This document shows positions 1 through 64,000 of a DNA stretch of 64,000 nt, in pieces. Under the pieces are notes generated by a model that saw nothing but the letters and a program-made list of their open reading frames with translations, was not told the DNA's origin and did not search any database. This DNA comes from Caldifarciminota bacterium (GTDB lineage: Bacteria; Hydrothermota; Tepidihabitantia; Tepidihabitantales; Tepidihabitantaceae): positions 1 to 64,000 of the forward strand of contig JAOABP010000005.1 in NCBI GenBank assembly GCA_026418295.1. The letters run 5' to 3'. A program made the translations under genes and the position numbers. Every line of letters begins with the position of its first letter. Within the stretch, counting starts at the first letter, position 1.

Positions 1-114
1 CGGCAGCTTCTGGTCAGCTGCCGCCGTGCTCAGATGCCGTTCCAGCTCCGGGCTGATCATCCCGAAGCCGAAGGCAAAAAGCACGAGCAGTGTGATCATG
101 ATGTTTTTTATCAT
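1..114 (-). CDS. Secreted protein, N-terminal part only (runs off the window)
   Basis: Reading leftward from an ATG at 114, 38 codons stay open to the window edge. The first 20 or so residues form a signal peptide: MIKNIM, a hydrophobic stretch LLVLFAFGFG, then a mature start like ISPELERHLSTAA. A Shine-Dalgarno GGAGGAG lies just upstream and a promoter sits at 176-203. The ISPELE...LP opening resembles the pro-region of exported subtilisin-like or repeat proteins of this lineage, but too little is visible to assign a family. Confidence 0.6.
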   Translation of the reverse strand, partial: MIKNIMITLLVLFAFGFGMISPELERHLSTAAADQKLP

Positions 115-175
115 TACAGCTCCTCCGAGTTTGATTGATCTTTTTCCATTTTTAACCGAGCCTGACCGTATATAA

Positions 176-203
176 ATTATATCCGGAAGGTTTTTCAGGT
201 CAA
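176..203 (-). promoter_or_regulatory. Promoter for the secreted protein at 1-114
   Basis: On the minus strand TTGACC (198-203), a 16-base spacer and TATAAT (176-181) are followed by a leader of about 60 bases containing GGAGGAG. This is a leadered, Shine-Dalgarno-type unit, divergent from cutA. Confidence 0.6.
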
Positions 204-208
204 TTTTC

Positions 209-237
209 TTGACTGAGCTCAGGCATAAGGGCAAACT
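209..237 (+). promoter_or_regulatory. Promoter of cutA, -10 box 6 bases before the start codon
   Basis: TTGACT (209-214), a 17-base spacer and CAAACT (232-237) end 6 bases before the GTG at 244. No Shine-Dalgarno is present. The transcript would start at or next to the start codon (leaderless). Confidence 0.45.
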
Positions 238-243
238 TTTAAG

Positions 244-591
244 GTGAGGTATCTGCAGGTCTTTGTCCCGGTCCCGGACCGAAGAACCGCAAGCCGGATC
301 AGCCGGACGCTGCTTGAGGAACGGCTGGCAGGCTGTGTCCAGATTTCCGGTCCGATTGTCAGCAGTTACTGGTGGGAGGGAAAGATTGAGCAGAGCCGGG
401 AGTGGCTTTTGCTGATCAAAACGGACAAAGCGCATTACCCCCTTCTTGAGCGGCGGATCCGGGAACTGCATCCCTATCGGGTGCCGGAGATCATTGCCCT
501 GGCGATCACTGCCGGGTATCAGCCGTATCTGAACTGGCTGGTTTCGGAGTTAACCGCGAGCAGAAGCAGATCTGCGGGCAGGAGGAGCTGA
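244..591 (+). CDS. cutA: Divalent-cation tolerance protein CutA
   Basis: This 115-residue protein has the usual CutA1 length and landmarks: LEERLAGCVQI around residues 24-34 with the conserved Cys, SSYWWEGKIEQ at 40-50, the EWLLLIKT strand, and HPYRVPEIIAL near 76-86. CutA1 is a small ferredoxin-like trimer implicated in copper and other divalent metal tolerance; its biochemical role is poorly defined. The GTG start at 244 agrees with the -10 box 6 bases upstream. The stop overlaps the start of the HEAT-repeat gene (TGATG), so the two are probably cotranscribed and translationally coupled. The C-terminal tail (SRSRSAGRRS) extends past the conserved domain. Confidence 0.9.
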   Translation: MRYLQVFVPVPDRRTASRISRTLLEERLAGCVQISGPIVSSYWWEGKIEQSREWLLLIKTDKAHYPLLERRIRELHPYRVPEIIALAITAGYQPYLNWLVSELTASRSRSAGRRS

Positions 592-2222
592 TGCCGGTCA
601 GCCGGCTGATTCTGGAGCTGAGCCATCCGGAACCGGCGGTCCGGCGTGCTGCAGCACATGAGCTCGCCCGGCTTGATCCGGAGGCGGCTGCAGGCGCGAT
701 TGTCTTTCTGCTGAAGGACCCGGAGCCGGAGATTCGCCGGGAGGTGGCAGGAATTTTAAGCCGGCTCGGCAGGACAGCGGAGGAACCGGTAGCCCGGTAT
801 CTTTCAACCTGGGAGGGACCGCCGGAGTTGGCGGTAATAGAGCTTGTAGGGGAGCTGAAGCTGGCAGAAGGGGTGGATTTTCTCCTGAAGCATCTGAATG
901 AACCGGAGCCGATGAAACGACGGGCAATAGCGGTGGCACTGGGCAGGATCGGTGCTGCTTATGCAGATACGCCGGGGATCACCAGCACCCGGGCACTTGA
1001 AGGGCTGCTGGAACTGCTGCGGGATTTGAATCCTGAGGTGCAGATAGCAGCAGCTGAGGGGCTTGCCGGGCTGGGCAGGCAGGAGGCGGTTAATCCGCTC
1101 CTTGATGAGTTGCAGGATGAGAATCCGCAGGTGCGCCGGGCAGCAGCAATCGCACTGGGAAGCATCGGGGTGCCGGCTGCTGCAGCTGAACTGGTTCGAC
1201 TGGCAAATAATGATCCGTTTGCTGAGGTGCGCCAGGCAGCACGGGGGGCGCTGGAGCAGATTTCGGACCGTTCGGTGCGTTCACTGCTGGAGGCTTTGAC
1301 TGCCGAGAATTTAGATGAGCGGGAAGTGGCGCTGCAACGGCTTCTGGAAGCAGGCCCTGCAGCATTGCCACCGTTAATCCGGCTGGCAGGAAGTGATGAT
1401 CCCGGTATCCGCCGGCTGGTTGCCTGGGTGCTGGGTATGCTCGGAGAAGAGGCAGGGCTGGCTACCCTGTTTCAGCTGGCAGAAGATTCGGAAAGTGGCG
1501 TCCGGCTGGCGGCGATTCAGGCGCTGGGCAGAATCCGGCACCTGCGGGCAGCGGAGCGGCTGAGCCGGTTGCTGGAGGATGCGGACCCGAAAATCGCCGG
1601 GATGGCAGCCAATGCCCTGGAAAGGCTGGGAGAGCTGGCAGTAGAGCCGGTTTTCGGGATTCTGACTCATCAATCTCCGGATGTCCGGGTGCGGGCAATT
1701 GATGTGCTGGGCCGGCTCAGACATGAGGGTGCGGTGGAACGGCTCATCAGCGGTCTTGACGATTCTTCATCCTGGGTCAGACTGGTTTCGGCGCAGGCGC
1801 TGGGTGAAATTGGGGATCTGCGGGCGGTGCCGGCGCTGATTGAGCGTCTTGATGATCCGGACCGGCTGGTAAGGGCGATGTCAGCTGAGGCACTGGGCAA
1901 GTTGAGAGATTACCGGGCGAGTATGAAACTGCTGGAGCGGGTGGAAGATGAGAGTGATCTGGTGCGGGCGAATGTTTTTCTGGCGCTGGGGAGGATCGGC
2001 AATCCGATTGCGGTTCCTTTTCTGATGAAGGCGCTGGACGATACCGAAGTCCGGGTGCGGCTGGCGGCGATCGAGGCGCTGGGGTTGTTACGGGCAAAGG
2101 CGGCAAGAGAGAAACTCAGAGCGCTTGCCCGTCCCTGGCCCTGGAGCCGGGAGCCGGGCAGAGTCAAGGACGCAGCACGCTGGGCACTGAGTATGATTGA
2201 TTCCTCCGGGACGGTTATCTGA
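591..2222 (+). CDS. HEAT-repeat protein
   Basis: A 543-residue protein made almost wholly of HEAT or PBS-lyase-like repeats of about 31 residues. The recurring pattern is D-x-VR-x-AA-x-ALG-x-(I/L)-G with a following VxxLIxxL helix, seen for example at EVRQAARGALEQI, GVRLAAIQALGRI, WVRLVSAQALGEI and VRLAAIEALGLL. There is no signal peptide or membrane segment, so it is probably a cytoplasmic alpha-solenoid for protein-protein binding. The ATG overlaps the cutA stop by one base. The end overlaps the end of ftsY by 8 bases (convergent). The partner is not identifiable from sequence. Confidence 0.85.
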   Translation: MPVSRLILELSHPEPAVRRAAAHELARLDPEAAAGAIVFLLKDPEPEIRREVAGILSRLGRTAEEPVARYLSTWEGPPELAVIELVGELKLAEGVDFLLKHLNEPEPMKRRAIAVALGRIGAAYADTPGITSTRALEGLLELLRDLNPEVQIAAAEGLAGLGRQEAVNPLLDELQDENPQVRRAAAIALGSIGVPAAAAELVRLANNDPFAEVRQAARGALEQISDRSVRSLLEALTAENLDEREVALQRLLEAGPAALPPLIRLAGSDDPGIRRLVAWVLGMLGEEAGLATLFQLAEDSESGVRLAAIQALGRIRHLRAAERLSRLLEDADPKIAGMAANALERLGELAVEPVFGILTHQSPDVRVRAIDVLGRLRHEGAVERLISGLDDSSSWVRLVSAQALGEIGDLRAVPALIERLDDPDRLVRAMSAEALGKLRDYRASMKLLERVEDESDLVRANVFLALGRIGNPIAVPFLMKALDDTEVRVRLAAIEALGLLRAKAAREKLRALARPWPWSREPGRVKDAARWALSMIDSSGTVI

Positions 2223-3066
2223 TGAGTGCCCGGGCGTATTCCTGCGGGTTGAACTGCTCGAGGTCATTGAGTCCCTCACCGGTGCCGACGAAGAGGACCG
2301 GGAGTTTGAGTTCGATGACCACCGGGATGATAATTCCGCCGCGGGCAGTCCCGTCAAGTTTGGTGATGATAATACCGGTGAGGCCGAGACGCTGGTGAAA
2401 GATTTCTGCCTGCCGGAGTCCGTTCTGGCCCACGGTTGCATCCAGCACAAGCCAGATTTCCTCCGGTGCACCCGGTTTGACCTTGCTGCAGACCCGTTTG
2501 ATCTTCTCCAGTTCTGCCATCAGGTCCTGGCGGGTGTGGAGCCGGCCGGCGGTGTCGACCAGCACCGTGTCAAACTGCTGCTGGCGTGCCCGGGTTATGG
2601 TATCAAACACAACCGCTCCCGGGTCCTGGCCTTTCTGCGAGTGGACAATTGCCACGCCCGCCCGCTCCGCCCAGATGCGCACCTGTTCCGCTGCGGCGTC
2701 GCGGTAGGTGTCAGCGGCAGCGATGATAACCCGTCTGCCCCGGGCTGCATAGTAGTGGGCTAATTTACCCACGGTGGTTGTTTTGCCCGAGCCGTTGACT
2801 CCGACAATCATGATCACTGCTGGAGTTTCCGGTGCCGGGCGGTTACCGCGTTCAGTTCCGCTCAGTAGCCGGATAATCTCCTGCTCCAGTGCCGCCTGCG
2901 GGTTTTCGCCCGCCCGGCTGAGACGCTCCAGCAGCTGAGCGGTGGCGCGGGCTCCGACATCCGCGCTGATAAGGGCGGCTTCCAGTTCCTCCAGGTTGAG
3001 CGTTTTGGCGGTGATCAGCCGGGAGAGGAGTTGGCGAGTCCGGGCAAGTGTTTCCCGCAGTCCCAT
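2215..3066 (-). CDS. ftsY: Signal recognition particle receptor FtsY
   Basis: A 283-residue SRP-GTPase that receives SRP-ribosome complexes at the membrane. It contains only the N and G domains. The P-loop GVNGSGKTT is at 89-97, DTYRDAA from 119, DTAGR at 171-175, TKLD at 235-238 and the closing GTGE motif near the end. The acidic A domain found in many FtsY proteins is absent. It starts 3 bases after the smc stop, the common smc-ftsY arrangement. The RNA partner is also in this window (SRP RNA at 29.6-29.9 kb). Confidence 0.96.
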   Translation of the reverse strand: MGLRETLARTRQLLSRLITAKTLNLEELEAALISADVGARATAQLLERLSRAGENPQAALEQEIIRLLSGTERGNRPAPETPAVIMIVGVNGSGKTTTVGKLAHYYAARGRRVIIAAADTYRDAAAEQVRIWAERAGVAIVHSQKGQDPGAVVFDTITRARQQQFDTVLVDTAGRLHTRQDLMAELEKIKRVCSKVKPGAPEEIWLVLDATVGQNGLRQAEIFHQRLGLTGIIITKLDGTARGGIIIPVVIELKLPVLFVGTGEGLNDLEQFNPQEYARALIR

Positions 3067-3069
3067 AAG

Positions 3070-6000
3070 TTAATTTTCGGGCAGGGACGATGCCGGGTTG
3101 TTCCGGCGGTAGTCTGCAAGACTGACGGAAATGAGTTTCGAGACCCCGGGCTGTTCAGCAGTTACACCGAAGATGACATCAGCCCGTTCCACCGTTGCGC
3201 GGTTATGGGTAATGATTATCACCTGGGTCTTTTCGGTCATCCGTTTGAGGTAGTCGGCAAAACGGCTGACATTGGCGTCGTCGAGAGGAGCATCAATTTC
3301 GTCCAGAAAGCAGAAGGGAGCGGGTTTCACCCGGTAAAAGGCGAAGAGGAGCGAGATCGCCAGCAGTGCCTTCTCGCCGTCCGAAAGCTGTTCCAGCCGT
3401 TTCGGATTTTTCCCCCGGGGACGGGCAATGATTGCGATTTCTGACTGGAGGGGATCCGCATCATTGACCAGCACCAGGTCCGCTTCGCCCTCGAGAAACA
3501 GCTCCCGGAAGACCTGCTGAAAGTGAAGGCGCACCTCCTGATAGGTGTTGAGAAACTGTTCCCGGGCGTGCCGGTCAATTTCCTTTAATGACTCTTCCAG
3601 ATTCTGTTTTGCCTGCAGGACATCGTCCCGCTGGAAGAGCAGACGTTCAAGGTCCTTTTTTTCCTGTTCATACTCTTCTGCTGCCAGTGGATTTACCGGA
3701 CCCAGGGCGGCAAGCCGGCGGCGAATCTCTTCCAGCCGGTTCAGTTCATCGGCTGATTCTGCTGGCGCCGGACTGAACTGACTGAGATCGGCACCCAGGG
3801 ATTTAGCCTCGTCGAGCAGGGCACGAACTCTGGTTTCCAGTTCGGCGCGCTGGAGCCGGTATTCCAGAAGCCGGTTCTGGTTATTCTGTTGCTGATTCCG
3901 TAACTCGGCAATGTTTTTTTCCAGTTCTGCGGTGGCTGCGGAGACATCGTCAAGGTTGAAGCGGGCATAACTCTGCTCGGCTTCAGCCAGCTGCGCCTGG
4001 AGCTGACCGATGGCACTGTTTAACTGCTCCCGGCTGTCCTTCAGTTGCTGCTGGCGTTCGTGATGGCGTGCCATTGTGGCGGTAATTTCCCCTATCCGCC
4101 GGGATTTGTCTTCAATCGACTGTTTGATATGACCGATTTCGGTTTCCAGATGCCGGACCCGTGCCCGCTGTTCTGCCAGCTGAGCCAGCAGTTCGGAGGC
4201 AGCCTTCAGTTCGTTTTTAACCTGCTGTTCGGCAGCGTTGGAAAGCTGTTCCAGCCGGGCGAGTTTCTGTTCGGACTGTTCGATTGCGGTGCGGAGTGCG
4301 GTCAGCTCCTGCTGATGTTCTGTCAGCGCAGTGGTCAGGGAGCCGGTTAATCCGTTCAGCCGGCGGATTTCCGCATTCAGGCGTTCATATTCCCGCTGCA
4401 GTTCTGCGGCGACGCCGGCAGTGGTGCTCAGCCGGGATTCCAGAGCATAAAATTCCCTTTCAGTCAGGCGGAGCTCACTTTCTGTCTTGTCCAGTTGAGT
4501 CTGCAACTGGAGGCGCTGTTCGTTGAGGCCGGCGGTGGTCTTTTCAATCGCCGCAAGCCGTTCATTGAGTGCGGCAGTACCCTGTTCGAGTTCCCGGATT
4601 CTGCTCAGGATGACCATGCTGCCTGCCTGTTCACCGGCAAGCACGAGCCGGCCGTCGCCCAGGTAGGCATAGCCGTCAGCGGTGACGAAGCGGGACGCCG
4701 GATACTTTTCAATCATTGACCAGAGAGATTCACTGTTGCGGAGGACCGCAAAGGATTCCAGCCATGACCGCAGCAGGGGAGGGGCACCGGTGCGGAGTCG
4801 GACAAACTGGTGGAGCGCGCCGATGATCGCCGGATCCGCTGGTGGTGGGCATTCGGGCAAAGGTGCGGTCGCCAGTGAACTTATGAGCAAGCCGAAGCGC
4901 TCCGTCGGGAAGCGATCAAGGAGCCGGCTGAATTCCCTGGGCTGAATTTTCTCGGTGTTCAGAAAGTCCAGCAGGAAGTTAAAAGCTGCCTCGCAGGCAC
5001 GTTCCCAGCCCGGCTCCGGCTCCAGCCAGTCGCTCACCGGAGTAACTTCGCCCAGTATTTCCCCTGCACCCGTCAGAACCGAGCGGGCAACCCGGGTTTC
5101 GAGCCGGGCAATCTGGGCAGCGTTGTTGGTCTTCTGTTCCTCGAGGTGGCGTTGTTCACGCCCGAGCTCTGCCAGCTGCTGTTCAATGGCAGCAAGTTCC
5201 TGCTGCCGGAGTGTTGACTGCTGTCGCTGATAGTCGAGCTGATGTTTCAGGTGATCGAATTCACTCTGCAGTGTATTGCGGTCCGTTTCTGCCTGATTCA
5301 GTTGCTGATGGAGGCGACGGGCTTCTTCAGTCAGGCGCTCAGTTGTTGTTCTGGTATTTGCCAGTTCTGCTTCGAGGCGAATGATTGTTCCCCGAAGCTG
5401 CTGTTCATTTTCCCAGAGCTGACGCAGCCGGTCGCGCTCCTGCTCTTCCTCCTGGCGGGAGGTAATGACAGTGGTTTCCTGCTGCCGGCTTTCAGTCTGC
5501 AGGTGCTGCAGTTCGACCTCCTGTTTCCGCAGGGTTGAATTGGCGTTTTCCAGCTGGTTAAGCGCGGTGTTAAATATCTGTTGCAGTTCGTTGATTTCCT
5601 GTTCCAGCCGGGTCTTCTCCTTTTGCAGTTCCTCCGAGGCACGGTCAAGAAATTCAGATTCCTGCTGTTCCATCAGCAGTCTTGCCTGCAGTTCCGACAG
5701 TGTCTGACGGCGCTGATTTAATTCATTAAGTGCCTGCTCCCGTTCGCTCTGGATGCCGACCAGCCGGGAATGAAGCTGACGGAGTTCTTCCTCCTGATGT
5801 CGGAGCTGCAGGGTGATTTCGGCAGCGGTGTCTTCAAGCTTTCGGATTTCCAGTTCATTAGCGGCAAGCTGTTCGTTTAATTCCCGGTATGCCTGCTGGA
5901 GTTCCCGGAGCCGGAGACGGCTTTCTTCCTGTTTCAGCCGCTGATAAACCCGGAGCCGGGCACTCTGGCGCTGGAGGCTGCGCACAATTCTTTCCCGTTC

Positions 6001-6573
6001 GGCAATGATATCCTCCAGCCGGGTTAAATCGGTCTGGGTGAGTGTTAATTTGCGCTGGCACTCTTCCTTGGAGTCGCGGAATTTGGCTAAAGTTGCCGCT
6101 TCTTCAAACATCTGACGGATGTTGCCGGCAATTATTTCGCGCATCTGCCGGAGATCAAAAATCGAGTAGGCTTTCGTGCCGATGCCGGTGGAGAGAAACA
6201 GGTCCTGAATGTCACGAAGCCGGCAGGGCTGGCGGTTCAGATAGTATTCACTTTCACCGGAACGGAAGTAGCGGCGCCGGATCTCCACTTCCGAACCGAG
6301 TGCGGGCTGATCTTCGGTGGAGAGGATGAGGCGGACCTCGGCAAAGTTTACCGGCGGCAGCTGAGCGGTGCCGGCAAAAATCAGGTCTTCATTTTTGGCA
6401 CAGCGAAGCACGGCGAATGACTGTTCCCCCAGCACCCAGCGCAGAGCATCGAGAACATTGGATTTGCCGCAGCCGTTCGGTCCGATAATGCAGTTCATCC
6501 CCGGTGCAAAACGGAGGGTTGTTTTTTCCTGGAAGGATTTGAATCCTAAAAGCTGAAGTTCCTTGATATACAC
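3070..6573 (-). CDS. smc: Chromosome partition protein SMC
   Basis: This 1167-residue protein has the full SMC architecture. The N-terminal Walker A is GPNGCGKSN at 31-39, followed by a Q-rich antiparallel coiled coil, a globular hinge at roughly 480-650, a second coiled coil, and a C-terminal head with signature LSDGEKALLAISLLFAF and Walker B FLDEIDAPLDD. It condenses and segregates chromosomes with ScpA/ScpB, which are not in this window. The GTG start at 6573 gives the canonical YIKELQLLGFKSF opening. A -10 box lies 9 bases upstream with no Shine-Dalgarno. ftsY follows directly. Confidence 0.97.
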   Translation of the reverse strand: MYIKELQLLGFKSFQEKTTLRFAPGMNCIIGPNGCGKSNVLDALRWVLGEQSFAVLRCAKNEDLIFAGTAQLPPVNFAEVRLILSTEDQPALGSEVEIRRRYFRSGESEYYLNRQPCRLRDIQDLFLSTGIGTKAYSIFDLRQMREIIAGNIRQMFEEAATLAKFRDSKEECQRKLTLTQTDLTRLEDIIAERERIVRSLQRQSARLRVYQRLKQEESRLRLRELQQAYRELNEQLAANELEIRKLEDTAAEITLQLRHQEEELRQLHSRLVGIQSEREQALNELNQRRQTLSELQARLLMEQQESEFLDRASEELQKEKTRLEQEINELQQIFNTALNQLENANSTLRKQEVELQHLQTESRQQETTVITSRQEEEQERDRLRQLWENEQQLRGTIIRLEAELANTRTTTERLTEEARRLHQQLNQAETDRNTLQSEFDHLKHQLDYQRQQSTLRQQELAAIEQQLAELGREQRHLEEQKTNNAAQIARLETRVARSVLTGAGEILGEVTPVSDWLEPEPGWERACEAAFNFLLDFLNTEKIQPREFSRLLDRFPTERFGLLISSLATAPLPECPPPADPAIIGALHQFVRLRTGAPPLLRSWLESFAVLRNSESLWSMIEKYPASRFVTADGYAYLGDGRLVLAGEQAGSMVILSRIRELEQGTAALNERLAAIEKTTAGLNEQRLQLQTQLDKTESELRLTEREFYALESRLSTTAGVAAELQREYERLNAEIRRLNGLTGSLTTALTEHQQELTALRTAIEQSEQKLARLEQLSNAAEQQVKNELKAASELLAQLAEQRARVRHLETEIGHIKQSIEDKSRRIGEITATMARHHERQQQLKDSREQLNSAIGQLQAQLAEAEQSYARFNLDDVSAATAELEKNIAELRNQQQNNQNRLLEYRLQRAELETRVRALLDEAKSLGADLSQFSPAPAESADELNRLEEIRRRLAALGPVNPLAAEEYEQEKKDLERLLFQRDDVLQAKQNLEESLKEIDRHAREQFLNTYQEVRLHFQQVFRELFLEGEADLVLVNDADPLQSEIAIIARPRGKNPKRLEQLSDGEKALLAISLLFAFYRVKPAPFCFLDEIDAPLDDANVSRFADYLKRMTEKTQVIIITHNRATVERADVIFGVTAEQPGVSKLISVSLADYRRNNPASSLPEN

Positions 6574-6582
6574 TTAGCTTTA

Positions 6583-6611
6583 ATGATATACCGCAGTTTA
6601 CCTCGAGTCAA
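6583..6611 (-). promoter_or_regulatory. smc promoter, near-leaderless
   Basis: On the minus strand TTGACT (6606-6611), a 17-base spacer and TATCAT (6583-6588) are followed by 9 bases and then the GTG start of smc. No Shine-Dalgarno is present. The -35 box touches the T-tract of the upstream gene's terminator. Confidence 0.6.
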
Positions 6612-6613
6612 CA

Positions 6614-6645
6614 ATAAAAAAACCGGGCTCAGCTTGAGCCCGGTT
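6614..6645 (-). terminator. Rho-independent terminator after the thioredoxin-like gene
   Basis: On the minus strand an 11-base GC-rich stem (AACCGGGCTCA with TGAGCCCGGTT, 3-base loop) is followed by a run of T. It lies about 20 bases after the stop at 6666 and separates that gene from smc. Confidence 0.85.
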
Positions 6646-6665
6646 CAAATCGGGAAGCAGTCTTA

Positions 6666-7445
6666 TCAGCGTAGAACTGCCGTCTTGTACCGGATGATAT
6701 ACCGACCGTCGTTCAGCTCGTAGAAGTAAAGACCATTTGGTACCGGCCGGTGGTGTTCGTCAGTGGTGTGCCAGACCGCGGAATGAACTCCAGCCGGAAG
6801 GTTGCCTTCAACCAGTGTGCCGACAAGTTTCCCGGAAGCTGAGAAGACTTTCAGGGTGACGGTGCGTGTTTCCGGCAGCGAGAAGCTTACGGTCTGGGTT
6901 CTGTTTGCGGGATTGGGGGCTACCTGAGTGAATTCCGGTCGCATTGTTGGCTTTTCCTCCGAGACAGCAGTGAGGTACGGTTCGATCCAGCTGCGAACTA
7001 CCGCCTCATTAAACCCTTCCATTGAGCCGACGACAATCCCCGCAGTATCAATCACATAGTTCAGCGGGATGTAGCCATTCATCCGGTATGCGGTCCAGCC
7101 GGATCCGGCATCACGGAAGAAGGGGTAGCTGTATGCGCGGGCATACACCTTTACAACATTTTCCATATCCTGCCAGAGATTGATTGCCAGCGGTAGATAC
7201 CCCTGACTGCCGTATTCATCATACATTGCTTGTATTCGCGGCAACTCCGCGAGACAGGATGGTCAGGTTGACTGCCAGAAGAAGAGTTGAATCACATGTC
7301 CGCGGTATTCCGCCGGGATGGTGTGCGTCTGCCAGGCGGTGTCCGGGATTGAGATGTTTGGTGCTGGATCACCAGGCTGGGGCCATGCCCAGAGCAAAAC
7401 CGGTGCGGTCAGCACCAATAACAGTATGATTACTTTGAGCTTCAC
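6666..7445 (-). CDS. Secreted thioredoxin-fold (TlpA/redoxin-like) protein, probable selenoprotein with UxxC motif and C-terminal sorting module
   Basis: The reading frame is open for 259 residues except for one in-frame TGA at 7263-7265, exactly where the first Cys of a thioredoxin CxxC motif belongs: FFWQST, TGA, PSCLAELP, compared with the family pattern FWxxWCxxCxxELP. If TGA is read as selenocysteine the motif is U61-P-S-C64. Residues 1-20 are a signal peptide. The thioredoxin fold runs to about 155 and includes the cis-proline segment GYIPLNYVID. The last 85 residues form a FlgD-like beta module ending PNGLYFYELN...YKTAVLR, typical of secreted or cell-surface proteins in FCB-type bacteria. 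A GGAGG site supports GTG at 7445; TTG at 7448 is the alternative. Other readings are a nonsense mutation or a base error. A SECIS-like hairpin follows the TGA. Confidence 0.75.
7236..7252 (-). promoter_or_regulatory. Candidate bacterial SECIS hairpin
   Basis: On the minus strand, ten bases after the TGA, TCGCGG pairs perfectly with CCGCGA around a 5-base loop AGTTG. The loop starts 16 bases after the TGA and has G in its second position. As I recall the bacterial SECIS consensus (short stem, small loop with G among its first two bases, 16-37 bases from UGA), this fits at the lower spacing limit. Confidence 0.55.
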
Positions 7446-7472
7446 CAATATGACCTCCTTTATAGTTACTTT

Positions 7473-7500
7473 ATGATAGCGAATTCTGGTTTTGTGTCAA
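7473..7500 (-). promoter_or_regulatory. Promoter of the thioredoxin-like gene
   Basis: On the minus strand TTGACA (7495-7500), 16 bases and TATCAT (7473-7478) precede a leader of about 25 bases carrying AAAGGAGG. Confidence 0.6.
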
Positions 7501-7506
7501 TAAATA

Positions 7507-8259
7507 TTAGATTTTGAGTATTTCAGTCGGATCAACCGGCTTGCCGAATTTACGGATTTCAAAGTGCAGGTGGGGTGCAGTTGCCTGTCCGGTCATGCCG
7601 ACCCGGCCGATTATTTGTCCGACCTTCACTGAATCGCCACGATTTACCAGCCACTGGGCAAGGTGTCCGTAATAAGTTTCGTAGCCTTCGGCGTGTGCCA
7701 GCCCGATAAACCGCCCCAGGATTCGATCGGTGCCCCGGGCAATGACAATACCGTCAGCCGCAGCCCGGACCGGACTTTCCCGGGGGACCGCCAGGTCAAC
7801 TGCAATATGTTCGGGACTGGCACGCCTGGAGACAACATATCCGGAAACCGGTACAAGTATTGGGACCGGATATTTTCCCCAGGGTTGATCAGAAATCCAT
7901 TCCGGGAGGATAAATGAGTCGGGCGTCGTGCCCTGCCAGTCAACGGGTGGTGGTGATAGTTCTACACCAAGCATCCGGGCAAGTTTTTCCCGCTCAATTT
8001 CCAGGTTTTCCAGTTTTTCCCGGAGCTGGGTTATTTTCCTGAATTCAGTTTCCAGTTTCCGGTTCCGCTGGGTGAGATAGACCAGCTGATGGAACCGGTA
8101 GGCACCGGAGGCGACAATTCCAACTGCTGCCAGCACGAGCAAAACCGACAGACATAACAGGGCGAAAAGCAGCCGGGCAAGACCCAATGAGATACTGAAC
8201 CGAAGCGAATTGGGTGTATAGTTGCCGAAAATGAATACGGTGATTTCTTTTTTAGCCAC
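7507..8259 (-). CDS. M23-family (LytM-type) peptidase or peptidoglycan-associated factor
   Basis: A 250-residue membrane-anchored protein. It has a short cytoplasmic N-terminus, one transmembrane helix at about 25-52, a coiled coil at about 60-95, and a C-terminal LytM domain. The zinc-binding HxxxD is present as HIAVD near 151-155 and the HxH as PHLHFEI near the end, so the active-site ligands look intact. The family cleaves peptide cross-links in peptidoglycan or activates amidases. Its GTG overlaps the parB stop by 8 bases, so it lies in the parA-parB transcription unit. Confidence 0.88.
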   Translation of the reverse strand: MAKKEITVFIFGNYTPNSLRFSISLGLARLLFALLCLSVLLVLAAVGIVASGAYRFHQLVYLTQRNRKLETEFRKITQLREKLENLEIEREKLARMLGVELSPPPVDWQGTTPDSFILPEWISDQPWGKYPVPILVPVSGYVVSRRASPEHIAVDLAVPRESPVRAAADGIVIARGTDRILGRFIGLAHAEGYETYYGHLAQWLVNRGDSVKVGQIIGRVGMTGQATAPHLHFEIRKFGKPVDPTEILKI

Positions 8260-9121
8260 CGGATTCTTTCCGGATCAGTTGGCAGATACGGGTAAGGTCT
8301 TCCCAAGAGTGGAACATAATCGTGATTTTTCCCGCGGATTTGCCCGGCGGTGTAATCACGACCCGGGTGCCGAGGGTTTCCTGGAGACGCTGCTCAATTT
8401 CCGTCAGGTGAATATCCTTTTCCGTTTTTCTGGTTTCCCCTTTCGTTGTCGGGATTTTGCCTTCACTGCAAAGACGTTCCAGTGTTCGGACAGAAATGCC
8501 CTCAGCAATTACCCTTTCACACAGATCCACCTGTTCACGCCGGCTGGTGAGCGTCAGGAGCGCGCGGGCATGACCCGGGGTAATCTGTCCCAGGCTTAGT
8601 GCTTCACGGACGCGGTAGGGGAGGGTGAGCAGGCGCAGAGCATTGGTTATGGTGGAACGGTCCTTGCCCACCCGGCGGGCGATCTCCTCATGGGTGAGAT
8701 TAAACTGTTCATGCAATGCCTTATAGGCAAGGGCTTCATCAATCGGATTCAGATCGGAACGCTGAATGTTTTCGATCAGCGCCATTTCGAGCATCTCCCG
8801 GTCGTCAACCGGGCGGATGATCGCCGGGATTGCAGTTAGACCGGCAAGGCGGGCAGCACGCCAGCGTCGTTCCCCCATTACCAGTTCATAGCCGTCGTGA
8901 CGGCGCCGGACAACAACGGGCTGAAGTACTCCCTTTTCCCGGATTGATGCTACCAGTTCCTGAAAACGGGGGTTATTTTCTGCTTCCTTGGTAATGCGGG
9001 GCTGATAGGGGTTGGGACGGATTTCGTCGATGGGGATCGGACGGGATTCCGTAGCCAGAGCCTCCTGAGTTTTTTCCGGGATGATAGCGCGCAGCCCTTT
9101 GCCTAATGCCTTACGATTCAT
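8252..9121 (-). CDS. parB: Chromosome-partitioning protein ParB
   Basis: This protein of about 289 residues is a CTPase-type parS-binding clamp. It begins MNRKALGKGLRAIIPE, the standard ParB opening, followed by IRPNPYQPR, the MGERRWRAARLAGLTAIPAI box, IENIQRSDLNPIDEA, and a helix-turn-helix at HEEIARRVGKDRSTITNALRLL. I chose ATG at 9121, preceded by AAAGGA, rather than the upstream in-frame ATG at 9160, which would only add residues overlapping parA. It overlaps parA by 11 bases. I noticed no obvious parS palindrome in the window by eye. Confidence 0.95.
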   Translation of the reverse strand: MNRKALGKGLRAIIPEKTQEALATESRPIPIDEIRPNPYQPRITKEAENNPRFQELVASIREKGVLQPVVVRRRHDGYELVMGERRWRAARLAGLTAIPAIIRPVDDREMLEMALIENIQRSDLNPIDEALAYKALHEQFNLTHEEIARRVGKDRSTITNALRLLTLPYRVREALSLGQITPGHARALLTLTSRREQVDLCERVIAEGISVRTLERLCSEGKIPTTKGETRKTEKDIHLTEIEQRLQETLGTRVVITPPGKSAGKITIMFHSWEDLTRICQLIRKESGG

Positions 9122-9899
9122 CGGTTTTCCTTTCTGATGGATGTCGGGACAAGATTTCATTTACGAGTGCCAGATATGCCTGAGCGCCGGCTGACTGTCC
9201 GTCGTAGGCAAAGATCGGTTTGCCGAAACTGGGGGCTTCGGCAAGCCGGATACTGCGGGGGATGACGGTCGAAAATACCTGCTCTCTGAAGAATTCGCGC
9301 ACCTCATTTTCCACCTGCTGGCAGAGGTTGAGCCGGCTGGAGAACATCGTAAGCAGTACACCTTCGATTTCCAGCGTCGGGTTAAGAGTAGCACGGATCA
9401 GGTTGACTGTTTCCAGAAGCCGGGACATTCCCTCCAGGGCATAATATTCTGCCTGCACGGGAATAAGCACGCTGTTGGCGGCGGTGAGACTGTTGATTGT
9501 CAGCAGAAGCAATGATGGCGGACAGTCAATGATGATGAATGAGTATTTCGGTTCAATCAGGTTGAGCGCACGGCTGAGCCGGAATTCCCGCTGAGGTGCT
9601 TCCACCAGTTCCACTTCGGCTCCGGCGAGGTTCAGCGTGGCGGGCAGAAGGTCCATTTTATTAAAGCAGTTTCTGATGATTGCGTCATCGACCCGCTGAG
9701 TTTCGAGCAGAACTTCGTATACGGAGACCGCGAGATTGCTCCGGTCAATTCCGAGTCCGACGGTGGCATGTGCCTGTGGATCCATATCCACAAGGAGCAC
9801 ATTATGGTCACGGAGCGCCAACCCGGCAGCGAGGTTGATTGCAGTTGTTGTCTTCCCCACTCCGCCTTTCTGGTTACAGACAGCGATTCTGCGTGCCAT
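9111..9899 (-). CDS. parA: Chromosome-partitioning ATPase ParA (Soj family)
   Basis: A 262-residue ParA/MinD-type ATPase with the deviant Walker A CNQKGGVGKTTTAINLA at 8-24, LLVDMDPQAHAT (A' motif) near 36-47, and Walker B IIIDCPPSL near 120-128. It acts with ParB to move replication origins. The TTGACA promoter ends 8 bases before the ATG at 9899 with no Shine-Dalgarno, and the promoter spacer contains a perfect 12-base palindrome. First gene of parA-parB-M23 peptidase. Confidence 0.96.
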   Translation of the reverse strand: MARRIAVCNQKGGVGKTTTAINLAAGLALRDHNVLLVDMDPQAHATVGLGIDRSNLAVSVYEVLLETQRVDDAIIRNCFNKMDLLPATLNLAGAEVELVEAPQREFRLSRALNLIEPKYSFIIIDCPPSLLLLTINSLTAANSVLIPVQAEYYALEGMSRLLETVNLIRATLNPTLEIEGVLLTMFSSRLNLCQQVENEVREFFREQVFSTVIPRSIRLAEAPSFGKPIFAYDGQSAGAQAYLALVNEILSRHPSERKTDES

Positions 9900-9907
9900 T
9901 ATTCACT

Positions 9908-9935
9908 AATTTAACCCCTGAAATTTCAGTGTCAA
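9908..9935 (-). promoter_or_regulatory. parA promoter with palindromic spacer
   Basis: On the minus strand TTGACA (9930-9935), 16 bases and TAAATT (9908-9913) are followed by 8 bases and ATG. The spacer holds CTGAAATTTCAG (9918-9929), a perfect palindrome placed like an operator between the two promoter boxes. Confidence 0.6.
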
Positions 9936-9953
9936 ACAGGACAGAAAATATTT

Positions 9954-12900
9954 TTACCTTTTCACAATGACAAGCTTCCGGGTGGCAGATGATGATGTTC
10001 CGTTAATGTGCAAGATATAGACTCCGGGGTTCAAAGCGAATGCCGGAAAGGAGAGTGTTCCACTGTTGGTAATTGCCGAATGAGCGGTCATGATCTTTCT
10101 TCCCGCCGGATCATAAATTTCAACAGATGCATTTTTCAATAATCGGGCACCAAGGAGATTGGACAATTCAGATGAACTGAGGCAGGACGGTACGGTGATT
10201 TCAGCATGCGATGGTTGAGAGCGGGAAAGTCTGTCCGGATTAACCTGTGCCACGATGGCAGGATATTGAAGCGGCTGATTTTCTACATAGCGCCATAACT
10301 CCAGAGTTTTATTCCCTTTCAGCGCAAAGAATGTTCCGCCTCCCAAGTGAGTAATATCACCACCGCGGTTGACGCGCTTTTTTTTGCCCGTGGAACCGAA
10401 CTGCGGCAGCGTATCAAGTTCAGACCAGCTGCGGGTAAGAGGATCGAATTTCCAGAATTCGCAGGTGTTTCCACCTTTCAGAGCATAGATGTTGCCGTTA
10501 TAAAAAACAGCACTGCCGCCATCTCTTGATTTTTTGTTTTTTCCAGTCTGTCCGCTGGAAACCGGCATTCCGGGAAGGGGAGTGGGGCTCCATTGGTGGG
10601 TTGAGAGATCAAAGATCCATAACTCGTGATATTTTGCCTTATGGGCGTAGATCGTAGTTTTCTGATCATAAGCCAGCCAGGACCCCTGGTTCCATTTGGG
10701 TTTGATCCCGGCAGGAGCATCGGGCATACGCTGCCAATCTGGAGTAGTAGTATTAAACCGGTAGAATTCCTGGCTCCCACCTTTCAGGAGATAAACATAT
10801 CCGGTATCGTTTTCGGTCACATACACCAGATCAGTACCCCCCTTTACCTTTTTACCATCAGGTCCTTGAGGAATATCCGGCAGCTGGCGCCAGCTGTTAG
10901 TGGCAATTTCGTAACACCAGAACTCAAACGTGCCGTTGCCTTTTGCCATAAAAATTACTTGGTCGCTGCCAGCAGCAGAAGTCCCCTTTTTAGGAAACCG
11001 GCGTGCCGGTCCTTCCGGGATGGACATCAGCATCGTCCAAGAATCACGAATCGGGTCATAGGCATAAAAATCACCGGTTTTGTTTCCTTTGGCAGCATAT
11101 ATCATTCCGTATTCGCCAGCACTGGCAAGCCAGGCTCCATCGCTGACCGGACTGCCGGAGGGTGCGGCAGGCATGGATAGAACTTCCTGCCATCCATTAT
11201 TCCAGAGCGGAGTAACGATAAAATTGGCGGACCGGCAGTTGTTTGAGGATACCTGGTCATACGGGTAATAAGTACTGCAGCGAACAACATATGTGCCGCT
11301 GGAACTCAAGGTGCAGGGTCTAAAGATTACCGATGGTTCTGAATCTCCAGGAGCCATGGTGAGGTCCTGCCGGTCAACGTAAATACGTGCGCCGCCAGAG
11401 GACTCGATTATCAGCCATGCCTGGAAAGTGGCGTTCACATTACCGTAATTTTGCCAGCAGGCGGCGGGTGTAATAACAGCGCCTGGCGTATAGCTTCCGC
11501 TCGGGACCAGGATTTTTGTTGCTCCGACATCCCGGACACGGATAAAAAAGTTTGCTGAACACCGGTTGTTTTCTGGATGCTGGTCCTGTGCCAGCCCGGT
11601 AGAGCAGGTCACTTGCCAGCTTCCCCGTTGCTGAGCGGTAAAACGAGGAAAGACAATTTCGTAATCGGTGTTGGGCTGATGGAACTGCACAGTTTCGCTG
11701 CGGGCGTATTCTGAGCCGATGTGCATAAAAACCGGATAAGTTTCAGTTCGGCTGCCATAGTTAAACAGTTTTACCACCGGATAGACTACCGTACCGGAAT
11801 CAACCGTTCCTGCCGGGACCAGGATCGAGATACAACTTACATCTCTCGAGACCACTTCACAGGAGCCAATATAAGGAAGTAGGTTTTTGCCACTGACCAC
11901 GATCTGCAGTCTGCCGGGAGATTGCGGGTGGATTGGGAATGTTACCTGCCCCATGCTATCTGTTTGTCCGTATCCATAGATTAATGTGTCCATTGATATG
12001 CATACCTGGGCGCCCGGGAAAGGGGTACCGGCAACCTTGACCATGATAGTAAAATTCTGTTCCGTCATTGCTACAACTGTATCATGGATGACATCAGGTT
12101 TCAGCGGTGCGTCAATCCAGACATTGAGCTCCGGGTCGCCCAGGAGATTCCACTCAAGGTAACGAATGCTGTCTCCGTAGATTGAATCGATCCAGTGGCG
12201 GCCTCTCAGAGCAGCGGAGCCGAGACGGTATTCCCCTTCTTCATAAAGGGCGTGGAAGAATCCCCGGTAACAGGCGCTGCGAAAACGCGAAATATGGTTG
12301 CCACTCCGGGTAGTGCCGAAGAAGGCGATTGCTCCTCCCAGCGCTGAAGGCGAGCCGGCACGAACAAACTGATCCCCGTACATTGTTTCCCCGGGAGAAA
12401 GGGTAATAGTGGCGCAGGTAGCGCTGACGACGACCGGCATTCTGATGCCATTCTGCCAGCTTGCCGGTGTGACGGCATTGAAAGGTGAGTACCAACTGCC
12501 AACGCCACTGCCGCGGTAGGTAATGAAAATTCTGCCATCACTGCCTGCATAATTAACCTGCCGGCTGGAATCTCCGTAAAGGTTACAGAGGCTTTCAGCC
12601 AGCAGGAAATTTCTTTCCTGCCAGTAAGATCGCAGAATCTGAGCGTCTTTCTGATAATAGGAATCAGGCGGGACATCTTCGCGGACGACAGTTGTCCCTT
12701 TACGAAACCACAGTGTATCAGTGCCGGCAGGGGGATTTTCATAAGCCAGAACTTTGGCGACGAAGGTGCTGCATTCTCTCGGGTTATGAGCAGGAAATCT
12801 GCCGATCGGAATCTCAATCCGGAAGTCGCCAGTCATATTACCGTAATAGTTGTCATTGTTGTTGGTGAAACTGGGAATGTATTCAGGTGAACCCAGCAGG

Positions 12901-13157
12901 AGAATATACTCGGGAGGAATGTCCCAGTTATTCCAGGCATAGCGGATATAGGAGTGAATCTGACTGGTATCCGCCCCGGTTTCTGAGGTTGTAACTATTT
13001 TTGCCAGCATACCTTTGGCAGTTTTCCAACGGGCGAGCGGTTCGGCAAAGGAAGCAAATGCATCGGGGGTGATGATGAGATACCTCGCACCGGTTGCACC
13101 AGTACTTGCCGCATACAGGATTAAGATAATAAAGAATATGCATTTTTTAGTTTTCAC
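9954..13157 (-). CDS. Secreted C25 (gingipain)-like protein with kelch-like repeats and C-terminal sorting domain
   Basis: A 1067-residue surface or secreted protein. Residues 1-22 are a signal peptide. Residues about 24-350 form a C25 peptidase-like domain: YILLLGSPEYIPS, YYGNMTGDF, IPIGRFPAHNPREC, and the putative nucleophile region VSATCATITLS with C248. The family's catalytic His normally sits in a GHG motif; here the segment at 212-218 reads ITYRGSG, so that His is missing. Two beta-sandwich CARDB-like domains follow, then six kelch-like repeats carrying a KGN/KGG motif (about 690-990), and a C-terminal module ending NPGVYILHINGT...RKLVIVKR like T9SS targeting domains. A GTG start at 13157 has AGGAGG upstream. 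Activity is uncertain. Confidence 0.8.
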   Translation of the reverse strand: MKTKKCIFFIILILYAASTGATGARYLIITPDAFASFAEPLARWKTAKGMLAKIVTTSETGADTSQIHSYIRYAWNNWDIPPEYILLLGSPEYIPSFTNNNDNYYGNMTGDFRIEIPIGRFPAHNPRECSTFVAKVLAYENPPAGTDTLWFRKGTTVVREDVPPDSYYQKDAQILRSYWQERNFLLAESLCNLYGDSSRQVNYAGSDGRIFITYRGSGVGSWYSPFNAVTPASWQNGIRMPVVVSATCATITLSPGETMYGDQFVRAGSPSALGGAIAFFGTTRSGNHISRFRSACYRGFFHALYEEGEYRLGSAALRGRHWIDSIYGDSIRYLEWNLLGDPELNVWIDAPLKPDVIHDTVVAMTEQNFTIMVKVAGTPFPGAQVCISMDTLIYGYGQTDSMGQVTFPIHPQSPGRLQIVVSGKNLLPYIGSCEVVSRDVSCISILVPAGTVDSGTVVYPVVKLFNYGSRTETYPVFMHIGSEYARSETVQFHQPNTDYEIVFPRFTAQQRGSWQVTCSTGLAQDQHPENNRCSANFFIRVRDVGATKILVPSGSYTPGAVITPAACWQNYGNVNATFQAWLIIESSGGARIYVDRQDLTMAPGDSEPSVIFRPCTLSSSGTYVVRCSTYYPYDQVSSNNCRSANFIVTPLWNNGWQEVLSMPAAPSGSPVSDGAWLASAGEYGMIYAAKGNKTGDFYAYDPIRDSWTMLMSIPEGPARRFPKKGTSAAGSDQVIFMAKGNGTFEFWCYEIATNSWRQLPDIPQGPDGKKVKGGTDLVYVTENDTGYVYLLKGGSQEFYRFNTTTPDWQRMPDAPAGIKPKWNQGSWLAYDQKTTIYAHKAKYHELWIFDLSTHQWSPTPLPGMPVSSGQTGKNKKSRDGGSAVFYNGNIYALKGGNTCEFWKFDPLTRSWSELDTLPQFGSTGKKKRVNRGGDITHLGGGTFFALKGNKTLELWRYVENQPLQYPAIVAQVNPDRLSRSQPSHAEITVPSCLSSSELSNLLGARLLKNASVEIYDPAGRKIMTAHSAITNSGTLSFPAFALNPGVYILHINGTSSSATRKLVIVKR

Positions 13158-13206
13158 AGCGCCTCCTAAATTTAGTTTTAGAGGATGTAACCCGGAATTG
13201 TTAAAT

Positions 13207-13234
13207 AGAATACAGCAAGAACCCGAGTTGTCAA
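13207..13234 (-). promoter_or_regulatory. Promoter of the C25-like gene
   Basis: On the minus strand TTGACA (13229-13234), 16 bases and TATTCT (13207-13212) precede a leader of about 45 bases with TAGGAGG. This is a leadered unit. Confidence 0.5.
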
Positions 13235-13278
13235 ATTATCAACTGCTGGCAAGAAACTGAGTACAGGGGGAGTCAGTT

Positions 13279-14505
13279 TTACCAGCGGTATTTGAGTTCG
13301 ACTGAGGACGACAGGGCAGCGAGGTTGTCAATGGCTTCTTGGTGCCACTCCGGCGTAATGTTAAGCATTGTTTCCAGAGTGAGTTCCTGGTGATGAATGC
13401 TCAGAATTTTCCAGCTGCCGGTAAGGGTGAATTCGTTGAACCGGTAACCGGACTGAAAAGCCGAGTCCGCTAACAGATAACGGCGGATTCCGAAACGGTC
13501 ATCCAGTGACAGCCAGATACGGGTTGCGCGGAGGAGTTCGACTCCGAGGGACAGAGAGATTTCCTGGTAATCCTGACTGCTTGTTTGGTTCAATGAACGA
13601 AGGTTTTCTATCTGGGGAGTTATCCGGAAAGCAAAGGCGCTGCCGGGCTGAATTTCGAGTTCCAGTTCCAGCCGGTTGGTAAGCTGGTTCTGGTAGATGG
13701 CGGTTGTTTCATCAAACCAGAGAAATCGGATGTTTTCCCGCAGGCTTATTCCCAGTAAAGAGCCGAGATTCCGATTGATGAAGAGAGAGGGGTTCAAGTC
13801 GGCATAGCTGCGGTTTCTTGCCGGGTAGATGCGCCGACTGAAGGTGTTGTCAAATTGCAGGGTCCAGTTGCGAAGAAAGTAACTGTTCCCGTTTAAATAC
13901 AGAATATACTCAGTATAGTTATGCTGGGGTTGAGTCTGAGCCCAGAGCCGGTGGAGCTTTGATTCCCAGGTGAGTGTCAGGTAATCGCCGAATTGAATAT
14001 CAAGGTCAAGCATTGTCCGGTTAAGATAGTAGTTATAAAAGGCACTGTCAGGGGAAAAATAGCGTTGATGTTCTATTTCATTTCCCCCTGTGATGGTAAA
14101 GTCTTTGTTAAGTTCATAGTCAAGATCAAGCTTGAGCAGGGCATTAACATAGGATTTATTCCAGACGGAATCCTGAAACAGAGAAAGAAGCTTGTGATAG
14201 CAGGAGAGCTCATTTTCCGTCGCTCCATTGAAGGTCAGAGACGAGTTCAACGGGATTGAGAAACGAAGATTTAACCAGTCAGTCAAGGCGGTGTTGGAAA
14301 ACTGCAGGTTGTTTTCACTCTGAACTGTGTAATCAACACGTTCGTGATTCAGATATACGGTCCAGAAGGAACGAAGTTCGGTGCTGGGTACCGTCGTATC
14401 ACGGGTGATCGTATCGGCAACAGAGTAGCGCAGATTGGAGTAATACCCGCCCACACCGGCATCACTCCGGATGGTAACCCCCAAAATCAGAAAAATCAGG
14501 TTCAT
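13279..14505 (-). CDS. Probable outer-membrane beta-barrel protein, unknown function
   Basis: A 408-residue protein with a short hydrophobic N-terminus (MNLIFLILGVTI, a short signal peptide). The rest is alternating hydrophobic and polar residues rich in Tyr, Trp and Asn, typical of transmembrane beta-strands. It ends SSVELKYRW, an aromatic C-terminal residue as in many outer-membrane barrels. A stop lies in frame just before the ATG, which fixes the start near 14505, although no Shine-Dalgarno is visible. It lies 38 bases after the helical-repeat secreted protein and probably shares its transcript. No family recognised. Confidence 0.6.
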   Translation of the reverse strand: MNLIFLILGVTIRSDAGVGGYYSNLRYSVADTITRDTTVPSTELRSFWTVYLNHERVDYTVQSENNLQFSNTALTDWLNLRFSIPLNSSLTFNGATENELSCYHKLLSLFQDSVWNKSYVNALLKLDLDYELNKDFTITGGNEIEHQRYFSPDSAFYNYYLNRTMLDLDIQFGDYLTLTWESKLHRLWAQTQPQHNYTEYILYLNGNSYFLRNWTLQFDNTFSRRIYPARNRSYADLNPSLFINRNLGSLLGISLRENIRFLWFDETTAIYQNQLTNRLELELEIQPGSAFAFRITPQIENLRSLNQTSSQDYQEISLSLGVELLRATRIWLSLDDRFGIRRYLLADSAFQSGYRFNEFTLTGSWKILSIHHQELTLETMLNITPEWHQEAIDNLAALSSSVELKYRW

Positions 14506-14543
14506 CCGGTATCAGGAGGAAATTTCCGGTATCAGGCAGAACA

Positions 14544-15575
14544 TCAGTTTTTACCGGCAGGCGGTTCAGCGAGATTGAGAAGTTCCACGATCCGGTAGAG
14601 CATCTGGCGCGCCTGATTGGTCTGCTTCAGGGCAGCATTGAGGTCTCCCTGGCGGTACAACTCCCGGGCGGCATTTTGTTGTTTTATTGCCAAATCCAAC
14701 ATTTCCTTTATTTGGGCATCCTGCTGCTGGTTAACCCTTTCCTCCCATTGAACAATCAGATGTTCAGTTTCTTCCAGGGCCGAACTGACAAGGGCGCTGT
14801 CGGGCGTTTGAGTTACCAGTTGCCAGGCACGCATCGCCAGTTCCCGGGCAGCAAAGGTTAATTTTAGGGTCACAAGATACATCCGCGAACGGAAGCGGTT
14901 TTTCGCCTGCACCTGCCATTCGCCAGCACGGGAGAACATTTCCTGCGCCCGGAAATTATGACTGGCAGCAACGGGTCCGCTGACGCGCTGGAGAATTAAA
15001 TCAGTGCGATCCAATTCATGCTGAATTTTTCCCCGAGATTGAAACCGCCCCAATTTTCCCGTTATTTCGTAGATATGGTTCCGGGCTGCCATGGTGAAAC
15101 GGAGTGCCCAGCGCCAGCGGCGCGTGTGGAGGTAGTTCAGGGCGGCGTTCTGTTCGGTCTGGACTGTTTTCCACAGGTCAGCGATTTGCGGGTCGTCAAT
15201 CCGTGTAATCTGGGGTTGGAGCTGGCTCATCAGTTCGTTTGTCCGTTCAATTTCGGCTTCTATCCGCTGAGGATCAACGGTAATCAGTTCCATTGCCTCG
15301 CGGGCGCGCTGACGGGCGGCGAGTGTCCGGCTGTAGGACCAGCGGTAGCGTTTCCGGTGATAGCCTTCCCAGGCGGTTTGCTGAATTTCCCTTGCCTGAT
15401 TGAGAAGTAACTGAGCTTCAGAATTGTTTGACGGCTCAACAATAGTCCGTGCCTGGCTTATGATGTCATCAGTACGTTCCAGCTCCTGCCGAACTTTGTC
15501 CGGATGCTGGGCGTAACCGATGCCGGCGATTCCCAGCACCAGGATTAAAATCAGCAATGAATAATTTCTCCGCAT
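14544..15575 (-). CDS. Secreted protein with four helical repeats, unknown function
   Basis: A 343-residue protein with a signal peptide (LLILILVLGIAGIGYAQ, cleavage about residue 22). The rest is alpha-helical in four repeats of about 75-80 residues, each opening with an (E/D)RT-x(4-6)-like motif: ELERTDDIISQAR, EIERTNELMSQLQ, ELDRTDLILQRVS and ALEETEHLIVQWE. Each is followed by aromatic-basic helices such as RKRYRWSYSRTLAARQRAREA. It is probably periplasmic. With the barrel gene 38 bases downstream it may form an envelope complex, which is inference. A TATACT box lies 8 bases upstream of the ATG. Confidence 0.65.
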   Translation of the reverse strand: MRRNYSLLILILVLGIAGIGYAQHPDKVRQELERTDDIISQARTIVEPSNNSEAQLLLNQAREIQQTAWEGYHRKRYRWSYSRTLAARQRAREAMELITVDPQRIEAEIERTNELMSQLQPQITRIDDPQIADLWKTVQTEQNAALNYLHTRRWRWALRFTMAARNHIYEITGKLGRFQSRGKIQHELDRTDLILQRVSGPVAASHNFRAQEMFSRAGEWQVQAKNRFRSRMYLVTLKLTFAARELAMRAWQLVTQTPDSALVSSALEETEHLIVQWEERVNQQQDAQIKEMLDLAIKQQNAARELYRQGDLNAALKQTNQARQMLYRIVELLNLAEPPAGKN

Positions 15576-15583
15576 ACGCTTTT

Positions 15584-15589
15584 AGTATA
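15584..15589 (-). promoter_or_regulatory. -10 box 8 bases before the ATG of the helical-repeat gene
   Basis: TATACT on the minus strand ends 8 bases before the ATG at 15575. The -35 region is weak and no Shine-Dalgarno is seen. Confidence 0.35.
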
Positions 15590-15690
15590 AGCAATTTTTA
15601 TGCCAGTCATGGCTGTTTTATATAGAAAAGCATGTTCATCAGCGGTAAGATGTAACCCGGACTGAATTGAACATATCTGTTCCATACCGG

Positions 15691-17025
15691 TCACCCCGGG
15701 AAATTCTCATCTATATTATACTTCGCAATTTTCGTATACAGCATCCTGCGTGTTATGCCAAGAATTTTGGCGGCTTTGGATTTATTTCCTCCCGCCTGCC
15801 TTAATGCCTCTTCTACGAGCCTTTTTTCCAGTTCCGGGAGGGAGCGGGGTTTTTCGGTTTCCGGGTTTTCAGTGGTGATTCTTTCCGGAAACTGGATGTG
15901 CTGAGGTTTTATTTCGCCTCCGGCAGCGAGGATTAACGCCCGTTCCAGAACATTTTCCAGTTCTCGAACATTACCGGGCCAGTCCCACTTGTAAAGCAAA
16001 TCGATCACATCCTTGCTTAATTCGCGATGGTAGCCCAGACGATTGAGGATGTGATTGCAGAGCAGGGGTATGTCTTCCTTGTGGTCACGCAGGGGAGGGA
16101 TGTGAATGGGGAAGACCGCCAGACGGTAATAGAGATCCTCACGGAACCTGCCCTGACTGACCAGCTGACTCAGGTTACGGTTTGTGGCGGCGATGATCCG
16201 GGCATTCACAGCGACAAGTTTATCACTTCCCAGAGGAACGAAGCTCCGATCCTGAAGAAACCGCAGTAATTTTACCTGTATGGAGGGTGTCAGTTCTCCG
16301 ATTTCGTCAAGAAAAAGAGTGCCGCCATCGGCCTGTTCCAAGCGCCCCCGTTTTTTACTCGAGGCTCCGGTAAATGCACCTTTTTCATATCCGAAAAGCT
16401 CGGATTCCAGCAGTGTTTCCGGTAATGCGGCAGCGTGAACTGTAATGAATGGATTCTGTGCCCGCGGACTGGCGTTATGAATGAGCCGGGCTACCAGTTC
16501 CTTTCCCGTGCCACTTTCGCCGGTGATCAAGACCGTAGTATCGCTGGCAGCCACTTTCTGAATCATGCTGAGCAGTTTGTTTACTGCTGGGCTGGAACCG
16601 ACCAGACCCGCATACCGGTTAGTGCTTTTGAGTTCCTGTTTTAAGATTCTGTTTTCCAGATGCGTCCGGTGGACCTGTTTGATTTTTTCCAGCAGCACCA
16701 GCAGATGGTCCGCAGATACCGGTTTGGTAACGAAGTCGAAAGCCCCCTGACGCATGGCTTCAACTGCGGTGGCAATGGTGCCGAAGCCGGTGACGATTAT
16801 GACTTCGGTATCAGGATTGATTTTTTTAGCCGCGCTCATAACCGCCAGTCCATCAACAGGCGTCATTTTCAAGTCGGTAATAACAACTTCATAGGTGTTT
16901 TTATTCAGAAGTTCCAGAGCAGTATCCCCGCTGGTTACAGCATCCACTTCATACCCGGCACTGCGGAGATTGCTTGCGGTTAATTCACAATAGGCGGCTT
17001 CGTCATCAACAAGCAGAATTCTCAT
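15691..17025 (-). CDS. NtrC-family sigma-54-dependent response regulator
   Basis: A 444-residue regulator in three parts. The receiver domain has acidic residues DDE at 7-9 and the phosphorylated D51 (VVITDLKM). The AAA+ domain has Walker A GESGTGKE at 169-176 and the sigma-54 contact loop GAFTGA at 216-221. A C-terminal Fis-type helix-turn-helix reads AGGNKSKAAKILGITRRMLYTKI. It activates sigma-54 promoters when phosphorylated by the partner kinase, whose gene it overlaps by 20 bases. The signal and target genes are not identifiable; an inverted repeat ahead of the kinase gene may be its own operator. Confidence 0.93.
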   Translation of the reverse strand: MRILLVDDEAAYCELTASNLRSAGYEVDAVTSGDTALELLNKNTYEVVITDLKMTPVDGLAVMSAAKKINPDTEVIIVTGFGTIATAVEAMRQGAFDFVTKPVSADHLLVLLEKIKQVHRTHLENRILKQELKSTNRYAGLVGSSPAVNKLLSMIQKVAASDTTVLITGESGTGKELVARLIHNASPRAQNPFITVHAAALPETLLESELFGYEKGAFTGASSKKRGRLEQADGGTLFLDEIGELTPSIQVKLLRFLQDRSFVPLGSDKLVAVNARIIAATNRNLSQLVSQGRFREDLYYRLAVFPIHIPPLRDHKEDIPLLCNHILNRLGYHRELSKDVIDLLYKWDWPGNVRELENVLERALILAAGGEIKPQHIQFPERITTENPETEKPRSLPELEKRLVEEALRQAGGNKSKAAKILGITRRMLYTKIAKYNIDENFPG

Positions 17026-18292
17026 ATACAGGTAATTTTACTTCAACGGTTGTTCCTGTGCCAGTTTTGCTAAAAATCGAGATTTGACCATTATGAAGTT
17101 CAACGATTTTCCTGGCGATAAAGAGGCCGAGTCCACTGCCTTTCTCTTTAGTGGTGAAGAAGGGCTCAAATACCTTTCGGCGGTATTTTGCCGGGATCCC
17201 CGGTCCCTGATCGGCAATCTTTATCACAACCCATTTATGTTTACCGGTCTGTTTCGCTTCCCCGGAAATCCGGATCATTCCTCCCTGGGGCTGGGCTTGA
17301 ATTGCATTAAGCAGAAGGTTGGTAAATAAGCGTTGTAATTGTTGTCGTATGCCACCTATCGGGGGGAGTTCATTCAGCACGATTTCGGTTCTAATCCTGT
17401 ATTTGTTAATTTCGCTGCTCAGCATTCCGACGGTTTCCTGAATTACCTCCTGCATAGAGACCGGTTCAGCTGTGCCTGATTGACTGATGCCCATGCTTAA
17501 ATAATTGTTGATAATTTCGTTCAGGCGCACAATCTGTTCCTGGATATATCCGAATGTCTTGTCATCAGCAAGCTTGTAGCGAATTCGGAGGTTGTCGACA
17601 GCAGCTAAAATTGTGGCAAGGGGATTCCGGAGGTCGTGGGCAAGCGAGGCGGACATTTCGCCCAGCAGAGCAAAGGTTGCTGTTCGAGCGACATTCTCCT
17701 GAAGTTTTAAAGCATAGCGGTTGAGGGTAATACCTGTGATAACAATAGTAAGAATTGCGATTAAACTCAGGCCGTTGATAAACAGAAGGGTTCGATGATA
17801 GGTTGAAATTGCACGGAAGAAACGGGCATCAGCTTCCACTCCCAGCACTGCCCGCGGTATACCGTTGCGGTCGTAGACCGGCGCATAGGCGGATTTAAGA
17901 TAGGCAGAGCCGGCGGTATAGAGCCGGGTGCTGGCAGGCATGCCGGCAAAGGCTGACTGGATTTCCGGTGCATCGAGTTCAATCAGGGGAGAATGCTGAC
18001 CGACAACCTGTGGATCACGGAGGTTAAGGAGGAAACGCAGGCTTTCATCAATCAGGGAAATATTCAGCAGATTGCTGGAATTCATTGTTTCGGTTAAGAC
18101 CGGAATGATCTCACTGCTGTTTTCCCAGCCTTTTAATCTGAGGGCAAGAATTGAGGCGATATTTTCCAGCCGGGTTTCCAGTTCTTCTTCCAGCGCCTTC
18201 CGGGTCTGAGTCAATACCAGCCAGCCCTGGACATTGAATACAATCAGAACCAGAACCGCAAAGGTAATTGAGTAAATAGTGAGCCGGCGCAT
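17006..18292 (-). CDS. Membrane-bound sensor histidine kinase
   Basis: This protein of about 428 residues has two transmembrane helices (near 5-27 and 175-195) flanking a periplasmic sensor of about 150 residues. An H-box SLAHDLRNPLATILAAV, an N-box NLLLNAIQAQ, and G boxes DQGPGIP and GSGLGLFIARKIVE follow. It partners the NtrC-type regulator. I chose ATG at 18292 (MRRLTIYSI). The longer reading from TTG at 18331 would begin inside the inverted repeat and the promoter. TATACT lies 10 bases before this ATG and there is no Shine-Dalgarno. Confidence 0.9.
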   Translation of the reverse strand: MRRLTIYSITFAVLVLIVFNVQGWLVLTQTRKALEEELETRLENIASILALRLKGWENSSEIIPVLTETMNSSNLLNISLIDESLRFLLNLRDPQVVGQHSPLIELDAPEIQSAFAGMPASTRLYTAGSAYLKSAYAPVYDRNGIPRAVLGVEADARFFRAISTYHRTLLFINGLSLIAILTIVITGITLNRYALKLQENVARTATFALLGEMSASLAHDLRNPLATILAAVDNLRIRYKLADDKTFGYIQEQIVRLNEIINNYLSMGISQSGTAEPVSMQEVIQETVGMLSSEINKYRIRTEIVLNELPPIGGIRQQLQRLFTNLLLNAIQAQPQGGMIRISGEAKQTGKHKWVVIKIADQGPGIPAKYRRKVFEPFFTTKEKGSGLGLFIARKIVELHNGQISIFSKTGTGTTVEVKLPVYENSAC

Positions 18293-18302
18293 ATCATTAA
18301 AA

Positions 18303-18334
18303 AGTATACCTTGCACTCGATGAGAGTGCAAGGT
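18303..18334 (-). promoter_or_regulatory. Promoter and probable operator of the kinase-regulator operon
   Basis: An 11-base perfect inverted repeat (ACCTTGCACTC and GAGTGCAAGGT, 5-base centre, 18308-18334) overlaps a promoter. On the minus strand TTGCAC (18326-18331), 17 bases and TATACT (18303-18308) precede the ATG at 18292. The arms contain TGCAC and GTGCA, as in NtrC sites, but 9 rather than 7 bases apart. It could also act as a terminator hairpin for the preceding gene, since a short T run follows. Confidence 0.5.
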
Positions 18335-18359
18335 AAATGCCGTGAGGGGTGTCTATTTT

Positions 18360-19238
18360 TCAATCCTTCTGCCGGTTCAACGGATGAAGCCGGAAATCAA
18401 TACCGCGCGTAATTTCGTTTGGTGCAACGGAGACCGGTTCAGGATAGGTTTCGGGTTGATAATGGGGTTTGAATGCGGACACTTCATAGTTACCAGGGTC
18501 CAAGCCTAGGATTCGATAAAAGCCGTGGCCATCGGTTCTTGCCGTTTGCTGCCTGTTTTCGCTCCGCGCAATAACCAGAACACCAGCGATTGGATAGCCA
18601 GTTTCACTGTTGACCACCTGACCGGTAATTCCACCTTTCCGCGGCTTTGGGGTCAGGGCAAAATTGATATTTTCAGTCACCTGATTTTCGCGGACCTCTA
18701 CCGGTTCATTGTAATTCTCCGGCAGATAATAGGGTGCTTTGGCTGCGACTTGATAGATTCCGGCTCGCAATCCACGGCAGATGTAATATCCGTGTCGGTC
18801 GGTTCTTGTGCGTTTTCTGAAACCCTGGTTGCTGATTATCACCACCGCGTTGGGAATCGGTTTTCGGGTGATTTCATCAATCACGCGTCCGGAAACAGCT
18901 CCGGTGCGAGGTTCGATCGGGCGGAGTGCGATGTTGATATCTGGAGTTATCCTTTCGGGCTGAACGACGACCGGACGGGGGAAGTGATCCGTTACATAGT
19001 TCCGGGCGTGAGCAATAACCCGGTATCTTCCAGGTTCCAATCCGGTTATCAGATAATTCCCCTGTTCATCGGTTTGAGCTCTGCCCGCCGGTGTGCTGTC
19101 AGAACAGGCTACAACGATTGCATTGACTACCGGATTACCGGTAACGAGGTCTGTGACCCGCCCCGAAATTCCGCCTGTGCCGGCAATCAGCAGTCCGGCA
19201 CAGCTGATGCTGATCAGCAGTCCCAGTGCTTTTTTCAT
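18360..19238 (-). CDS. Secreted protein with three carboxypeptidase-regulatory-like domains
   Basis: A 292-residue exported protein. Its hydrophobic N-terminus (MKKALGLLISISCAGLLIAG) is followed by three tandem domains of about 85-90 residues. Each has the pattern (I/V)SGRV-x-(D/N)-x(2)-T-x-P(I/V)-x-(N/G)A-x-V, then a TD-x-G-x-Y hairpin, then a GxYxVxAxxxxY strand. Such prealbumin-like domains occur in adhesins and surface proteins. I chose ATG at 19238 because AAAGGAGGAG lies 5 bases upstream; the in-frame codon at 19286 would add 16 residues without support. Confidence 0.8.
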   Translation of the reverse strand: MKKALGLLISISCAGLLIAGTGGISGRVTDLVTGNPVVNAIVVACSDSTPAGRAQTDEQGNYLITGLEPGRYRVIAHARNYVTDHFPRPVVVQPERITPDINIALRPIEPRTGAVSGRVIDEITRKPIPNAVVIISNQGFRKRTRTDRHGYYICRGLRAGIYQVAAKAPYYLPENYNEPVEVRENQVTENINFALTPKPRKGGITGQVVNSETGYPIAGVLVIARSENRQQTARTDGHGFYRILGLDPGNYEVSAFKPHYQPETYPEPVSVAPNEITRGIDFRLHPLNRQKD

Positions 19239-19377
19239 TTTGCTCCTCCTTTCATTTACAGTCACAACTTGCAACTTCTGTTCCATTATTTTAAGTAATT
19301 GTTTTTTAATTACTTATCAGTAAATGTAATATTGGCAGATGAACATCGTTGGACAGTTTTGGATTAAATGGGGCAGC

Positions 19378-19929
19378 TTAGCTCAGCAGGCGTTCATAAA
19401 AGTCCACTCTGCCGATGCCGAAGGGAAACCGGGCAAGCCGCTGCCAGGAACCATCCGGGAATGTCCGAATTAGTGTCAGAGCGTCAATTACCCCCAGGGT
19501 CTTGCCGATTCGATTGGCTTCGGTGACTGCCAGGGCGCGTTTATGGTCGTCGGGCACCCGCAGAAGTATTAGAGAGAATGCCGGTTCAGGTGTTGTTTTT
19601 AAAAGCGGAGCGGGTTCACTCCCGAGTATTGTTTGGCGGATCAGGAGCAGTTCAGAAGCACCATTGACAATCGGAGCAATGATAAATTCTCCCGCTTCCT
19701 GCCAGTTCTCAGCGGTGATTGCCAGCGGGTGTAATTTTTTCCGCGTCTGACTGATGAACTCGATTACCGCCATTACTTCACCGAGATCGGCAGGAATCCA
19801 CGGGTTGGTGATTCTAATGTGCGGGTCAGGCTGGAGAATAGCGGAAGCGTAGCGTTCGCGCAATTGCAGAAAATCGGATTCCCTGTCCAGTTTCGGAGTG
19901 GCTATCACGACAAAATTACCTGAATTCAC
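19378..19929 (-). CDS. 2H phosphoesterase-like protein with degenerate motifs
   Basis: A 183-residue cytoplasmic protein. PHIRITNPW near 36-44 sits where a 2'-5' RNA ligase-like protein has its first HxT, and AFSLILLR near 125-132 sits where the second should be. Only the first His survives, and the second motif has none, so catalysis by the usual 2H mechanism is doubtful. The assignment rests on layout and is tentative. The GTG start at 19929 has TATAAT 6 bases upstream and no Shine-Dalgarno. Confidence 0.45.
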   Translation of the reverse strand: MNSGNFVVIATPKLDRESDFLQLRERYASAILQPDPHIRITNPWIPADLGEVMAVIEFISQTRKKLHPLAITAENWQEAGEFIIAPIVNGASELLLIRQTILGSEPAPLLKTTPEPAFSLILLRVPDDHKRALAVTEANRIGKTLGVIDALTLIRTFPDGSWQRLARFPFGIGRVDFYERLLS

Positions 19930-19935
19930 ATTTTA

Positions 19936-19964
19936 ATTATATCTGAATTTCTAACTCCATGCAA
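19936..19964 (-). promoter_or_regulatory. Leaderless promoter of the 2H-like gene
   Basis: On the minus strand TTGCAT (19959-19964), 17 bases and TATAAT (19936-19941) are followed by 6 bases and GTG. Confidence 0.55.
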
Positions 19965-19982
19965 TACCGGGGGATAGATTTG

Positions 19983-20963
19983 TCAGTCGATTCGGAAGTT
20001 CCTGATTTTATCATCTTCTATTGGAGAAACCAGGAAAATTTTGTCCCGTACCCCGACCTTAACCTCAGACATCTGTTTGCAATCTGAGTAACGGGCACAG
20101 ATACGGGCAGCCGTGAGGGTATCTTCTTCGGAGGTGGAATTCAGCAGCAGAACAGTCGGTCCGGGTATATCTACCGGTTCCAGAATTGTATCAGCCGGCC
20201 GCGACAGGTTATTAATAATGCGGTTTTCCCGTTCGTTTCTCCCAACGATGACCTTCCTGCCGGAGTTCAGACGGAAATGTCTGCCGATCCGGAGAAGTTT
20301 TAGTTCTCTGACGGTTTCTTCACCGTGAGCAAGGGCTTCGCGCAGGCGCCGGGCAAAAATTTTGTCGGTGAGCAGACAGCCACCAGCCGGATTGGGATAC
20401 TCGCGGATACCGAACTTTGCTGCGAGTTCCATTTGTGGTTTACGGGATCGCCCTTGAATTGCCAGCAGTTTTTCCCGGTTGATCAAACCCTGGGTTTCCG
20501 GCCAGGTCGGCTCCAGCAGTTTTGCAGAAAGGGGGCGTAGAAGTCTCCCGGTAAGCCCGGATTTTCTTTCGATTAATTCCATTGCCTGCCGGTGCTGAGA
20601 CATCGGGCGTTCACCAAGCACCTCTCCAGTTACAACAAAATCGGCGCCGATCCGTTCCATGAAATTACGGGCAAGGGTAAGGATATAAATCCGGCAGTCA
20701 ATACAGGGGTTCATTCCCGCACCATATCCGTAGCGCGGATTTTTTATCAAAGAGATATACTCCTGGCGTAAGGGGATGATTTTAAGCGGTATGCCGAGCT
20801 GGTGCGCCATTTTCCGCGGGAGAAAACGTTCATCTTTCTTGGGCAGTGGATGAAAAGGAGGGAGAAAATGGAGGGCGGTTAAGGAGACATTCTGTTCCTG
20901 CATTAAGGCACAGGCAAGTATGGAGTCAAGTCCTCCTGAGAAAAGAACAACCGCTTTGGGCAT
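19983..20963 (-). CDS. ThiI/MnmA-like PP-loop tRNA-thiolation-type protein
   Basis: A 326-residue protein. The N-terminal PP-loop ATPase motif VLFSGGLDSILA is at 6-17. Further in are NPCIDCRI near 85-92 and AGGCLLTD near 193-200, whose Cys residues are placed like catalytic cysteines of tRNA sulfurtransferases. GADFVVTGEVLGERPMSQ matches the substrate loop. The C-terminal third resembles the NFACT-R2-like domain often fused in bacterial relatives. It likely adenylates a tRNA base for sulfur insertion; the target base is unknown. It differs from canonical MnmA and ThiI, so I give no symbol. Divergent from tspO. Confidence 0.75.
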   Translation of the reverse strand: MPKAVVLFSGGLDSILACALMQEQNVSLTALHFLPPFHPLPKKDERFLPRKMAHQLGIPLKIIPLRQEYISLIKNPRYGYGAGMNPCIDCRIYILTLARNFMERIGADFVVTGEVLGERPMSQHRQAMELIERKSGLTGRLLRPLSAKLLEPTWPETQGLINREKLLAIQGRSRKPQMELAAKFGIREYPNPAGGCLLTDKIFARRLREALAHGEETVRELKLLRIGRHFRLNSGRKVIVGRNERENRIINNLSRPADTILEPVDIPGPTVLLLNSTSEEDTLTAARICARYSDCKQMSEVKVGVRDKIFLVSPIEDDKIRNFRID

Positions 20964-20973
20964 AATTGGATTT

Positions 20974-21001
20974 ATCCTAGAATAAGAGAGTAAGAAGTCA
21001 A
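20974..21001 (-). promoter_or_regulatory. Promoter of the ThiI-like gene
   Basis: On the minus strand TTGACT (20996-21001), 16 bases and TAGGAT (20974-20979) are followed by 10 bases and ATG. No Shine-Dalgarno. Confidence 0.5.
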
Positions 21002-21015
21002 CAGACCGGCCTGAG

Positions 21016-21043
21016 TTGACTTTGAGGTTCAGGGGGGTAATTT
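21016..21043 (+). promoter_or_regulatory. Leaderless promoter of tspO
   Basis: TTGACT (21016-21021), 16 bases and TAATTT (21038-21043) end 6 bases before the ATG at 21050. No Shine-Dalgarno. Confidence 0.5.
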
Positions 21044-21049
21044 AAATTA

Positions 21050-21520
21050 ATGAGGAGGAATTTGCTGAAGCCGGTTGCTTCAATCGCAGTCCCGCTGATA
21101 ATCGGATTTCTCGGTTCGATGTTTACGCGTCAGTCAGTTGGTAACTGGTTTGTAACACTGAAAAAGCCGGTTTTCGCTCCGCCTAACTGGCTGTTTGCGC
21201 CAGCATGGGCGTTGCTGTATATTATGATGGGGATTGCTTTTTATCTTATCTGGCAGCAGGGGTATTCAGTAAAGCTGCGCTGGGCACTTGTGGTTTATGG
21301 CCTCCAGCTGATTCTGAATCTGCTCTGGTCGCTTTTCTTTTTCGGGTTACGCAGTCCGTTACTGGGGCTCGTGGATATCGTTCTTCTCTGGATATTGGTA
21401 ATAATAAATACCATACTGTTTTACCATCTGAGACATGCAGCGGGGCTGCTGCTGATTCCTTATATTTTGTGGTTGACCTTTGCTTTACTTCTGAATCTGA
21501 GTATCGTGATATTAAATTAA
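21050..21520 (+). CDS. tspO: TspO/MBR family tryptophan-rich sensory protein
   Basis: A 156-residue protein with five predicted transmembrane helices. The conserved loop reads WFVTLKKPVFAPPNWLFAPAWALLYIMMG at about 33-61, and NLLWSLFFFGLRSP lies near 90-103. The family binds porphyrins and is linked to oxygen, light or stress responses. A peroxiredoxin and a ferritin-like gene follow at short spacing, which suggests an oxidative-stress unit. Confidence 0.92.
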   Translation: MRRNLLKPVASIAVPLIIGFLGSMFTRQSVGNWFVTLKKPVFAPPNWLFAPAWALLYIMMGIAFYLIWQQGYSVKLRWALVVYGLQLILNLLWSLFFFGLRSPLLGLVDIVLLWILVIINTILFYHLRHAAGLLLIPYILWLTFALLLNLSIVILN

Positions 21521-21541
21521 TAAATAAAGGAGGTAAGAGAA

Positions 21542-22219
21542 ATGGAAGAGAAACTAACCGAAAGAAAAGGCATGCCTCTGTTAGGGGACGATTTCCCGGA
21601 AATGAAGGTTCAGACTACCCATGGTGTGATGGAACTGCCCAAGGCATTTGCCGGCAAGTGGTTTGTGCTTTTCAGCCACCCTGCGGATTTTACTCCGGTG
21701 TGCACAACGGAATTTGTTGCATTTCAGAAGCGGTATGAAAAATTCCGGGCGCTGAACTGTGAACTGATCGGTCTGAGTGTAGATCAGGTGTTTGCTCATA
21801 TCAAATGGGAGGAGTGGATCAAAGAGAAACTGGGCGTTGAGATCGAGTTTCCGATAATTGCGGATACGGGCAAGGTTGCCAATCTCCTCGGTCTGATTCA
21901 TCCCGGGAAAGGGACGAATACCGTTCGGGCAGTTTTTGTTGTCGATGACCGGGCAAAGATCCGGATTATTCTCTATTACCCCCAGGAGCTGGGACGGAAT
22001 ATGGACGAGATTTTAAGGGCGGTCGAGGCGATGCAGATTGCGGATAAATACCGTGTGGCGATGCCGGCAAACTGGCCGAACAACGAGCTGATCAAGGATC
22101 ATGTGATTGTGCCCCCGGCAACGGATGTCAAAACCGCCCGCGAGCGTCTGATGAAGGCGCAAGCAGGTGAATTTGAATGTTTCGACTGGTGGCTCTGTCA
22201 TAAGAAGCTCGCACAGTGA
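21542..22219 (+). CDS. Peroxiredoxin (Prx6/archaeal type)
   Basis: A 225-residue peroxidase that reduces peroxides via a peroxidatic Cys in [18 protein letters not shown] near residue 49. The C-terminal extension carries further cysteines (FECFDWWLC), as in archaeal peroxiredoxins where they resolve the oxidised Cys. An AGGAGG Shine-Dalgarno precedes the ATG. It sits 21 bases after tspO and 33 bases before the ferritin-like gene. Confidence 0.93.
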
Positions 22220-22252
22220 AGCTGGTGTTAGTTTGGCACTAAAGGAGGCGGT

Positions 22253-22537
22253 ATGCTTTCTGATATTCCGAAGAAATTGAAGGAGCTGGATCAAAAGACA
22301 CTGGAGCTTGAGATACTGCGGGCAGGAATCATTGCGGAGCTGGATGCAATTAATCTTTACGAGCAGATGGCAGCGATGACCGAGAATGGACATATCCGGA
22401 AGGTGCTCCTTGATATTGCCCGTGAGGAAAAGGCGCATTTTGGCGAGTTTGAGGCATTGCTGATGAAACTTGATCCGGAACAAGTTAAGGAATCGGCTGA
22501 AGGAAGAAGGGAGATCGAGGAGCTTACCGGCGATTGA
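22253..22537 (+). CDS. Small ferritin-like (rubrerythrin/encapsulated-ferritin type) protein
   Basis: A 94-residue two-helix protein. Metal-ligand motifs are visible: AELDAINLYEQMA near 28-40 and AREEKAHFGEFEALL near 61-75 (E...E and ExxH). One such pair makes half a four-helix bundle, so it must dimerise to form a di-iron site, as in encapsulated ferritins. No encapsulin gene or cargo-loading peptide is visible. AAAGGAGG precedes the ATG. With the peroxiredoxin it likely manages iron and peroxide. Confidence 0.75.
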   Translation: MLSDIPKKLKELDQKTLELEILRAGIIAELDAINLYEQMAAMTENGHIRKVLLDIAREEKAHFGEFEALLMKLDPEQVKESAEGRREIEELTGD

Positions 22538-22587
22538 GTTCTGATTGATTGCATCCGGGGCAGGTAAATAAAGCACCCCCGGGAAAA

Positions 22588-22616
22588 GTGGCATTGCTTT
22601 CAATAGCTGCTATAAT
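22588..22616 (+). promoter_or_regulatory. Leaderless promoter at 22.6 kb
   Basis: GTGGCA (22588-22593), 17 bases and a consensus TATAAT (22611-22616) end 8 bases before the GTG at 22625. No Shine-Dalgarno. Confidence 0.55.
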
Positions 22617-22624
22617 AAACAACT

Positions 22625-23146
22625 GTGATTGAACCGGAAGAAAAATCGGAATATCAACAATTGCTTTCCAGACCGGCGGTACTGATTCCGCTGGTCATTG
22701 TTCTCCTCCTGGTATTAGCAGGAGCGATTTTCGTTGTGGTGAAAAATGTCGGCAGGGTACAGGTGGGTCCGGCTCCGGTGAGTCTGGCGCCGATTCCGAC
22801 TGATACAACCATGGCAAGACCCCGGCGTCAGCTCCAGAGAGGAATCGAGCGTCTGGAACGGCGGCTGGCTCAGTATCGTCAGAAGCTTGATTCGCTGACT
22901 CCGGCGCAGGATTCGCTTTACCGGCTCTGTGCTGAAGGCCTTGCCCGGCTCTGGAATGAATTCAGTGCCGTTGAGGCGGCTGCCGGTTATGACGAAAGGA
23001 AGGAGCGGTTTTCCCGAACACGGAAGCATTATGTTGAATTGCGGGAGCTGGTAACTGATTTTGTCCGGGCGGTTGATTCCACTGTATCGCGGACTTCGCT
23101 GGATTCGCTCGACCGGGAGTTTCAGCGTCTGATTGAGGAGAAGTAA
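22625..23146 (+). CDS. Single-pass membrane protein with coiled coil, unknown
   Basis: A 173-residue protein. About 16 cytoplasmic residues and a strong transmembrane helix (about 18-40, VLIPLVIVLLLVLAGAIFVVV) are followed by a Pro-rich linker and a helical, Arg/Glu-rich region (about 62-173) likely to be coiled coil. It lies directly upstream of purL (3 bases) and shares its transcript. The family is not recognised. Confidence 0.6.
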   Translation: MIEPEEKSEYQQLLSRPAVLIPLVIVLLLVLAGAIFVVVKNVGRVQVGPAPVSLAPIPTDTTMARPRRQLQRGIERLERRLAQYRQKLDSLTPAQDSLYRLCAEGLARLWNEFSAVEAAAGYDERKERFSRTRKHYVELRELVTDFVRAVDSTVSRTSLDSLDREFQRLIEEK

Positions 23147-23149
23147 ATT

Positions 23150-26035
23150 ATGGCGGGCAGCAAAGTGAGGCAGAATATGGTGTGGGAGGTGGAAATTACG
23201 AAGAAAACCCCGGATCCCGAAGCTAAGGCGCTGATCGCAGATGTCAAGGATCTGGGTTTAAAAAAGGTATCCAGTTTAAAAATCACCCGGCTGTGGTTTC
23301 TTTCCGGAGAGCTGGATGAGCGCGACATTCAGCACATTACTGACGAGCTGCTCTGCGATCCCGTGAACGAGCAGGCGAGGATTACCCTGTTAACTGATGG
23401 CAGACTGAAGACGGTCACCGGTTTTGAGGTGCTGTTCAATCCCGGAGTGATGGACCCGAGTGTGGCCAGTGTGCTTCGTGCCCTGACCGATATGGGTTAT
23501 TCCGGTTGTTCAGTCCGGAGCGGACGGCGTTATGAATTCAATCGTGAATTCAGTCCAGCAGAGCAGGACCGGCTGGTGAAAGGGTTATTACTCAACCCGC
23601 TGATTCAGCATCTTGCCCAACCGGGTGAAATGGTGTTTGCGCGGGCACGATCCTACCGTTTCCGGCCGGCGGTGATCCGGATTACCGGGGTTGATGATGT
23701 CCGGCTTGCGGCAATTTCTCGCGAGCGGCTGCTGGCACTGTCGCTCGAGGAGATGCAGATTCTGCGCCGGTTCTACGAGGAACTGGGACGGGAGCCGACT
23801 GATGTAGAGCTGGAAACGTTCGCACAGACCTGGTCGGAGCATTGTCAGCACAAGACCTTTCGGGGCGAGATTACCTTTGGTGCGCGCCAGATTAATAATT
23901 TACTGAAATCGACTATCATGCGGGTTACCGAGGAGTTGAATCTGCCCTGGGTGCTTTCGGCATTTCATGATAATTCCGGCGTAATTGAATTTGACGAACA
24001 TTACGGGATCAGCTTCAAGGTAGAAACCCACAATCACCCCTCGGCGCTTGAACCCTACGGTGGTGCTGCTACCGGAATCGGCGGTGTAATCCGGGACTGT
24101 CTGGGAACCGGACTGGGCGCCAAGCCGGTGATGAACACTGATGTGTTCTGTTTTGGCTATCCCGGCACACCGTATGAGGAGTTGCCGCCCGGGGTTCTGC
24201 ATCCCCGAAGGGTGCTGAAAGGGGTCGTCAGCGGCGTACGCGATTACGGTAACCGGATGGGAATTCCTACTGCTAATGGGGCGGTTCTTTTTGATGACGG
24301 TTTTCTGACCAATCCGCTGGTATTCTGCGGCACAATCGGATTGATTCCCCGAGACTGCCTCCGGAAAGAGGTTCGAGCCGGGCAGGCAATCGTGCTGTTA
24401 GGAGGCAGAACGGGGAGGGACGGAATCCATGGAGTTACCTTTGCCTCCCTTGAACTGGATCAGGATTCGGCAGCATTTTCTTCCGGAGCGGTTCAGATTG
24501 GCAATCCGATTGAGGAGAAGAAACTGCGCGATTTAGTGCTCACTGCCCGGGATCGGAAGCTGTTCAGTGCTATTACTGATTGCGGTGGGGGCGGGCTTTC
24601 CAGTGCTGTTGGTGAGCTGGCTCAGGGGCATGGCTGTGAGGTCTGGCTGGAGAAGGTACCACTGAAGTATCCCGGTCTGACCCCGGCGGAAATCTGGGTT
24701 TCCGAAGCTCAGGAGCGGATGGTGGTGTTTGTCGAGCCAGGGCAGGTTGAGTCGCTACTGAGGCTGGCAAAGGAGCATGATGTTGAGGCAACCGTGATTG
24801 GCAGAGTAACAGATTCCGGGCAGTTGGTGGTAAAATACCGGGAGAGGGTAGTTGCTGATTTGCCGATGGATTTTCTCCATCACGGGTGGCGCAGCGTCAA
24901 ACGGACTGCAGTCTGGAACCGCCCTGATGTTTCCGAGCCGTATGTGCCCGAGTATCAGAATTTGAACGAAATCACCCTGAAGCTGTTAGCCAGCCCCAAT
25001 ATTGCGAGCAAGGAGTGGATTACCCGTCAGTATGACCATGAGGTGCAGGCAGGAACGATTGTCAAACCGTTCTGCGGGGAACACAGCACCGGACCGAGCG
25101 ATGCAGCGGTTATCATGCCCGTCCGGAACTCTGCCCGTGCCTGTGTTATTGCCTGCGGTATCTGTCCCCGCTACGGCATGATTGACCCTTACTGGATGGC
25201 GGCATCGGCAATTGACGAAGCGTTGCGGAACTGCATCGCTGCCGGTGGTGACATTGAGCGGACCGCAATTCTGGATAACTTCTGCTGGGGAAGTCCGGAG
25301 CGTCCGGAACAGCTCGGAGCACTGGTACGGGCAGCGGAAGCCTGTTACGATATTGCCCGCGGTTTCCGGGTGCCGTTTATTTCCGGCAAGGATTCGCTCT
25401 ATAATGAATTCCGCACCGCCACGGGAGAGACCGTGCCGATTCCGGGAACACTGCTGATATCAGCGGTGAGCGTGATTCCCGACGGAACAAAGACGGTGAC
25501 GGCTGATTTCAAGCGTGCCGGCTCCCTGATTTATCTTCTGGGCGATACACTGCCGGAGCTCGGGGGCAGTGAGTATTTGCGTCTGCATGGCGGTTTAGGC
25601 CGTGATGTCCCCAAGGTTGAACCCGGAAGGGCACGCCGGCTGATGAGACAGCTCGGACGTGCGATCAGAGCCGGACTGGTACTTGCCTGCCATGATCTTT
25701 CTGAAGGGGGATTAGGGGTGGCGGTGATGGAAATGGCGTTTGCCGGCGGGCTGGGGGCAAGGCTGGATCTGCGCCGGGTGCCGGGTGCGCAACGGTTTGA
25801 GCGAGACGATTTCCTGCTTTTCAGTGAGTCCAACAGCCGGTTTCTCTGTGAGGTTCGTCCTGAAGCCCGTCACCATTTTGAGCGGCTGATGCGGGGACTG
25901 CCAGTTAGGGCGATCGGACAGACTACCAGAGAGTTGCAGGTGGTGATCCGGGGATTGCAGGCAACCGAAGTTCTCCGGCTGGCAGTTGCTGATGCCGAAA
26001 GGGTCTGGCGTCAGGCGCTGACCGCCCGGCTGTGA
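23150..26035 (+). CDS. purL: Phosphoribosylformylglycinamidine synthase (PurS-like plus PurL fusion)
   Basis: A 961-residue enzyme of de novo purine synthesis that converts FGAR to FGAM with ATP and ammonia. Residues 1-160 look like two tandem PurS-like domains (EVEITKK...LIADVKDLGL; FEVLFNPGVMDP...LRALTDMGY). The PurL core follows, with TWSEHCQHKTF near 228-238, FKVETHNHPSALEPYGGAATGIGG near 286-309, and later ISGKDSLYNEF. The C-terminal glutaminase domain of the large single-chain PurL is absent, so a separate PurQ should supply ammonia; none is in this window. GGAG precedes the ATG. Confidence 0.92.
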   Translation: MAGSKVRQNMVWEVEITKKTPDPEAKALIADVKDLGLKKVSSLKITRLWFLSGELDERDIQHITDELLCDPVNEQARITLLTDGRLKTVTGFEVLFNPGVMDPSVASVLRALTDMGYSGCSVRSGRRYEFNREFSPAEQDRLVKGLLLNPLIQHLAQPGEMVFARARSYRFRPAVIRITGVDDVRLAAISRERLLALSLEEMQILRRFYEELGREPTDVELETFAQTWSEHCQHKTFRGEITFGARQINNLLKSTIMRVTEELNLPWVLSAFHDNSGVIEFDEHYGISFKVETHNHPSALEPYGGAATGIGGVIRDCLGTGLGAKPVMNTDVFCFGYPGTPYEELPPGVLHPRRVLKGVVSGVRDYGNRMGIPTANGAVLFDDGFLTNPLVFCGTIGLIPRDCLRKEVRAGQAIVLLGGRTGRDGIHGVTFASLELDQDSAAFSSGAVQIGNPIEEKKLRDLVLTARDRKLFSAITDCGGGGLSSAVGELAQGHGCEVWLEKVPLKYPGLTPAEIWVSEAQERMVVFVEPGQVESLLRLAKEHDVEATVIGRVTDSGQLVVKYRERVVADLPMDFLHHGWRSVKRTAVWNRPDVSEPYVPEYQNLNEITLKLLASPNIASKEWITRQYDHEVQAGTIVKPFCGEHSTGPSDAAVIMPVRNSARACVIACGICPRYGMIDPYWMAASAIDEALRNCIAAGGDIERTAILDNFCWGSPERPEQLGALVRAAEACYDIARGFRVPFISGKDSLYNEFRTATGETVPIPGTLLISAVSVIPDGTKTVTADFKRAGSLIYLLGDTLPELGGSEYLRLHGGLGRDVPKVEPGRARRLMRQLGRAIRAGLVLACHDLSEGGLGVAVMEMAFAGGLGARLDLRRVPGAQRFERDDFLLFSESNSRFLCEVRPEARHHFERLMRGLPVRAIGQTTRELQVVIRGLQATEVLRLAVADAERVWRQALTARL

Positions 26036-26037
26036 GT

Positions 26038-27045
26038 TTACTCCTGGTCTTCGGTAATATAAGGGTCGATTGGTGATTTGGTCATCAGTTTCATTAATTC
26101 ATCATTAAAGCGTTGAGCCGGGTAATACCCGAATACCTTCAGGATGTGGTTTTTGGCAATTACTTCATGGACCAGCGCCAGGTTTTTGCCCGGGACAACG
26201 GGGATAGTGACTAAGGGGATTTTAACCCCTAAAATTTCGGAAAACTGTTCTTCGATTCCCGCCCGTTCACATTCGACGCCGGTTTTCCAGTGCACAAGCC
26301 GGACTTCAACCTCGATCCGTTTCTGGACCCGGATGGCGCGGACGCCGTAGAGGCTGTAGACATCGACGATGCCGACCCCCCGGACCTCAATATGATGAGC
26401 CAGCGCCGGTGATTTGGCAGCTGAGTAGCCCATCAGGATGCCGTTGCCCCGTCTGAGGACGCGTACCAGGTCATCGGCAATCAGCCGGTGTCCGCGGTCT
26501 ACCAGGTCGAGGGCGCATTCACTCTTGCCGATTCCTGATTCGCCGGTGATCAACAGCCCGACACCAAAGACATCCACCAGATCGCCGTGGATATAAGTCT
26601 CCGGCGCCAGCCGGTAGTCGAGAAACGAGGTCAGGAGGTGAATAAATGGCGTAGTGTCCAGCGGGGTGCGCAGAACCGGAACCGCCAGCCGGTCGGCTTC
26701 GCTGAGCCAGATCGGGTTCAACTCCAGCCCCTTGGTAACAATTACTGCGGCAGGATTAAGCTCCAGCAGGGTCCGGACCGACTTCGTGTATTCAGCCGGG
26801 GTCAGCGTATTCAGAAATGACATTTCGGTACTGCCGACGATCTGAATCCGTTCCGAGAGAAATACGCCGGTGAAACGGGCAAGTGCCAGTCCCGGACGGT
26901 TGATGTCCGAGGTTACAATATAATGACTTTCCAGCCCGCTGGCACCGCCGAGCAGTTCCAGGCGCCATTCCTCCTTTTTTTCCCGGAACAGTGTTCCGAC
27001 GGTTATCGTTTTTGGGAGAGGAGGACCGGATTCGTCAGCGTTCAT
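26038..27045 (-). CDS. hprK: HPr kinase/phosphorylase
   Basis: A 335-residue bifunctional Ser-kinase/phosphorylase. Its C-terminal half has YIHGDLVDVFG (His153), the P-loop GESGIGKS at 168-175, a second conserved GHRLIADD, and the HprK signature HIEVRGVGIVDVYSLYG. In Firmicutes it phosphorylates HPr Ser46; elsewhere its target may be an HPr-like protein outside a sugar PTS. It follows hpf by 11 bases. No ptsH or ptsI is visible here. Confidence 0.93.
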   Translation of the reverse strand: MNADESGPPLPKTITVGTLFREKKEEWRLELLGGASGLESHYIVTSDINRPGLALARFTGVFLSERIQIVGSTEMSFLNTLTPAEYTKSVRTLLELNPAAVIVTKGLELNPIWLSEADRLAVPVLRTPLDTTPFIHLLTSFLDYRLAPETYIHGDLVDVFGVGLLITGESGIGKSECALDLVDRGHRLIADDLVRVLRRGNGILMGYSAAKSPALAHHIEVRGVGIVDVYSLYGVRAIRVQKRIEVEVRLVHWKTGVECERAGIEEQFSEILGVKIPLVTIPVVPGKNLALVHEVIAKNHILKVFGYYPAQRFNDELMKLMTKSPIDPYITEDQE

Positions 27046-27056
27046 AGCTGCTGCTA

Positions 27057-27377
27057 TTATCCGCCCGTTTTTGCCCGGCCGGCACGACGGCGCCGGGTGC
27101 GGATCTTTTCCAGATGCCGCTCCAGCTGCACGGTGAGCTTGTCGGTCAGATCATTGACCGCCTCATACAAGTCCTTTCCCTGACCTTTGGCGGTCACGAT
27201 GAAATGACTGGAATGAAATTTTCCCTCGGCAATTTCAAATGCCCGGTCCCGGAAGAGGATAATTTCCCCTTCCAGTACCTGATGGTCATAACGGGCAATC
27301 TTGCTGATTTTTTTCTCGATATAGGTTCGGAGATGGGGGGTGACTTCCAGATGACGGGCGGTAATAGTGACCTGCAT
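27057..27377 (-). CDS. hpf: Ribosome hibernation promoting factor, short type
   Basis: A 106-residue RaiA/HPF-family protein (MQVTITARHLEVTPHLRTYIEKKI; DLYEAVNDLTDKLTVQLERH). It binds the 30S decoding region of idle ribosomes. It lacks the C-terminal dimerisation domain of long HPF and ends in a basic tail (RTRRRRAGRAKTGG). AAAGGAGG precedes the ATG and a promoter lies at 27401-27428. First gene of hpf-hprK. Confidence 0.92.
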   Translation of the reverse strand: MQVTITARHLEVTPHLRTYIEKKISKIARYDHQVLEGEIILFRDRAFEIAEGKFHSSHFIVTAKGQGKDLYEAVNDLTDKLTVQLERHLEKIRTRRRRAGRAKTGG

Positions 27378-27400
27378 GATACCTCCTTTTCACCACCAAA

Positions 27401-27428
27401 ATCTTACCCAAGTATTACCTTAAGTCAA
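27401..27428 (-). promoter_or_regulatory. Promoter of hpf-hprK
   Basis: On the minus strand TTGACT (27423-27428), 16 bases and TAAGAT (27401-27406) precede a short leader with AAAGGAGG. Confidence 0.55.
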
Positions 27429-27456
27429 GCAGTCACTACCAGGTAAGACTTGAGTG

Positions 27457-28044
27457 TCATAACTCTTTTCTTCCTTCCAGAGCCCGGCCGAGTGTTTCCC
27501 GGTCTGCCAGTTCCAGTTCACTGCCCACCGGCAATCCCCGGGCGATTCTGGTTACCCGGACGCCAAATGGTTTGAGTTGCCGGGCAAGGTAGACTGCTGA
27601 TGCCTCGCCTTCGACGGTCGGGTTAGTGGCAAGGATTACTTCGGTAATTTTTCCCTGTTCAATCCGGGCAAGCAGTTCCCGGATGTGCAGATTTTCCGGT
27701 CCGATCCGGTCCAGTGGCGCCAGTACACCCCCGAGTACATGGTAAGTACCGTGAAACTGTCCGGTCTGTTCCAGTGCCAGCACATCTGCCGGTTCCTCAA
27801 CCACGCACACCAGGGAATGGTCCCGTTTCGGATCAGTGCAGATGGTGCAGATTTCGTTTTCTGTCAGATTGAAGCACACCGGGCAGAGATGAATTTTTTC
27901 CAGTGCCTGGTTGAGTGCGGTAGTGAGTTGCCGGGCAAGTTCAGGATTTTTCAGCAGGTGGAAGGCAAGCCGCTGAGCCGACTTTCTTCCGATGCCCGGC
28001 AGGCTGCTCAGCGCGGCAAGCAGTGATTCGAATACGCTGTTCAT
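27457..28044 (-). CDS. recR: Recombination protein RecR
   Basis: A 195-residue protein with the RecR layout. A helix-hairpin-helix (LPGIGRKSAQRLAFHLL near 15-31), a four-Cys zinc motif (CPVCFNLTENEICTIC near 54-69) and a Toprim domain (LVCVVEEPADVLALE) are followed by the Walker B-like ATNPTVEGEA. It loads RecA at gaps with RecO/RecF. It overlaps dnaX by 4 bases, the common dnaX-recR arrangement. Confidence 0.95.
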   Translation of the reverse strand: MNSVFESLLAALSSLPGIGRKSAQRLAFHLLKNPELARQLTTALNQALEKIHLCPVCFNLTENEICTICTDPKRDHSLVCVVEEPADVLALEQTGQFHGTYHVLGGVLAPLDRIGPENLHIRELLARIEQGKITEVILATNPTVEGEASAVYLARQLKPFGVRVTRIARGLPVGSELELADRETLGRALEGRKEL

Positions 28045-29603
28045 GGTTCTTCTTCCGCATCGCCGAACAGCTCCCGGACCTTGCGGTTGACCCAGTCCGG
28101 CGGTAACTGTTCGTGGATCAGAGTGGTTTCGATAACTGCAGGGCTGCCGGCCAGCTGGCTCAGAGTGGATTCAATCAGTGCCCGGCTGCTTTTCAGCAGA
28201 TGGATGTTACCGCGATGTTCAAGATACAGACCGATCGTCAGCTTTCTGCCGTCCCAGTTCAGCGGTTTGGCAAATTGCAGAATCGGAAACAGTCCCGGGC
28301 GTTGCCGGGCGATACTTTCGAGCATGGCGGTCCAGAGCTGTTCCAGTGGTTTGCTTCCCGCCGGCGGATCGGATGGCGGAGGATCTCCGGCTGATTCGGT
28401 TTGAGGTGCGGGTTTTTCGACCGGCGGCGCCAAGTCAGCAGAGCGGTTTGACTTTACTTTTTTTCCCACGGGCGGGTCAGAAACTGAAGATGCCGGTGCC
28501 GGGGTGCCGGCAGAGCCGAGGTCCAGCAGCTTCAACGAGACGATCTCCAGAAGGATTTTCGGGAGGAGCGATTCCCGAGCCTGTTTTTCGGAAAGGGTCA
28601 GAGTGTTGATGATGTTGAGAATGCGGGCGCGGTCAAATTTTTCTGCCTGTTGCTGCAGCCGGTTGATCTCCTCGGGCAGAAATCCCTCAGCGGGGGTTCC
28701 TCCCATTTTCAGCAGGAGCAGGTTGCGGAAATGATTTACCGCTCCGGTGAAGAATTCCACCAGGTCATAGCCGGCGGTGAACAGCCGTTCGGTGAAATCA
28801 AGCATCGCCTTGGCGTCGCTGGTGCTGAGCAGGTCGGCATACTGATAGAACAGATCCGCTGGCACAAGTCCCAGCAGTTCTTCGACATGGGCAAGTTCGA
28901 TCCCTTCCGGACTGTAGGTGGCAAGCATGTCCAGAAGTCCTTCGGCATCACGGATCGCGCCATCTGCCCGCCGGGCGATTGCTGCCAGCGCCGGTTCGCT
29001 GATTTTAATCTGCTCCTGCTCTGCCAGCCACCTCAACCGGTCGATGATTTCGTTGACGGTCGCCTTGCGGAAGTCAAAGCGCTGGCACCGGGAAAGAATG
29101 GTGGTCGGTACTTCATGCGGGGCGGTGGTGGCGAAGATGAATTTCGCATGGGCGGGCGGTTCCTCAAGTGTCTTGAGCAGGGCATTGAATGCCTCCTTGG
29201 TCAGCATGTGAACTTCGTCAATGATATACACTTTATACCGAAAGCTGGCGGGTGCATATTTTATATTCTCGCGCAACTCCCGCACCTGGTCGATTCCCCG
29301 ATTGGAGGCACCGTCAATTTCCAGGACATCCATACTCCGCGATTCCGCAATTTCCACGCAGGCGGAGCACTGATTGCAGGGTGTCACGGTCGGTTGACGG
29401 TAGGACAGGCAGTTCAGGCTCTTAGCGAGGATCCGGGCGGTAGTGGTCTTGCCGACACCGCGCGGACCGGCAAAGAGATAGGCGTTGGCAAGCCGGTTAT
29501 TTTCAATTGCCTTGATCAGGGTATTTTTAACATGATCCTGAATCAGTAATTCAGCAAAGGTCCTGGGCCGGTATTTGAGGGTCAGAACCTGTCGGGTGGA
29601 CAT
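28041..29603 (-). CDS. dnaX: DNA polymerase III subunits gamma/tau
   Basis: A 520-residue clamp-loader ATPase. Walker A GPRGVGKTTTARILAKSLNC starts near 45, followed by a zinc module PCNQCSAC, Walker B YIIDEVHML, and sensor 1 FIFATT with the SRC motif LSRCQRFDF. The C-terminal third has a Pro/Ser-rich linker and a tau-like domain. I saw no slippery A or T run around the linker, so a separate gamma product is not evident. The start lies just after the SRP RNA on the same strand. Confidence 0.95.
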   Translation of the reverse strand: MSTRQVLTLKYRPRTFAELLIQDHVKNTLIKAIENNRLANAYLFAGPRGVGKTTTARILAKSLNCLSYRQPTVTPCNQCSACVEIAESRSMDVLEIDGASNRGIDQVRELRENIKYAPASFRYKVYIIDEVHMLTKEAFNALLKTLEEPPAHAKFIFATTAPHEVPTTILSRCQRFDFRKATVNEIIDRLRWLAEQEQIKISEPALAAIARRADGAIRDAEGLLDMLATYSPEGIELAHVEELLGLVPADLFYQYADLLSTSDAKAMLDFTERLFTAGYDLVEFFTGAVNHFRNLLLLKMGGTPAEGFLPEEINRLQQQAEKFDRARILNIINTLTLSEKQARESLLPKILLEIVSLKLLDLGSAGTPAPASSVSDPPVGKKVKSNRSADLAPPVEKPAPQTESAGDPPPSDPPAGSKPLEQLWTAMLESIARQRPGLFPILQFAKPLNWDGRKLTIGLYLEHRGNIHLLKSSRALIESTLSQLAGSPAVIETTLIHEQLPPDWVNRKVRELFGDAEEEP

Positions 29604-29612
29604 AATTTATCA

Positions 29613-29893
<281 letters not shown>

Positions 29894-29926
29894 ATAACCC
29901 TATATCTCCCAACCCGGCAATGGGCA

Positions 29927-30892
29927 TCAGCGCATCATCTGTGCAGGTTCAACGAAGATTCTCTTGGTGTCAATCGTATCGCTGACAATCCCCAGCCGGA
30001 GCAGACGGGCAGCCAGCGTCTGAATTGCTGGCCGGTTGATCTCAACCAGCCGCTGATACTGAGGCAGACGGCAGAAACCGCAGACATCCCGGCAGTAAGG
30101 GAAGTAGCGTCCCAGAGTCTGTTTGCCCTCCTCAGGCCGGGCGTCGATCCGGTCAACCGCCATATCCAGGGCGATCTTCAGCCGGGTGCGCTGTGCCCGG
30201 GTGGTGTTTTTCAGGAATTGCGGGCTGAAGCCAATCGCAAATGCCGGAAACGGGTTGTTGAGATAACGGGTGGCAATTGAACTCAATGTGTCAACGTTAT
30301 TCAGATTGAGCGGACAGACCGCGGGTTCCACCAGCCAGGCGGCATCCAGCTGTCCGGCAGTGAGCATCGCCGAAAGTGCGGTCAGCGATGCTTCGGTGAG
30401 TTTGACATCTGCCGGCTTGAGTCCGATCTCTCCGAGCAGAGCGGCAACATAGTCCCGAAGGATCGGCGGGTAGCCGAGCCGCTTGCCCTTAAGATCGGTG
30501 AGCTTGTTAATTCTGCTCTTTTTTACTTTGGCAAGCACATCCACCGGCAGTGCGGGCCGGAATTCCACCGCCATGAACACCTGCAGGGTTTCGCCCTTGG
30601 TACTCATATGCTTCAGAATTGTGCTCCAGGGGAATACCCCGACATCAGTCTTCCCGGCAAAGAGATCGGTCAGCGCCTGGTCGGGGTCGGAATAGTATGT
30701 CAGTTCGGGCAGAATCCGGTTCTTGAGAAACAGGGTGTCGTCGACTGCGACGAGAAATGGCAGTGCTGCTACTGAGCTGTCGCAGGCGAACCGCAGCGGC
30801 ATCGGCCGGTTCTCCTGAATCTGCGGGTAGAGGATGATGCCGACCAGCACTGCTGCCAGGATGATGATAATAACGGTCAGAATTCGGGTCAT
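29927..30892 (-). CDS. NMT1/THI5-like (SsuA-type) substrate-binding protein
   Basis: A 321-residue protein. An N-terminal membrane anchor or signal (about 5-24, VIIIILAAVLVGIILY) is followed by a periplasmic binding fold: FACDSSVAALPFLVAVDDTLF, a DLFAGKTDVGVFPW loop, LTDLKGKRLGYPP and LTAGQLDAAWLVEPA. Such proteins bind sulfonates, nitrate or thiamine precursors for ABC importers. No permease or ATPase gene is adjacent, so the ligand cannot be inferred. A CxxCxxC-like YCRDVCGFCRLP near 268-279 is unusual. AGGGGGAA precedes the ATG. Confidence 0.75.
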   Translation of the reverse strand: MTRILTVIIIILAAVLVGIILYPQIQENRPMPLRFACDSSVAALPFLVAVDDTLFLKNRILPELTYYSDPDQALTDLFAGKTDVGVFPWSTILKHMSTKGETLQVFMAVEFRPALPVDVLAKVKKSRINKLTDLKGKRLGYPPILRDYVAALLGEIGLKPADVKLTEASLTALSAMLTAGQLDAAWLVEPAVCPLNLNNVDTLSSIATRYLNNPFPAFAIGFSPQFLKNTTRAQRTRLKIALDMAVDRIDARPEEGKQTLGRYFPYCRDVCGFCRLPQYQRLVEINRPAIQTLAARLLRLGIVSDTIDTKRIFVEPAQMMR

Positions 30893-30904
30893 TGTTCCCC
30901 CTTT

Positions 30905-32512
30905 TTATTGCTTTAACTTCTTATACCGCTCATAGGCGGCGGCTGCCTTGTCCTTCTCGCCGGTCTCGCGGTAACAGTGCACGAGGTTGAGCCAGGCTTC
31001 GGCGTTGTCCGGATTGATGCTTGTAGTCATCGTCAAATTGTCAATCGCCTGCTTCAGAAATTCCCGTCCCGCATCCTTCTTTCCGGATTCAATCAGCGAC
31101 AGCCCGATGCCGGTCCGGCTCACCCCGAGCAGCAGATAGATGTTTTCCAGCTGGACCGGGTTCTCGTTGCTCAAAAACATCCCTTCCGGAGTGACGGCGG
31201 AAACTCCCTGCTGTCCTTTGAGCTGCGGGAAGTAGAGATAGACAAAACCGCCACCGTAGTAGCCAAGAGTGGCAAGTGTGCTGTCAATCTGACGGGCAAG
31301 CGGTCCGGTGATTTCGAGATAGCCTTTGGAGACAACATCAGTGGTGACAAGAGACACAAGCTGCTGCTGCAGCGGTCCGGGCAGTTTTGTCACCGGCACG
31401 ACGGTGTTCTCGATCACCCGGGCGAAGGAGATCATTGCCAGGCTGTCCTTTTTTGCCTGATACTGGGCGATGCCCAGATTGAAGAGGGCGGAATAGTCAT
31501 AAGGGTCATTGGCAAGTGCCTGCTGGAACAACTGTTCCGCCTGGGCACGGTAATTGTTGGAGGTGTCGCCCCGGGTTTCGGCTGAGGCGCGCAGCAGGGC
31601 AGAGCCGAGCCGGGTGGAGGTGACATTCAGATTGTTGGCAGCATAGAAAAGGCGCGAGGTTACCTGGGCAATCTGCTGGAGCTGTTTTCCCTGATTCAGC
31701 TCCTTCTCAATATAGCGCCGGAGCTCCTCAGGTCCGGCATAGCGCTGTTTATCAACCAGATTCCGGGCAATTTTCCGGACCTGGGCGGTGTCGCTCAATT
31801 TCAGGAGATTCACCAGATCCGCATAGGCGCTGTCATAACGCGCCTGATAAATTTTTAATGCCTGCTGGTAATAATAACTGGTTGAGTCCCAGCGGCTGCG
31901 CCTTGTCTCCCTGGGCAGCAGGCTGTCCGGGACCTGCAGGTAATACAGCCCGATCAGCGAATAGGCTTCGGCACTGCCGGTGTTCAGAGACAGCATCTCG
32001 CGGGCGGTCTTCAGCATCTCGTCGAATTTGCCGAGCGCGCTGTAGGCGTTGGCAATCAGCGTATAGGTCTGGGACTTTGCCGGTTCGATCAGCAGGGCGG
32101 CACGGGCAAAGCTGATCGCCTTTTCGTATTCCCCGGCGTTCAGATTGTCCCGGCTGGCAGCAATGAGTGCGGTCCAGCTCCAGTGGGTCTGCTGTTCATC
32201 CTTGCGAATGTCCTCGACAATCGAGCTGTCGTTACTGATTGCGGCGAGAAAATGGCCGGCAGCCGGAATCAGCTGATTCAGCTGGGCATCGCAGAGTCCG
32301 AGCCAGAGATGAATCTGAGCCAGTGCCTTGCTGTCTGCGGTACTGCCATACTGGTCCAGTGCCTTCTGAAACTGCTCCCGTGCCCGTTCATATCTGCCGC
32401 CCTGATAATGGATTCTGCCGCCGCGCAGCAGCGCATCCAGGGGCACATTCTGGGCGCCCGCCAGCGTGAACAGGGCGATAATGGTCAAAACTGACCGGCG
32501 AAGAATGCTCAT
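30905..32512 (-). CDS. Exported TPR-repeat protein
   Basis: A 535-residue protein with a signal peptide (LTIIALFTLAGAQ) and many tetratricopeptide repeats. Examples are GGRYERAREQFQKALDQYG, GEYEKAISFARAALLIEP, YSALFNLGIAQYQAKKDSLAM and a C-terminal NPDNAEAWLNLVHCYRETGEKDKAAAAYERYKKL. It is probably a periplasmic scaffold. It lies 12 bases upstream of the NMT1-like gene on the same transcript. CAGGAGGA precedes the ATG. Confidence 0.85.
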   Translation of the reverse strand: MSILRRSVLTIIALFTLAGAQNVPLDALLRGGRIHYQGGRYERAREQFQKALDQYGSTADSKALAQIHLWLGLCDAQLNQLIPAAGHFLAAISNDSSIVEDIRKDEQQTHWSWTALIAASRDNLNAGEYEKAISFARAALLIEPAKSQTYTLIANAYSALGKFDEMLKTAREMLSLNTGSAEAYSLIGLYYLQVPDSLLPRETRRSRWDSTSYYYQQALKIYQARYDSAYADLVNLLKLSDTAQVRKIARNLVDKQRYAGPEELRRYIEKELNQGKQLQQIAQVTSRLFYAANNLNVTSTRLGSALLRASAETRGDTSNNYRAQAEQLFQQALANDPYDYSALFNLGIAQYQAKKDSLAMISFARVIENTVVPVTKLPGPLQQQLVSLVTTDVVSKGYLEITGPLARQIDSTLATLGYYGGGFVYLYFPQLKGQQGVSAVTPEGMFLSNENPVQLENIYLLLGVSRTGIGLSLIESGKKDAGREFLKQAIDNLTMTTSINPDNAEAWLNLVHCYRETGEKDKAAAAYERYKKLKQ

Positions 32513-32882
32513 TTTTTATCCTCCTGAGATTGTTAATCAAACAAACTATAATAGCGATTTTCTTTCCGGTGTCAATCAGGATAAGTGGATCATTTATCCC
32601 GGGGAAGTTTGTACATCAATTTTGATATTGTTTTAACAAATGAGATTAATTATTAGACGTAAAAATTAACGATTGGAGTGAATTTGTAGAGAGTATTTAG
32701 TAGGGGTAGTGTGATTGAACCGCACAAAAAGGAAATTATTACACATCCAATACTTTGATTTTGAATCGGTCGGGATAGTTCAATTCGGATTTGTCGCAAA
32801 TAGTGATGGGAATTGTAAAATTCATAAGTTTAGGGATAATTTAGTTTGTCACCGGACGTAAAACAACTTAATTTTAGAAATA
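32513..32882. other. Intergenic region, junction into an AT-rich island
   Basis: This 370-base gap holds the promoter of the TPR gene (32548-32575). From about 32590 the sequence becomes AT-rich and continues so through mcrC and mcrB. I see no gene, tRNA or repeat in the AT-rich part, so how the island entered is not shown. Confidence 0.5.
32548..32575 (-). promoter_or_regulatory. Promoter of the TPR-NMT1 operon
   Basis: On the minus strand TTGACA (32570-32575), 16 bases and TATTAT (32548-32553) precede a leader with CAGGAGGA. Confidence 0.6.
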
Positions 32883-34259
32883 TTAGTTAAAATCCGAGTT
32901 CCAGATTCGATGTAGTAATGTCAACAGTTCTTCTTCATCAAAGGGGACGTCAATTTTGAATAACATCATATTTCCCTTAGTATTTTTATAACTGACAACT
33001 TCTGCTTTCTCTATTATTATTTCATTCGAAAGCCTGGGATAGATTAGAACCGCTCTTTTATCAATATTGGGACTTAGACCGGCATAAGCTAATACTTGAT
33101 GTACGTCTTTTCTGTGTTCTTCCTCTATTTCTGGGGTTGAATTTCCAGATCTCAAATAAAGCAGGTGTTTTTTATATTTTACGTCGATTATCATTACAAG
33201 ATTTTCCTTATCAATGATAATATCTGGTTTTAATTCCCGTAAGCCGCTCCATCGGGTAAATGGTATTAATCTCAATTTTGCGTTTTTCCTAATATCGGAA
33301 TAGAAGTTTGCTCCTATTAACTTAGCGAATCGATAGCAGACGTGTTCAACCCAAAATTCGAATAGTTTACTCATTTCAATTTTCCAAGGGAACCCCCAAA
33401 ATTGAGCTGAGGATAACGAAATTCTACTTTGTTTTAAATACGAGATTCCCTGCTGCCGCGCTCTTTCATAAGTGGCCTGGTAAAAAGGTGGAATTTGGGC
33501 TTTTTTTAATTTGTCAATTTCGGGTGCCTCTAAAGTAACATTGAATAAAGTTTTTTTTAGTTTATGGATTGATGGTAATGCGTCCTTTTTGATTTTAACC
33601 GGTACGTTTGTAGTGGATACATCAATCTCTATTAGGTTAATAATTCCTTTGAATTGCCTATGAATGTCCAAATCAATTGTATAATCGGTGCATTGGGTTT
33701 TGAATCGATCCCAATTACCCGTCGGAATCTTTGTTAAAGCATAATTGTACCAATCAACAGTTCCAACTGGACTATTCTTTGTTTCGTAAATTTTTTGCAT
33801 CCCGCGTAAAGGGGGGGACAAGGCCTTTTCAATCGCTCTTAATGTGGCAACAGCTTTCACCCACCTCGGTAGCATACCGTGATGCATGATCGGTTCTTCT
33901 GATTCCCAGAATTCGGGTTCGAGTTTCCAATCTATTGACTCCAATATTTCTGATAATGTATTTAGTTTAATCCTGGGTTTAACAATAATTGTACCGTAAA
34001 CTTCCTGATTATAAGGATTTTTGAGGGGAGCGATTCCAACTAAATCCGATGGTTCGAATGATAAACCGGTATTGTTGTCCCAAGTGTATTGAACATGTAA
34101 AAAATCGAGATATTTTTTATTCGTGGCAATCCATTTATTTACACAATCCCAAGGCATTCGTTTGTCAAATTTGCCCGAGGGAAACCAATTTTTTAATGTT
34201 TCGATCGTTACAGTCTTAGGTTGATTAAATTCAGTTAATTGTAGTTGTAGTTTCTTCAT
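32883..34259 (-). CDS. mcrC: McrC-type nuclease subunit of a type IV restriction system
   Basis: A 458-residue partner of McrB. The C-terminal PD-(D/E)xK nuclease has PD346 in ELKPDIIID, then MIIDVKYKKH with D359 and K361; FEFWVEHV near 300-307 supplies the upstream acidic residue. It cleaves DNA carrying modified bases when driven by McrB. It overlaps mcrB by 29 bases. AT-rich composition unlike the flanking housekeeping genes points to transfer. Confidence 0.88.
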   Translation of the reverse strand: MKKLQLQLTEFNQPKTVTIETLKNWFPSGKFDKRMPWDCVNKWIATNKKYLDFLHVQYTWDNNTGLSFEPSDLVGIAPLKNPYNQEVYGTIIVKPRIKLNTLSEILESIDWKLEPEFWESEEPIMHHGMLPRWVKAVATLRAIEKALSPPLRGMQKIYETKNSPVGTVDWYNYALTKIPTGNWDRFKTQCTDYTIDLDIHRQFKGIINLIEIDVSTTNVPVKIKKDALPSIHKLKKTLFNVTLEAPEIDKLKKAQIPPFYQATYERARQQGISYLKQSRISLSSAQFWGFPWKIEMSKLFEFWVEHVCYRFAKLIGANFYSDIRKNAKLRLIPFTRWSGLRELKPDIIIDKENLVMIIDVKYKKHLLYLRSGNSTPEIEEEHRKDVHQVLAYAGLSPNIDKRAVLIYPRLSNEIIIEKAEVVSYKNTKGNMMLFKIDVPFDEEELLTLLHRIWNSDFN

Positions 34260-35784
34260 TAGTTGGGAGTTCTTCTATCTCCTCTATTAATGTCAGTAGT
34301 TCGTTTTTAGCTAGTGTTAATTTGCCTTCAAGGAGATATTCTTTTAAAAGGGAGACAACTTCATTTTTCAATTTTGCGTTTAAATAATCTAAAGAGTCAG
34401 CGATGAAATAAGAATGTCCCGGTTGCAGGTTTAGTTCATCATCTGTAACTTTATCAAAGAAAATTTTTGTTATTTTATTAAAGTATTCCAAAGCTCTCTC
34501 TTCTACTGATGGACAATTCATGGTTTCATATATTTTGGTTAATTGTTCGCTCGATGGCCAGATGTCGATGAAAGCGAATCTTCGTCTGATGGCAAAGTCC
34601 AACATCGCAATACTCCTATCGGCAGTGTTCATGGTACCAATGATGTAAAAATTATTAGGCATATATAACTCTTTTCTGGATCTTAACTTAAGTTTTCTAT
34701 TTTGTTCAGGTTCAAGCAAAAATATCGCTTCCCCGAGAATTTTGGCGAAGTCCCCTCGGTTGATTTCGTCTATTATGAGCAAGTTACCAATGTTTGATTC
34801 AACGGCCTTTTCTATACTTTCGACAAAAGGGCCTTCATAATTTGTAAAAACTAATTGTTGAGTACTTGTTTGCGGTTTGATGCCTTCAACAAAATCTTCG
34901 TAATTATATGAACTGTGGAATTGGATTATGTCGTAATTTGTGATTATGTTATTTTTTTTCATTTTTTCCGCAATTTCAATGGCTAAATGGGTTTTACCTG
35001 TGCCTGGGGGGCCTTGGAGGATAATGTATTTTCTTTTTTTGAGATAGTCGATGAGCGGATCTATTTTGGGGTATCCCCTCCAGATTTCTATTAATTGGGG
35101 AATTAATTTCATATCAAGTATATTTTTTTTATATCCTTCTCGTATATTCCATTCTCTGAATTTTCCATAAAGTAAAATATGACTCAAAAATGCACTGGCA
35201 CCTTCTTCAGTATTTTCTATTACACAGGCTGAAGGAAGATATTTCCCGTATTTTTTCCATAACGCATCGTAATCGGAGAATTTTCCGAGTGATGAAATTA
35301 TGTCCTCGGGGATACGTTCTGTTTCGTCTAAAATGTTATCCTTGACAAAGGTTTTGGTACCGGGTATGTTCCAATTGTATTTTTTTATTAATTTTAGCAG
35401 AAGTTTAATTGATCTTTGTACGCTCGGCTTTGTTAGTAAACTAGCGTCTTCTGTTACTCCTCCAGTTCCAATCCCGAAGCAAATTAATATTTGGGTGGGG
35501 GATTCTGAATTATCCGGGAACGCGACAAGGGAGAAGTTTTCGTACGGACCACTTAGCGTCGCCCCTTCGTAAAGTAACCCCCAATAAGGAATATTTTCTC
35601 CTGATTGTCCAGCTAGAAGGGAATAAAATCTTAATATACCATTGGCATCTGAGTTTTTAGCAAAGTTCGCACCGAATATATCCCCGAGCAAGTTTTTTGA
35701 TGTGTTTAGTGCCGCATTAGTGTCTTTATTGATAATTGCTTGGAGTAAAGCCCTCGCTAACTCTTTTTGATCGGTGGTAAACAT
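34231..35784 (-). CDS. mcrB: McrB-type AAA+ GTPase of a type IV restriction system
   Basis: A 517-residue motor. An N-terminal region of about 240 residues is of unrecognised type. The AAA+ domain has Walker A GPPGTGKTH at 258-266, Walker B LLIIDEINRGDFAKILGE, the McrB signature GTMNTADRSIAML (sensor 1), and IRRRFAFIDIWP. The N-terminal domain should read the modified DNA or another trigger and varies between systems. TATAAT lies 6 bases before the ATG within a perfect consensus promoter. Confidence 0.9.
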   Translation of the reverse strand: MFTTDQKELARALLQAIINKDTNAALNTSKNLLGDIFGANFAKNSDANGILRFYSLLAGQSGENIPYWGLLYEGATLSGPYENFSLVAFPDNSESPTQILICFGIGTGGVTEDASLLTKPSVQRSIKLLLKLIKKYNWNIPGTKTFVKDNILDETERIPEDIISSLGKFSDYDALWKKYGKYLPSACVIENTEEGASAFLSHILLYGKFREWNIREGYKKNILDMKLIPQLIEIWRGYPKIDPLIDYLKKRKYIILQGPPGTGKTHLAIEIAEKMKKNNIITNYDIIQFHSSYNYEDFVEGIKPQTSTQQLVFTNYEGPFVESIEKAVESNIGNLLIIDEINRGDFAKILGEAIFLLEPEQNRKLKLRSRKELYMPNNFYIIGTMNTADRSIAMLDFAIRRRFAFIDIWPSSEQLTKIYETMNCPSVEERALEYFNKITKIFFDKVTDDELNLQPGHSYFIADSLDYLNAKLKNEVVSLLKEYLLEGKLTLAKNELLTLIEEIEELPTNEETTTTIN

Positions 35785-35790
35785 GTTTTT

Positions 35791-35819
35791 ATTATAGTAG
35801 CGATGAATTTTTATGTCAA
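35791..35819 (-). promoter_or_regulatory. Perfect consensus promoter of mcrBC, leaderless
   Basis: On the minus strand TTGACA (35814-35819), exactly 17 bases and TATAAT (35791-35796) are followed by 6 bases and the mcrB ATG. No Shine-Dalgarno. Confidence 0.75.
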
Positions 35820-36008
35820 ATAATTAAATGACTTATAGTTAATTTGTCTGACAGGCTCTTAACCTAGGGTTATCTAAGAATTTTTGGCTGAGCAAGTTGT
35901 AGATCTTAGTCTAGAGTACGTCCTGTTATTAGGGTATAAATTTCTATAGCTACACGGACTTATGCAACTATAAGCTAATGATGTTAGTTTTGCAAATGCG
36001 TATTTCGC
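35820..36008. other. Non-coding AT-rich stretch upstream of mcrB
   Basis: Low-GC sequence with stops in all frames and no recognised element. Composition returns to the local GC-rich norm at about 36015-36030, which I take as the island edge. Confidence 0.4.
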
Positions 36009-36158
36009 TCACGTTTGTTGGTCCAATATACCACTGGAGTCCTGACCCGCCTCATAGCCGTCGGCAAAGAGCGGATCGGCGCCGGCAATCGTAATGCCCA
36101 GAATCGTTAAGAGGATGAGCCCAGCAACCAGTCCCCGATTACTGTCGCCGACGGTTAT
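36009..36158 (-). pseudogene. Truncated secreted-protein remnant at the island edge
   Basis: On the minus strand a GGGAGGT Shine-Dalgarno is followed 5 bases later by ATA, where ATG would be expected, and 49 codons before a TGA. The product would have a clear signal peptide (GLVAGLILLTILGITIAGAD) and a short mature start (PLFADGYEAG). The frame ends just inside AT-rich sequence. This looks like the 5' end of a secreted-protein gene cut off by the McrBC island, with a lost start codon. Confidence 0.45.
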
Positions 36159-36184
36159 CTTACCTCCCTTTGCCTGATAAGGGT

Positions 36185-37339
36185 TCAAGGCAGGACTACC
36201 AGTCTGGTAATTCGCCTCCCTCTCCCTGCGTCCGTTTCAATCAGGAAATGCACACCGGTCTGGACCGGGCCCGGTCCGGCGATTCTGCCGGTGGCATCAA
36301 CGAGCAGACCGTTGCCGGGCAGAAAACGGCCTCTTTGTACCGACGGCCGGGCGCTGCCGGAAGTATTATGGTCCGGTTCCTGAATTCCCGAGGGCAGGTA
36401 TTCAACAATCCGCATCCCCTGGTTACCATCGGCAACACAGACCAGATTACCCATAAGCGCCGCTCCATAGCTCAGACCCGGCGTGTTGTAATAGCCCAGC
36501 TCTACCGGCTGAGCAGGACGGGCAACCGAGAGCACCCGCAATCCGGAGCCGGTGGCGGCAACATAGATGATGGAGTCGGCGGCGGCAACATCATAGGGTT
36601 GATTTTCAAGCTGGCACGCGCCGACCAGCATCGGAGCACGGGGGTTGCTGATATCAGCGATTCGCACCTGCTGATCCAGGCAGGAGATATAGGCATATCT
36701 GCCGGCAACGGTGACATTCTGGGCATATGCCGGTGTTGCCAGCGCTCCCAGCTCCTCAGGCTGGGTCGGATCGGCAATGGAAACGATCCGCAGACCCTGA
36801 TCGCCGCATGCCAGACAGGCAACATCACCCTGCACCGCCACCGCCTGCACAAAACCGGCAGGGCTGGGGTAATAAAAGCCGATCTCCCGCGGACTGGCAG
36901 GGTTGGCAAATGAGATCAGCCGCAATCCGGCATTAGAGCAGGCAACAAGGGCGATCGTATCCCGGAAGGCGGTGACGCTGAGCGCATAGCTGGGGGTTGA
37001 ATAACTGCCTGCTTCAGTCGGATTCGCCGGATCGGCAACTGAAATGATGCGCAGGGCACCATAGTCAGCAAGCAGGGCGTAGTTACCGGCAGTTGCAACA
37101 TCGTAGGCGAATCCGGGGCTGTCATATCTGCCCACCTCGCAGGGCCGGGTTGGATCGGCAATGGAGATGACAATCAGTCCGCCGCGAAAGTCGGCAACAT
37201 AGGCATAGTTGCCGACCACCCGCAGTTTCATGGCTTCATCGTATGTCGGACACCAGCCGACCTGCCGGCAGTTGAGGGAGTCGGCAAACGCCACCGGCGT
37301 GATAATAACCAAAGTCAGGAGTGCAAACCTGACGGGCAT
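36185..37339 (-). CDS. Secreted LVIVD-repeat beta-propeller protein
   Basis: A 384-residue protein with a signal peptide (about 1-19, LLTLVIITPVAFA). Seven or so repeats of about 42 residues follow, each with a (Y/V)A-x-(V/L)-A-x(3)-GLR-(I/V)-ISVADPx(N/T)PxE-x-G-x-Y pattern, forming a propeller. The C-terminal module ends TGVHFLIETD...RITRLVVLP, like the sorting domains on other secreted proteins here. AAAGGAGG precedes the ATG. Binding partner unknown. Confidence 0.85.
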   Translation of the reverse strand: MPVRFALLTLVIITPVAFADSLNCRQVGWCPTYDEAMKLRVVGNYAYVADFRGGLIVISIADPTRPCEVGRYDSPGFAYDVATAGNYALLADYGALRIISVADPANPTEAGSYSTPSYALSVTAFRDTIALVACSNAGLRLISFANPASPREIGFYYPSPAGFVQAVAVQGDVACLACGDQGLRIVSIADPTQPEELGALATPAYAQNVTVAGRYAYISCLDQQVRIADISNPRAPMLVGACQLENQPYDVAAADSIIYVAATGSGLRVLSVARPAQPVELGYYNTPGLSYGAALMGNLVCVADGNQGMRIVEYLPSGIQEPDHNTSGSARPSVQRGRFLPGNGLLVDATGRIAGPGPVQTGVHFLIETDAGRGRRITRLVVLP

Positions 37340-37358
37340 GAAACCTCCTTTCAGAAAA

Positions 37359-37388
37359 ATTATAAAATAATGGTCATGGTAATGTCAA
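37359..37388 (-). promoter_or_regulatory. Promoter of the LVIVD-repeat gene
   Basis: On the minus strand TTGACA (37383-37388), 18 bases and TATAAT (37359-37364) precede a short leader with AAAGGAGG. Confidence 0.55.
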
Positions 37389-37784
37389 GATGCTTAGGCA
37401 TGGAGTTTATTTTTCGAGTTGATAGATTGGGAAGCGACACTTTTTTACTGCCTTTTGTGCACCGTTTATTTTTACGTCCTTTCCCGTGATAACTTGCCGT
37501 TATCATAAAGATTTCTTCTTAATTTTAATTTGAATCTAAACGGTTGAGCGTCGTCCGTTATAAATATATTTTTTTCAATATCTTCCATCTTTGCACCCCT
37601 GCTCGGTCTGCAGAGGGGGCAGTTCCCCTCAGGGTGTGATGGGCGGTGGAGGTGATGATGGGGTTGATGGATAATGGTATCTTGTTGAAGCTGGAAGATT
37701 TATCACCGGGATACAGCCGGTGCGGCTGACGGGTGGGTCCCGGAAATGCCGGATTCGGGGGTTTGTGTAACTGCTCTTTCAAGT

Positions 37785-37812
37785 TTGACTTGTGGTTTTG
37801 TGTTAATATATT
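37785..37812 (+). promoter_or_regulatory. Leaderless promoter of gyrA
   Basis: TTGACT (37785-37790), 16 bases and TATATT (37807-37812) end 7 bases before the GTG at 37820. This fixes the gyrA start. No Shine-Dalgarno. Confidence 0.6.
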
Positions 37813-37819
37813 AGAGTTC

Positions 37820-40242
<2,423 letters not shown>

Positions 40243-40246
<4 letters not shown>

Positions 40247-40953
40247 GCCCGGCAGTTCTCCAGCAGGATTTTCAGGTCGCCGACGGTCCGGACATAGAGC
40301 CGGGCAGAGGGCATTATTCTGATAATGTGTTCCGGCCGGACTGCCTCCAGATGCCGGGTTAAAAGCACCGGAGTCATGCCGGCGCGACGGGCGCCGTTGA
40401 GCTCATCCGAACCGCCGTTGCCGATGAACAGGCAGTTTTCCGGTTTAACCCCGAGTTGCTTTGCAGTAAGATGGTAGATTTCCGGATCAGGTTTCTTGAG
40501 CCGGACCTGACAGGAGAAGACCGCGGTATCAAAGAGCGGGGCAAGGGGTGATTCGTGCCAGTGGGCGATTTCGTCCAGACCGCAGTTGGAGACCAGCCCC
40601 AGCCGGTAGCCGGCAGTGCGGAGTGCCTTGAGTCCGGTGACTGTTTCCGGCTCGATGTTGATCAGTGCATGGCGGAAGCGCTGGTGCCGGACCTGCATTG
40701 CGGTTCGGATCTGTTCTTCGGTTACCTCCGGATTGAGCTGGCGGGCAAGCCGGGCGATCGGAATTTCCACCGGCACCAGGCCGAGACAGTAGTCCGGCGG
40801 GTCTCTGAGCCAGTGTTCATTCCATGTTTCCCGGTCAATACCAAGAATATCGGCGGTATGGGCACCCGGTGCTTTGGAGACTTCAAGCGAGGTCAGGGTG
40901 TGAAACAGGTCAAAGAGCAGAGCGGTAATCTTTTGCGGGCAGGAGATGTTCAT
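40243..40953 (-). CDS. HAD-superfamily hydrolase
   Basis: A 236-residue phosphatase-like protein. Motif I is FDLFHTLT at about 14-21, motif II LVSNCG, motif III Lys in [12 protein letters not shown], and motif [15 protein letters not shown], where Asn replaces the usual first Asp. The cap between motifs I and II is helical (C1 type). The substrate is not predictable. It starts inside the end of the preceding propeller gene and is the last gene of the nnr operon. Convergent with gyrA, overlapping by 4 bases. Confidence 0.8.
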
Positions 40954-40957
40954 CAGA

Positions 40958-42364
40958 TCATCGGAGCTGCCGGCGGTATTCGTACCGGCTCAGGAATTTC
41001 GAGCCGGCAATCCAGAGGTAACGCTCATCGGCAAACAGGGCGGAAATTTCCTCTTCCGGCAGTCCGGCGCTGTGGTCGATGGCGGTCCAGGTGCCGTTTT
41101 TCAGATTGAGCGTGTGAATGGTGCTGCCGTCGGCAATAAAGAGATAGTTTCCTCCTGCGGTCATTGTCCGGACCGGTCTTGACAGGTCAAATCCCGGCGG
41201 GATGATCTGGGTCCAGGTGTTGGTCGTATCGAGCCGGAGAATCCGGCCCAGTGTGCCGAAGAAGAAGGTCTTGTCCGCCCGGACAATGGAGTAGACACCG
41301 AAATCAAATCGGGCAAACGGGTCGGTGACCGGAATCAGGCTGTCGCCGGTCAGCAGGAGCAGGCCTTCGTCGGTCGCCACGAGCAGTGTATCCCGAACCA
41401 GGCTGAGGTCATTCAGCCCGCGTTCAGGTTTCCAGAGCAGGTTGAGTTTATTGTCCGGACTCAGCGTGTAGACACCGCTGGCGGTGGCGATCAGCGTATT
41501 GCCGGCATAGTTCAGGAAACCGACGATTTTTTCCCGCTGGTGGAGTTCCAGGACCGGGTCCAGAACCGGCAGGAACTTGATGCGGAGAGCAGTTCCTGCC
41601 CGGGATGTGTAATACCAGTTTTTCAGGGAGTCGATACAGGCGGCGCCGTCTTCGGTAAGAAACCAGAGCTGGCGATCATACCGGAGGATGCGGGTGATCT
41701 GTTTTGCCGGCGGTCCGGGTCGGATTTCGTGTTCCTTTAAGCCGGAAAACAGATTGTAAACAACAATCCCGTAGCCGGGGCTGGCAACATAAAGTTTGCC
41801 GGTCCGGCCGTCAGTCCAGGCACGGGTCAGGGGCCGAATGTTCAGGTCTTCGTCGAGAATGTGATAGGGGGTCAGGAAGGTCCAGTGCCGGATTGGGGTG
41901 GTATCCTTCTCTCCGAACCAGCGCACCGGCGGCTGAGGTTCTCCGGCAGGCTGGAACCGGTCCAGCGTCCGGATTTTTTGAAACACGCCCTTTTCAGTGT
42001 CAAAAAAGGCGCCATTCTGGGCGATGCCGATTGAGCGGAGTTCAGTAAACGGCGGGTTGAGCGGCTGGAGCTGTCCGGTGCCGGGAATGAAGCTGTAGAG
42101 GTGGCTGGTGCCGGCAATCAGAAGTTCGCTGCCGAACGGGTTGTAGGCGCAGAACCGGATGCGGTCAGTTATGCCGTCAGCTGATGTCAGGGTGCGCAGG
42201 TGCTGATAGCTGTGCCGGTCAAGGATGTAGATGCCATCCGGGACCGCGATGTAAATCTGCCGGCTGCTGAAGCTGACAGAACCGATTTCCTCAAGCGGGG
42301 GGTAGTGAAGCCAAAGTTCGGGCTGATAGAAAAGAGTGAAAAGAGAAATGAGAAGACCGGACAT
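40958..42364 (-). CDS. Beta-propeller protein, probably exported
   Basis: A 468-residue protein with a short hydrophobic N-terminus (MSGLLISLFTLFY). WD or two-component-regulator-propeller-like blades follow, with recurring patterns such as GIYILDRHSYQHLRTL, GIVVYNLFSGLKE, GVYTLSPDNKLNLLWKPERGLNDL and STIHTLNLKNGTWTAIDHSAGLPEEEISALFADERYLWIAG. No catalytic motif is visible. It overlaps the nnr stop by one base. Confidence 0.7.
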   Translation of the reverse strand: MSGLLISLFTLFYQPELWLHYPPLEEIGSVSFSSRQIYIAVPDGIYILDRHSYQHLRTLTSADGITDRIRFCAYNPFGSELLIAGTSHLYSFIPGTGQLQPLNPPFTELRSIGIAQNGAFFDTEKGVFQKIRTLDRFQPAGEPQPPVRWFGEKDTTPIRHWTFLTPYHILDEDLNIRPLTRAWTDGRTGKLYVASPGYGIVVYNLFSGLKEHEIRPGPPAKQITRILRYDRQLWFLTEDGAACIDSLKNWYYTSRAGTALRIKFLPVLDPVLELHQREKIVGFLNYAGNTLIATASGVYTLSPDNKLNLLWKPERGLNDLSLVRDTLLVATDEGLLLLTGDSLIPVTDPFARFDFGVYSIVRADKTFFFGTLGRILRLDTTNTWTQIIPPGFDLSRPVRTMTAGGNYLFIADGSTIHTLNLKNGTWTAIDHSAGLPEEEISALFADERYLWIAGSKFLSRYEYRRQLR

Positions 42365-43917
42365 CAGGCTCCGGTTGCGGTGAGCAGCTGGTGCAATGCC
42401 TGCGGGATGAGGCTGAGGAGATCCTCTGCTGCCAGGGAGTATTCGGTTAACCGTGAAGCGCCGATGTCTGCTGCCAAGCCGTGGACAAACACCGCACCGA
42501 TAGCGGCGTTCAGGGGCGAAGCACCCTGAGCCAGCAGACCGGCAATCAGTCCGGTCAGGACATCGCCGGTGCCTCCTGAGCCCAGACCCGAGTTGCCGGT
42601 GGGGTTGATAAATACCCTGCGGTCAGGAGCGGCGACGACGGTCGGGGCACCCTTGAGTACCAGAAAAAGGTTATGCTGCGAACTGAACTCCCGGGCAATT
42701 TCTACCCGGCGCCGGTTGACCTCCTGGACCGGGATGCCGGTGAGCCGTGAAAGTTCGCCCGGGTGCGGAGTGAGAATCACCGGCGGTTTGAGCCGGCTGA
42801 GCAGGGTGGTTTCACCGGCGAGATTGTTCAGACCGTCGGCATCAAGTACGAGCGGTTTTTCAATCCCGGGCAGCAGCTCCAGCAGCAGCTGGCGCGTCTC
42901 GGGATGAGTGGATATGCCGGGACCGATGGCAACTGCATCAGCACCGGCAGCAAGCTGAGCGAGCGGTTCAAGTGCCCGAAGACTCAGCGTTTTTTCGCCG
43001 GTTTCCGGCAGGGGATGCTTTACCGGCTCCAGCACAGCTGACTCAATAACCGGGCTCAGACTTTCCGGATAGGCGAGCCGGACCAGCCCGGCACCGGCAC
43101 GGACCGCCGCCATCGCGGTCAGGGAGGCGGCACCGGTAAAGCCCCGGGAACCGCAGACAAGCAGGCAGGTGCCGAATGTGCCCTTGTGGCCGTCCGGTGG
43201 CCGGAAAGGCAGGAGTTTGCGGACTGAATCGGCGTCCACCAGAAATGTATCCCCAGCTTCCTGAAGCAGTTTCCGGGGGATACCGATGTCGGCGATCAGC
43301 AGTTTGCCGGTGCAGTTTCTGCCCGGATAGAGGAGAAGTCCCAGTTTGGGGAGCGCCATCGTGATCGTGATCCGGGCACGGACCGCCGGCTCGAGGACCT
43401 CACCGGTATCGGCATTCACTCCTGACGGGACATCAACACTGACAACCCGGGCACCACTCTGATTAATCAGTTCGATTGCCCGGGCATAAATGCCGGCTGG
43501 CGGGCTGGAAAGTCCGGTGCCGAAGATGGCGTCGATTATGACCTTTTCCCCGGAAAGCAGACAGGAGAGCTGTTCAGGGGCGGTGATCTCCACCAGCGGG
43601 AAGCCGGCGTTGAGCAGGATTTGGGCATTGGTCCGGGCATCGCCTTTGAGTTCTGTGATCTTGCCGAGGACCGCACATTCAACCTGCAGGTTGCGGTTCA
43701 GCAGGTGTCGCGTCACCACCAGACCATCTCCGCCGTTATTGCCTTTACCACAGACAACAAGAAACCGGCGCCGGGAAAATTCGGGAATTTCAGTGGCAAG
43801 AATGTCGGCGACACTCCGGCCGGCATTTTCCATCAGCACCAGTCCGGAAATACCCCAGTTTTCCATTGCCTGGCGGTCAATCTGCTGCATCTGTCTGCCG
43901 GTGACGACAGGAAGCAT
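42364..43917 (-). CDS. nnr: Bifunctional NAD(P)H-hydrate epimerase/dehydratase
   Basis: A 517-residue repair enzyme. The N-terminal epimerase (YjeF-N) has LVMENAGRSVAD and VVCGKGNNGGDGLVVTRHL. The C-terminal ADP-dependent dehydratase (YjeF-C, ribokinase-like) has GTCLLVCGSRGFTGAASL, ILTPHPGELSRLTG and GSGGTGDVLTGLIAGLLAQG. It repairs hydrated NAD(P)H. TATAAT lies 6 bases before the ATG. First gene of nnr-propeller-HAD. Confidence 0.95.
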   Translation of the reverse strand: MLPVVTGRQMQQIDRQAMENWGISGLVLMENAGRSVADILATEIPEFSRRRFLVVCGKGNNGGDGLVVTRHLLNRNLQVECAVLGKITELKGDARTNAQILLNAGFPLVEITAPEQLSCLLSGEKVIIDAIFGTGLSSPPAGIYARAIELINQSGARVVSVDVPSGVNADTGEVLEPAVRARITITMALPKLGLLLYPGRNCTGKLLIADIGIPRKLLQEAGDTFLVDADSVRKLLPFRPPDGHKGTFGTCLLVCGSRGFTGAASLTAMAAVRAGAGLVRLAYPESLSPVIESAVLEPVKHPLPETGEKTLSLRALEPLAQLAAGADAVAIGPGISTHPETRQLLLELLPGIEKPLVLDADGLNNLAGETTLLSRLKPPVILTPHPGELSRLTGIPVQEVNRRRVEIAREFSSQHNLFLVLKGAPTVVAAPDRRVFINPTGNSGLGSGGTGDVLTGLIAGLLAQGASPLNAAIGAVFVHGLAADIGASRLTEYSLAAEDLLSLIPQALHQLLTATGA

Positions 43918-43923
43918 CAGCTG

Positions 43924-43951
43924 ATTATAAGCTACAAAATGTGCCAGTCAA
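43924..43951 (-). promoter_or_regulatory. Leaderless promoter of nnr
   Basis: On the minus strand TTGACT (43946-43951), 16 bases and TATAAT (43924-43929) are followed by 6 bases and ATG. No Shine-Dalgarno. Confidence 0.7.
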
Positions 43952-43970
43952 TTGAGCGATACAGTCCTGA

Positions 43971-43998
43971 TTGACAATTCTGTCCCGGGCGGTAAATT
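43971..43998 (+). promoter_or_regulatory. Promoter of the cold-shock gene
   Basis: TTGACA (43971-43976), 16 bases and TAAATT (43993-43998) precede a leader of about 20 bases with AAAGGAG. Nearly back to back with the nnr promoter. Confidence 0.6.
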
Positions 43999-44023
43999 AA
44001 TGTGAAGCAGAAAAGGAGTCAGG

Positions 44024-44233
44024 ATGCAGCATGGTGCGGTAAAATGGTATGATGACAAAAAGGGATACGGATTTATCAAGCCGGAACTCGGCGAGCGGGA
44101 TATATTCGTCTACGCCTCGGATATCATCGGGACGGACGAATGCGTGCTGAAACCCGGGGAACGGGTGAGTTTTGAAATTGCTGAGACCGCGCACGGGCCG
44201 CGGGCGATCAATGTCCGCCGGGAGACAGTCTGA
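44024..44233 (+). CDS. Cold-shock domain protein
   Basis: A 69-residue single cold-shock domain. RNP1 is KKGYGFIKP near 12-20 and RNP2 is RDIFVYASDI near 25-34. It binds single-stranded RNA or DNA as a chaperone. RNP2 has Tyr where most have His (VYAS for VHxS). Confidence 0.93.
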   Translation: MQHGAVKWYDDKKGYGFIKPELGERDIFVYASDIIGTDECVLKPGERVSFEIAETAHGPRAINVRRETV

Positions 44234-44255
44234 ATTCCGTTCCTGCCTCATTTAG

Positions 44256-44283
44256 TTGACACTCAAAGATAATCAAATAGTCT
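44256..44283 (+). promoter_or_regulatory. Promoter of the folK-panC operon, near-leaderless
   Basis: TTGACA (44256-44261), 16 bases and TAGTCT (44278-44283) end 4 bases before ATG (44288) and 7 before GTG (44291). Either could be the start. No Shine-Dalgarno. Confidence 0.45.
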
Positions 44284-44287
44284 TTAA

Positions 44288-44809
44288 ATGGTGACAGAAG
44301 TCTATCTCGGGGTCGGCAGTAATTTAGGCGACCGGGATGAAAATCTTTACCGGGCGCTTGCGGAACTGGTCAAGCTCGGTCCGCTCCAGCGGTCCTCATG
44401 GTATGAGACCGAACCCGCAGGTATGGCGGCAGGAACTCCGCATTTTCTCAACGGCGCAGTCCGGCTCTGGACTGAGGTTAGTCTGGAGGCGCTCCATGCC
44501 CGGATAATTGAGATCGAAACCCGGCTCGGCAGGGAGCCGGTGCGGTCTTCTGAAGAACCGAAACGGTCACGGATAATTGACATCGATATTTTATTTTTCA
44601 ATCATCGGGTGATCGGCTGGCAGGCGGATAAACCTGTCTCCGGAGCAAAGCTCATTGTGCCTCACCCGCACCTGCACAAGCGGGCGTTTGTGCTCGTACC
44701 CCTTGCCGAGCTGGCGCCGGACTTCAGACACCCGGTGCTGGGATTGACGGTGCGGGAACTGCTGGCAAATGTTGATACTTCGGAGGTGCGACCTTGGGAG
44801 CGCAGTTGA
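44288..44809 (+). CDS. folK: Hydroxymethyldihydropterin pyrophosphokinase
   Basis: A 173-residue HPPK of folate synthesis. The fold opens VYLGVGSNLGDRDENL and contains WYETEPAG, FLNGAVRL, IETRLGR, SRIIDIDILFF and VPHPHLHKRAFVLVPLAEL. It transfers pyrophosphate from ATP to hydroxymethyl-dihydropterin. First gene of folK-dNK-panB-panC. GTG at 44291 is an alternative start. Confidence 0.95.
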   Translation: MVTEVYLGVGSNLGDRDENLYRALAELVKLGPLQRSSWYETEPAGMAAGTPHFLNGAVRLWTEVSLEALHARIIEIETRLGREPVRSSEEPKRSRIIDIDILFFNHRVIGWQADKPVSGAKLIVPHPHLHKRAFVLVPLAELAPDFRHPVLGLTVRELLANVDTSEVRPWERS

Positions 44810-45462
44810 GTTATCTGGCGATCGAGGGTCCGATTGGTGTCGGTAAAACCGCTCTGGCAGAGCTGCTGGCAAGGCGTCTGCAGGCACGGCTGGTGCGGGA
44901 GGTGGTGGAGGAGAATCCGTTTCTGGAAAAGTTTTACCGGGATATGCGCGGCTATGCGTTTCAGACTCAGCTTTTTTTTCTGCTTTCCCGGCACCGCCAG
45001 CTGCAGGAGGTGTTTCAGTCCGGGATGATGATGGTTGAAGGGGCGCTGGTGCCGGAGCAGGCGGTAATCAGCGACTACCTGTTTGAGAAGGACCGGATAT
45101 TTGCCACGCTTAACCTGACTGAACATGAGCTGGCGCTCTATTACCGGATTTACGAGCTGATCAAGCGGGATATCCCCAAGCCGGATCTGGTGGTATATCT
45201 GCAGGCACGGGTGGAGGTGCTGCTGGCGCGGATCAGACAGCGGGGTCGGCCGTTTGAGGCGGATATCGATCCGGAGTATCTGGGCACACTGGCAAATCTC
45301 TACAATTCGTTCTTTCTCCATTACGAGGAGGCGCCGGTGCTGATTGTCAATACTGACCGGCTGGATTTTGTCGCCAACCAGGATGATTTTGAGGAGCTGT
45401 TGCGGGCGATTCTGGAACACCGTTCGGGCAGGAAATTCTATTCGCCCCGGAGCCGGAGGTAA
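44794..45462 (+). CDS. Deoxynucleoside kinase
   Basis: A 222-residue dCK/dGK-type kinase of nucleoside salvage. P-loop IEGPIGVGKTALAELLA near 9-25, VEENPFLEKFYRD, FQTQLFFLLSRHRQ, ISDYLFEKDRIFA (DRS-like position reads DYL) and the lid RIRQRGRPFE. The TTG start at 44794 has GGAGGTG 5 bases upstream and overlaps folK by 16 bases. The preferred nucleoside is unknown. Confidence 0.88.
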   Translation: MGAQLSYLAIEGPIGVGKTALAELLARRLQARLVREVVEENPFLEKFYRDMRGYAFQTQLFFLLSRHRQLQEVFQSGMMMVEGALVPEQAVISDYLFEKDRIFATLNLTEHELALYYRIYELIKRDIPKPDLVVYLQARVEVLLARIRQRGRPFEADIDPEYLGTLANLYNSFFLHYEEAPVLIVNTDRLDFVANQDDFEELLRAILEHRSGRKFYSPRSRR

Positions 45463-45465
45463 CAG

Positions 45466-46290
45466 ATGACTGCCGATTCCGGGAAAATTACCACCCGCCG
45501 GCTGCGGAAAATGAAGGCGCTGGGCGAAAAAATTGTCTGTCTGACTGCTTATGACTTCACCTTTGCCCGGATTATTGACCGGTGCGGGGTGGATGTCATT
45601 CTGGTCGGCGATTCGGCGGCAAATGTCGTCTACGGCATGCGCACAACCCTGACGATCGGAATGGAGGAGATGCTCCATCATACGCGGGCAGTCGCCAGCG
45701 GGGTGGAACGGGCGCTTGTTGTCAGTGATATGCCGTTTCTTTCCTTTCAGGTGTCGCCGGAACGGGCGGTGGAGAATGCGGGCCGGCTGCTTCAGGCCGG
45801 GGCGGAGGCGGTTAAGGTCGAGGGCGCGGGACCGGTGCTGGAGGTGGTGCAGCGGCTGGTGGCGTTCGGAATTCCGGTGATGGGACATCTCGGGCTGACA
45901 CCACAGGCGGTGCATCAGCTGGGCGGTTATCGCCTGCAGGCAAGAAAGCCTGAGGAGCAGGAGCGGCTGCTGGCGGATGCACTGGCGCTGGAGGCAGCGG
46001 GCTGTTTTGCGCTCGTCCTGGAGAAGGTGCCGGCGGAAGTGGCGGGGGTTGTCACGCGCCGGCTCCAGATTCCGACCATCGGCATCGGTGCCGGACCGGA
46101 GTGCGACGGTCAGGTGCTGGTGCTTCAGGATCTGCTCGGGCTGACCGATGAACCCCGGCTCAAGTTTGTCAAGCAATATGCTGAACTCAGCCGGGTTGTG
46201 CAGACGGCGGTTGCGGAGTACTGCTCCGAGGTCCGCAGCGGCAGGTTCCCCGGAAAGGAGCACAGCTTCTATCTGGATGAAGGAAAATAA
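45466..46290 (+). CDS. panB: 3-methyl-2-oxobutanoate hydroxymethyltransferase
   Basis: A 274-residue PanB, first step of pantothenate synthesis. Seen are KIVCLTAYDFTFARIID, VDVILVGDSAANVVYGM, GAEAVKVEGAG, VMGHLGLTPQAVHQLGGY and IPTIGIGAGPECDGQVLVLQDLLGL. It transfers a hydroxymethyl group from methylene-THF to ketoisovalerate. It starts 3 bases after the kinase gene. Confidence 0.97.
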   Translation: MTADSGKITTRRLRKMKALGEKIVCLTAYDFTFARIIDRCGVDVILVGDSAANVVYGMRTTLTIGMEEMLHHTRAVASGVERALVVSDMPFLSFQVSPERAVENAGRLLQAGAEAVKVEGAGPVLEVVQRLVAFGIPVMGHLGLTPQAVHQLGGYRLQARKPEEQERLLADALALEAAGCFALVLEKVPAEVAGVVTRRLQIPTIGIGAGPECDGQVLVLQDLLGLTDEPRLKFVKQYAELSRVVQTAVAEYCSEVRSGRFPGKEHSFYLDEGK

Positions 46291-47161
46291 CCGGTTACGC
46301 ATAATTCGGGGTGTCCGGCAGATGCAGGCGCTCGCCGACCGGCTCCGCACCCAGGGCCGGATCGGTTTTGTGCCGACGATGGGGGCGCTCCATGAGGGAC
46401 ATCTCGAGCTGGTCCGGGTTGCCCGGAAAAATGCTGATTTCACCGTTGTTTCCATCTTTGTCAATCCGATTCAGTTCGGACCCAAAGAGGACTACCGGCA
46501 GTATCCGCGGGACTTCACCCGGGACCGGCGGCTGCTTGCCGGACTGGGTGTGGATGTAATTTTCTATCCGGATGTAAAGGCGATGTATCCTGAAGGGTTT
46601 GCCACCTATGTTGAGGTGGAGAGGCTGACCCGTTATCTCTGCGGCCGGTCCCGCCCCGGACATTTCCGCGGGGTGACCACCGTGGTGGCAAAACTGTTTA
46701 ACATTGTCAAACCCCATGTTGCGGTCTTCGGGCAGAAAGATGCCCAGCAGGCGCTGGTGATCAGACGGATGGTCCGGGATCTGAACTTTGATCTGAAGAT
46801 TATCGTGGTGCCGACCGTGCGGGAGCCTGACGGTCTGGCACTCAGCTCGCGCAACGCCTATCTCACCCCCGAACAGCGCCGGCAGGCGACTGTGCTTTAT
46901 CAGGCGCTGCGGCTTGGGGAGAGGCTGATCAAGTCGGGCGAGACGGACCCGGTCCGGGTCAAGCAGGTGCTGCGCCGGCTGATCCGCACTCAGCCTGAAG
47001 CACGGATTGACTATGTGGAGATTGTTGATACCGCCTGGCTGGAGCCGGTTCCAAGGATTCAGGGTGAGGTGCTGATTGCGCTGGCGGTCTATTTCGGCCG
47101 GGCACGGCTGATTGACAACCTCATTGTCCGTGCCCCGCAGTCCGGCGGTAAAAACTCCTGA
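46277..47161 (+). CDS. panC: Pantothenate synthetase
   Basis: A 294-residue PanC with GFVPTMGALHEGHLELV (HIGH-type motif HEGH), VSIFVNPIQFGPKEDY, YLCGRSRPGHFRGVTTVVAKLFNIV, FGQKDAQQALVIRRMVRDL and ALSSRNAYL. It joins pantoate and beta-alanine. I chose ATG at 46277, overlapping panB by 14 bases; the open frame from 46148 only overlaps panB further. No panD is visible. The end overlaps the MFS gene by 41 bases. Confidence 0.96.
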   Translation: MKENNRLRIIRGVRQMQALADRLRTQGRIGFVPTMGALHEGHLELVRVARKNADFTVVSIFVNPIQFGPKEDYRQYPRDFTRDRRLLAGLGVDVIFYPDVKAMYPEGFATYVEVERLTRYLCGRSRPGHFRGVTTVVAKLFNIVKPHVAVFGQKDAQQALVIRRMVRDLNFDLKIIVVPTVREPDGLALSSRNAYLTPEQRRQATVLYQALRLGERLIKSGETDPVRVKQVLRRLIRTQPEARIDYVEIVDTAWLEPVPRIQGEVLIALAVYFGRARLIDNLIVRAPQSGGKNS

Positions 47162-48395
47162 TACCCAGCAGCGCGGCCGTCCCCAGGATCAGAAGCACAA
47201 TTCCGATTACCAGCAGTGCCAGCCGGTAGGAGGTGACATCACCGAGGGTGCCGATGAAGAGCGTGGTCAGAAGAAAGGTGGCGTTGGTGATGAACTCGCG
47301 GGTGGAGAATATCCTGCCCCGGATATTTTCCGCCACCTCCTCCTGGAGCATGGTATTCTGGACCACCCCGAGCCAGGAAAAGGCGATGCCGGCGATGAGC
47401 GCCACCAGCACCATGAACGGCAGGTTGATGAGCCAGTTTCCGATAAAGAACAGCAGCCCGTAGATCAGAATCACGACCGCAACCACCAGCGGCCGGTTGA
47501 TGTTACGGGGCATCAGTCCGATCAGCACCGCACCGGCAATCATGCCGATGGCAAGAATGCCGGCAAAGATGCCGACACCGGCGGTCCCCAGGCCGAGCAC
47601 CTGCTGGACCAGGAAGATCAGAATTGTATAGGCGACGGCGGAGATGAAGGTGGAGATGACAATTGAACCGAGGACAAAGGCGACGAGCGGGTTGACGACC
47701 ACAAGCCGGAGCACCTCTGCCAGTTCGGAAAAGAACCGGACAAAGGCATTGCCGATCAGGGAAAGCACCGGTCCGGAATGACGGGTCTCTGCCGGACCGC
47801 TGTTTTCCCCCGTACCTGCGGCAATATTCAGGACGAGCAGACCGGCAATCAGATGACACGAGGCATCAATCCAGATTCCCCGCTGCCATCCGACCCATTT
47901 GATGAGAAACCCGCCGATCACCATGCCCAGCACGGTGGCAATCCGGGAAAAGAACAGACTGGCGGAGTTGGCGGCAAGGATTTCATCCCGCCCGACGAGG
48001 CTGGGCAGGAGTGCGGGGTTGGCGGTGTTGTTAAAGATATCCAGACCGAAGAACAGGGTCAGGGCAATCCAGAAGGGAAGAAAGGAGCGGGTGAGGGCAA
48101 TGGCAAATGGGGTAAGCGCGAGGATAGCGGTCTGGATGAAATGGGTGCGGGCGATCGTCTTCCGCCGGTTCCAGCGGTCAACAAGCACGCCGGCAACCGG
48201 TGAGAGCACAAGTGTTGGAATAACAAAGGCAAGCGACCCGCCGGAATAGGCGAGCAGTTTTCCCGGGGCGGACATACCGATGATGGTAATCAGCAGCATA
48301 TGGGACAGCCGGTCGCCGAGCTGGGACATGGCACCGGCGAGCGCCAGATAAAGGAAGTTGCGGTTTTTCAGAACCGCGCTCAGTCGGGATGACAT
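47121..48395 (-). CDS. Major facilitator superfamily transporter
   Basis: A 424-residue protein with about 12 transmembrane helices. The MFS loop motif LVDRWNRRKTIARTHFIQ (about 72-89) follows helix 2. NNTANPALLPSLVGRDEILAANS is typical of the enterobactin-exporter-like (MFS_3) group. The cargo is not predictable. TAAACT lies 10 bases before the ATG. Confidence 0.88.
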   Translation of the reverse strand: MSSRLSAVLKNRNFLYLALAGAMSQLGDRLSHMLLITIIGMSAPGKLLAYSGGSLAFVIPTLVLSPVAGVLVDRWNRRKTIARTHFIQTAILALTPFAIALTRSFLPFWIALTLFFGLDIFNNTANPALLPSLVGRDEILAANSASLFFSRIATVLGMVIGGFLIKWVGWQRGIWIDASCHLIAGLLVLNIAAGTGENSGPAETRHSGPVLSLIGNAFVRFFSELAEVLRLVVVNPLVAFVLGSIVISTFISAVAYTILIFLVQQVLGLGTAGVGIFAGILAIGMIAGAVLIGLMPRNINRPLVVAVVILIYGLLFFIGNWLINLPFMVLVALIAGIAFSWLGVVQNTMLQEEVAENIRGRIFSTREFITNATFLLTTLFIGTLGDVTSYRLALLVIGIVLLILGTAALLGIRSFYRRTAGHGQ

Positions 48396-48405
48396 TTTAA
48401 TTGCG

Positions 48406-48433
48406 AGTTTAGCAGAAATCGATGCAATTGCAA
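48406..48433 (-). promoter_or_regulatory. Promoter of the MFS gene
   Basis: On the minus strand TTGCAA (48428-48433), 16 bases and TAAACT (48406-48411) are followed by 10 bases and ATG. No Shine-Dalgarno. Confidence 0.45.
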
Positions 48434-48460
48434 ACCGGAAATGTCCGGACAGGAAAATCC

Positions 48461-48488
48461 TTGACCCCGGATCAATTGCCGGTATAAT
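48461..48488 (+). promoter_or_regulatory. Promoter of the FBP aldolase/phosphatase gene
   Basis: TTGACC (48461-48466), 16 bases and TATAAT (48483-48488) precede a leader of about 25 bases with AAGGAGG. Confidence 0.65.
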
Positions 48489-48518
48489 AGCATTTTAACT
48501 AACCAAGGAGGAAATCCG

Positions 48519-49628
48519 ATGAAGGAAAATTCCCAGTCTCCGATTACCATTTCCGTGATCAAAGCCGATATCGGCGGTTATGTCGGCCATTCTGCCAGTC
48601 ATCCGGAAATTATTGATCTGGCTGAGGATAAACTGAAAAAGGCAAAAAAGGAAGAGCTGCTCATTGACTTTTATGTCACCAGCTGTGGTGATGACCTGGA
48701 ACTGATCATGACCCATCGGCAGGGGAAGGACAGCGAAAAGATTCACAAACTTGCCTGGGATACATTCATGGCGTGCACTGAACTTGCCCGGGAACTCAAG
48801 CTCTACGGTGCCGGGCAGGACATGCTTGCCGATGCCTTCAGCGGTAATGTCAAGGGAATGGGACCGGGCGTGGCGGAGATGAGCTTTGTTGAGCGCAAGT
48901 CTGAGCCGGTGATCGTCTTCTGCGGCGACAAGTGTGCGCCCGGTGCCTGGAACCTGCCGCTGTTTAAGATCTTTGCCGACCCGTTCAACACCATCGGGCT
49001 GGTGATTGATCCGACGATGCATGACGGGTTCCGGTTTGAGGTTCATGATGTGTTTGAGGGCCGGGATATGATTCTCTCCTGTCCGGAGGAGATGTATGAC
49101 CTCCTGGTGCTCATCGGCTCACCGGAGAATTATGTGATCAAGAATGTTTACAAGAAGGACGGTGAAATTGCCGCCACCAGTTCCACCCAGAAACTGGCAC
49201 TGATCGCCGGCCGGTATGTGGGCAAGGATGATCCGGTGATGATGGTGCGCTGTCAGTCCGGCTTTCCGGCGGTCGGGGAGGTGCTGGAGGCGTTTGCCTT
49301 CCCCCATCTGGTTTCGGGCTGGATGCGCGGTTCCCATTACGGTCCGCTGATGCCGGTTGCCCAGCGGGAGGCAACGCCCTCAAGGTTTGACGGTCCGCCC
49401 CGGGTGATTGCCCTCGGTTTCCAGCTCGCAGAGGGGAAGCTGATCGGACCCCGGGACATGTTTGATGATCCGGGCTTTGACCTTGCCCGCAAGGAGGCGA
49501 ACCGGCTGGCGGAGTTCATGCGCCGGCACGGACCGTTTGAGCCCCATCGGCTGGGTCTGAAGGAGATGGAATACACCACCCTGCCGCAGGTGCTGAAGAA
49601 GCTGCTGGAGCGGGAAAAGCAGGGTTAA
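48519..49628 (+). CDS. Fructose-1,6-bisphosphate aldolase/phosphatase (archaeal type)
   Basis: A 369-residue FBPA/P that makes fructose-6-phosphate directly from triose phosphates, a gluconeogenic enzyme of archaea and deep bacteria. It opens with ISVIKADIGGYVGHSASHPE and holds acidic metal-ligand stretches (CGDDLELIMTH; FKIFADPFNTIGLVIDP). Also seen are GAGQDMLADAFSGNVKGMGPGVAEM and GWMRGSHYGPLMPV. The usual length is 360-400. Confidence 0.95.
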   Translation: MKENSQSPITISVIKADIGGYVGHSASHPEIIDLAEDKLKKAKKEELLIDFYVTSCGDDLELIMTHRQGKDSEKIHKLAWDTFMACTELARELKLYGAGQDMLADAFSGNVKGMGPGVAEMSFVERKSEPVIVFCGDKCAPGAWNLPLFKIFADPFNTIGLVIDPTMHDGFRFEVHDVFEGRDMILSCPEEMYDLLVLIGSPENYVIKNVYKKDGEIAATSSTQKLALIAGRYVGKDDPVMMVRCQSGFPAVGEVLEAFAFPHLVSGWMRGSHYGPLMPVAQREATPSRFDGPPRVIALGFQLAEGKLIGPRDMFDDPGFDLARKEANRLAEFMRRHGPFEPHRLGLKEMEYTTLPQVLKKLLEREKQG

Positions 49629-49661
49629 AGGCGGTCGAAAAAAGAAAGGAAATACAGCTTG

Positions 49662-50666
<1,005 letters not shown>

Positions 50667-50698
50667 TCCGGTCCGGCAGGCGATTTAAGGGAGAGAAG

Positions 50699-51217
50699 AT
50701 GAGAAAAATCGGGCTGGTGCCACTTGCCAGTCTCAAACCCGGTGACAACCGGTTTGAACTGGAAGGATTGGCACGGGATTACGGGCTGGAGATTCACGAA
50801 GTCCGGGAAAACCCCTCTTTTGAAGAACTGCTGGGCAGAATCCGGGTGGATGTGGTGATCACCCGCAGTGGCAAGCGTTTTCTGGTCCGGGGCAGGGTTC
50901 ACTTCCGTGCCCGGCTGCGCTGTGCGATCTGCAACGAGGAGTATGAGCGGGATTTTGATGAGGAGCTGGTTGCCGAATTCACCATGCTGGAGCGTCCGCA
51001 TGCCGTCTATGCCCGGGAGCTGGAACCGGAGGAGCTGGACCGGGTGAAGATTGATGCTGACTTCATTGACCTGAGTGCGGTGATTCACGATGCGATCCAT
51101 CTGGCGATTCCGATCGCCCCGCGCTGTCGTGAGGCCTGTCAGGGTATCTGTCCGGTCTGCGGGGCAAACCGTAACCTGGTGCAGTGCGGGTGTGAACTGC
51201 GGGTGCCGAAGGGCTGA
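50699..51217 (+). CDS. YceD/DUF177-family protein
   Basis: A 172-residue protein with the DUF177 core (VRGRVHFRARLRCAICNEEYERDFDEEL) and a C-terminal four-Cys module (CREACQGICPVCGANRNLVQCGC). In many bacteria it precedes rpmF (ribosomal protein L32) and is linked to 23S rRNA maturation. rpmF does not follow here. Confidence 0.85.
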   Translation: MRKIGLVPLASLKPGDNRFELEGLARDYGLEIHEVRENPSFEELLGRIRVDVVITRSGKRFLVRGRVHFRARLRCAICNEEYERDFDEELVAEFTMLERPHAVYARELEPEELDRVKIDADFIDLSAVIHDAIHLAIPIAPRCREACQGICPVCGANRNLVQCGCELRVPKG

Positions 51218-51226
51218 TACCGGTGT

Positions 51227-51255
51227 TTGACCTCCAGACCCGGCCGGGATAATAT
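51227..51255 (+). promoter_or_regulatory. Promoter of hutU
   Basis: TTGACC (51227-51232), 17 bases and TAATAT (51250-51255) precede a leader of about 20 bases with GGGAGG. Confidence 0.55.
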
Positions 51256-51279
51256 TGAAATAAAATCTTTGGGAGGCAG

Positions 51280-52989
51280 ATGATGGCAGGATTCAGATAT
51301 AAACCGGTGCACGCCCCGCGTGGCACCACCCTGACCTGCAAGGGGTGGCATCAGGAGGCGGCGCTCCGGATGCTTTTAAACAACCTTGATCCCGAGGTGG
51401 CGGAAAAGCCTGAGGAGCTGATTGTCTATGGCGGGACGGGCAGAGCTGCGCGCAACTGGGAGTGTTTTCAGGCGATTGTCTCCTGTCTGCGGGAGCTGGA
51501 AAATGACGAGACCCTGCTCGTTCAGTCGGGCAAGCCGGTGGCAATCTTCAAGACCTTCGACCATGCGCCCCGGGTGCTGATCGCCAACTCCAACCTCGTG
51601 CCCCGCTGGGCGACCAAGGAGTATTTTGACGAACTGGAGGCGCAGGGGCTGATCATGTACGGCCAGATGACCGCCGGCTCCTGGATCTACATCGGCACGC
51701 AGGGCATCCTGCAGGGCACGCACCAGACCTTTGTCAGTGCGGGTATGAAGCACTTCGGTTCCGGGGATCTGACCGGCAGGCTTGTCGTCTCGGGTGGGCT
51801 GGGCGGAATGAGCGGTGCCCAGCCGCTGGCAGCGACGATGGCGAATGCGGTCTATCTCGGAGCCGAGGTGGATCCGGCGCGGATTGAACGGCGCCGGGCA
51901 TCGCGCAAACCCCGGTATCTGGATGAGCGGATTGACGATCTGGACCGGGCGATTGATGCGGCGCTCACCGCCAGGGAACACCGGCAGGCAAAGTCAATCG
52001 TCTGGTGCGGGAATATCGTTGACCTGCTCCAGCGGCTGGTTGAGCGCAATGTCACGCCCGACCTTTTGACCGACCAGACCTCAGCCCATGATGAACTCAA
52101 CGGCTATGTCCCGGCGGGTATCAGCTTTGAGCAGGCGCTCGAGCTCCGCCGCCGGGACCCGCAGGAGTACCGGCGCCGTGCTTACGAGACAATGGCGCGC
52201 CATGTCCGGCTGATGCTCGCCCTTCAGGAGCGGGGTGCGGTCACCTTTGACTACGGCAACAACCTGCGCGGCAAGGCGCTCGAGGGCGGATATCTCAGGG
52301 AGGAGGAGATCCGGACTCCGGGCAGAACCGGCTCCTGGAAATATCCGGGCTTTGTGCCCGCCTATATCCGTCCGCTCTTCTGTCAGGGGATGGGTCCGTT
52401 CCGCTGGGTCGCCCTCTCCGGTGAGCCGGACGACATCTACGAGACCGACAAGATCGTGATGGAGCTTTTCCCGGACAAGCCGGAACTGCACAACTGGCTC
52501 AGAAAGGCGGAAAGTGAGGTGCCGTTTCAGGGTCTGCCCGCAAGGATCTGCTGGCTCGGCTATGGTGAGCGGGACAAAGCCGGGCTGGCGTTCAACCGGG
52601 CGGTCCGGGAGGGCAGACTCCGGGCGCCGATTGTCATCGGCAGAGACCATCTGGACACCGGCTCGGTCGCCTCACCCAACCGTGAGACCGAGGCGATGAA
52701 GGACGGCTCGGATGCGATTGCGGACTGGCCCCTGCTCAACGCCCTGCTCAATGTTGCCTCCGGCGCCTCCTGGGTCTCAATTCATTCCGGTGGCGGTGTG
52801 GGCATCGGCTATTCGGTCCATGCGGGACAGGTGGTGGTCTGCGACGGCACCCCGGAAATGGATGAACGGCTCCGGCGGGTCCTGACCAATGACCCGGGTC
52901 TGGGTGTGTGCCGGCATGCGGATGCCGGCTACGAGGAGGCGATTACCCTTGCCCGGAATGCCGGGATCATCATTCCGATGCTGGATTAG
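51280..52989 (+). CDS. hutU: Urocanate hydratase
   Basis: A 569-residue NAD-dependent enzyme of histidine degradation that hydrates urocanate. Seen are [70 protein letters not shown], and [16 protein letters not shown] near the end. The length is usual. No hutH, hutI or hutG lies nearby. A second ATG 3 bases on is also possible. Confidence 0.97.
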
Positions 52990-54285
52990 GTGTCAAGACC
53001 GCTACTCCTCATCATTCTCCTTGCCGCCTGCGGACAGCTCCGGACGCTGAGCCGGGCGGACCGGCTCGGACCGGAGGAGAAACTGGAATACCTGATCCTG
53101 CGCACCCTGGACCCGCAGGCAGCAGAGCAGTATCTCGGTCTCGGCACAGCCCGGGCACGCCAGGAGTATCTGGACTGGTTCTGGCAGGACCGGGACCCGG
53201 AGGAGCGCCGGCGCTACCACGAGCGGGCAGAAAGGGCGGCAGAGCTGTTCGGCAGACTGGACCTGCTCGGTGATGAGCGGGTGCCGGTATATATCCGCTA
53301 CGGACCTGCCCGGCGCGAGGAGTATGCGCCCCTGCCGGTGGAAAACGAGACCCTGCGGCTGTTTGTCAATCCGGCGGAGATCTGGACCTATGACTCGCTC
53401 GGACTCCAGTTTGACTTTGTCAAGACCGGGGTCGGGTTCCGGCAGGTCGGGTTTACCCGGTTCGGCACCGGCTGGTATCCGCCCGCATTTGAGCCGGTGG
53501 ACTACGGCAGACCCGCGCCTCCACCCGCACCGGATGCAAAAAGGCTTGACCTCCAGCTTGCCCTTTACCGCTTAAGCCAAAAGCAGGAAACGGTGCAGGT
53601 TGAGCTCCATTACGGCCTGAGACCCGCAGGGTTGAAACCGGGCGATATAATCCAGCTGGAATTCCGGTTTGACTCCCGGCGCTACGGCAGCTTTGTCCGT
53701 TCCGGCTGGTATGGCATTCCCGCCGACTCCGGTATGGTCGTCGGCAGGGAGCTGTTCTCTTTGCCTGCCGACATCTATTCGGTCCGGCTCAGTGCGGTCA
53801 ACCGCGACGGCTCGGCAGCGGGTGAACTCCGGTCAGAGCTCAACCTTGTTGACTATGTCCGCCGTGCCCAGCCCGGCTCCGATATTGTCCTCTACGCACT
53901 GGTTGATGATGTGTTCCAGAGCCCGCAGTTTGTCCATCACCGCTACCGCCGGGTCGTCCCGCTCGTTCTGCCCGAGGTGCGCTCCGGCAGCACCTTCTAT
54001 GCCCTGTTTGAGATTTACAATCTGAAGACCGACAGCCTCAACCGCCACCGGGCACAGGTCCGCTACGAGCTGATGGACCTGGACACAAGAAGAATGGCGG
54101 TCATTCCCACACCCTACCGCTTCATCACCGGTGAGGGCACAACCGGCATCGCCCTGGAGCGGGTGCACACGATGGACCTGAGTCCGGGCACCTACCTTCT
54201 GCTCGCCCGGGTTGAGGACCTGAACTCAGGCAGGCAGATCAGCCTGACCGCCCGGTTCCGGATTCTACCGCCGCAGAAAAATTAG
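52990..54285 (+). CDS. GWxTD-domain protein
   Basis: A 431-residue exported protein (LLLIILLAACGQ; a possible lipobox LAAC gives a lipoprotein). An N-terminal GWxTD-type region (QEYLDWFWQDRDPEERRRYHERAERAAELFG... ERVPVYIRYGP) is followed by beta-rich domains. The family is typical of FCB bacteria and of unknown function. The GTG start follows the hutU stop directly. Confidence 0.82.
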   Translation: MSRPLLLIILLAACGQLRTLSRADRLGPEEKLEYLILRTLDPQAAEQYLGLGTARARQEYLDWFWQDRDPEERRRYHERAERAAELFGRLDLLGDERVPVYIRYGPARREEYAPLPVENETLRLFVNPAEIWTYDSLGLQFDFVKTGVGFRQVGFTRFGTGWYPPAFEPVDYGRPAPPPAPDAKRLDLQLALYRLSQKQETVQVELHYGLRPAGLKPGDIIQLEFRFDSRRYGSFVRSGWYGIPADSGMVVGRELFSLPADIYSVRLSAVNRDGSAAGELRSELNLVDYVRRAQPGSDIVLYALVDDVFQSPQFVHHRYRRVVPLVLPEVRSGSTFYALFEIYNLKTDSLNRHRAQVRYELMDLDTRRMAVIPTPYRFITGEGTTGIALERVHTMDLSPGTYLLLARVEDLNSGRQISLTARFRILPPQKN

Positions 54286-54801
54286 CCACTTCATTCCGGC
54301 AAACCCGAAGGCGACCGCGGTCACCAGCCAGGTCTGCCACTCCGCCAGCGCCTCCCTGAGGCTGAACCCCGGACTCTCCGTCTGGGGACAGGCAAGGGCA
54401 AGAATCTCCGCCTCTGCCCGGCTGATCAGCCCGTAGATCAGCAGATAGCCGAACAGCACCACCAGTGCGCTCCAGACCGGCGGATGGAAGCCGACCACCA
54501 CCCCGGCAACCAGGGCAAAATTTCCCAGATAGAGCGGATGGCGGAAATAGCGGTAGGGTCCGCTGACCACCAGCCTGGTGGCAGAAATCTCCGGATTCCT
54601 GCTCTCTCTGCCGATATACCCGGCGGTCCAGAACCGCAGCAGGAGACCGGGGAGGACCAGCACCAGCCCGTTCAGCAGTGTCTCCGGTCCGGGTCTGCCG
54701 GTCAGGGCGACAAGGACAAAACCGAGCAAACCCGCAACCTGCCGGTAGCGGAAAAGAAACCGCCCGAGCCGGGCGGTTAATGAAAGTTTCCTGACCTCCA
54801 A
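54265..54801 (-). CDS. Isoprenylcysteine methyltransferase-like (ICMT/PEMT) membrane protein
   Basis: A 178-residue protein with several transmembrane helices and the ICMT signature RLVVSGPYRYFRHPLYLGNFALVAG near 92-116. The family methylates lipids or isoprenyl cysteine using SAM; the substrate here is unknown. A TTG start at 54801 is the only option that keeps the first residues. It is convergent with the GWxTD gene, overlapping by 21 bases, and ends the three-gene minus operon. Confidence 0.78.
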   Translation of the reverse strand: MEVRKLSLTARLGRFLFRYRQVAGLLGFVLVALTGRPGPETLLNGLVLVLPGLLLRFWTAGYIGRESRNPEISATRLVVSGPYRYFRHPLYLGNFALVAGVVVGFHPPVWSALVVLFGYLLIYGLISRAEAEILALACPQTESPGFSLREALAEWQTWLVTAVAFGFAGMKWLIFLRR

Positions 54802-54812
54802 AAATTTACCGG

Positions 54813-55412
54813 TTATCTTACCCGCTCAGCGACAAACTCGCCTTCGCCGTCCACCGGATCAACCTCAATGTTGAAAATCCCGGCGCCGATCAGCTTCACC
54901 TTCGGGTCATCAGCCAGGTCCTGCTCCTCAGAACCGCGGGCACCCACCGCGCTCTGCCGGACGATGAAGGTGGCATCCTTCGGGCTGGTAAAGTTCCAGA
55001 CCTCCAGCTCCTCCTCGGTCACGAGCTGAAACCGGAAGGCAAAACCGGTGCTCGCATAACCCTGGACCCGGTTCAGGACCGGCTCTTCACCCTTGACGAG
55101 CCTGACGCCCCACTCACAGTCAATTGAATCCCACTTCACGGTAATCCGCCACTCCTTCATTCCCTTGAGCGTCAGCGGCGCGCTCGAGTTCACCGGCACC
55201 CGCCGCGGGTCAACCCCGCCTGCCTCGACGAGCACCATGATCCGGCTGTTTTTGGGCAGGTCAAACCACAGCACCGTCTCCTCGGACCGGGTCTCAATCG
55301 TGAAACTGTTATGCTCCCAGAGCCGGGTAACTTTACCCTTCAGCTCCAGCCCGAAGCCGGAGACCGCGAGCACTCCCACCAAGAGCAGCACCAACAGCCT
55401 TGCTGACCTCAC
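54813..55412 (-). CDS. Secreted protein of unknown function
   Basis: A 199-residue protein. A signal peptide (ARLLVLLLVGVLAVSGFG) is followed by a beta-rich domain. I chose GTG at 55412 with AAAGGAGG upstream; the longer frame to 55502 begins with a non-coding-like Cys/Trp-rich stretch overlapping the next gene. No family recognised. Confidence 0.65.
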   Translation of the reverse strand: MRSARLLVLLLVGVLAVSGFGLELKGKVTRLWEHNSFTIETRSEETVLWFDLPKNSRIMVLVEAGGVDPRRVPVNSSAPLTLKGMKEWRITVKWDSIDCEWGVRLVKGEEPVLNRVQGYASTGFAFRFQLVTEEELEVWNFTSPKDATFIVRQSAVGARGSEEQDLADDPKVKLIGAGIFNIEVDPVDGEGEFVAERVR

Positions 55413-55431
55413 ACCGCCTCCTTTTTTAGAA

Positions 55432-55788
55432 TCAGACCAGCAGATTCTCCAGCCGCATGATCGACCACACCGGTGCGGTCCGCGGCAGCTCCAGATCCAC
55501 ACAGTTTGCCGGGGTTTCAGGAGCGGGCAGGTCCTTGTAGGGCACCGGCGGCACCTCGGGCTCGGGCAGGGTCAGCCCGTCAATCCTGGCGCCCGCCACA
55601 TACCCGATCACCCTTCCGCCCCGGTCATAAAGCACATTCTGGACAAAGAACCCGCGATGGGTTCCCCGCAGATCATAAACGGTCCTGCCGACGAGAAACC
55701 CGCGCGGCTTGCCCATGAAATCATAGAAAACCACTTCCCGCAGCCGGTAGGTCGCCTTGCCGAACTTGTTATAGATCACCTTCTCCAT
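55432..55788 (-). CDS. Small beta-repeat protein (beta-flower-like)
   Basis: A 118-residue protein. Residues 1-75 contain four short repeats of about 20 residues with a (V/L)(I/F)YDxxGxxRGF pattern, like a four-fold beta-flower fold. A Pro-rich tail and a C-terminal helix follow. No signal peptide. First gene of the minus operon, preceded by GGAGGAAGG. Confidence 0.6.
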   Translation of the reverse strand: MEKVIYNKFGKATYRLREVVFYDFMGKPRGFLVGRTVYDLRGTHRGFFVQNVLYDRGGRVIGYVAGARIDGLTLPEPEVPPVPYKDLPAPETPANCVDLELPRTAPVWSIMRLENLLV

Positions 55789-56136
55789 ACTTCCTTCCTC
55801 CGTCTACAAAGAGCACAGTTAAACATTGGTTAAGATTATCCGTAAAACCGGTTAAAAGTCAAGCAGAGGGAGAAGGAAATCCTTTACTCAAGCCCGATCC
55901 CGGCGGACCGCAGTTCGGCACCTGCCGGCAGCCTCAGGACCGCCTGCTCCACTCAGGTCCCAGCCGGCTCCGGACCACAGGCGACCGCCGCCATCCCGAC
56001 CGCACCGGGGGAGCCCGGGGCTAGCCCTTAAGTATTTGACAAATTGTGGGTTAATTAAATTTGCGACAGGTTGGGCTTTTGTGCGGTTTGTTTTCTTGAC
56101 ATAGGTTGACAGTAATACTAAAATTTGCTTTAAGTT
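55789..56136. other. Intergenic region ahead of the restriction locus
   Basis: This 348-base gap holds the promoter of the small beta-repeat gene (minus: TTGACT at 55857-55862, 18 bases, TAATCT at 55833-55838). A GC-rich stretch at about 55880-56030 reads like a broken protein-coding remnant on the minus strand but has stops. The hsdR promoter follows. Confidence 0.4.
56096..56124 (+). promoter_or_regulatory. Promoter of the type I restriction operon
   Basis: TTGACA (56096-56101), 17 bases and TAAAAT (56119-56124) end 12 bases before the hsdR ATG. No Shine-Dalgarno. Confidence 0.6.
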
Positions 56137-58473
56137 ATGTCCGATTTTCTGACCGAGGCGGATACAAGAGCAAAGCTGATTGACCCGGTTTTACATCAGA
56201 AGGGCTGGACTGAAGATTTAATCCGACGGGAGGAAAGGCCTGGTGGAATTGAAGTTATTGATGGCAAGCCCAGAAAAAAAGGTCAGGGGAGGACCGATTA
56301 TATTCTCCGCATCCGGGTGAATATCGCCAGTCAGCCGGTGGCGGTTGCGCTCCTTGAGGCGAAGAGAAGTTCTGAACCGCCGGATAAGGGACTGGAACAG
56401 GCAAAAAGCTATGCCCGGCTCAACAATGTGCCCTTTATTTATTCTACTAACGGCTATCAGTTTGTAGAATACGACAGTTTTACCGGTTTGACATCGGCAC
56501 CCCGGCTGATGGCAGATTTTCCGACTCCGGCTGAGCTCCGTCAGCGCTATGAGAAGGGGATGGGTTTTTCGCTTGAGGATGAAAGGGCAAGACCTTTACT
56601 TGTGTCCTATCCGGGTGGTGAGGCAAGCAGGAGATATTATCAGGATGCGGCGGTCCGCTCAGTTCTGGAAAAAATTGCACAGGGCAGGAAGCGACTGCTC
56701 TTGTCACTGGCAACCGGCTCAGGCAAGACCTTTATTGCGGTCCATATCCTGAAAAAGATTGCGGATGCCGGACAGCTGCGCCGGGCGCTTTTTGTCTGCG
56801 ATCGGGACGAACTGCGAACCCAGGCTTTGAGTGCGTTTCAGAATGTCTTTGGTGCGGATGCGGCAGAGGTGACTACCAGTAATCCCCAGAAAAACGCCCG
56901 GATTCTTATCGCCACCTACCAGACCTTGAATGTTGCCGGTGAAACCGATGATGCCAAGTTCTTTATGGAAAACTATCCGGAAAACTACTTCAGCCATATT
57001 GTGATTGATGAGTGTCATCGCAGCGCCTGGGGAAAATGGAGCATCATCCTAAAACGCAATCCTGAAGCGGTGCAGATCGGCCTGACCGCCACCCCGCGCT
57101 ACTGGGAAGGCGGTAATGAGGAGGAACGAAAACAGGATGAGGAGATTACTGCTAACAACCTGCAATATTTCGGTGAGCCGGTATACGAATATGATATGGC
57201 ACAGGGCATCGAGGATGGGTATCTTCCTGCCTGCGAAATTGTGGTGCGGGAAATAAATCTGGATCTTTCCGGTATCAGTCAGGAGGATATTGAGGGCAAA
57301 GAGGCAAGGGATGCCTTTACCGGTGAACAGGTAAGCGCGGACGAAACCCGCCCTTATTACACTGCACCTACATTTGAAGATAAGATTCAACTGCCCGACC
57401 GGGTGAAGGCGATGTGCAGAGACCTGTTTGAGATGCTGCTTCAGACCGGCGGTCCGTATCAGAAAACGGTTATCTTCTGTGTCCGGGACAGCCATGCCGA
57501 TGCGGTGGCGGCAGAAATGAACAACCTCTATGCGGAATGGTGTGTCCGCAACAACGAGAAACGGCTTGAGCCCTATGCCTTCAAATGCACCGCAGCAGCC
57601 GAAGGCTCAAAATACATTGCCGACCTGCGCGGTTCCGAGAGAAGTCACTTCATCGCTACCACTGTTGATCTGATCACTACCGGGGTTGATGTGCCGATTT
57701 TGCGCAATGTGGTGTTTTTCAAGTATGTCCGCTCGCCGATTGCCTTCCATCAGATGCTGGGCAGAGGCTCCAGAATTCATCTGCCGACAAACAAGCTGAT
57801 GTTCCGGGTATATGACTACACCAATGCCACCCGGCTTTTAGGCAAACCGTTTTCGGTCCGTCATTATCCGAGCCGTGAGCGGGAGAGCAGGGATGAGCAC
57901 GAAAAGGAGCGAGTCATCCGGGTGGAGGGGTTTGATGTCCATATCAATCCTGCCGGCACTTATATTGTTACGCGGGATAAGGACGGGATGAAAAAGGTAA
58001 CAGTTGAGGAGTACCGGCAGATGGTTGCGGAGCGATTAAAACAGGAGGCACCGACCCTTGATACCCTGCGTGAGCTCTGGATTGAACCACAGAAACGCAG
58101 GAATCTGATTGACAAACTGCCGGATGATGGAGCAGGTCTGCGGCTGCTGCGGGAACTGATGGCGCGCAAGGATTACGACCTTTACGATATTCTCGCCGAG
58201 ATTGCCTACGGGATGGCACCCAAGACCCTGCAGGAGAGGGTTGATGCACTGGAATACAAACACCGGGACTGGCTGAACCGGTTGTCATCGCAGGCGCGGG
58301 AAACATTGCTTGCCATTGCCCGGCAGTTTATTCACGGCGGCACGGAGGAGCTGGAAAACCGGCGCATCTTTGACATTCTTAGAAAAGAAGGATTCAATGT
58401 GGACGCATTAAAGGAAATCGGCGAGCCCAGGGAGATTATTACTGAAGCCAAGCGAAGGCTATTTGCGGCATGA
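56137..58473 (+). CDS. hsdR: Type I restriction endonuclease subunit R
   Basis: A 778-residue EcoEI-like R subunit. The N-terminal nuclease has D54 (GRTDYIL), LLEAKR with E74 and K76, and the type I motif EQAKSYAR near 87-94. The SF2 helicase has LATGSGKTFIA (Walker A), VIDECHRSAWG (DEAD-type box), GLTATPRYW, and a later QMLGRGSRIH motif. It translocates and cuts DNA when bound to HsdM2S. First gene of the locus. Confidence 0.95.
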   Translation: MSDFLTEADTRAKLIDPVLHQKGWTEDLIRREERPGGIEVIDGKPRKKGQGRTDYILRIRVNIASQPVAVALLEAKRSSEPPDKGLEQAKSYARLNNVPFIYSTNGYQFVEYDSFTGLTSAPRLMADFPTPAELRQRYEKGMGFSLEDERARPLLVSYPGGEASRRYYQDAAVRSVLEKIAQGRKRLLLSLATGSGKTFIAVHILKKIADAGQLRRALFVCDRDELRTQALSAFQNVFGADAAEVTTSNPQKNARILIATYQTLNVAGETDDAKFFMENYPENYFSHIVIDECHRSAWGKWSIILKRNPEAVQIGLTATPRYWEGGNEEERKQDEEITANNLQYFGEPVYEYDMAQGIEDGYLPACEIVVREINLDLSGISQEDIEGKEARDAFTGEQVSADETRPYYTAPTFEDKIQLPDRVKAMCRDLFEMLLQTGGPYQKTVIFCVRDSHADAVAAEMNNLYAEWCVRNNEKRLEPYAFKCTAAAEGSKYIADLRGSERSHFIATTVDLITTGVDVPILRNVVFFKYVRSPIAFHQMLGRGSRIHLPTNKLMFRVYDYTNATRLLGKPFSVRHYPSRERESRDEHEKERVIRVEGFDVHINPAGTYIVTRDKDGMKKVTVEEYRQMVAERLKQEAPTLDTLRELWIEPQKRRNLIDKLPDDGAGLRLLRELMARKDYDLYDILAEIAYGMAPKTLQERVDALEYKHRDWLNRLSSQARETLLAIARQFIHGGTEELENRRIFDILRKEGFNVDALKEIGEPREIITEAKRRLFAA

Positions 58474-58543
58474 GGAAGATATCACTACGAGGTTTGAAAT
58501 TTATGGACTATGTAAACAGCCAAAAAGGAGGAGGTAGGTTAAG

Positions 58544-58567
58544 ATGAGGGAGATGTGTAAAACATGA
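58544..58567 (+). CDS. Tiny leader ORF overlapping HEPN gene 1
   Basis: GGAGGAGG (58528-58535) is well placed for ATG at 58544, which reads MREMCKT and stops at TGA overlapping the ATG at 58564 (ATGA). It may couple translation to the HEPN gene rather than make a functional peptide. Confidence 0.3.
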   Translation: MREMCKT

Positions 58568-59421
58568 AAAAATTAGATCCTTCAACACTCGAAGCATTAG
58601 CAGAACTGATATGTGGAGATAACAAACCTTGGTATAGAAAAGGTTGGCAACTGCCTATTTTCTTCAGAAATGCGGGATTGAATTGTACTGTCAATGAGGA
58701 TGATGATAACTATTCCAGAAAACAGTTTGCTCTTAAAAAATTACAAGAATACAATAAAAATCCAGCAGAGATAGAAAAGGTTATTAAGAGGATAGCAGAC
58801 CCGAAAGAATACAGAGGAGATCAAGAAACTGTAAATAATATAATAACAGAATTAAACAAGATTCTATTTTGGGAGGGTTTAAAGGTGGAGTTAGAAGCTG
58901 CGAGTCCTCAAATTAAAGAAATACCCCCTGGTTTGGTAGACCCAGAAAAAGAAACTTTTCGAGGGTTTTATATTCCTGATGTTTCAAAAATAATTAAGGA
59001 TCAATCATTGGAAAATATTCTACTTAACAGAATGAACGAGGCTTTAAAGTGTATTAATAACGGAGCGTATCTTTCCGCCATAATTATGATGGGGAGTTTT
59101 TTGGAAGGTGTTTTACTTGCAGTTCTTAACGAAAATCCCAGAGAAGCAAATACAGCCCAAAAAGCTCCCAAAGATTCGACAAGTCATATCAAGAAATTCC
59201 GGGATTGGACACTCAGCGAGATGATAGATGTGGCGCATGAAAGGGGATGGATTAAGGACGATGTTAGAAAGTTTAGTCATGCTTTAAGGGACTACAGGAA
59301 TATGGTCCATCCCTGGCATCAAAAGGAAATGAATGAAAATCCCGACAAAGATACATGCAAAATCTGCTGGCAAGTAGTAGCAGCTGCGATAAATAATTTA
59401 GTAAGTTCTCTCGGGGATTAA
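58564..59421 (+). CDS. HEPN-domain protein (AbiJ-like) inside the restriction operon
   Basis: A 285-residue protein. The first ~90 residues (LAELICGD...YRKGWQLPIFFRNAG) resemble what I recall of AbiJ N-terminal domains. The C-terminal half is helical and contains LRDYRNMVHP, giving R242-x6-H249, the HEPN ribonuclease signature. It is AT-rich compared with hsdR and hsdM. HEPN proteins often act as RNA-cutting abortive-infection toxins, so this may be an accessory effector triggered when restriction fails. The fold assignment is by motif only. Confidence 0.65.
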   Translation: MKKLDPSTLEALAELICGDNKPWYRKGWQLPIFFRNAGLNCTVNEDDDNYSRKQFALKKLQEYNKNPAEIEKVIKRIADPKEYRGDQETVNNIITELNKILFWEGLKVELEAASPQIKEIPPGLVDPEKETFRGFYIPDVSKIIKDQSLENILLNRMNEALKCINNGAYLSAIIMMGSFLEGVLLAVLNENPREANTAQKAPKDSTSHIKKFRDWTLSEMIDVAHERGWIKDDVRKFSHALRDYRNMVHPWHQKEMNENPDKDTCKICWQVVAAAINNLVSSLGD

Positions 59422-59422
59422 A

Positions 59423-60619
59423 ATGCCCGAAATCCATAAGTTACCCGAAGGATGGAAATTAACAAAGATATCTGAGGTTTGTGAGATAAATCCACGGATT
59501 CCGAAGGAATTTCAGCGGCTACCAGAGGCGTTAACCACGTTTGTTCCTATGGCTGCGGTAGATGAAAAAACTGGGAGTATTTTGAACGCCAAAACTGTGC
59601 CGTATCACAAAGTAGCAAAGGGCTATACATACTTTGAGGAAAACGATGTTTTATTTGCAAAGATTACTCCATGTATGCAGAATGGGAAACACGCTATAGC
59701 GCGAGATCTTATTGACGGCATAGGCTTCGGCTCAACTGAATTTCATGTATTGCGCCCTAAAAGGGATAAAGTTATCCCCGAATGGATCTGGTATTTCATT
59801 CGGCAACCATGTTTTCTTCGAGAAGCAGCAGCATATTTCACCGGAGCTGTCGGCCAGCAAAGAGTGCCTGAATACTTTCTTTCCCAATATGTTATCCCAC
59901 TCCCGCCTCTGTCCGTCCAGCAGCGAATTGTGGCGAAAGTTAAGGAGTTGATGGATGATGTTGAAAAGGCAAGAACCGCCTGCGAGAGACAGCTGGAGGC
60001 GGTAAAGGCACTGCCCGCCGCCTACCTCCGCCAGGTCTTTGAATCCGAAGAGGCGAAAAAGTGGGAAAGAAAAAGGCTGGGTGAGGTGTGTGAGGTTACT
60101 ATGGGGCAATCACCACCAGGGCATACATATAGCGATACTCCCATAGGTTTGCCATTCTTCCAAGGAAAAGCAGATTTTGGGGGCTACTTTCCTACTGTTA
60201 GAGTATGGTGTTCTCACCCCATAAAAATTGCCGAAGAGGGAGATGTTTTGATATCCGTTCGTGCGCCTGTGGGGCCTGTTAATATGAGTAACTTAAAGTG
60301 TTGCATTGGCCGTGGGCTTGCAGCGATTAGATGTAGAAATAATCCTCTGAACTGGTATGTTTTCTGGTATCTTCGGTTTCTTGAACCTCAGATGTCTTTA
60401 GTTGGGAGCGGTAGCACATTTAATGCTGTTACCTATGAGGAGCTTTACGAGATTAGCATCCCCCTTCCGCCTCTCTCCGTGCAGCAGCGGATTGTGGCAG
60501 AACTTAGAGAGAAGATGGCAGAAGTTGAGAAGTTACGCCAGACGATAGAAAAACAACTGGAGACGATCAACGCCCTGCCTCAGGCAATTTTAAGAAAGGC
60601 TTTCCGGGGGGAGCTGTGA
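59423..60619 (+). CDS. hsdS: Type I restriction specificity subunit S
   Basis: A 398-residue DNA-recognition subunit with two target-recognition domains. Each is followed by a conserved helix region LPPLSVQQRIVA then a long coiled coil (KVKELMDDVEKARTACERQLEAVKALP; ELREKMAEVEKLRQTIEKQLETINALP). The paired repeats set the spacing between half-sites. It starts 1 base after HEPN gene 1 and overlaps the next gene by 4 bases. Confidence 0.95.
   Translation: MPEIHKLPEGWKLTKISEVCEINPRIPKEFQRLPEALTTFVPMAAVDEKTGSILNAKTVPYHKVAKGYTYFEENDVLFAKITPCMQNGKHAIARDLIDGIGFGSTEFHVLRPKRDKVIPEWIWYFIRQPCFLREAAAYFTGAVGQQRVPEYFLSQYVIPLPPLSVQQRIVAKVKELMDDVEKARTACERQLEAVKALPAAYLRQVFESEEAKKWERKRLGEVCEVTMGQSPPGHTYSDTPIGLPFFQGKADFGGYFPTVRVWCSHPIKIAEEGDVLISVRAPVGPVNMSNLKCCIGRGLAAIRCRNNPLNWYVFWYLRFLEPQMSLVGSGSTFNAVTYEELYEISIPLPPLSVQQRIVAELREKMAEVEKLRQTIEKQLETINALPQAILRKAFRGEL
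59894..59934 (+). repeat. First copy of hsdS conserved-region repeat
   Basis: This 41-base segment matches 60458-60498 with five mismatches. It encodes the conserved IPLPPLSVQQRIVA after the first recognition domain. Confidence 0.75.
60458..60498 (+). repeat. Second copy of hsdS conserved-region repeat
   Basis: Direct repeat of 59894-59934, lying after the second recognition domain. Such repeats can allow domain exchange or deletion by recombination. Confidence 0.75.
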
Positions 60620-61629
60620 ATTACCACGGGTCTTATCGACGTCTGCTTCAAAACAGCATTTCCGCCTTTGTTTCTGCTATAGAAATTTATAATAAACCCA
60701 AGTTTTTTTATCGAGAAGAGTGTTTTGTTATACTTTTGTTAAATTCTTATGAGCTACTGTTTAAGGCGTTACTTTCGCGTAAAGGTCAGTCAATTTTTTA
60801 TAGAAAGAAATACAGACAGCCGTATAGAACACTATCTTTGAATGATGCATTTAATAAAGCTCAAAGATATTTTCCAGACGATATAGATCCTCTTCCTATT
60901 CGTAAAAACCTCGATCTTTTAAGCACCTATAGAGATAACGCAGTTCACTTTTATAACCAAAAAGGGTTTGAAGTGGTGATTTATGCTCTTGCACAGACTG
61001 CCATAATTAATTACAAAGATCTTTTGCTTCGCTGCTTCGGAAAGGATTTGGCAGACGAAATTAATTGGGCATTGTTACCTATAGGTACGAGCCCGCCAGT
61101 TGACCCAATACAATATATTTCAAGTTTATCGGCAACTAAAAGCAAAACTTCCCCGGCAGTAAGTCAATTCATTTCAGAGTTGAAATCGTCGATTGAAGAA
61201 GTAGAGAAGTTAGGTAAAGATATCGGGCGCGTAGTTACGATTTTTGAAGTGAAGTTAGAATCGGTCAAGAAGATCACCGCAGCGGATATTGTCATTGGAG
61301 TTGAAAGATCACAGGACAAAGACGGACCACTTGCTATAGTAAAGACTATCGACCCCAATGTTTCACATCCTCTTCGGAGAAAAGATATTGTTCTAAAAAT
61401 AGGACATATTCATGGCATTAAATTTACTAGCTATGTATTTGATGCTGTGGTATGGAGATATAATTTAAAAGCAGACCCCATCTATTGCTGGAAAGCAACA
61501 GAAGGAATACTAACGCGGTATTCGCCCACTATTATAACCCGAATAAAACAGCTAAGTAAAAATGATGTGGTCCATGCAATTGAAGATTACCGCGAGCGAA
61601 TGCGTAAAAAACGATGTCAAAATAATTAG
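60616..61629 (+). CDS. DUF3644/HEPN-like protein inside the restriction operon
   Basis: A 337-residue protein. Residues 1-140 fit the DUF3644-type HEPN fold: NSYELLFKALLSRKG, then STYRDNAVHFY with R106-x4-H111, the HEPN catalytic signature. The rest is helix and beta with no recognised motif. It is AT-rich like HEPN gene 1. The GTG start overlaps the hsdS stop (GTGA), so translation is coupled. A second, different HEPN gene in one restriction locus is unusual. Confidence 0.68.
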   Translation: MNYHGSYRRLLQNSISAFVSAIEIYNKPKFFYREECFVILLLNSYELLFKALLSRKGQSIFYRKKYRQPYRTLSLNDAFNKAQRYFPDDIDPLPIRKNLDLLSTYRDNAVHFYNQKGFEVVIYALAQTAIINYKDLLLRCFGKDLADEINWALLPIGTSPPVDPIQYISSLSATKSKTSPAVSQFISELKSSIEEVEKLGKDIGRVVTIFEVKLESVKKITAADIVIGVERSQDKDGPLAIVKTIDPNVSHPLRRKDIVLKIGHIHGIKFTSYVFDAVVWRYNLKADPIYCWKATEGILTRYSPTIITRIKQLSKNDVVHAIEDYRERMRKKRCQNN

Positions 61630-61640
61630 AAAGGAGTAGC

Positions 61641-63176
61641 GTGCGCAGCAACAATCGTAAAATCACCACACCGCAATCCTTGAATGCCTATATCAAATCC
61701 ATCTGTGATATTATGCGCCGGTCGGGGAGGGCGGGTGCTCTGGAGTATGTGCCGGAGCTGACCTGGATGCTTTTTCTGAAGATTCTGGATGAACGGGAGC
61801 AGCGGGAAGCCGAAGAGGCAAGGGCGCTCGGCGATACCTTCGTTCCCTCACTTGAATACCCTTACCGCTGGCAGGACTGGGCAGCACCTGAAGGCAAGAA
61901 ACGGCAGGAGTTGCAGGCGGGCACTTTTGGCGCATTTATGTCCTTTGTCAATGGTGAACTGATTCCCCATCTGCGAAATCTCAAACACCGTCCCGGAGCG
62001 ACACCACGGCAGAAGGTGATCAGCGAGGTGTTCTCTGCTACCGAGCGAACCGGCATTGATACCGCAAGAAATCTGCTGGATATTCTGGATAAGATAAATG
62101 AGCTGTCAGTAGACAGTGTTGATGAGACGCATATGTTTCCCATCTCACAGGTCTATGAGGGTCTCCTGCTGAAGATGGGGGAGAAAAATAATGATGGCGG
62201 GCAGTTTTTCACCCCGCGCGAGGTCATCCGGGTAATGGTGAAGGTAATTGACCCGCAGATCGGCGAGACTGTTTATGACCCCTGCTGTGGCACCGGCGGG
62301 TTTCTGGCGCAGGCTTATCAGTATATGAAAGAAAAGGCGAAGTCCGGTTCGGACATGGAGATTCTTAAGACCCGCACCTTTTACGGCAGGGAGAAGGATA
62401 ACAAGGTTTATCCGATTGCGCTGGCAAACCTCGTGCTTCAGGGGATTGATGAACCGCATATCTGGCATGGCAATACCCTGACCGGATTGGAGGTCTACGG
62501 CGGGTTGTTTGGTGATGCGCCGGCGCTTTACGATGTTATTCTTACAAATCCTCCATTTGGCGGTAAGGAGGGCAAGGATGCCCAGACCCGTTTTGCCTAC
62601 AAGACCAGTTCCACTCAGGTGCTTTTTCTCCAGCATGTGATTGACAGCCTGAAGCCGGGGGGCAGATGCGGGATTGTGATTGATGAGGGGGTGCTGTTCC
62701 GGACAAATGAAAATGCCTTTGTTCAGACCAAGCGGAAACTGCTGAATGAATGTAACCTGTGGTGTATTGTGAGTCTTGCTCCTGGTGTTTTTATTAATGC
62801 TGGTGCGGCAAGTAAGACAAATATTTTATTTTTTACGAAAGGCGAGCCTACACGCGAGATTTGGTATTATGAGGTTTATCCTCCCGAGTGGAGAGACAGA
62901 CAAGGGAGACTACGACCAGGAACTAGATTTACCATAAAATATCCTATCACTGCAAAGCACTTTGAGGAGTTTTTCCGCCTGCTGCCGGAGCGTGGTATCA
63001 GTGAGCGTTCGTGGCGGGTGTCAATTGAAGAGATTGAGGCGAAGGGTTATGATCTGAAGGCGGTCAATCCGAACCGGAAGGTTCAGGAGGATACCAGGAC
63101 CCCTGAGGAACTGCTGGAAGTAATCCGGTCTCAGGCAGAGGAGATTCTGAGAATTACCAGCCGGCTAAATTTCTGA
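61641..63176 (+). CDS. hsdM: Type I restriction methyltransferase subunit M
   Basis: A 511-residue N6-adenine methyltransferase. The N-terminal helical domain is followed by QFFTPREVIRVMV, SAM motif I DPCCGTGGF at 213-221, catalytic motif IV LTNPPFGG with NPPF at 303-306, and a C-terminal helical region. It methylates the host DNA with HsdS. The GTG start has AAAGGAG upstream. Last gene of the locus. Confidence 0.96.
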   Translation: MRSNNRKITTPQSLNAYIKSICDIMRRSGRAGALEYVPELTWMLFLKILDEREQREAEEARALGDTFVPSLEYPYRWQDWAAPEGKKRQELQAGTFGAFMSFVNGELIPHLRNLKHRPGATPRQKVISEVFSATERTGIDTARNLLDILDKINELSVDSVDETHMFPISQVYEGLLLKMGEKNNDGGQFFTPREVIRVMVKVIDPQIGETVYDPCCGTGGFLAQAYQYMKEKAKSGSDMEILKTRTFYGREKDNKVYPIALANLVLQGIDEPHIWHGNTLTGLEVYGGLFGDAPALYDVILTNPPFGGKEGKDAQTRFAYKTSSTQVLFLQHVIDSLKPGGRCGIVIDEGVLFRTNENAFVQTKRKLLNECNLWCIVSLAPGVFINAGAASKTNILFFTKGEPTREIWYYEVYPPEWRDRQGRLRPGTRFTIKYPITAKHFEEFFRLLPERGISERSWRVSIEEIEAKGYDLKAVNPNRKVQEDTRTPEELLEVIRSQAEEILRITSRLNF

Positions 63177-63253
63177 ACAGGCTAAATTAAAATTGCGCTC
63201 AGGATAAACGCTTTTCACAAAATTCTGTCCGGGCTTCTTGGGGCAACTTGTGC

Positions 63254-63281
63254 TTGACCGGCTGGGGTGTTATTATATGCT
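63254..63281 (+). promoter_or_regulatory. Leaderless promoter of apbE
   Basis: TTGACC (63254-63259), 16 bases and TATGCT (63276-63281) end 6 bases before ATG 63288. This spacing decides among three nearby start codons. Confidence 0.5.
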
Positions 63282-63287
63282 ATGGTG

Positions 63288-64000
63288 ATGAGGCGGTTGT
63301 TTTCTGTTTTAGGGGTGGCGGTGCTGGTCCTTGCCGGCTGTCGGAGGCAGGCGCCGAAGAGTGACCTGCGGAATCTGAAGAGGGTGGACACCACCGGTTC
63401 CGCATTCGGCAGTTATCTGCGGGTGCTGGCGGCAGGAAAAAATGAGGCAGCGATCCGGCGGGCGGTGGACAGCGTTTTTGTCCTCTGTGACTATTTCAAC
63501 CGGCTGTGGTCGCCCTTTTCCGAGTCGAGTGAGGTGAACCGGCTGAACCGGGCAGGCAGGCTGAAGGTTTCGGAGCATACCCGCCGGCTGATTGAGCAGG
63601 GGCTGGAGTTCAGCCGGCGGACAAACGGGGCGTTTGATATCACCGTGGCACCGCTGATGCGGCTGTGGGGGTTCCGGGACCGGCGGTTCCGGGTGCCGCT
63701 GCCGGCAGAAGTTGAGGCGGTCCGGTCGTTTGTCGGTTATGAGCGGGTGCGGCTGGGTCCGGGGAATGAGGTTTTTCTTGAGCCGGGGATGGAGCTTGAT
63801 CTCGGCGGTATCGCGGTCGGCTATGCCCTGGACCGGGTGGTGGAGCTGCTGAAGCGGAAGGGGGTTGAGGTCGGGCTGGTGGATGCGGGCGGTGATATTG
63901 CGGTTTTCGGCGATTTCCGGGCGGCGATCGGGGTGCAGAATCCGCGCAGTGAAGGGGTGGAGCGGGTGGTGATGGTCAGGGATGCGGTGGTTGCCACTTC
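63288..64000 (+). CDS. apbE: FAD:protein FMN transferase (ApbE), 3' end beyond window
   Basis: 237 codons visible. Lipoprotein signal MRRLFSVLGVAVLVLAGC with Cys in LAGC. The ApbE fold follows: GSAFGSYLRV, FNRLWSPFSESSEVNRLN, TNGAFDITVAPLMRLWGF, and LDLGGIAVGYALDRVVELL with VGLVDAGGDIAVFG. It attaches FMN to flavoproteins outside the membrane. ATG at 63282 is an alternative start. Confidence 0.9.
   Translation, partial: MRRLFSVLGVAVLVLAGCRRQAPKSDLRNLKRVDTTGSAFGSYLRVLAAGKNEAAIRRAVDSVFVLCDYFNRLWSPFSESSEVNRLNRAGRLKVSEHTRRLIEQGLEFSRRTNGAFDITVAPLMRLWGFRDRRFRVPLPAEVEAVRSFVGYERVRLGPGNEVFLEPGMELDLGGIAVGYALDRVVELLKRKGVEVGLVDAGGDIAVFGDFRAAIGVQNPRSEGVERVVMVRDAVVAT

What the first reader, a model, noticed from the sequence alone, without database searches (positions are those of the whole stretch)
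6666..7445. Probable new selenoprotein: secreted thioredoxin-like protein with UxxC and a sorting module
One in-frame TGA interrupts an otherwise intact 259-codon gene exactly at the first Cys of a thioredoxin CxxC motif (FFWQST-TGA-PSC). A 6-base-pair hairpin with loop AGTTG begins 10 bases after the TGA, in the position and form of a bacterial SECIS. Sequence on both sides keeps family conservation, including the signal peptide, cis-Pro loop and C-terminal FlgD-like module. A secreted, possibly surface-sorted selenoprotein would be novel. Recoding and a random nonsense mutation at this one codon are the two live explanations.
Basis: partly seen in the sequence, partly recalled or inferred. 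Interest (0 to 1): 0.85.

Follow-up and report, generated by a model that had tools for sequence, protein, structure and literature searches.

The report
Surface-bound thioredoxin-like selenoprotein in uncultured bacteria
A bacterial gene that looks broken by a stop codon almost certainly inserts the rare amino acid selenocysteine at that point, giving an exported redox protein, and relatives across one uncultured phylum keep the same stop codon, the RNA hairpin that recodes it, and the cellular machinery that reads it.

Summary
Confirmed. On the minus strand (7445→6666), a 259-residue thioredoxin-fold gene (AhpC/TSA–ResA-like) carries one in-frame TGA at the first Cys of CxxC (STUPSC). The genome has SelA, SelB with winged helices, SelD (itself Sec-containing) and tRNA-Sec, the only UCA-anticodon tRNA among 44. 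About 35 homologues in 22 genomes of the phylum, down to 31% identity, carry TGA at exactly this column. In all 26 distinct downstream sequences from four families the 6-bp hairpin is complete; it covaries (5 of 6 pairs change on both sides) far beyond synonymous-codon resampling (156 of 156 pairs against mean 90, maximum 106) and fits the published bacterial SECIS model. A fifth family uses a shifted hairpin. In the tree, 35 of 39 clade members are Sec forms. A nonsense mutation is excluded. The protein has a signal peptide by eye and a type-A sorting tail above NCBIfam's cut-off, and the genome encodes a SprA translocon, so type IX export is likely but inferred. Sec-containing PF00578/redoxin/TlpA-like UxxC proteins are already catalogued; the sorting-module fusion and Sec-dominant, phylum-wide distribution appear undescribed in the literature held. 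New variant of a known kind.

The parts
6666..7445 (-). Selenoprotein gene: signal peptide, thioredoxin/ResA-like domain with U61-P-S-C64, FlgD-Ig/type-A sorting tail; 259 residues
7263..7265 (-). TGA codon 61 read as selenocysteine, at the first Cys position of CxxC
   Evidence: aligns to the first Cys of CxxC in ResA and related structures
7236..7252 (-). SECIS hairpin: 6-bp stem TCGCGG/CCGCGA, loop AGTTG, 16 nt between the TGA and the loop
7383..7445 (-). Putative signal peptide (VKLKVIILLLVLTAPVLLWAW)
   Evidence: read from the sequence; no predictor was available
7029..7376 (-). AhpC-TSA / thioredoxin-like domain with conserved cis-Pro region (IPLNYVID)
   Evidence: PF00578 E = 6e-13; PF00578 genome hit with 1 TGA
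6687..6923 (-). C-terminal FlgD-Ig / T9SS type-A sorting module
   Evidence: PF13860 32.1 bits (cut-off 27); TIGR04183 28.9 bits (cut-off 23)
7473..7500 (-). Promoter-like site TTGACA-16-TATCAT
   Evidence: consensus match only
7454..7459 (-). Ribosome-binding site AGGAGG
   Evidence: read from the sequence
6620..6646 (-). Intrinsic terminator after the gene (12-bp stem, T tail)

Best explanation
The gene encodes a genuine selenoprotein. SelA makes Sec-tRNA from selenophosphate supplied by SelD. Bacterial-type SelB carries it and binds the hairpin just downstream of codon 61 through its winged-helix domain, so the ribosome inserts selenocysteine at UGA-61 instead of stopping. The product is a ResA/TlpA-like thiol-disulfide oxidoreductase whose UxxC site forms a selenenylsulfide and acts on extracytoplasmic substrates. 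It is exported by the general secretory pathway, then probably moved across the outer membrane by a type IX-like system that recognises the C-terminal module. Recoding is shown by comparative evidence; redox activity follows from the fold and motif; surface export and substrates are inferred.
For: Machinery, all above cut-off: SelA 492 bits, tRNA-Sec 74 bits with UCA anticodon, SelB 382 bits with SelB-wing_2 and wing_3, SelD 334 bits with its own in-frame TGA. TGA at the identical column in about 35 homologues from 22 genomes, 31-95% identity. Hairpin complete in 26/26 distinct sequences; 156/156 pairs against 90 (max 106) under synonymous resampling; 5 of 6 pairs with two-sided changes, 0/500 shuffles reach it, slid registers fail. 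A second hairpin class in family f34 also covaries. The SECIS model run over 147 genomes returns 30 hits, 29 of them in this gene family (partly by construction). Own SelD has the same AGTTR apical loop. tRNA-Sec in 19/22 TGA genomes against 36/125 others, P = 5e-7. dN/dS about 0.04-0.15 on both sides of the TGA against the congener. Sec clade with 100/98 support. SprA 478 bits.
Against: Three TGA genomes (G112, G118, G066) gave no strong tRNA-Sec hit; all are fragmented drafts. The own hairpin alone is only marginally better than chance. No protein-level evidence exists. The sorting tail fails Pfam's PF18962 cut-off (21.7 against 27) and FlgD-Ig tails also occur outside type IX export.
Confidence: 0.93

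Rival explanations
1. A random nonsense mutation or sequencing error has broken a Cys-containing thioredoxin gene in this genome.
For: TGC/TGT to TGA is one step; Cys homologues exist (L040, L045).
Against: The same TGA is in about 35 homologues across several families at 31-95% identity. Purifying selection continues after the TGA. The hairpin covaries.
Confidence: 0.01
2. UGA here is read as Cys or Trp by another tRNA or an altered genetic code.
For: UGA suppressor and tRNA-Cys(UCA) systems are known in some bacteria (own knowledge).
Against: All 44 tRNAs typed: the only UCA anticodon is tRNA-Sec; tRNA-Cys is GCA and tRNA-Trp is CCA. The same gene ends in TGA, so UGA is also a stop.
Confidence: 0.02
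3. It is a selenoprotein, but periplasmic rather than surface-sorted: the FlgD-Ig domain is a structural module, not a type IX signal.
For: PF13860 FlgD_ig scores best; PF18962 misses its cut-off. ResA/TlpA relatives work in the periplasm or just outside the membrane (and family knowledge). Two thioredoxin-only relatives with TGA (L065 181 aa, L070 178 aa) lack the tail.
Against: TIGR04183 passes its cut-off; the genome encodes SprA; many other proteins in these genomes carry the same tail.
Confidence: 0.35

Closest known systems
Prx-like thiol:disulfide oxidoreductase selenoproteins (PF00578, UxxC)
   Same: Same Pfam domain and same UxxC motif; listed as predicted with high confidence in PMC13188914 Table 1.
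   Different: No sorting tail or export is mentioned there; in the ocean survey PMC2398784 the PF00578 UxxC family has many more Cys than Sec sequences (225 Sec, 2,740 Cys), whereas here Sec forms dominate.
Redoxin family UxxC (PF08534) and thiol-disulfide isomerase-like UxxC (cd02966, TlpA-like) selenoproteins
   Same: Fold and motif; P0001 also matches PF08534 above cut-off.
   Different: Found in other, mostly metagenomic sequences; not compared sequence by sequence here.
ResA / StoA / DsbE thiol-disulfide oxidoreductases
   Same: Best solved relatives by sequence; CxxC aligns with UxxC and the cis-Pro is conserved.
   Different: Use Cys, membrane-anchored or periplasmic, no Ig/sorting tail.
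T9SS type-A sorted proteins (TIGR04183)
   Same: C-terminal module passes the family cut-off; SprA present.
   Different: No selenoprotein with such a tail was found in the papers searched.
TUGYCR motif thioredoxin fold (seleno)protein NF053656
   Same: Thioredoxin-fold selenoprotein, TU start of motif.
   Different: Only 16 bits against a cut-off of 100: not a member.

Membership tests
Bacterial selenoprotein | In-frame UGA at a redox Cys position with Sec/Cys homologues | tested here: met
Bacterial selenoprotein | SelA, SelB, SelC, SelD in the genome | tested here: met
Bacterial selenoprotein | bSECIS: loop 3-9 nt with G in first two positions, stem 4-16 bp, UGA-to-loop 16-37 nt, MFE at most -7.5 (model from PMC13188914) | tested here: met
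   5-nt loop AGUUG, 6 bp, 16 nt, -11.2 kcal/mol; covariation
Bacterial selenoprotein | Sec shown in the protein | not testable with these tools
   needs mass spectrometry or 75Se labelling
AhpC-TSA / redoxin (PF00578, PF08534) | Profile match above gathering score | tested here: met
   49.2 and 36.3 bits against 26 and 26.6
T9SS type-A sorted protein | TIGR04183 tail above cut-off | tested here: met
   28.9 against 23
T9SS type-A sorted protein | Pfam PF18962 tail above cut-off | tested here: not met
   21.7 against 27
T9SS type-A sorted protein | SprA translocon in the genome | tested here: met
   478 bits in one 1888-aa frame against 200
T9SS type-A sorted protein | Other core parts (PorV, PorU, GldKLMN) in the genome | not tested
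NF053656 TUGYCR selenoprotein | Above curated cut-off | tested here: not met
   16 against 100

The most novel reading that the evidence does not exclude
A phylum-wide family of type IX-exported, surface-attached selenoproteins in which Sec is the ancestral and prevailing residue. In small genomes such as this one it may be the main reason that the whole Sec apparatus is kept, since the only other selenoprotein found is SelD itself.
Probability: 0.45. Interest if true: 0.75.

Novelty: new variant of a known kind. Interest (0 to 1): 0.62.

Why it matters
Annotation pipelines would split or discard these genes, so a conserved exported redox family is being missed across an uncultured phylum. It adds a sorting-module-fused architecture to the selenoproteome, places selenium chemistry probably at the cell surface, and supplies a clean natural series (Sec with SECIS, Cys with relic SECIS, Cys without SECIS or convincing tRNA-Sec, Ser and Asp forms) for studying how selenocysteine is gained and lost.

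Tried and rejected
Nonsense mutation and UGA reassignment were tested and rejected. A possible further SECIS at G000:C8:225489 (L113) is antisense to a HEAT-repeat gene and was dropped. A Sec-containing formate dehydrogenase was sought with PF00384: one weak hit, no stop inside. Structure prediction gave pLDDT 46.8 and was not used. The search for related loci in genome contigs gave only one Cys relative from Anaerolineales. Two pieces of possible prior art could not be read: Haft and Tolstoy 2025 and Deng et al. 2026 on groundwater MAGs (cited, not held).

Full report
What is there. The gene lies on the minus strand, 7445 to 6666, with a GTG start, an AGGAGG ribosome site, its own promoter-like site (7500-7473) and a 12-bp intrinsic terminator (6646-6620). 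Read through the single TGA it gives 259 residues: a hydrophobic N-terminal signal-like segment, an AhpC-TSA/redoxin domain (E = 6e-13), and a FlgD-Ig domain that also passes the T9SS type-A tail model. The TGA sits at the first Cys of CxxC as defined by ResA-like structures. In the closest relatives the upstream neighbours M23 peptidase and ParB are conserved beside it.

Machinery. The genome (1.80 Mb, 97% complete) has SelA, tRNA-Sec with UCA anticodon, SelB with both winged helices and SelD, which itself contains a TGA in the Sec position, SCAGU. The 44 tRNA hits were typed: none other reads UGA; tRNA-Cys (GCA) and tRNA-Trp (CCA) are normal.

Conservation of the TGA. A search of all 147 genomes held for the phylum found homologues with exactly one TGA in 22 genomes, from 95% to about 31% identity, in at least five families (f1, f8, f16, f32, f34). 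Translation shows the TGA always at the same column, as UPSC, UPGC, USGC, UGSC, UPTC, UPYC and so on. Two architectures recur: about 260 residues with the tail directly after the thioredoxin domain, and about 480 residues with an extra middle region before a FlgD-Ig tail. Against the congener G107, dN/dS is near 0.04 before, 0.07 just after and 0.15 in the tail, so protein selection continues past the TGA.

The hairpin. In 26 distinct TGA sequences from four families all six pairs form in register. Synonymous-codon resampling gives on average 90 of 156 pairs and at most 106, against 156 observed. Five of six pairs show changes on both sides, none of 500 shuffles matches, and slid registers collapse. 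In family f34 a different 7-bp hairpin lies further downstream and also covaries. The own hairpin meets all four published constraints for bacterial SECIS elements. The genome's SelD has a hairpin with the same AGTTR loop, as expected if one SelB reads both. A covariance model built from these hairpins and run over 147 genomes hits this gene family in 29 of 30 cases; this is partly by construction, since the model was trained on them.

Natural controls. A strong tRNA-Sec hit occurs in 19 of 22 genomes with the TGA gene and in 36 of 125 without it (P = 5e-7). G119 has a Cys form, no hairpin, and no convincing tRNA-Sec. G120 has a Cys form with the hairpin still present, and tRNA-Sec: apparently a recent Sec-to-Cys change. 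A Ser form (L074) and an Asp form (L062) also occur beside Sec paralogues. In a tree of 44 thioredoxin domains, 39 form a 100/98 clade with 35 Sec forms and four scattered replacements, so Sec appears ancestral in the clade (the window's own copy was dropped as a duplicate row and is represented by L032, 95% identical).

Function. Shown: conserved recoding signals and machinery. From family knowledge: a UxxC thioredoxin-fold protein is a thiol-disulfide (selenenylsulfide) oxidoreductase. Inferred: export. The genome has a SprA translocon, the tail passes TIGR04183 but not PF18962, and similar tails are common in the phylum. Two thioredoxin-only Sec relatives lack a tail (L065, L070), so the redox domain is not tied to the surface in every case.

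Prior knowledge. The 2026 review of prokaryotic selenoproteins (PMC13188914) lists PF00578 UxxC, PF08534 UxxC and cd02966 UxxC families; its text has no occurrence of words beginning 'secret', 'sorting' or 'periplasm'. No paper held combines selenoproteins and type IX secretion in a relevant way. A groundwater MAG survey (Deng et al. 2026) may have touched related genomes and could not be read.

Noticed in passing
window 9954-13157 (-): 1067-aa C25 (gingipain-like) peptidase with Kelch repeats and a type IX sorting tail; another probable surface protein in the same window.
   Followed up: partly
L023 (G000:C8:322172-323077): SelD of this genome is itself a selenoprotein (SCAGU) with an AGTTA-loop hairpin, 22 nt from the TGA to the loop; it sits next to selB.
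   Followed up: partly
L062 (G114:C44): Tandem copies: one Sec form and one with Asp (GAC) at the Sec position.
   Followed up: partly
L074 (G138:C6:120000-126000): Cluster of several Sec thioredoxin genes, one with Ser (TCA) that still keeps the SECIS-like hairpin.
   Followed up: partly
L041 (G104:C89): Sec homologue with an additional in-frame TAG upstream of the TGA, perhaps a sequencing error or a decaying copy.
   Followed up: no
G000:C9:275860-281244: 1888-aa SprA homologue, the type IX outer-membrane translocon.
   Followed up: no
L052 (G066:C106): G066 carries a TGA homologue with full hairpin but only a weak tRNA-Sec hit (48 bits), an unexplained mismatch.
   Followed up: no
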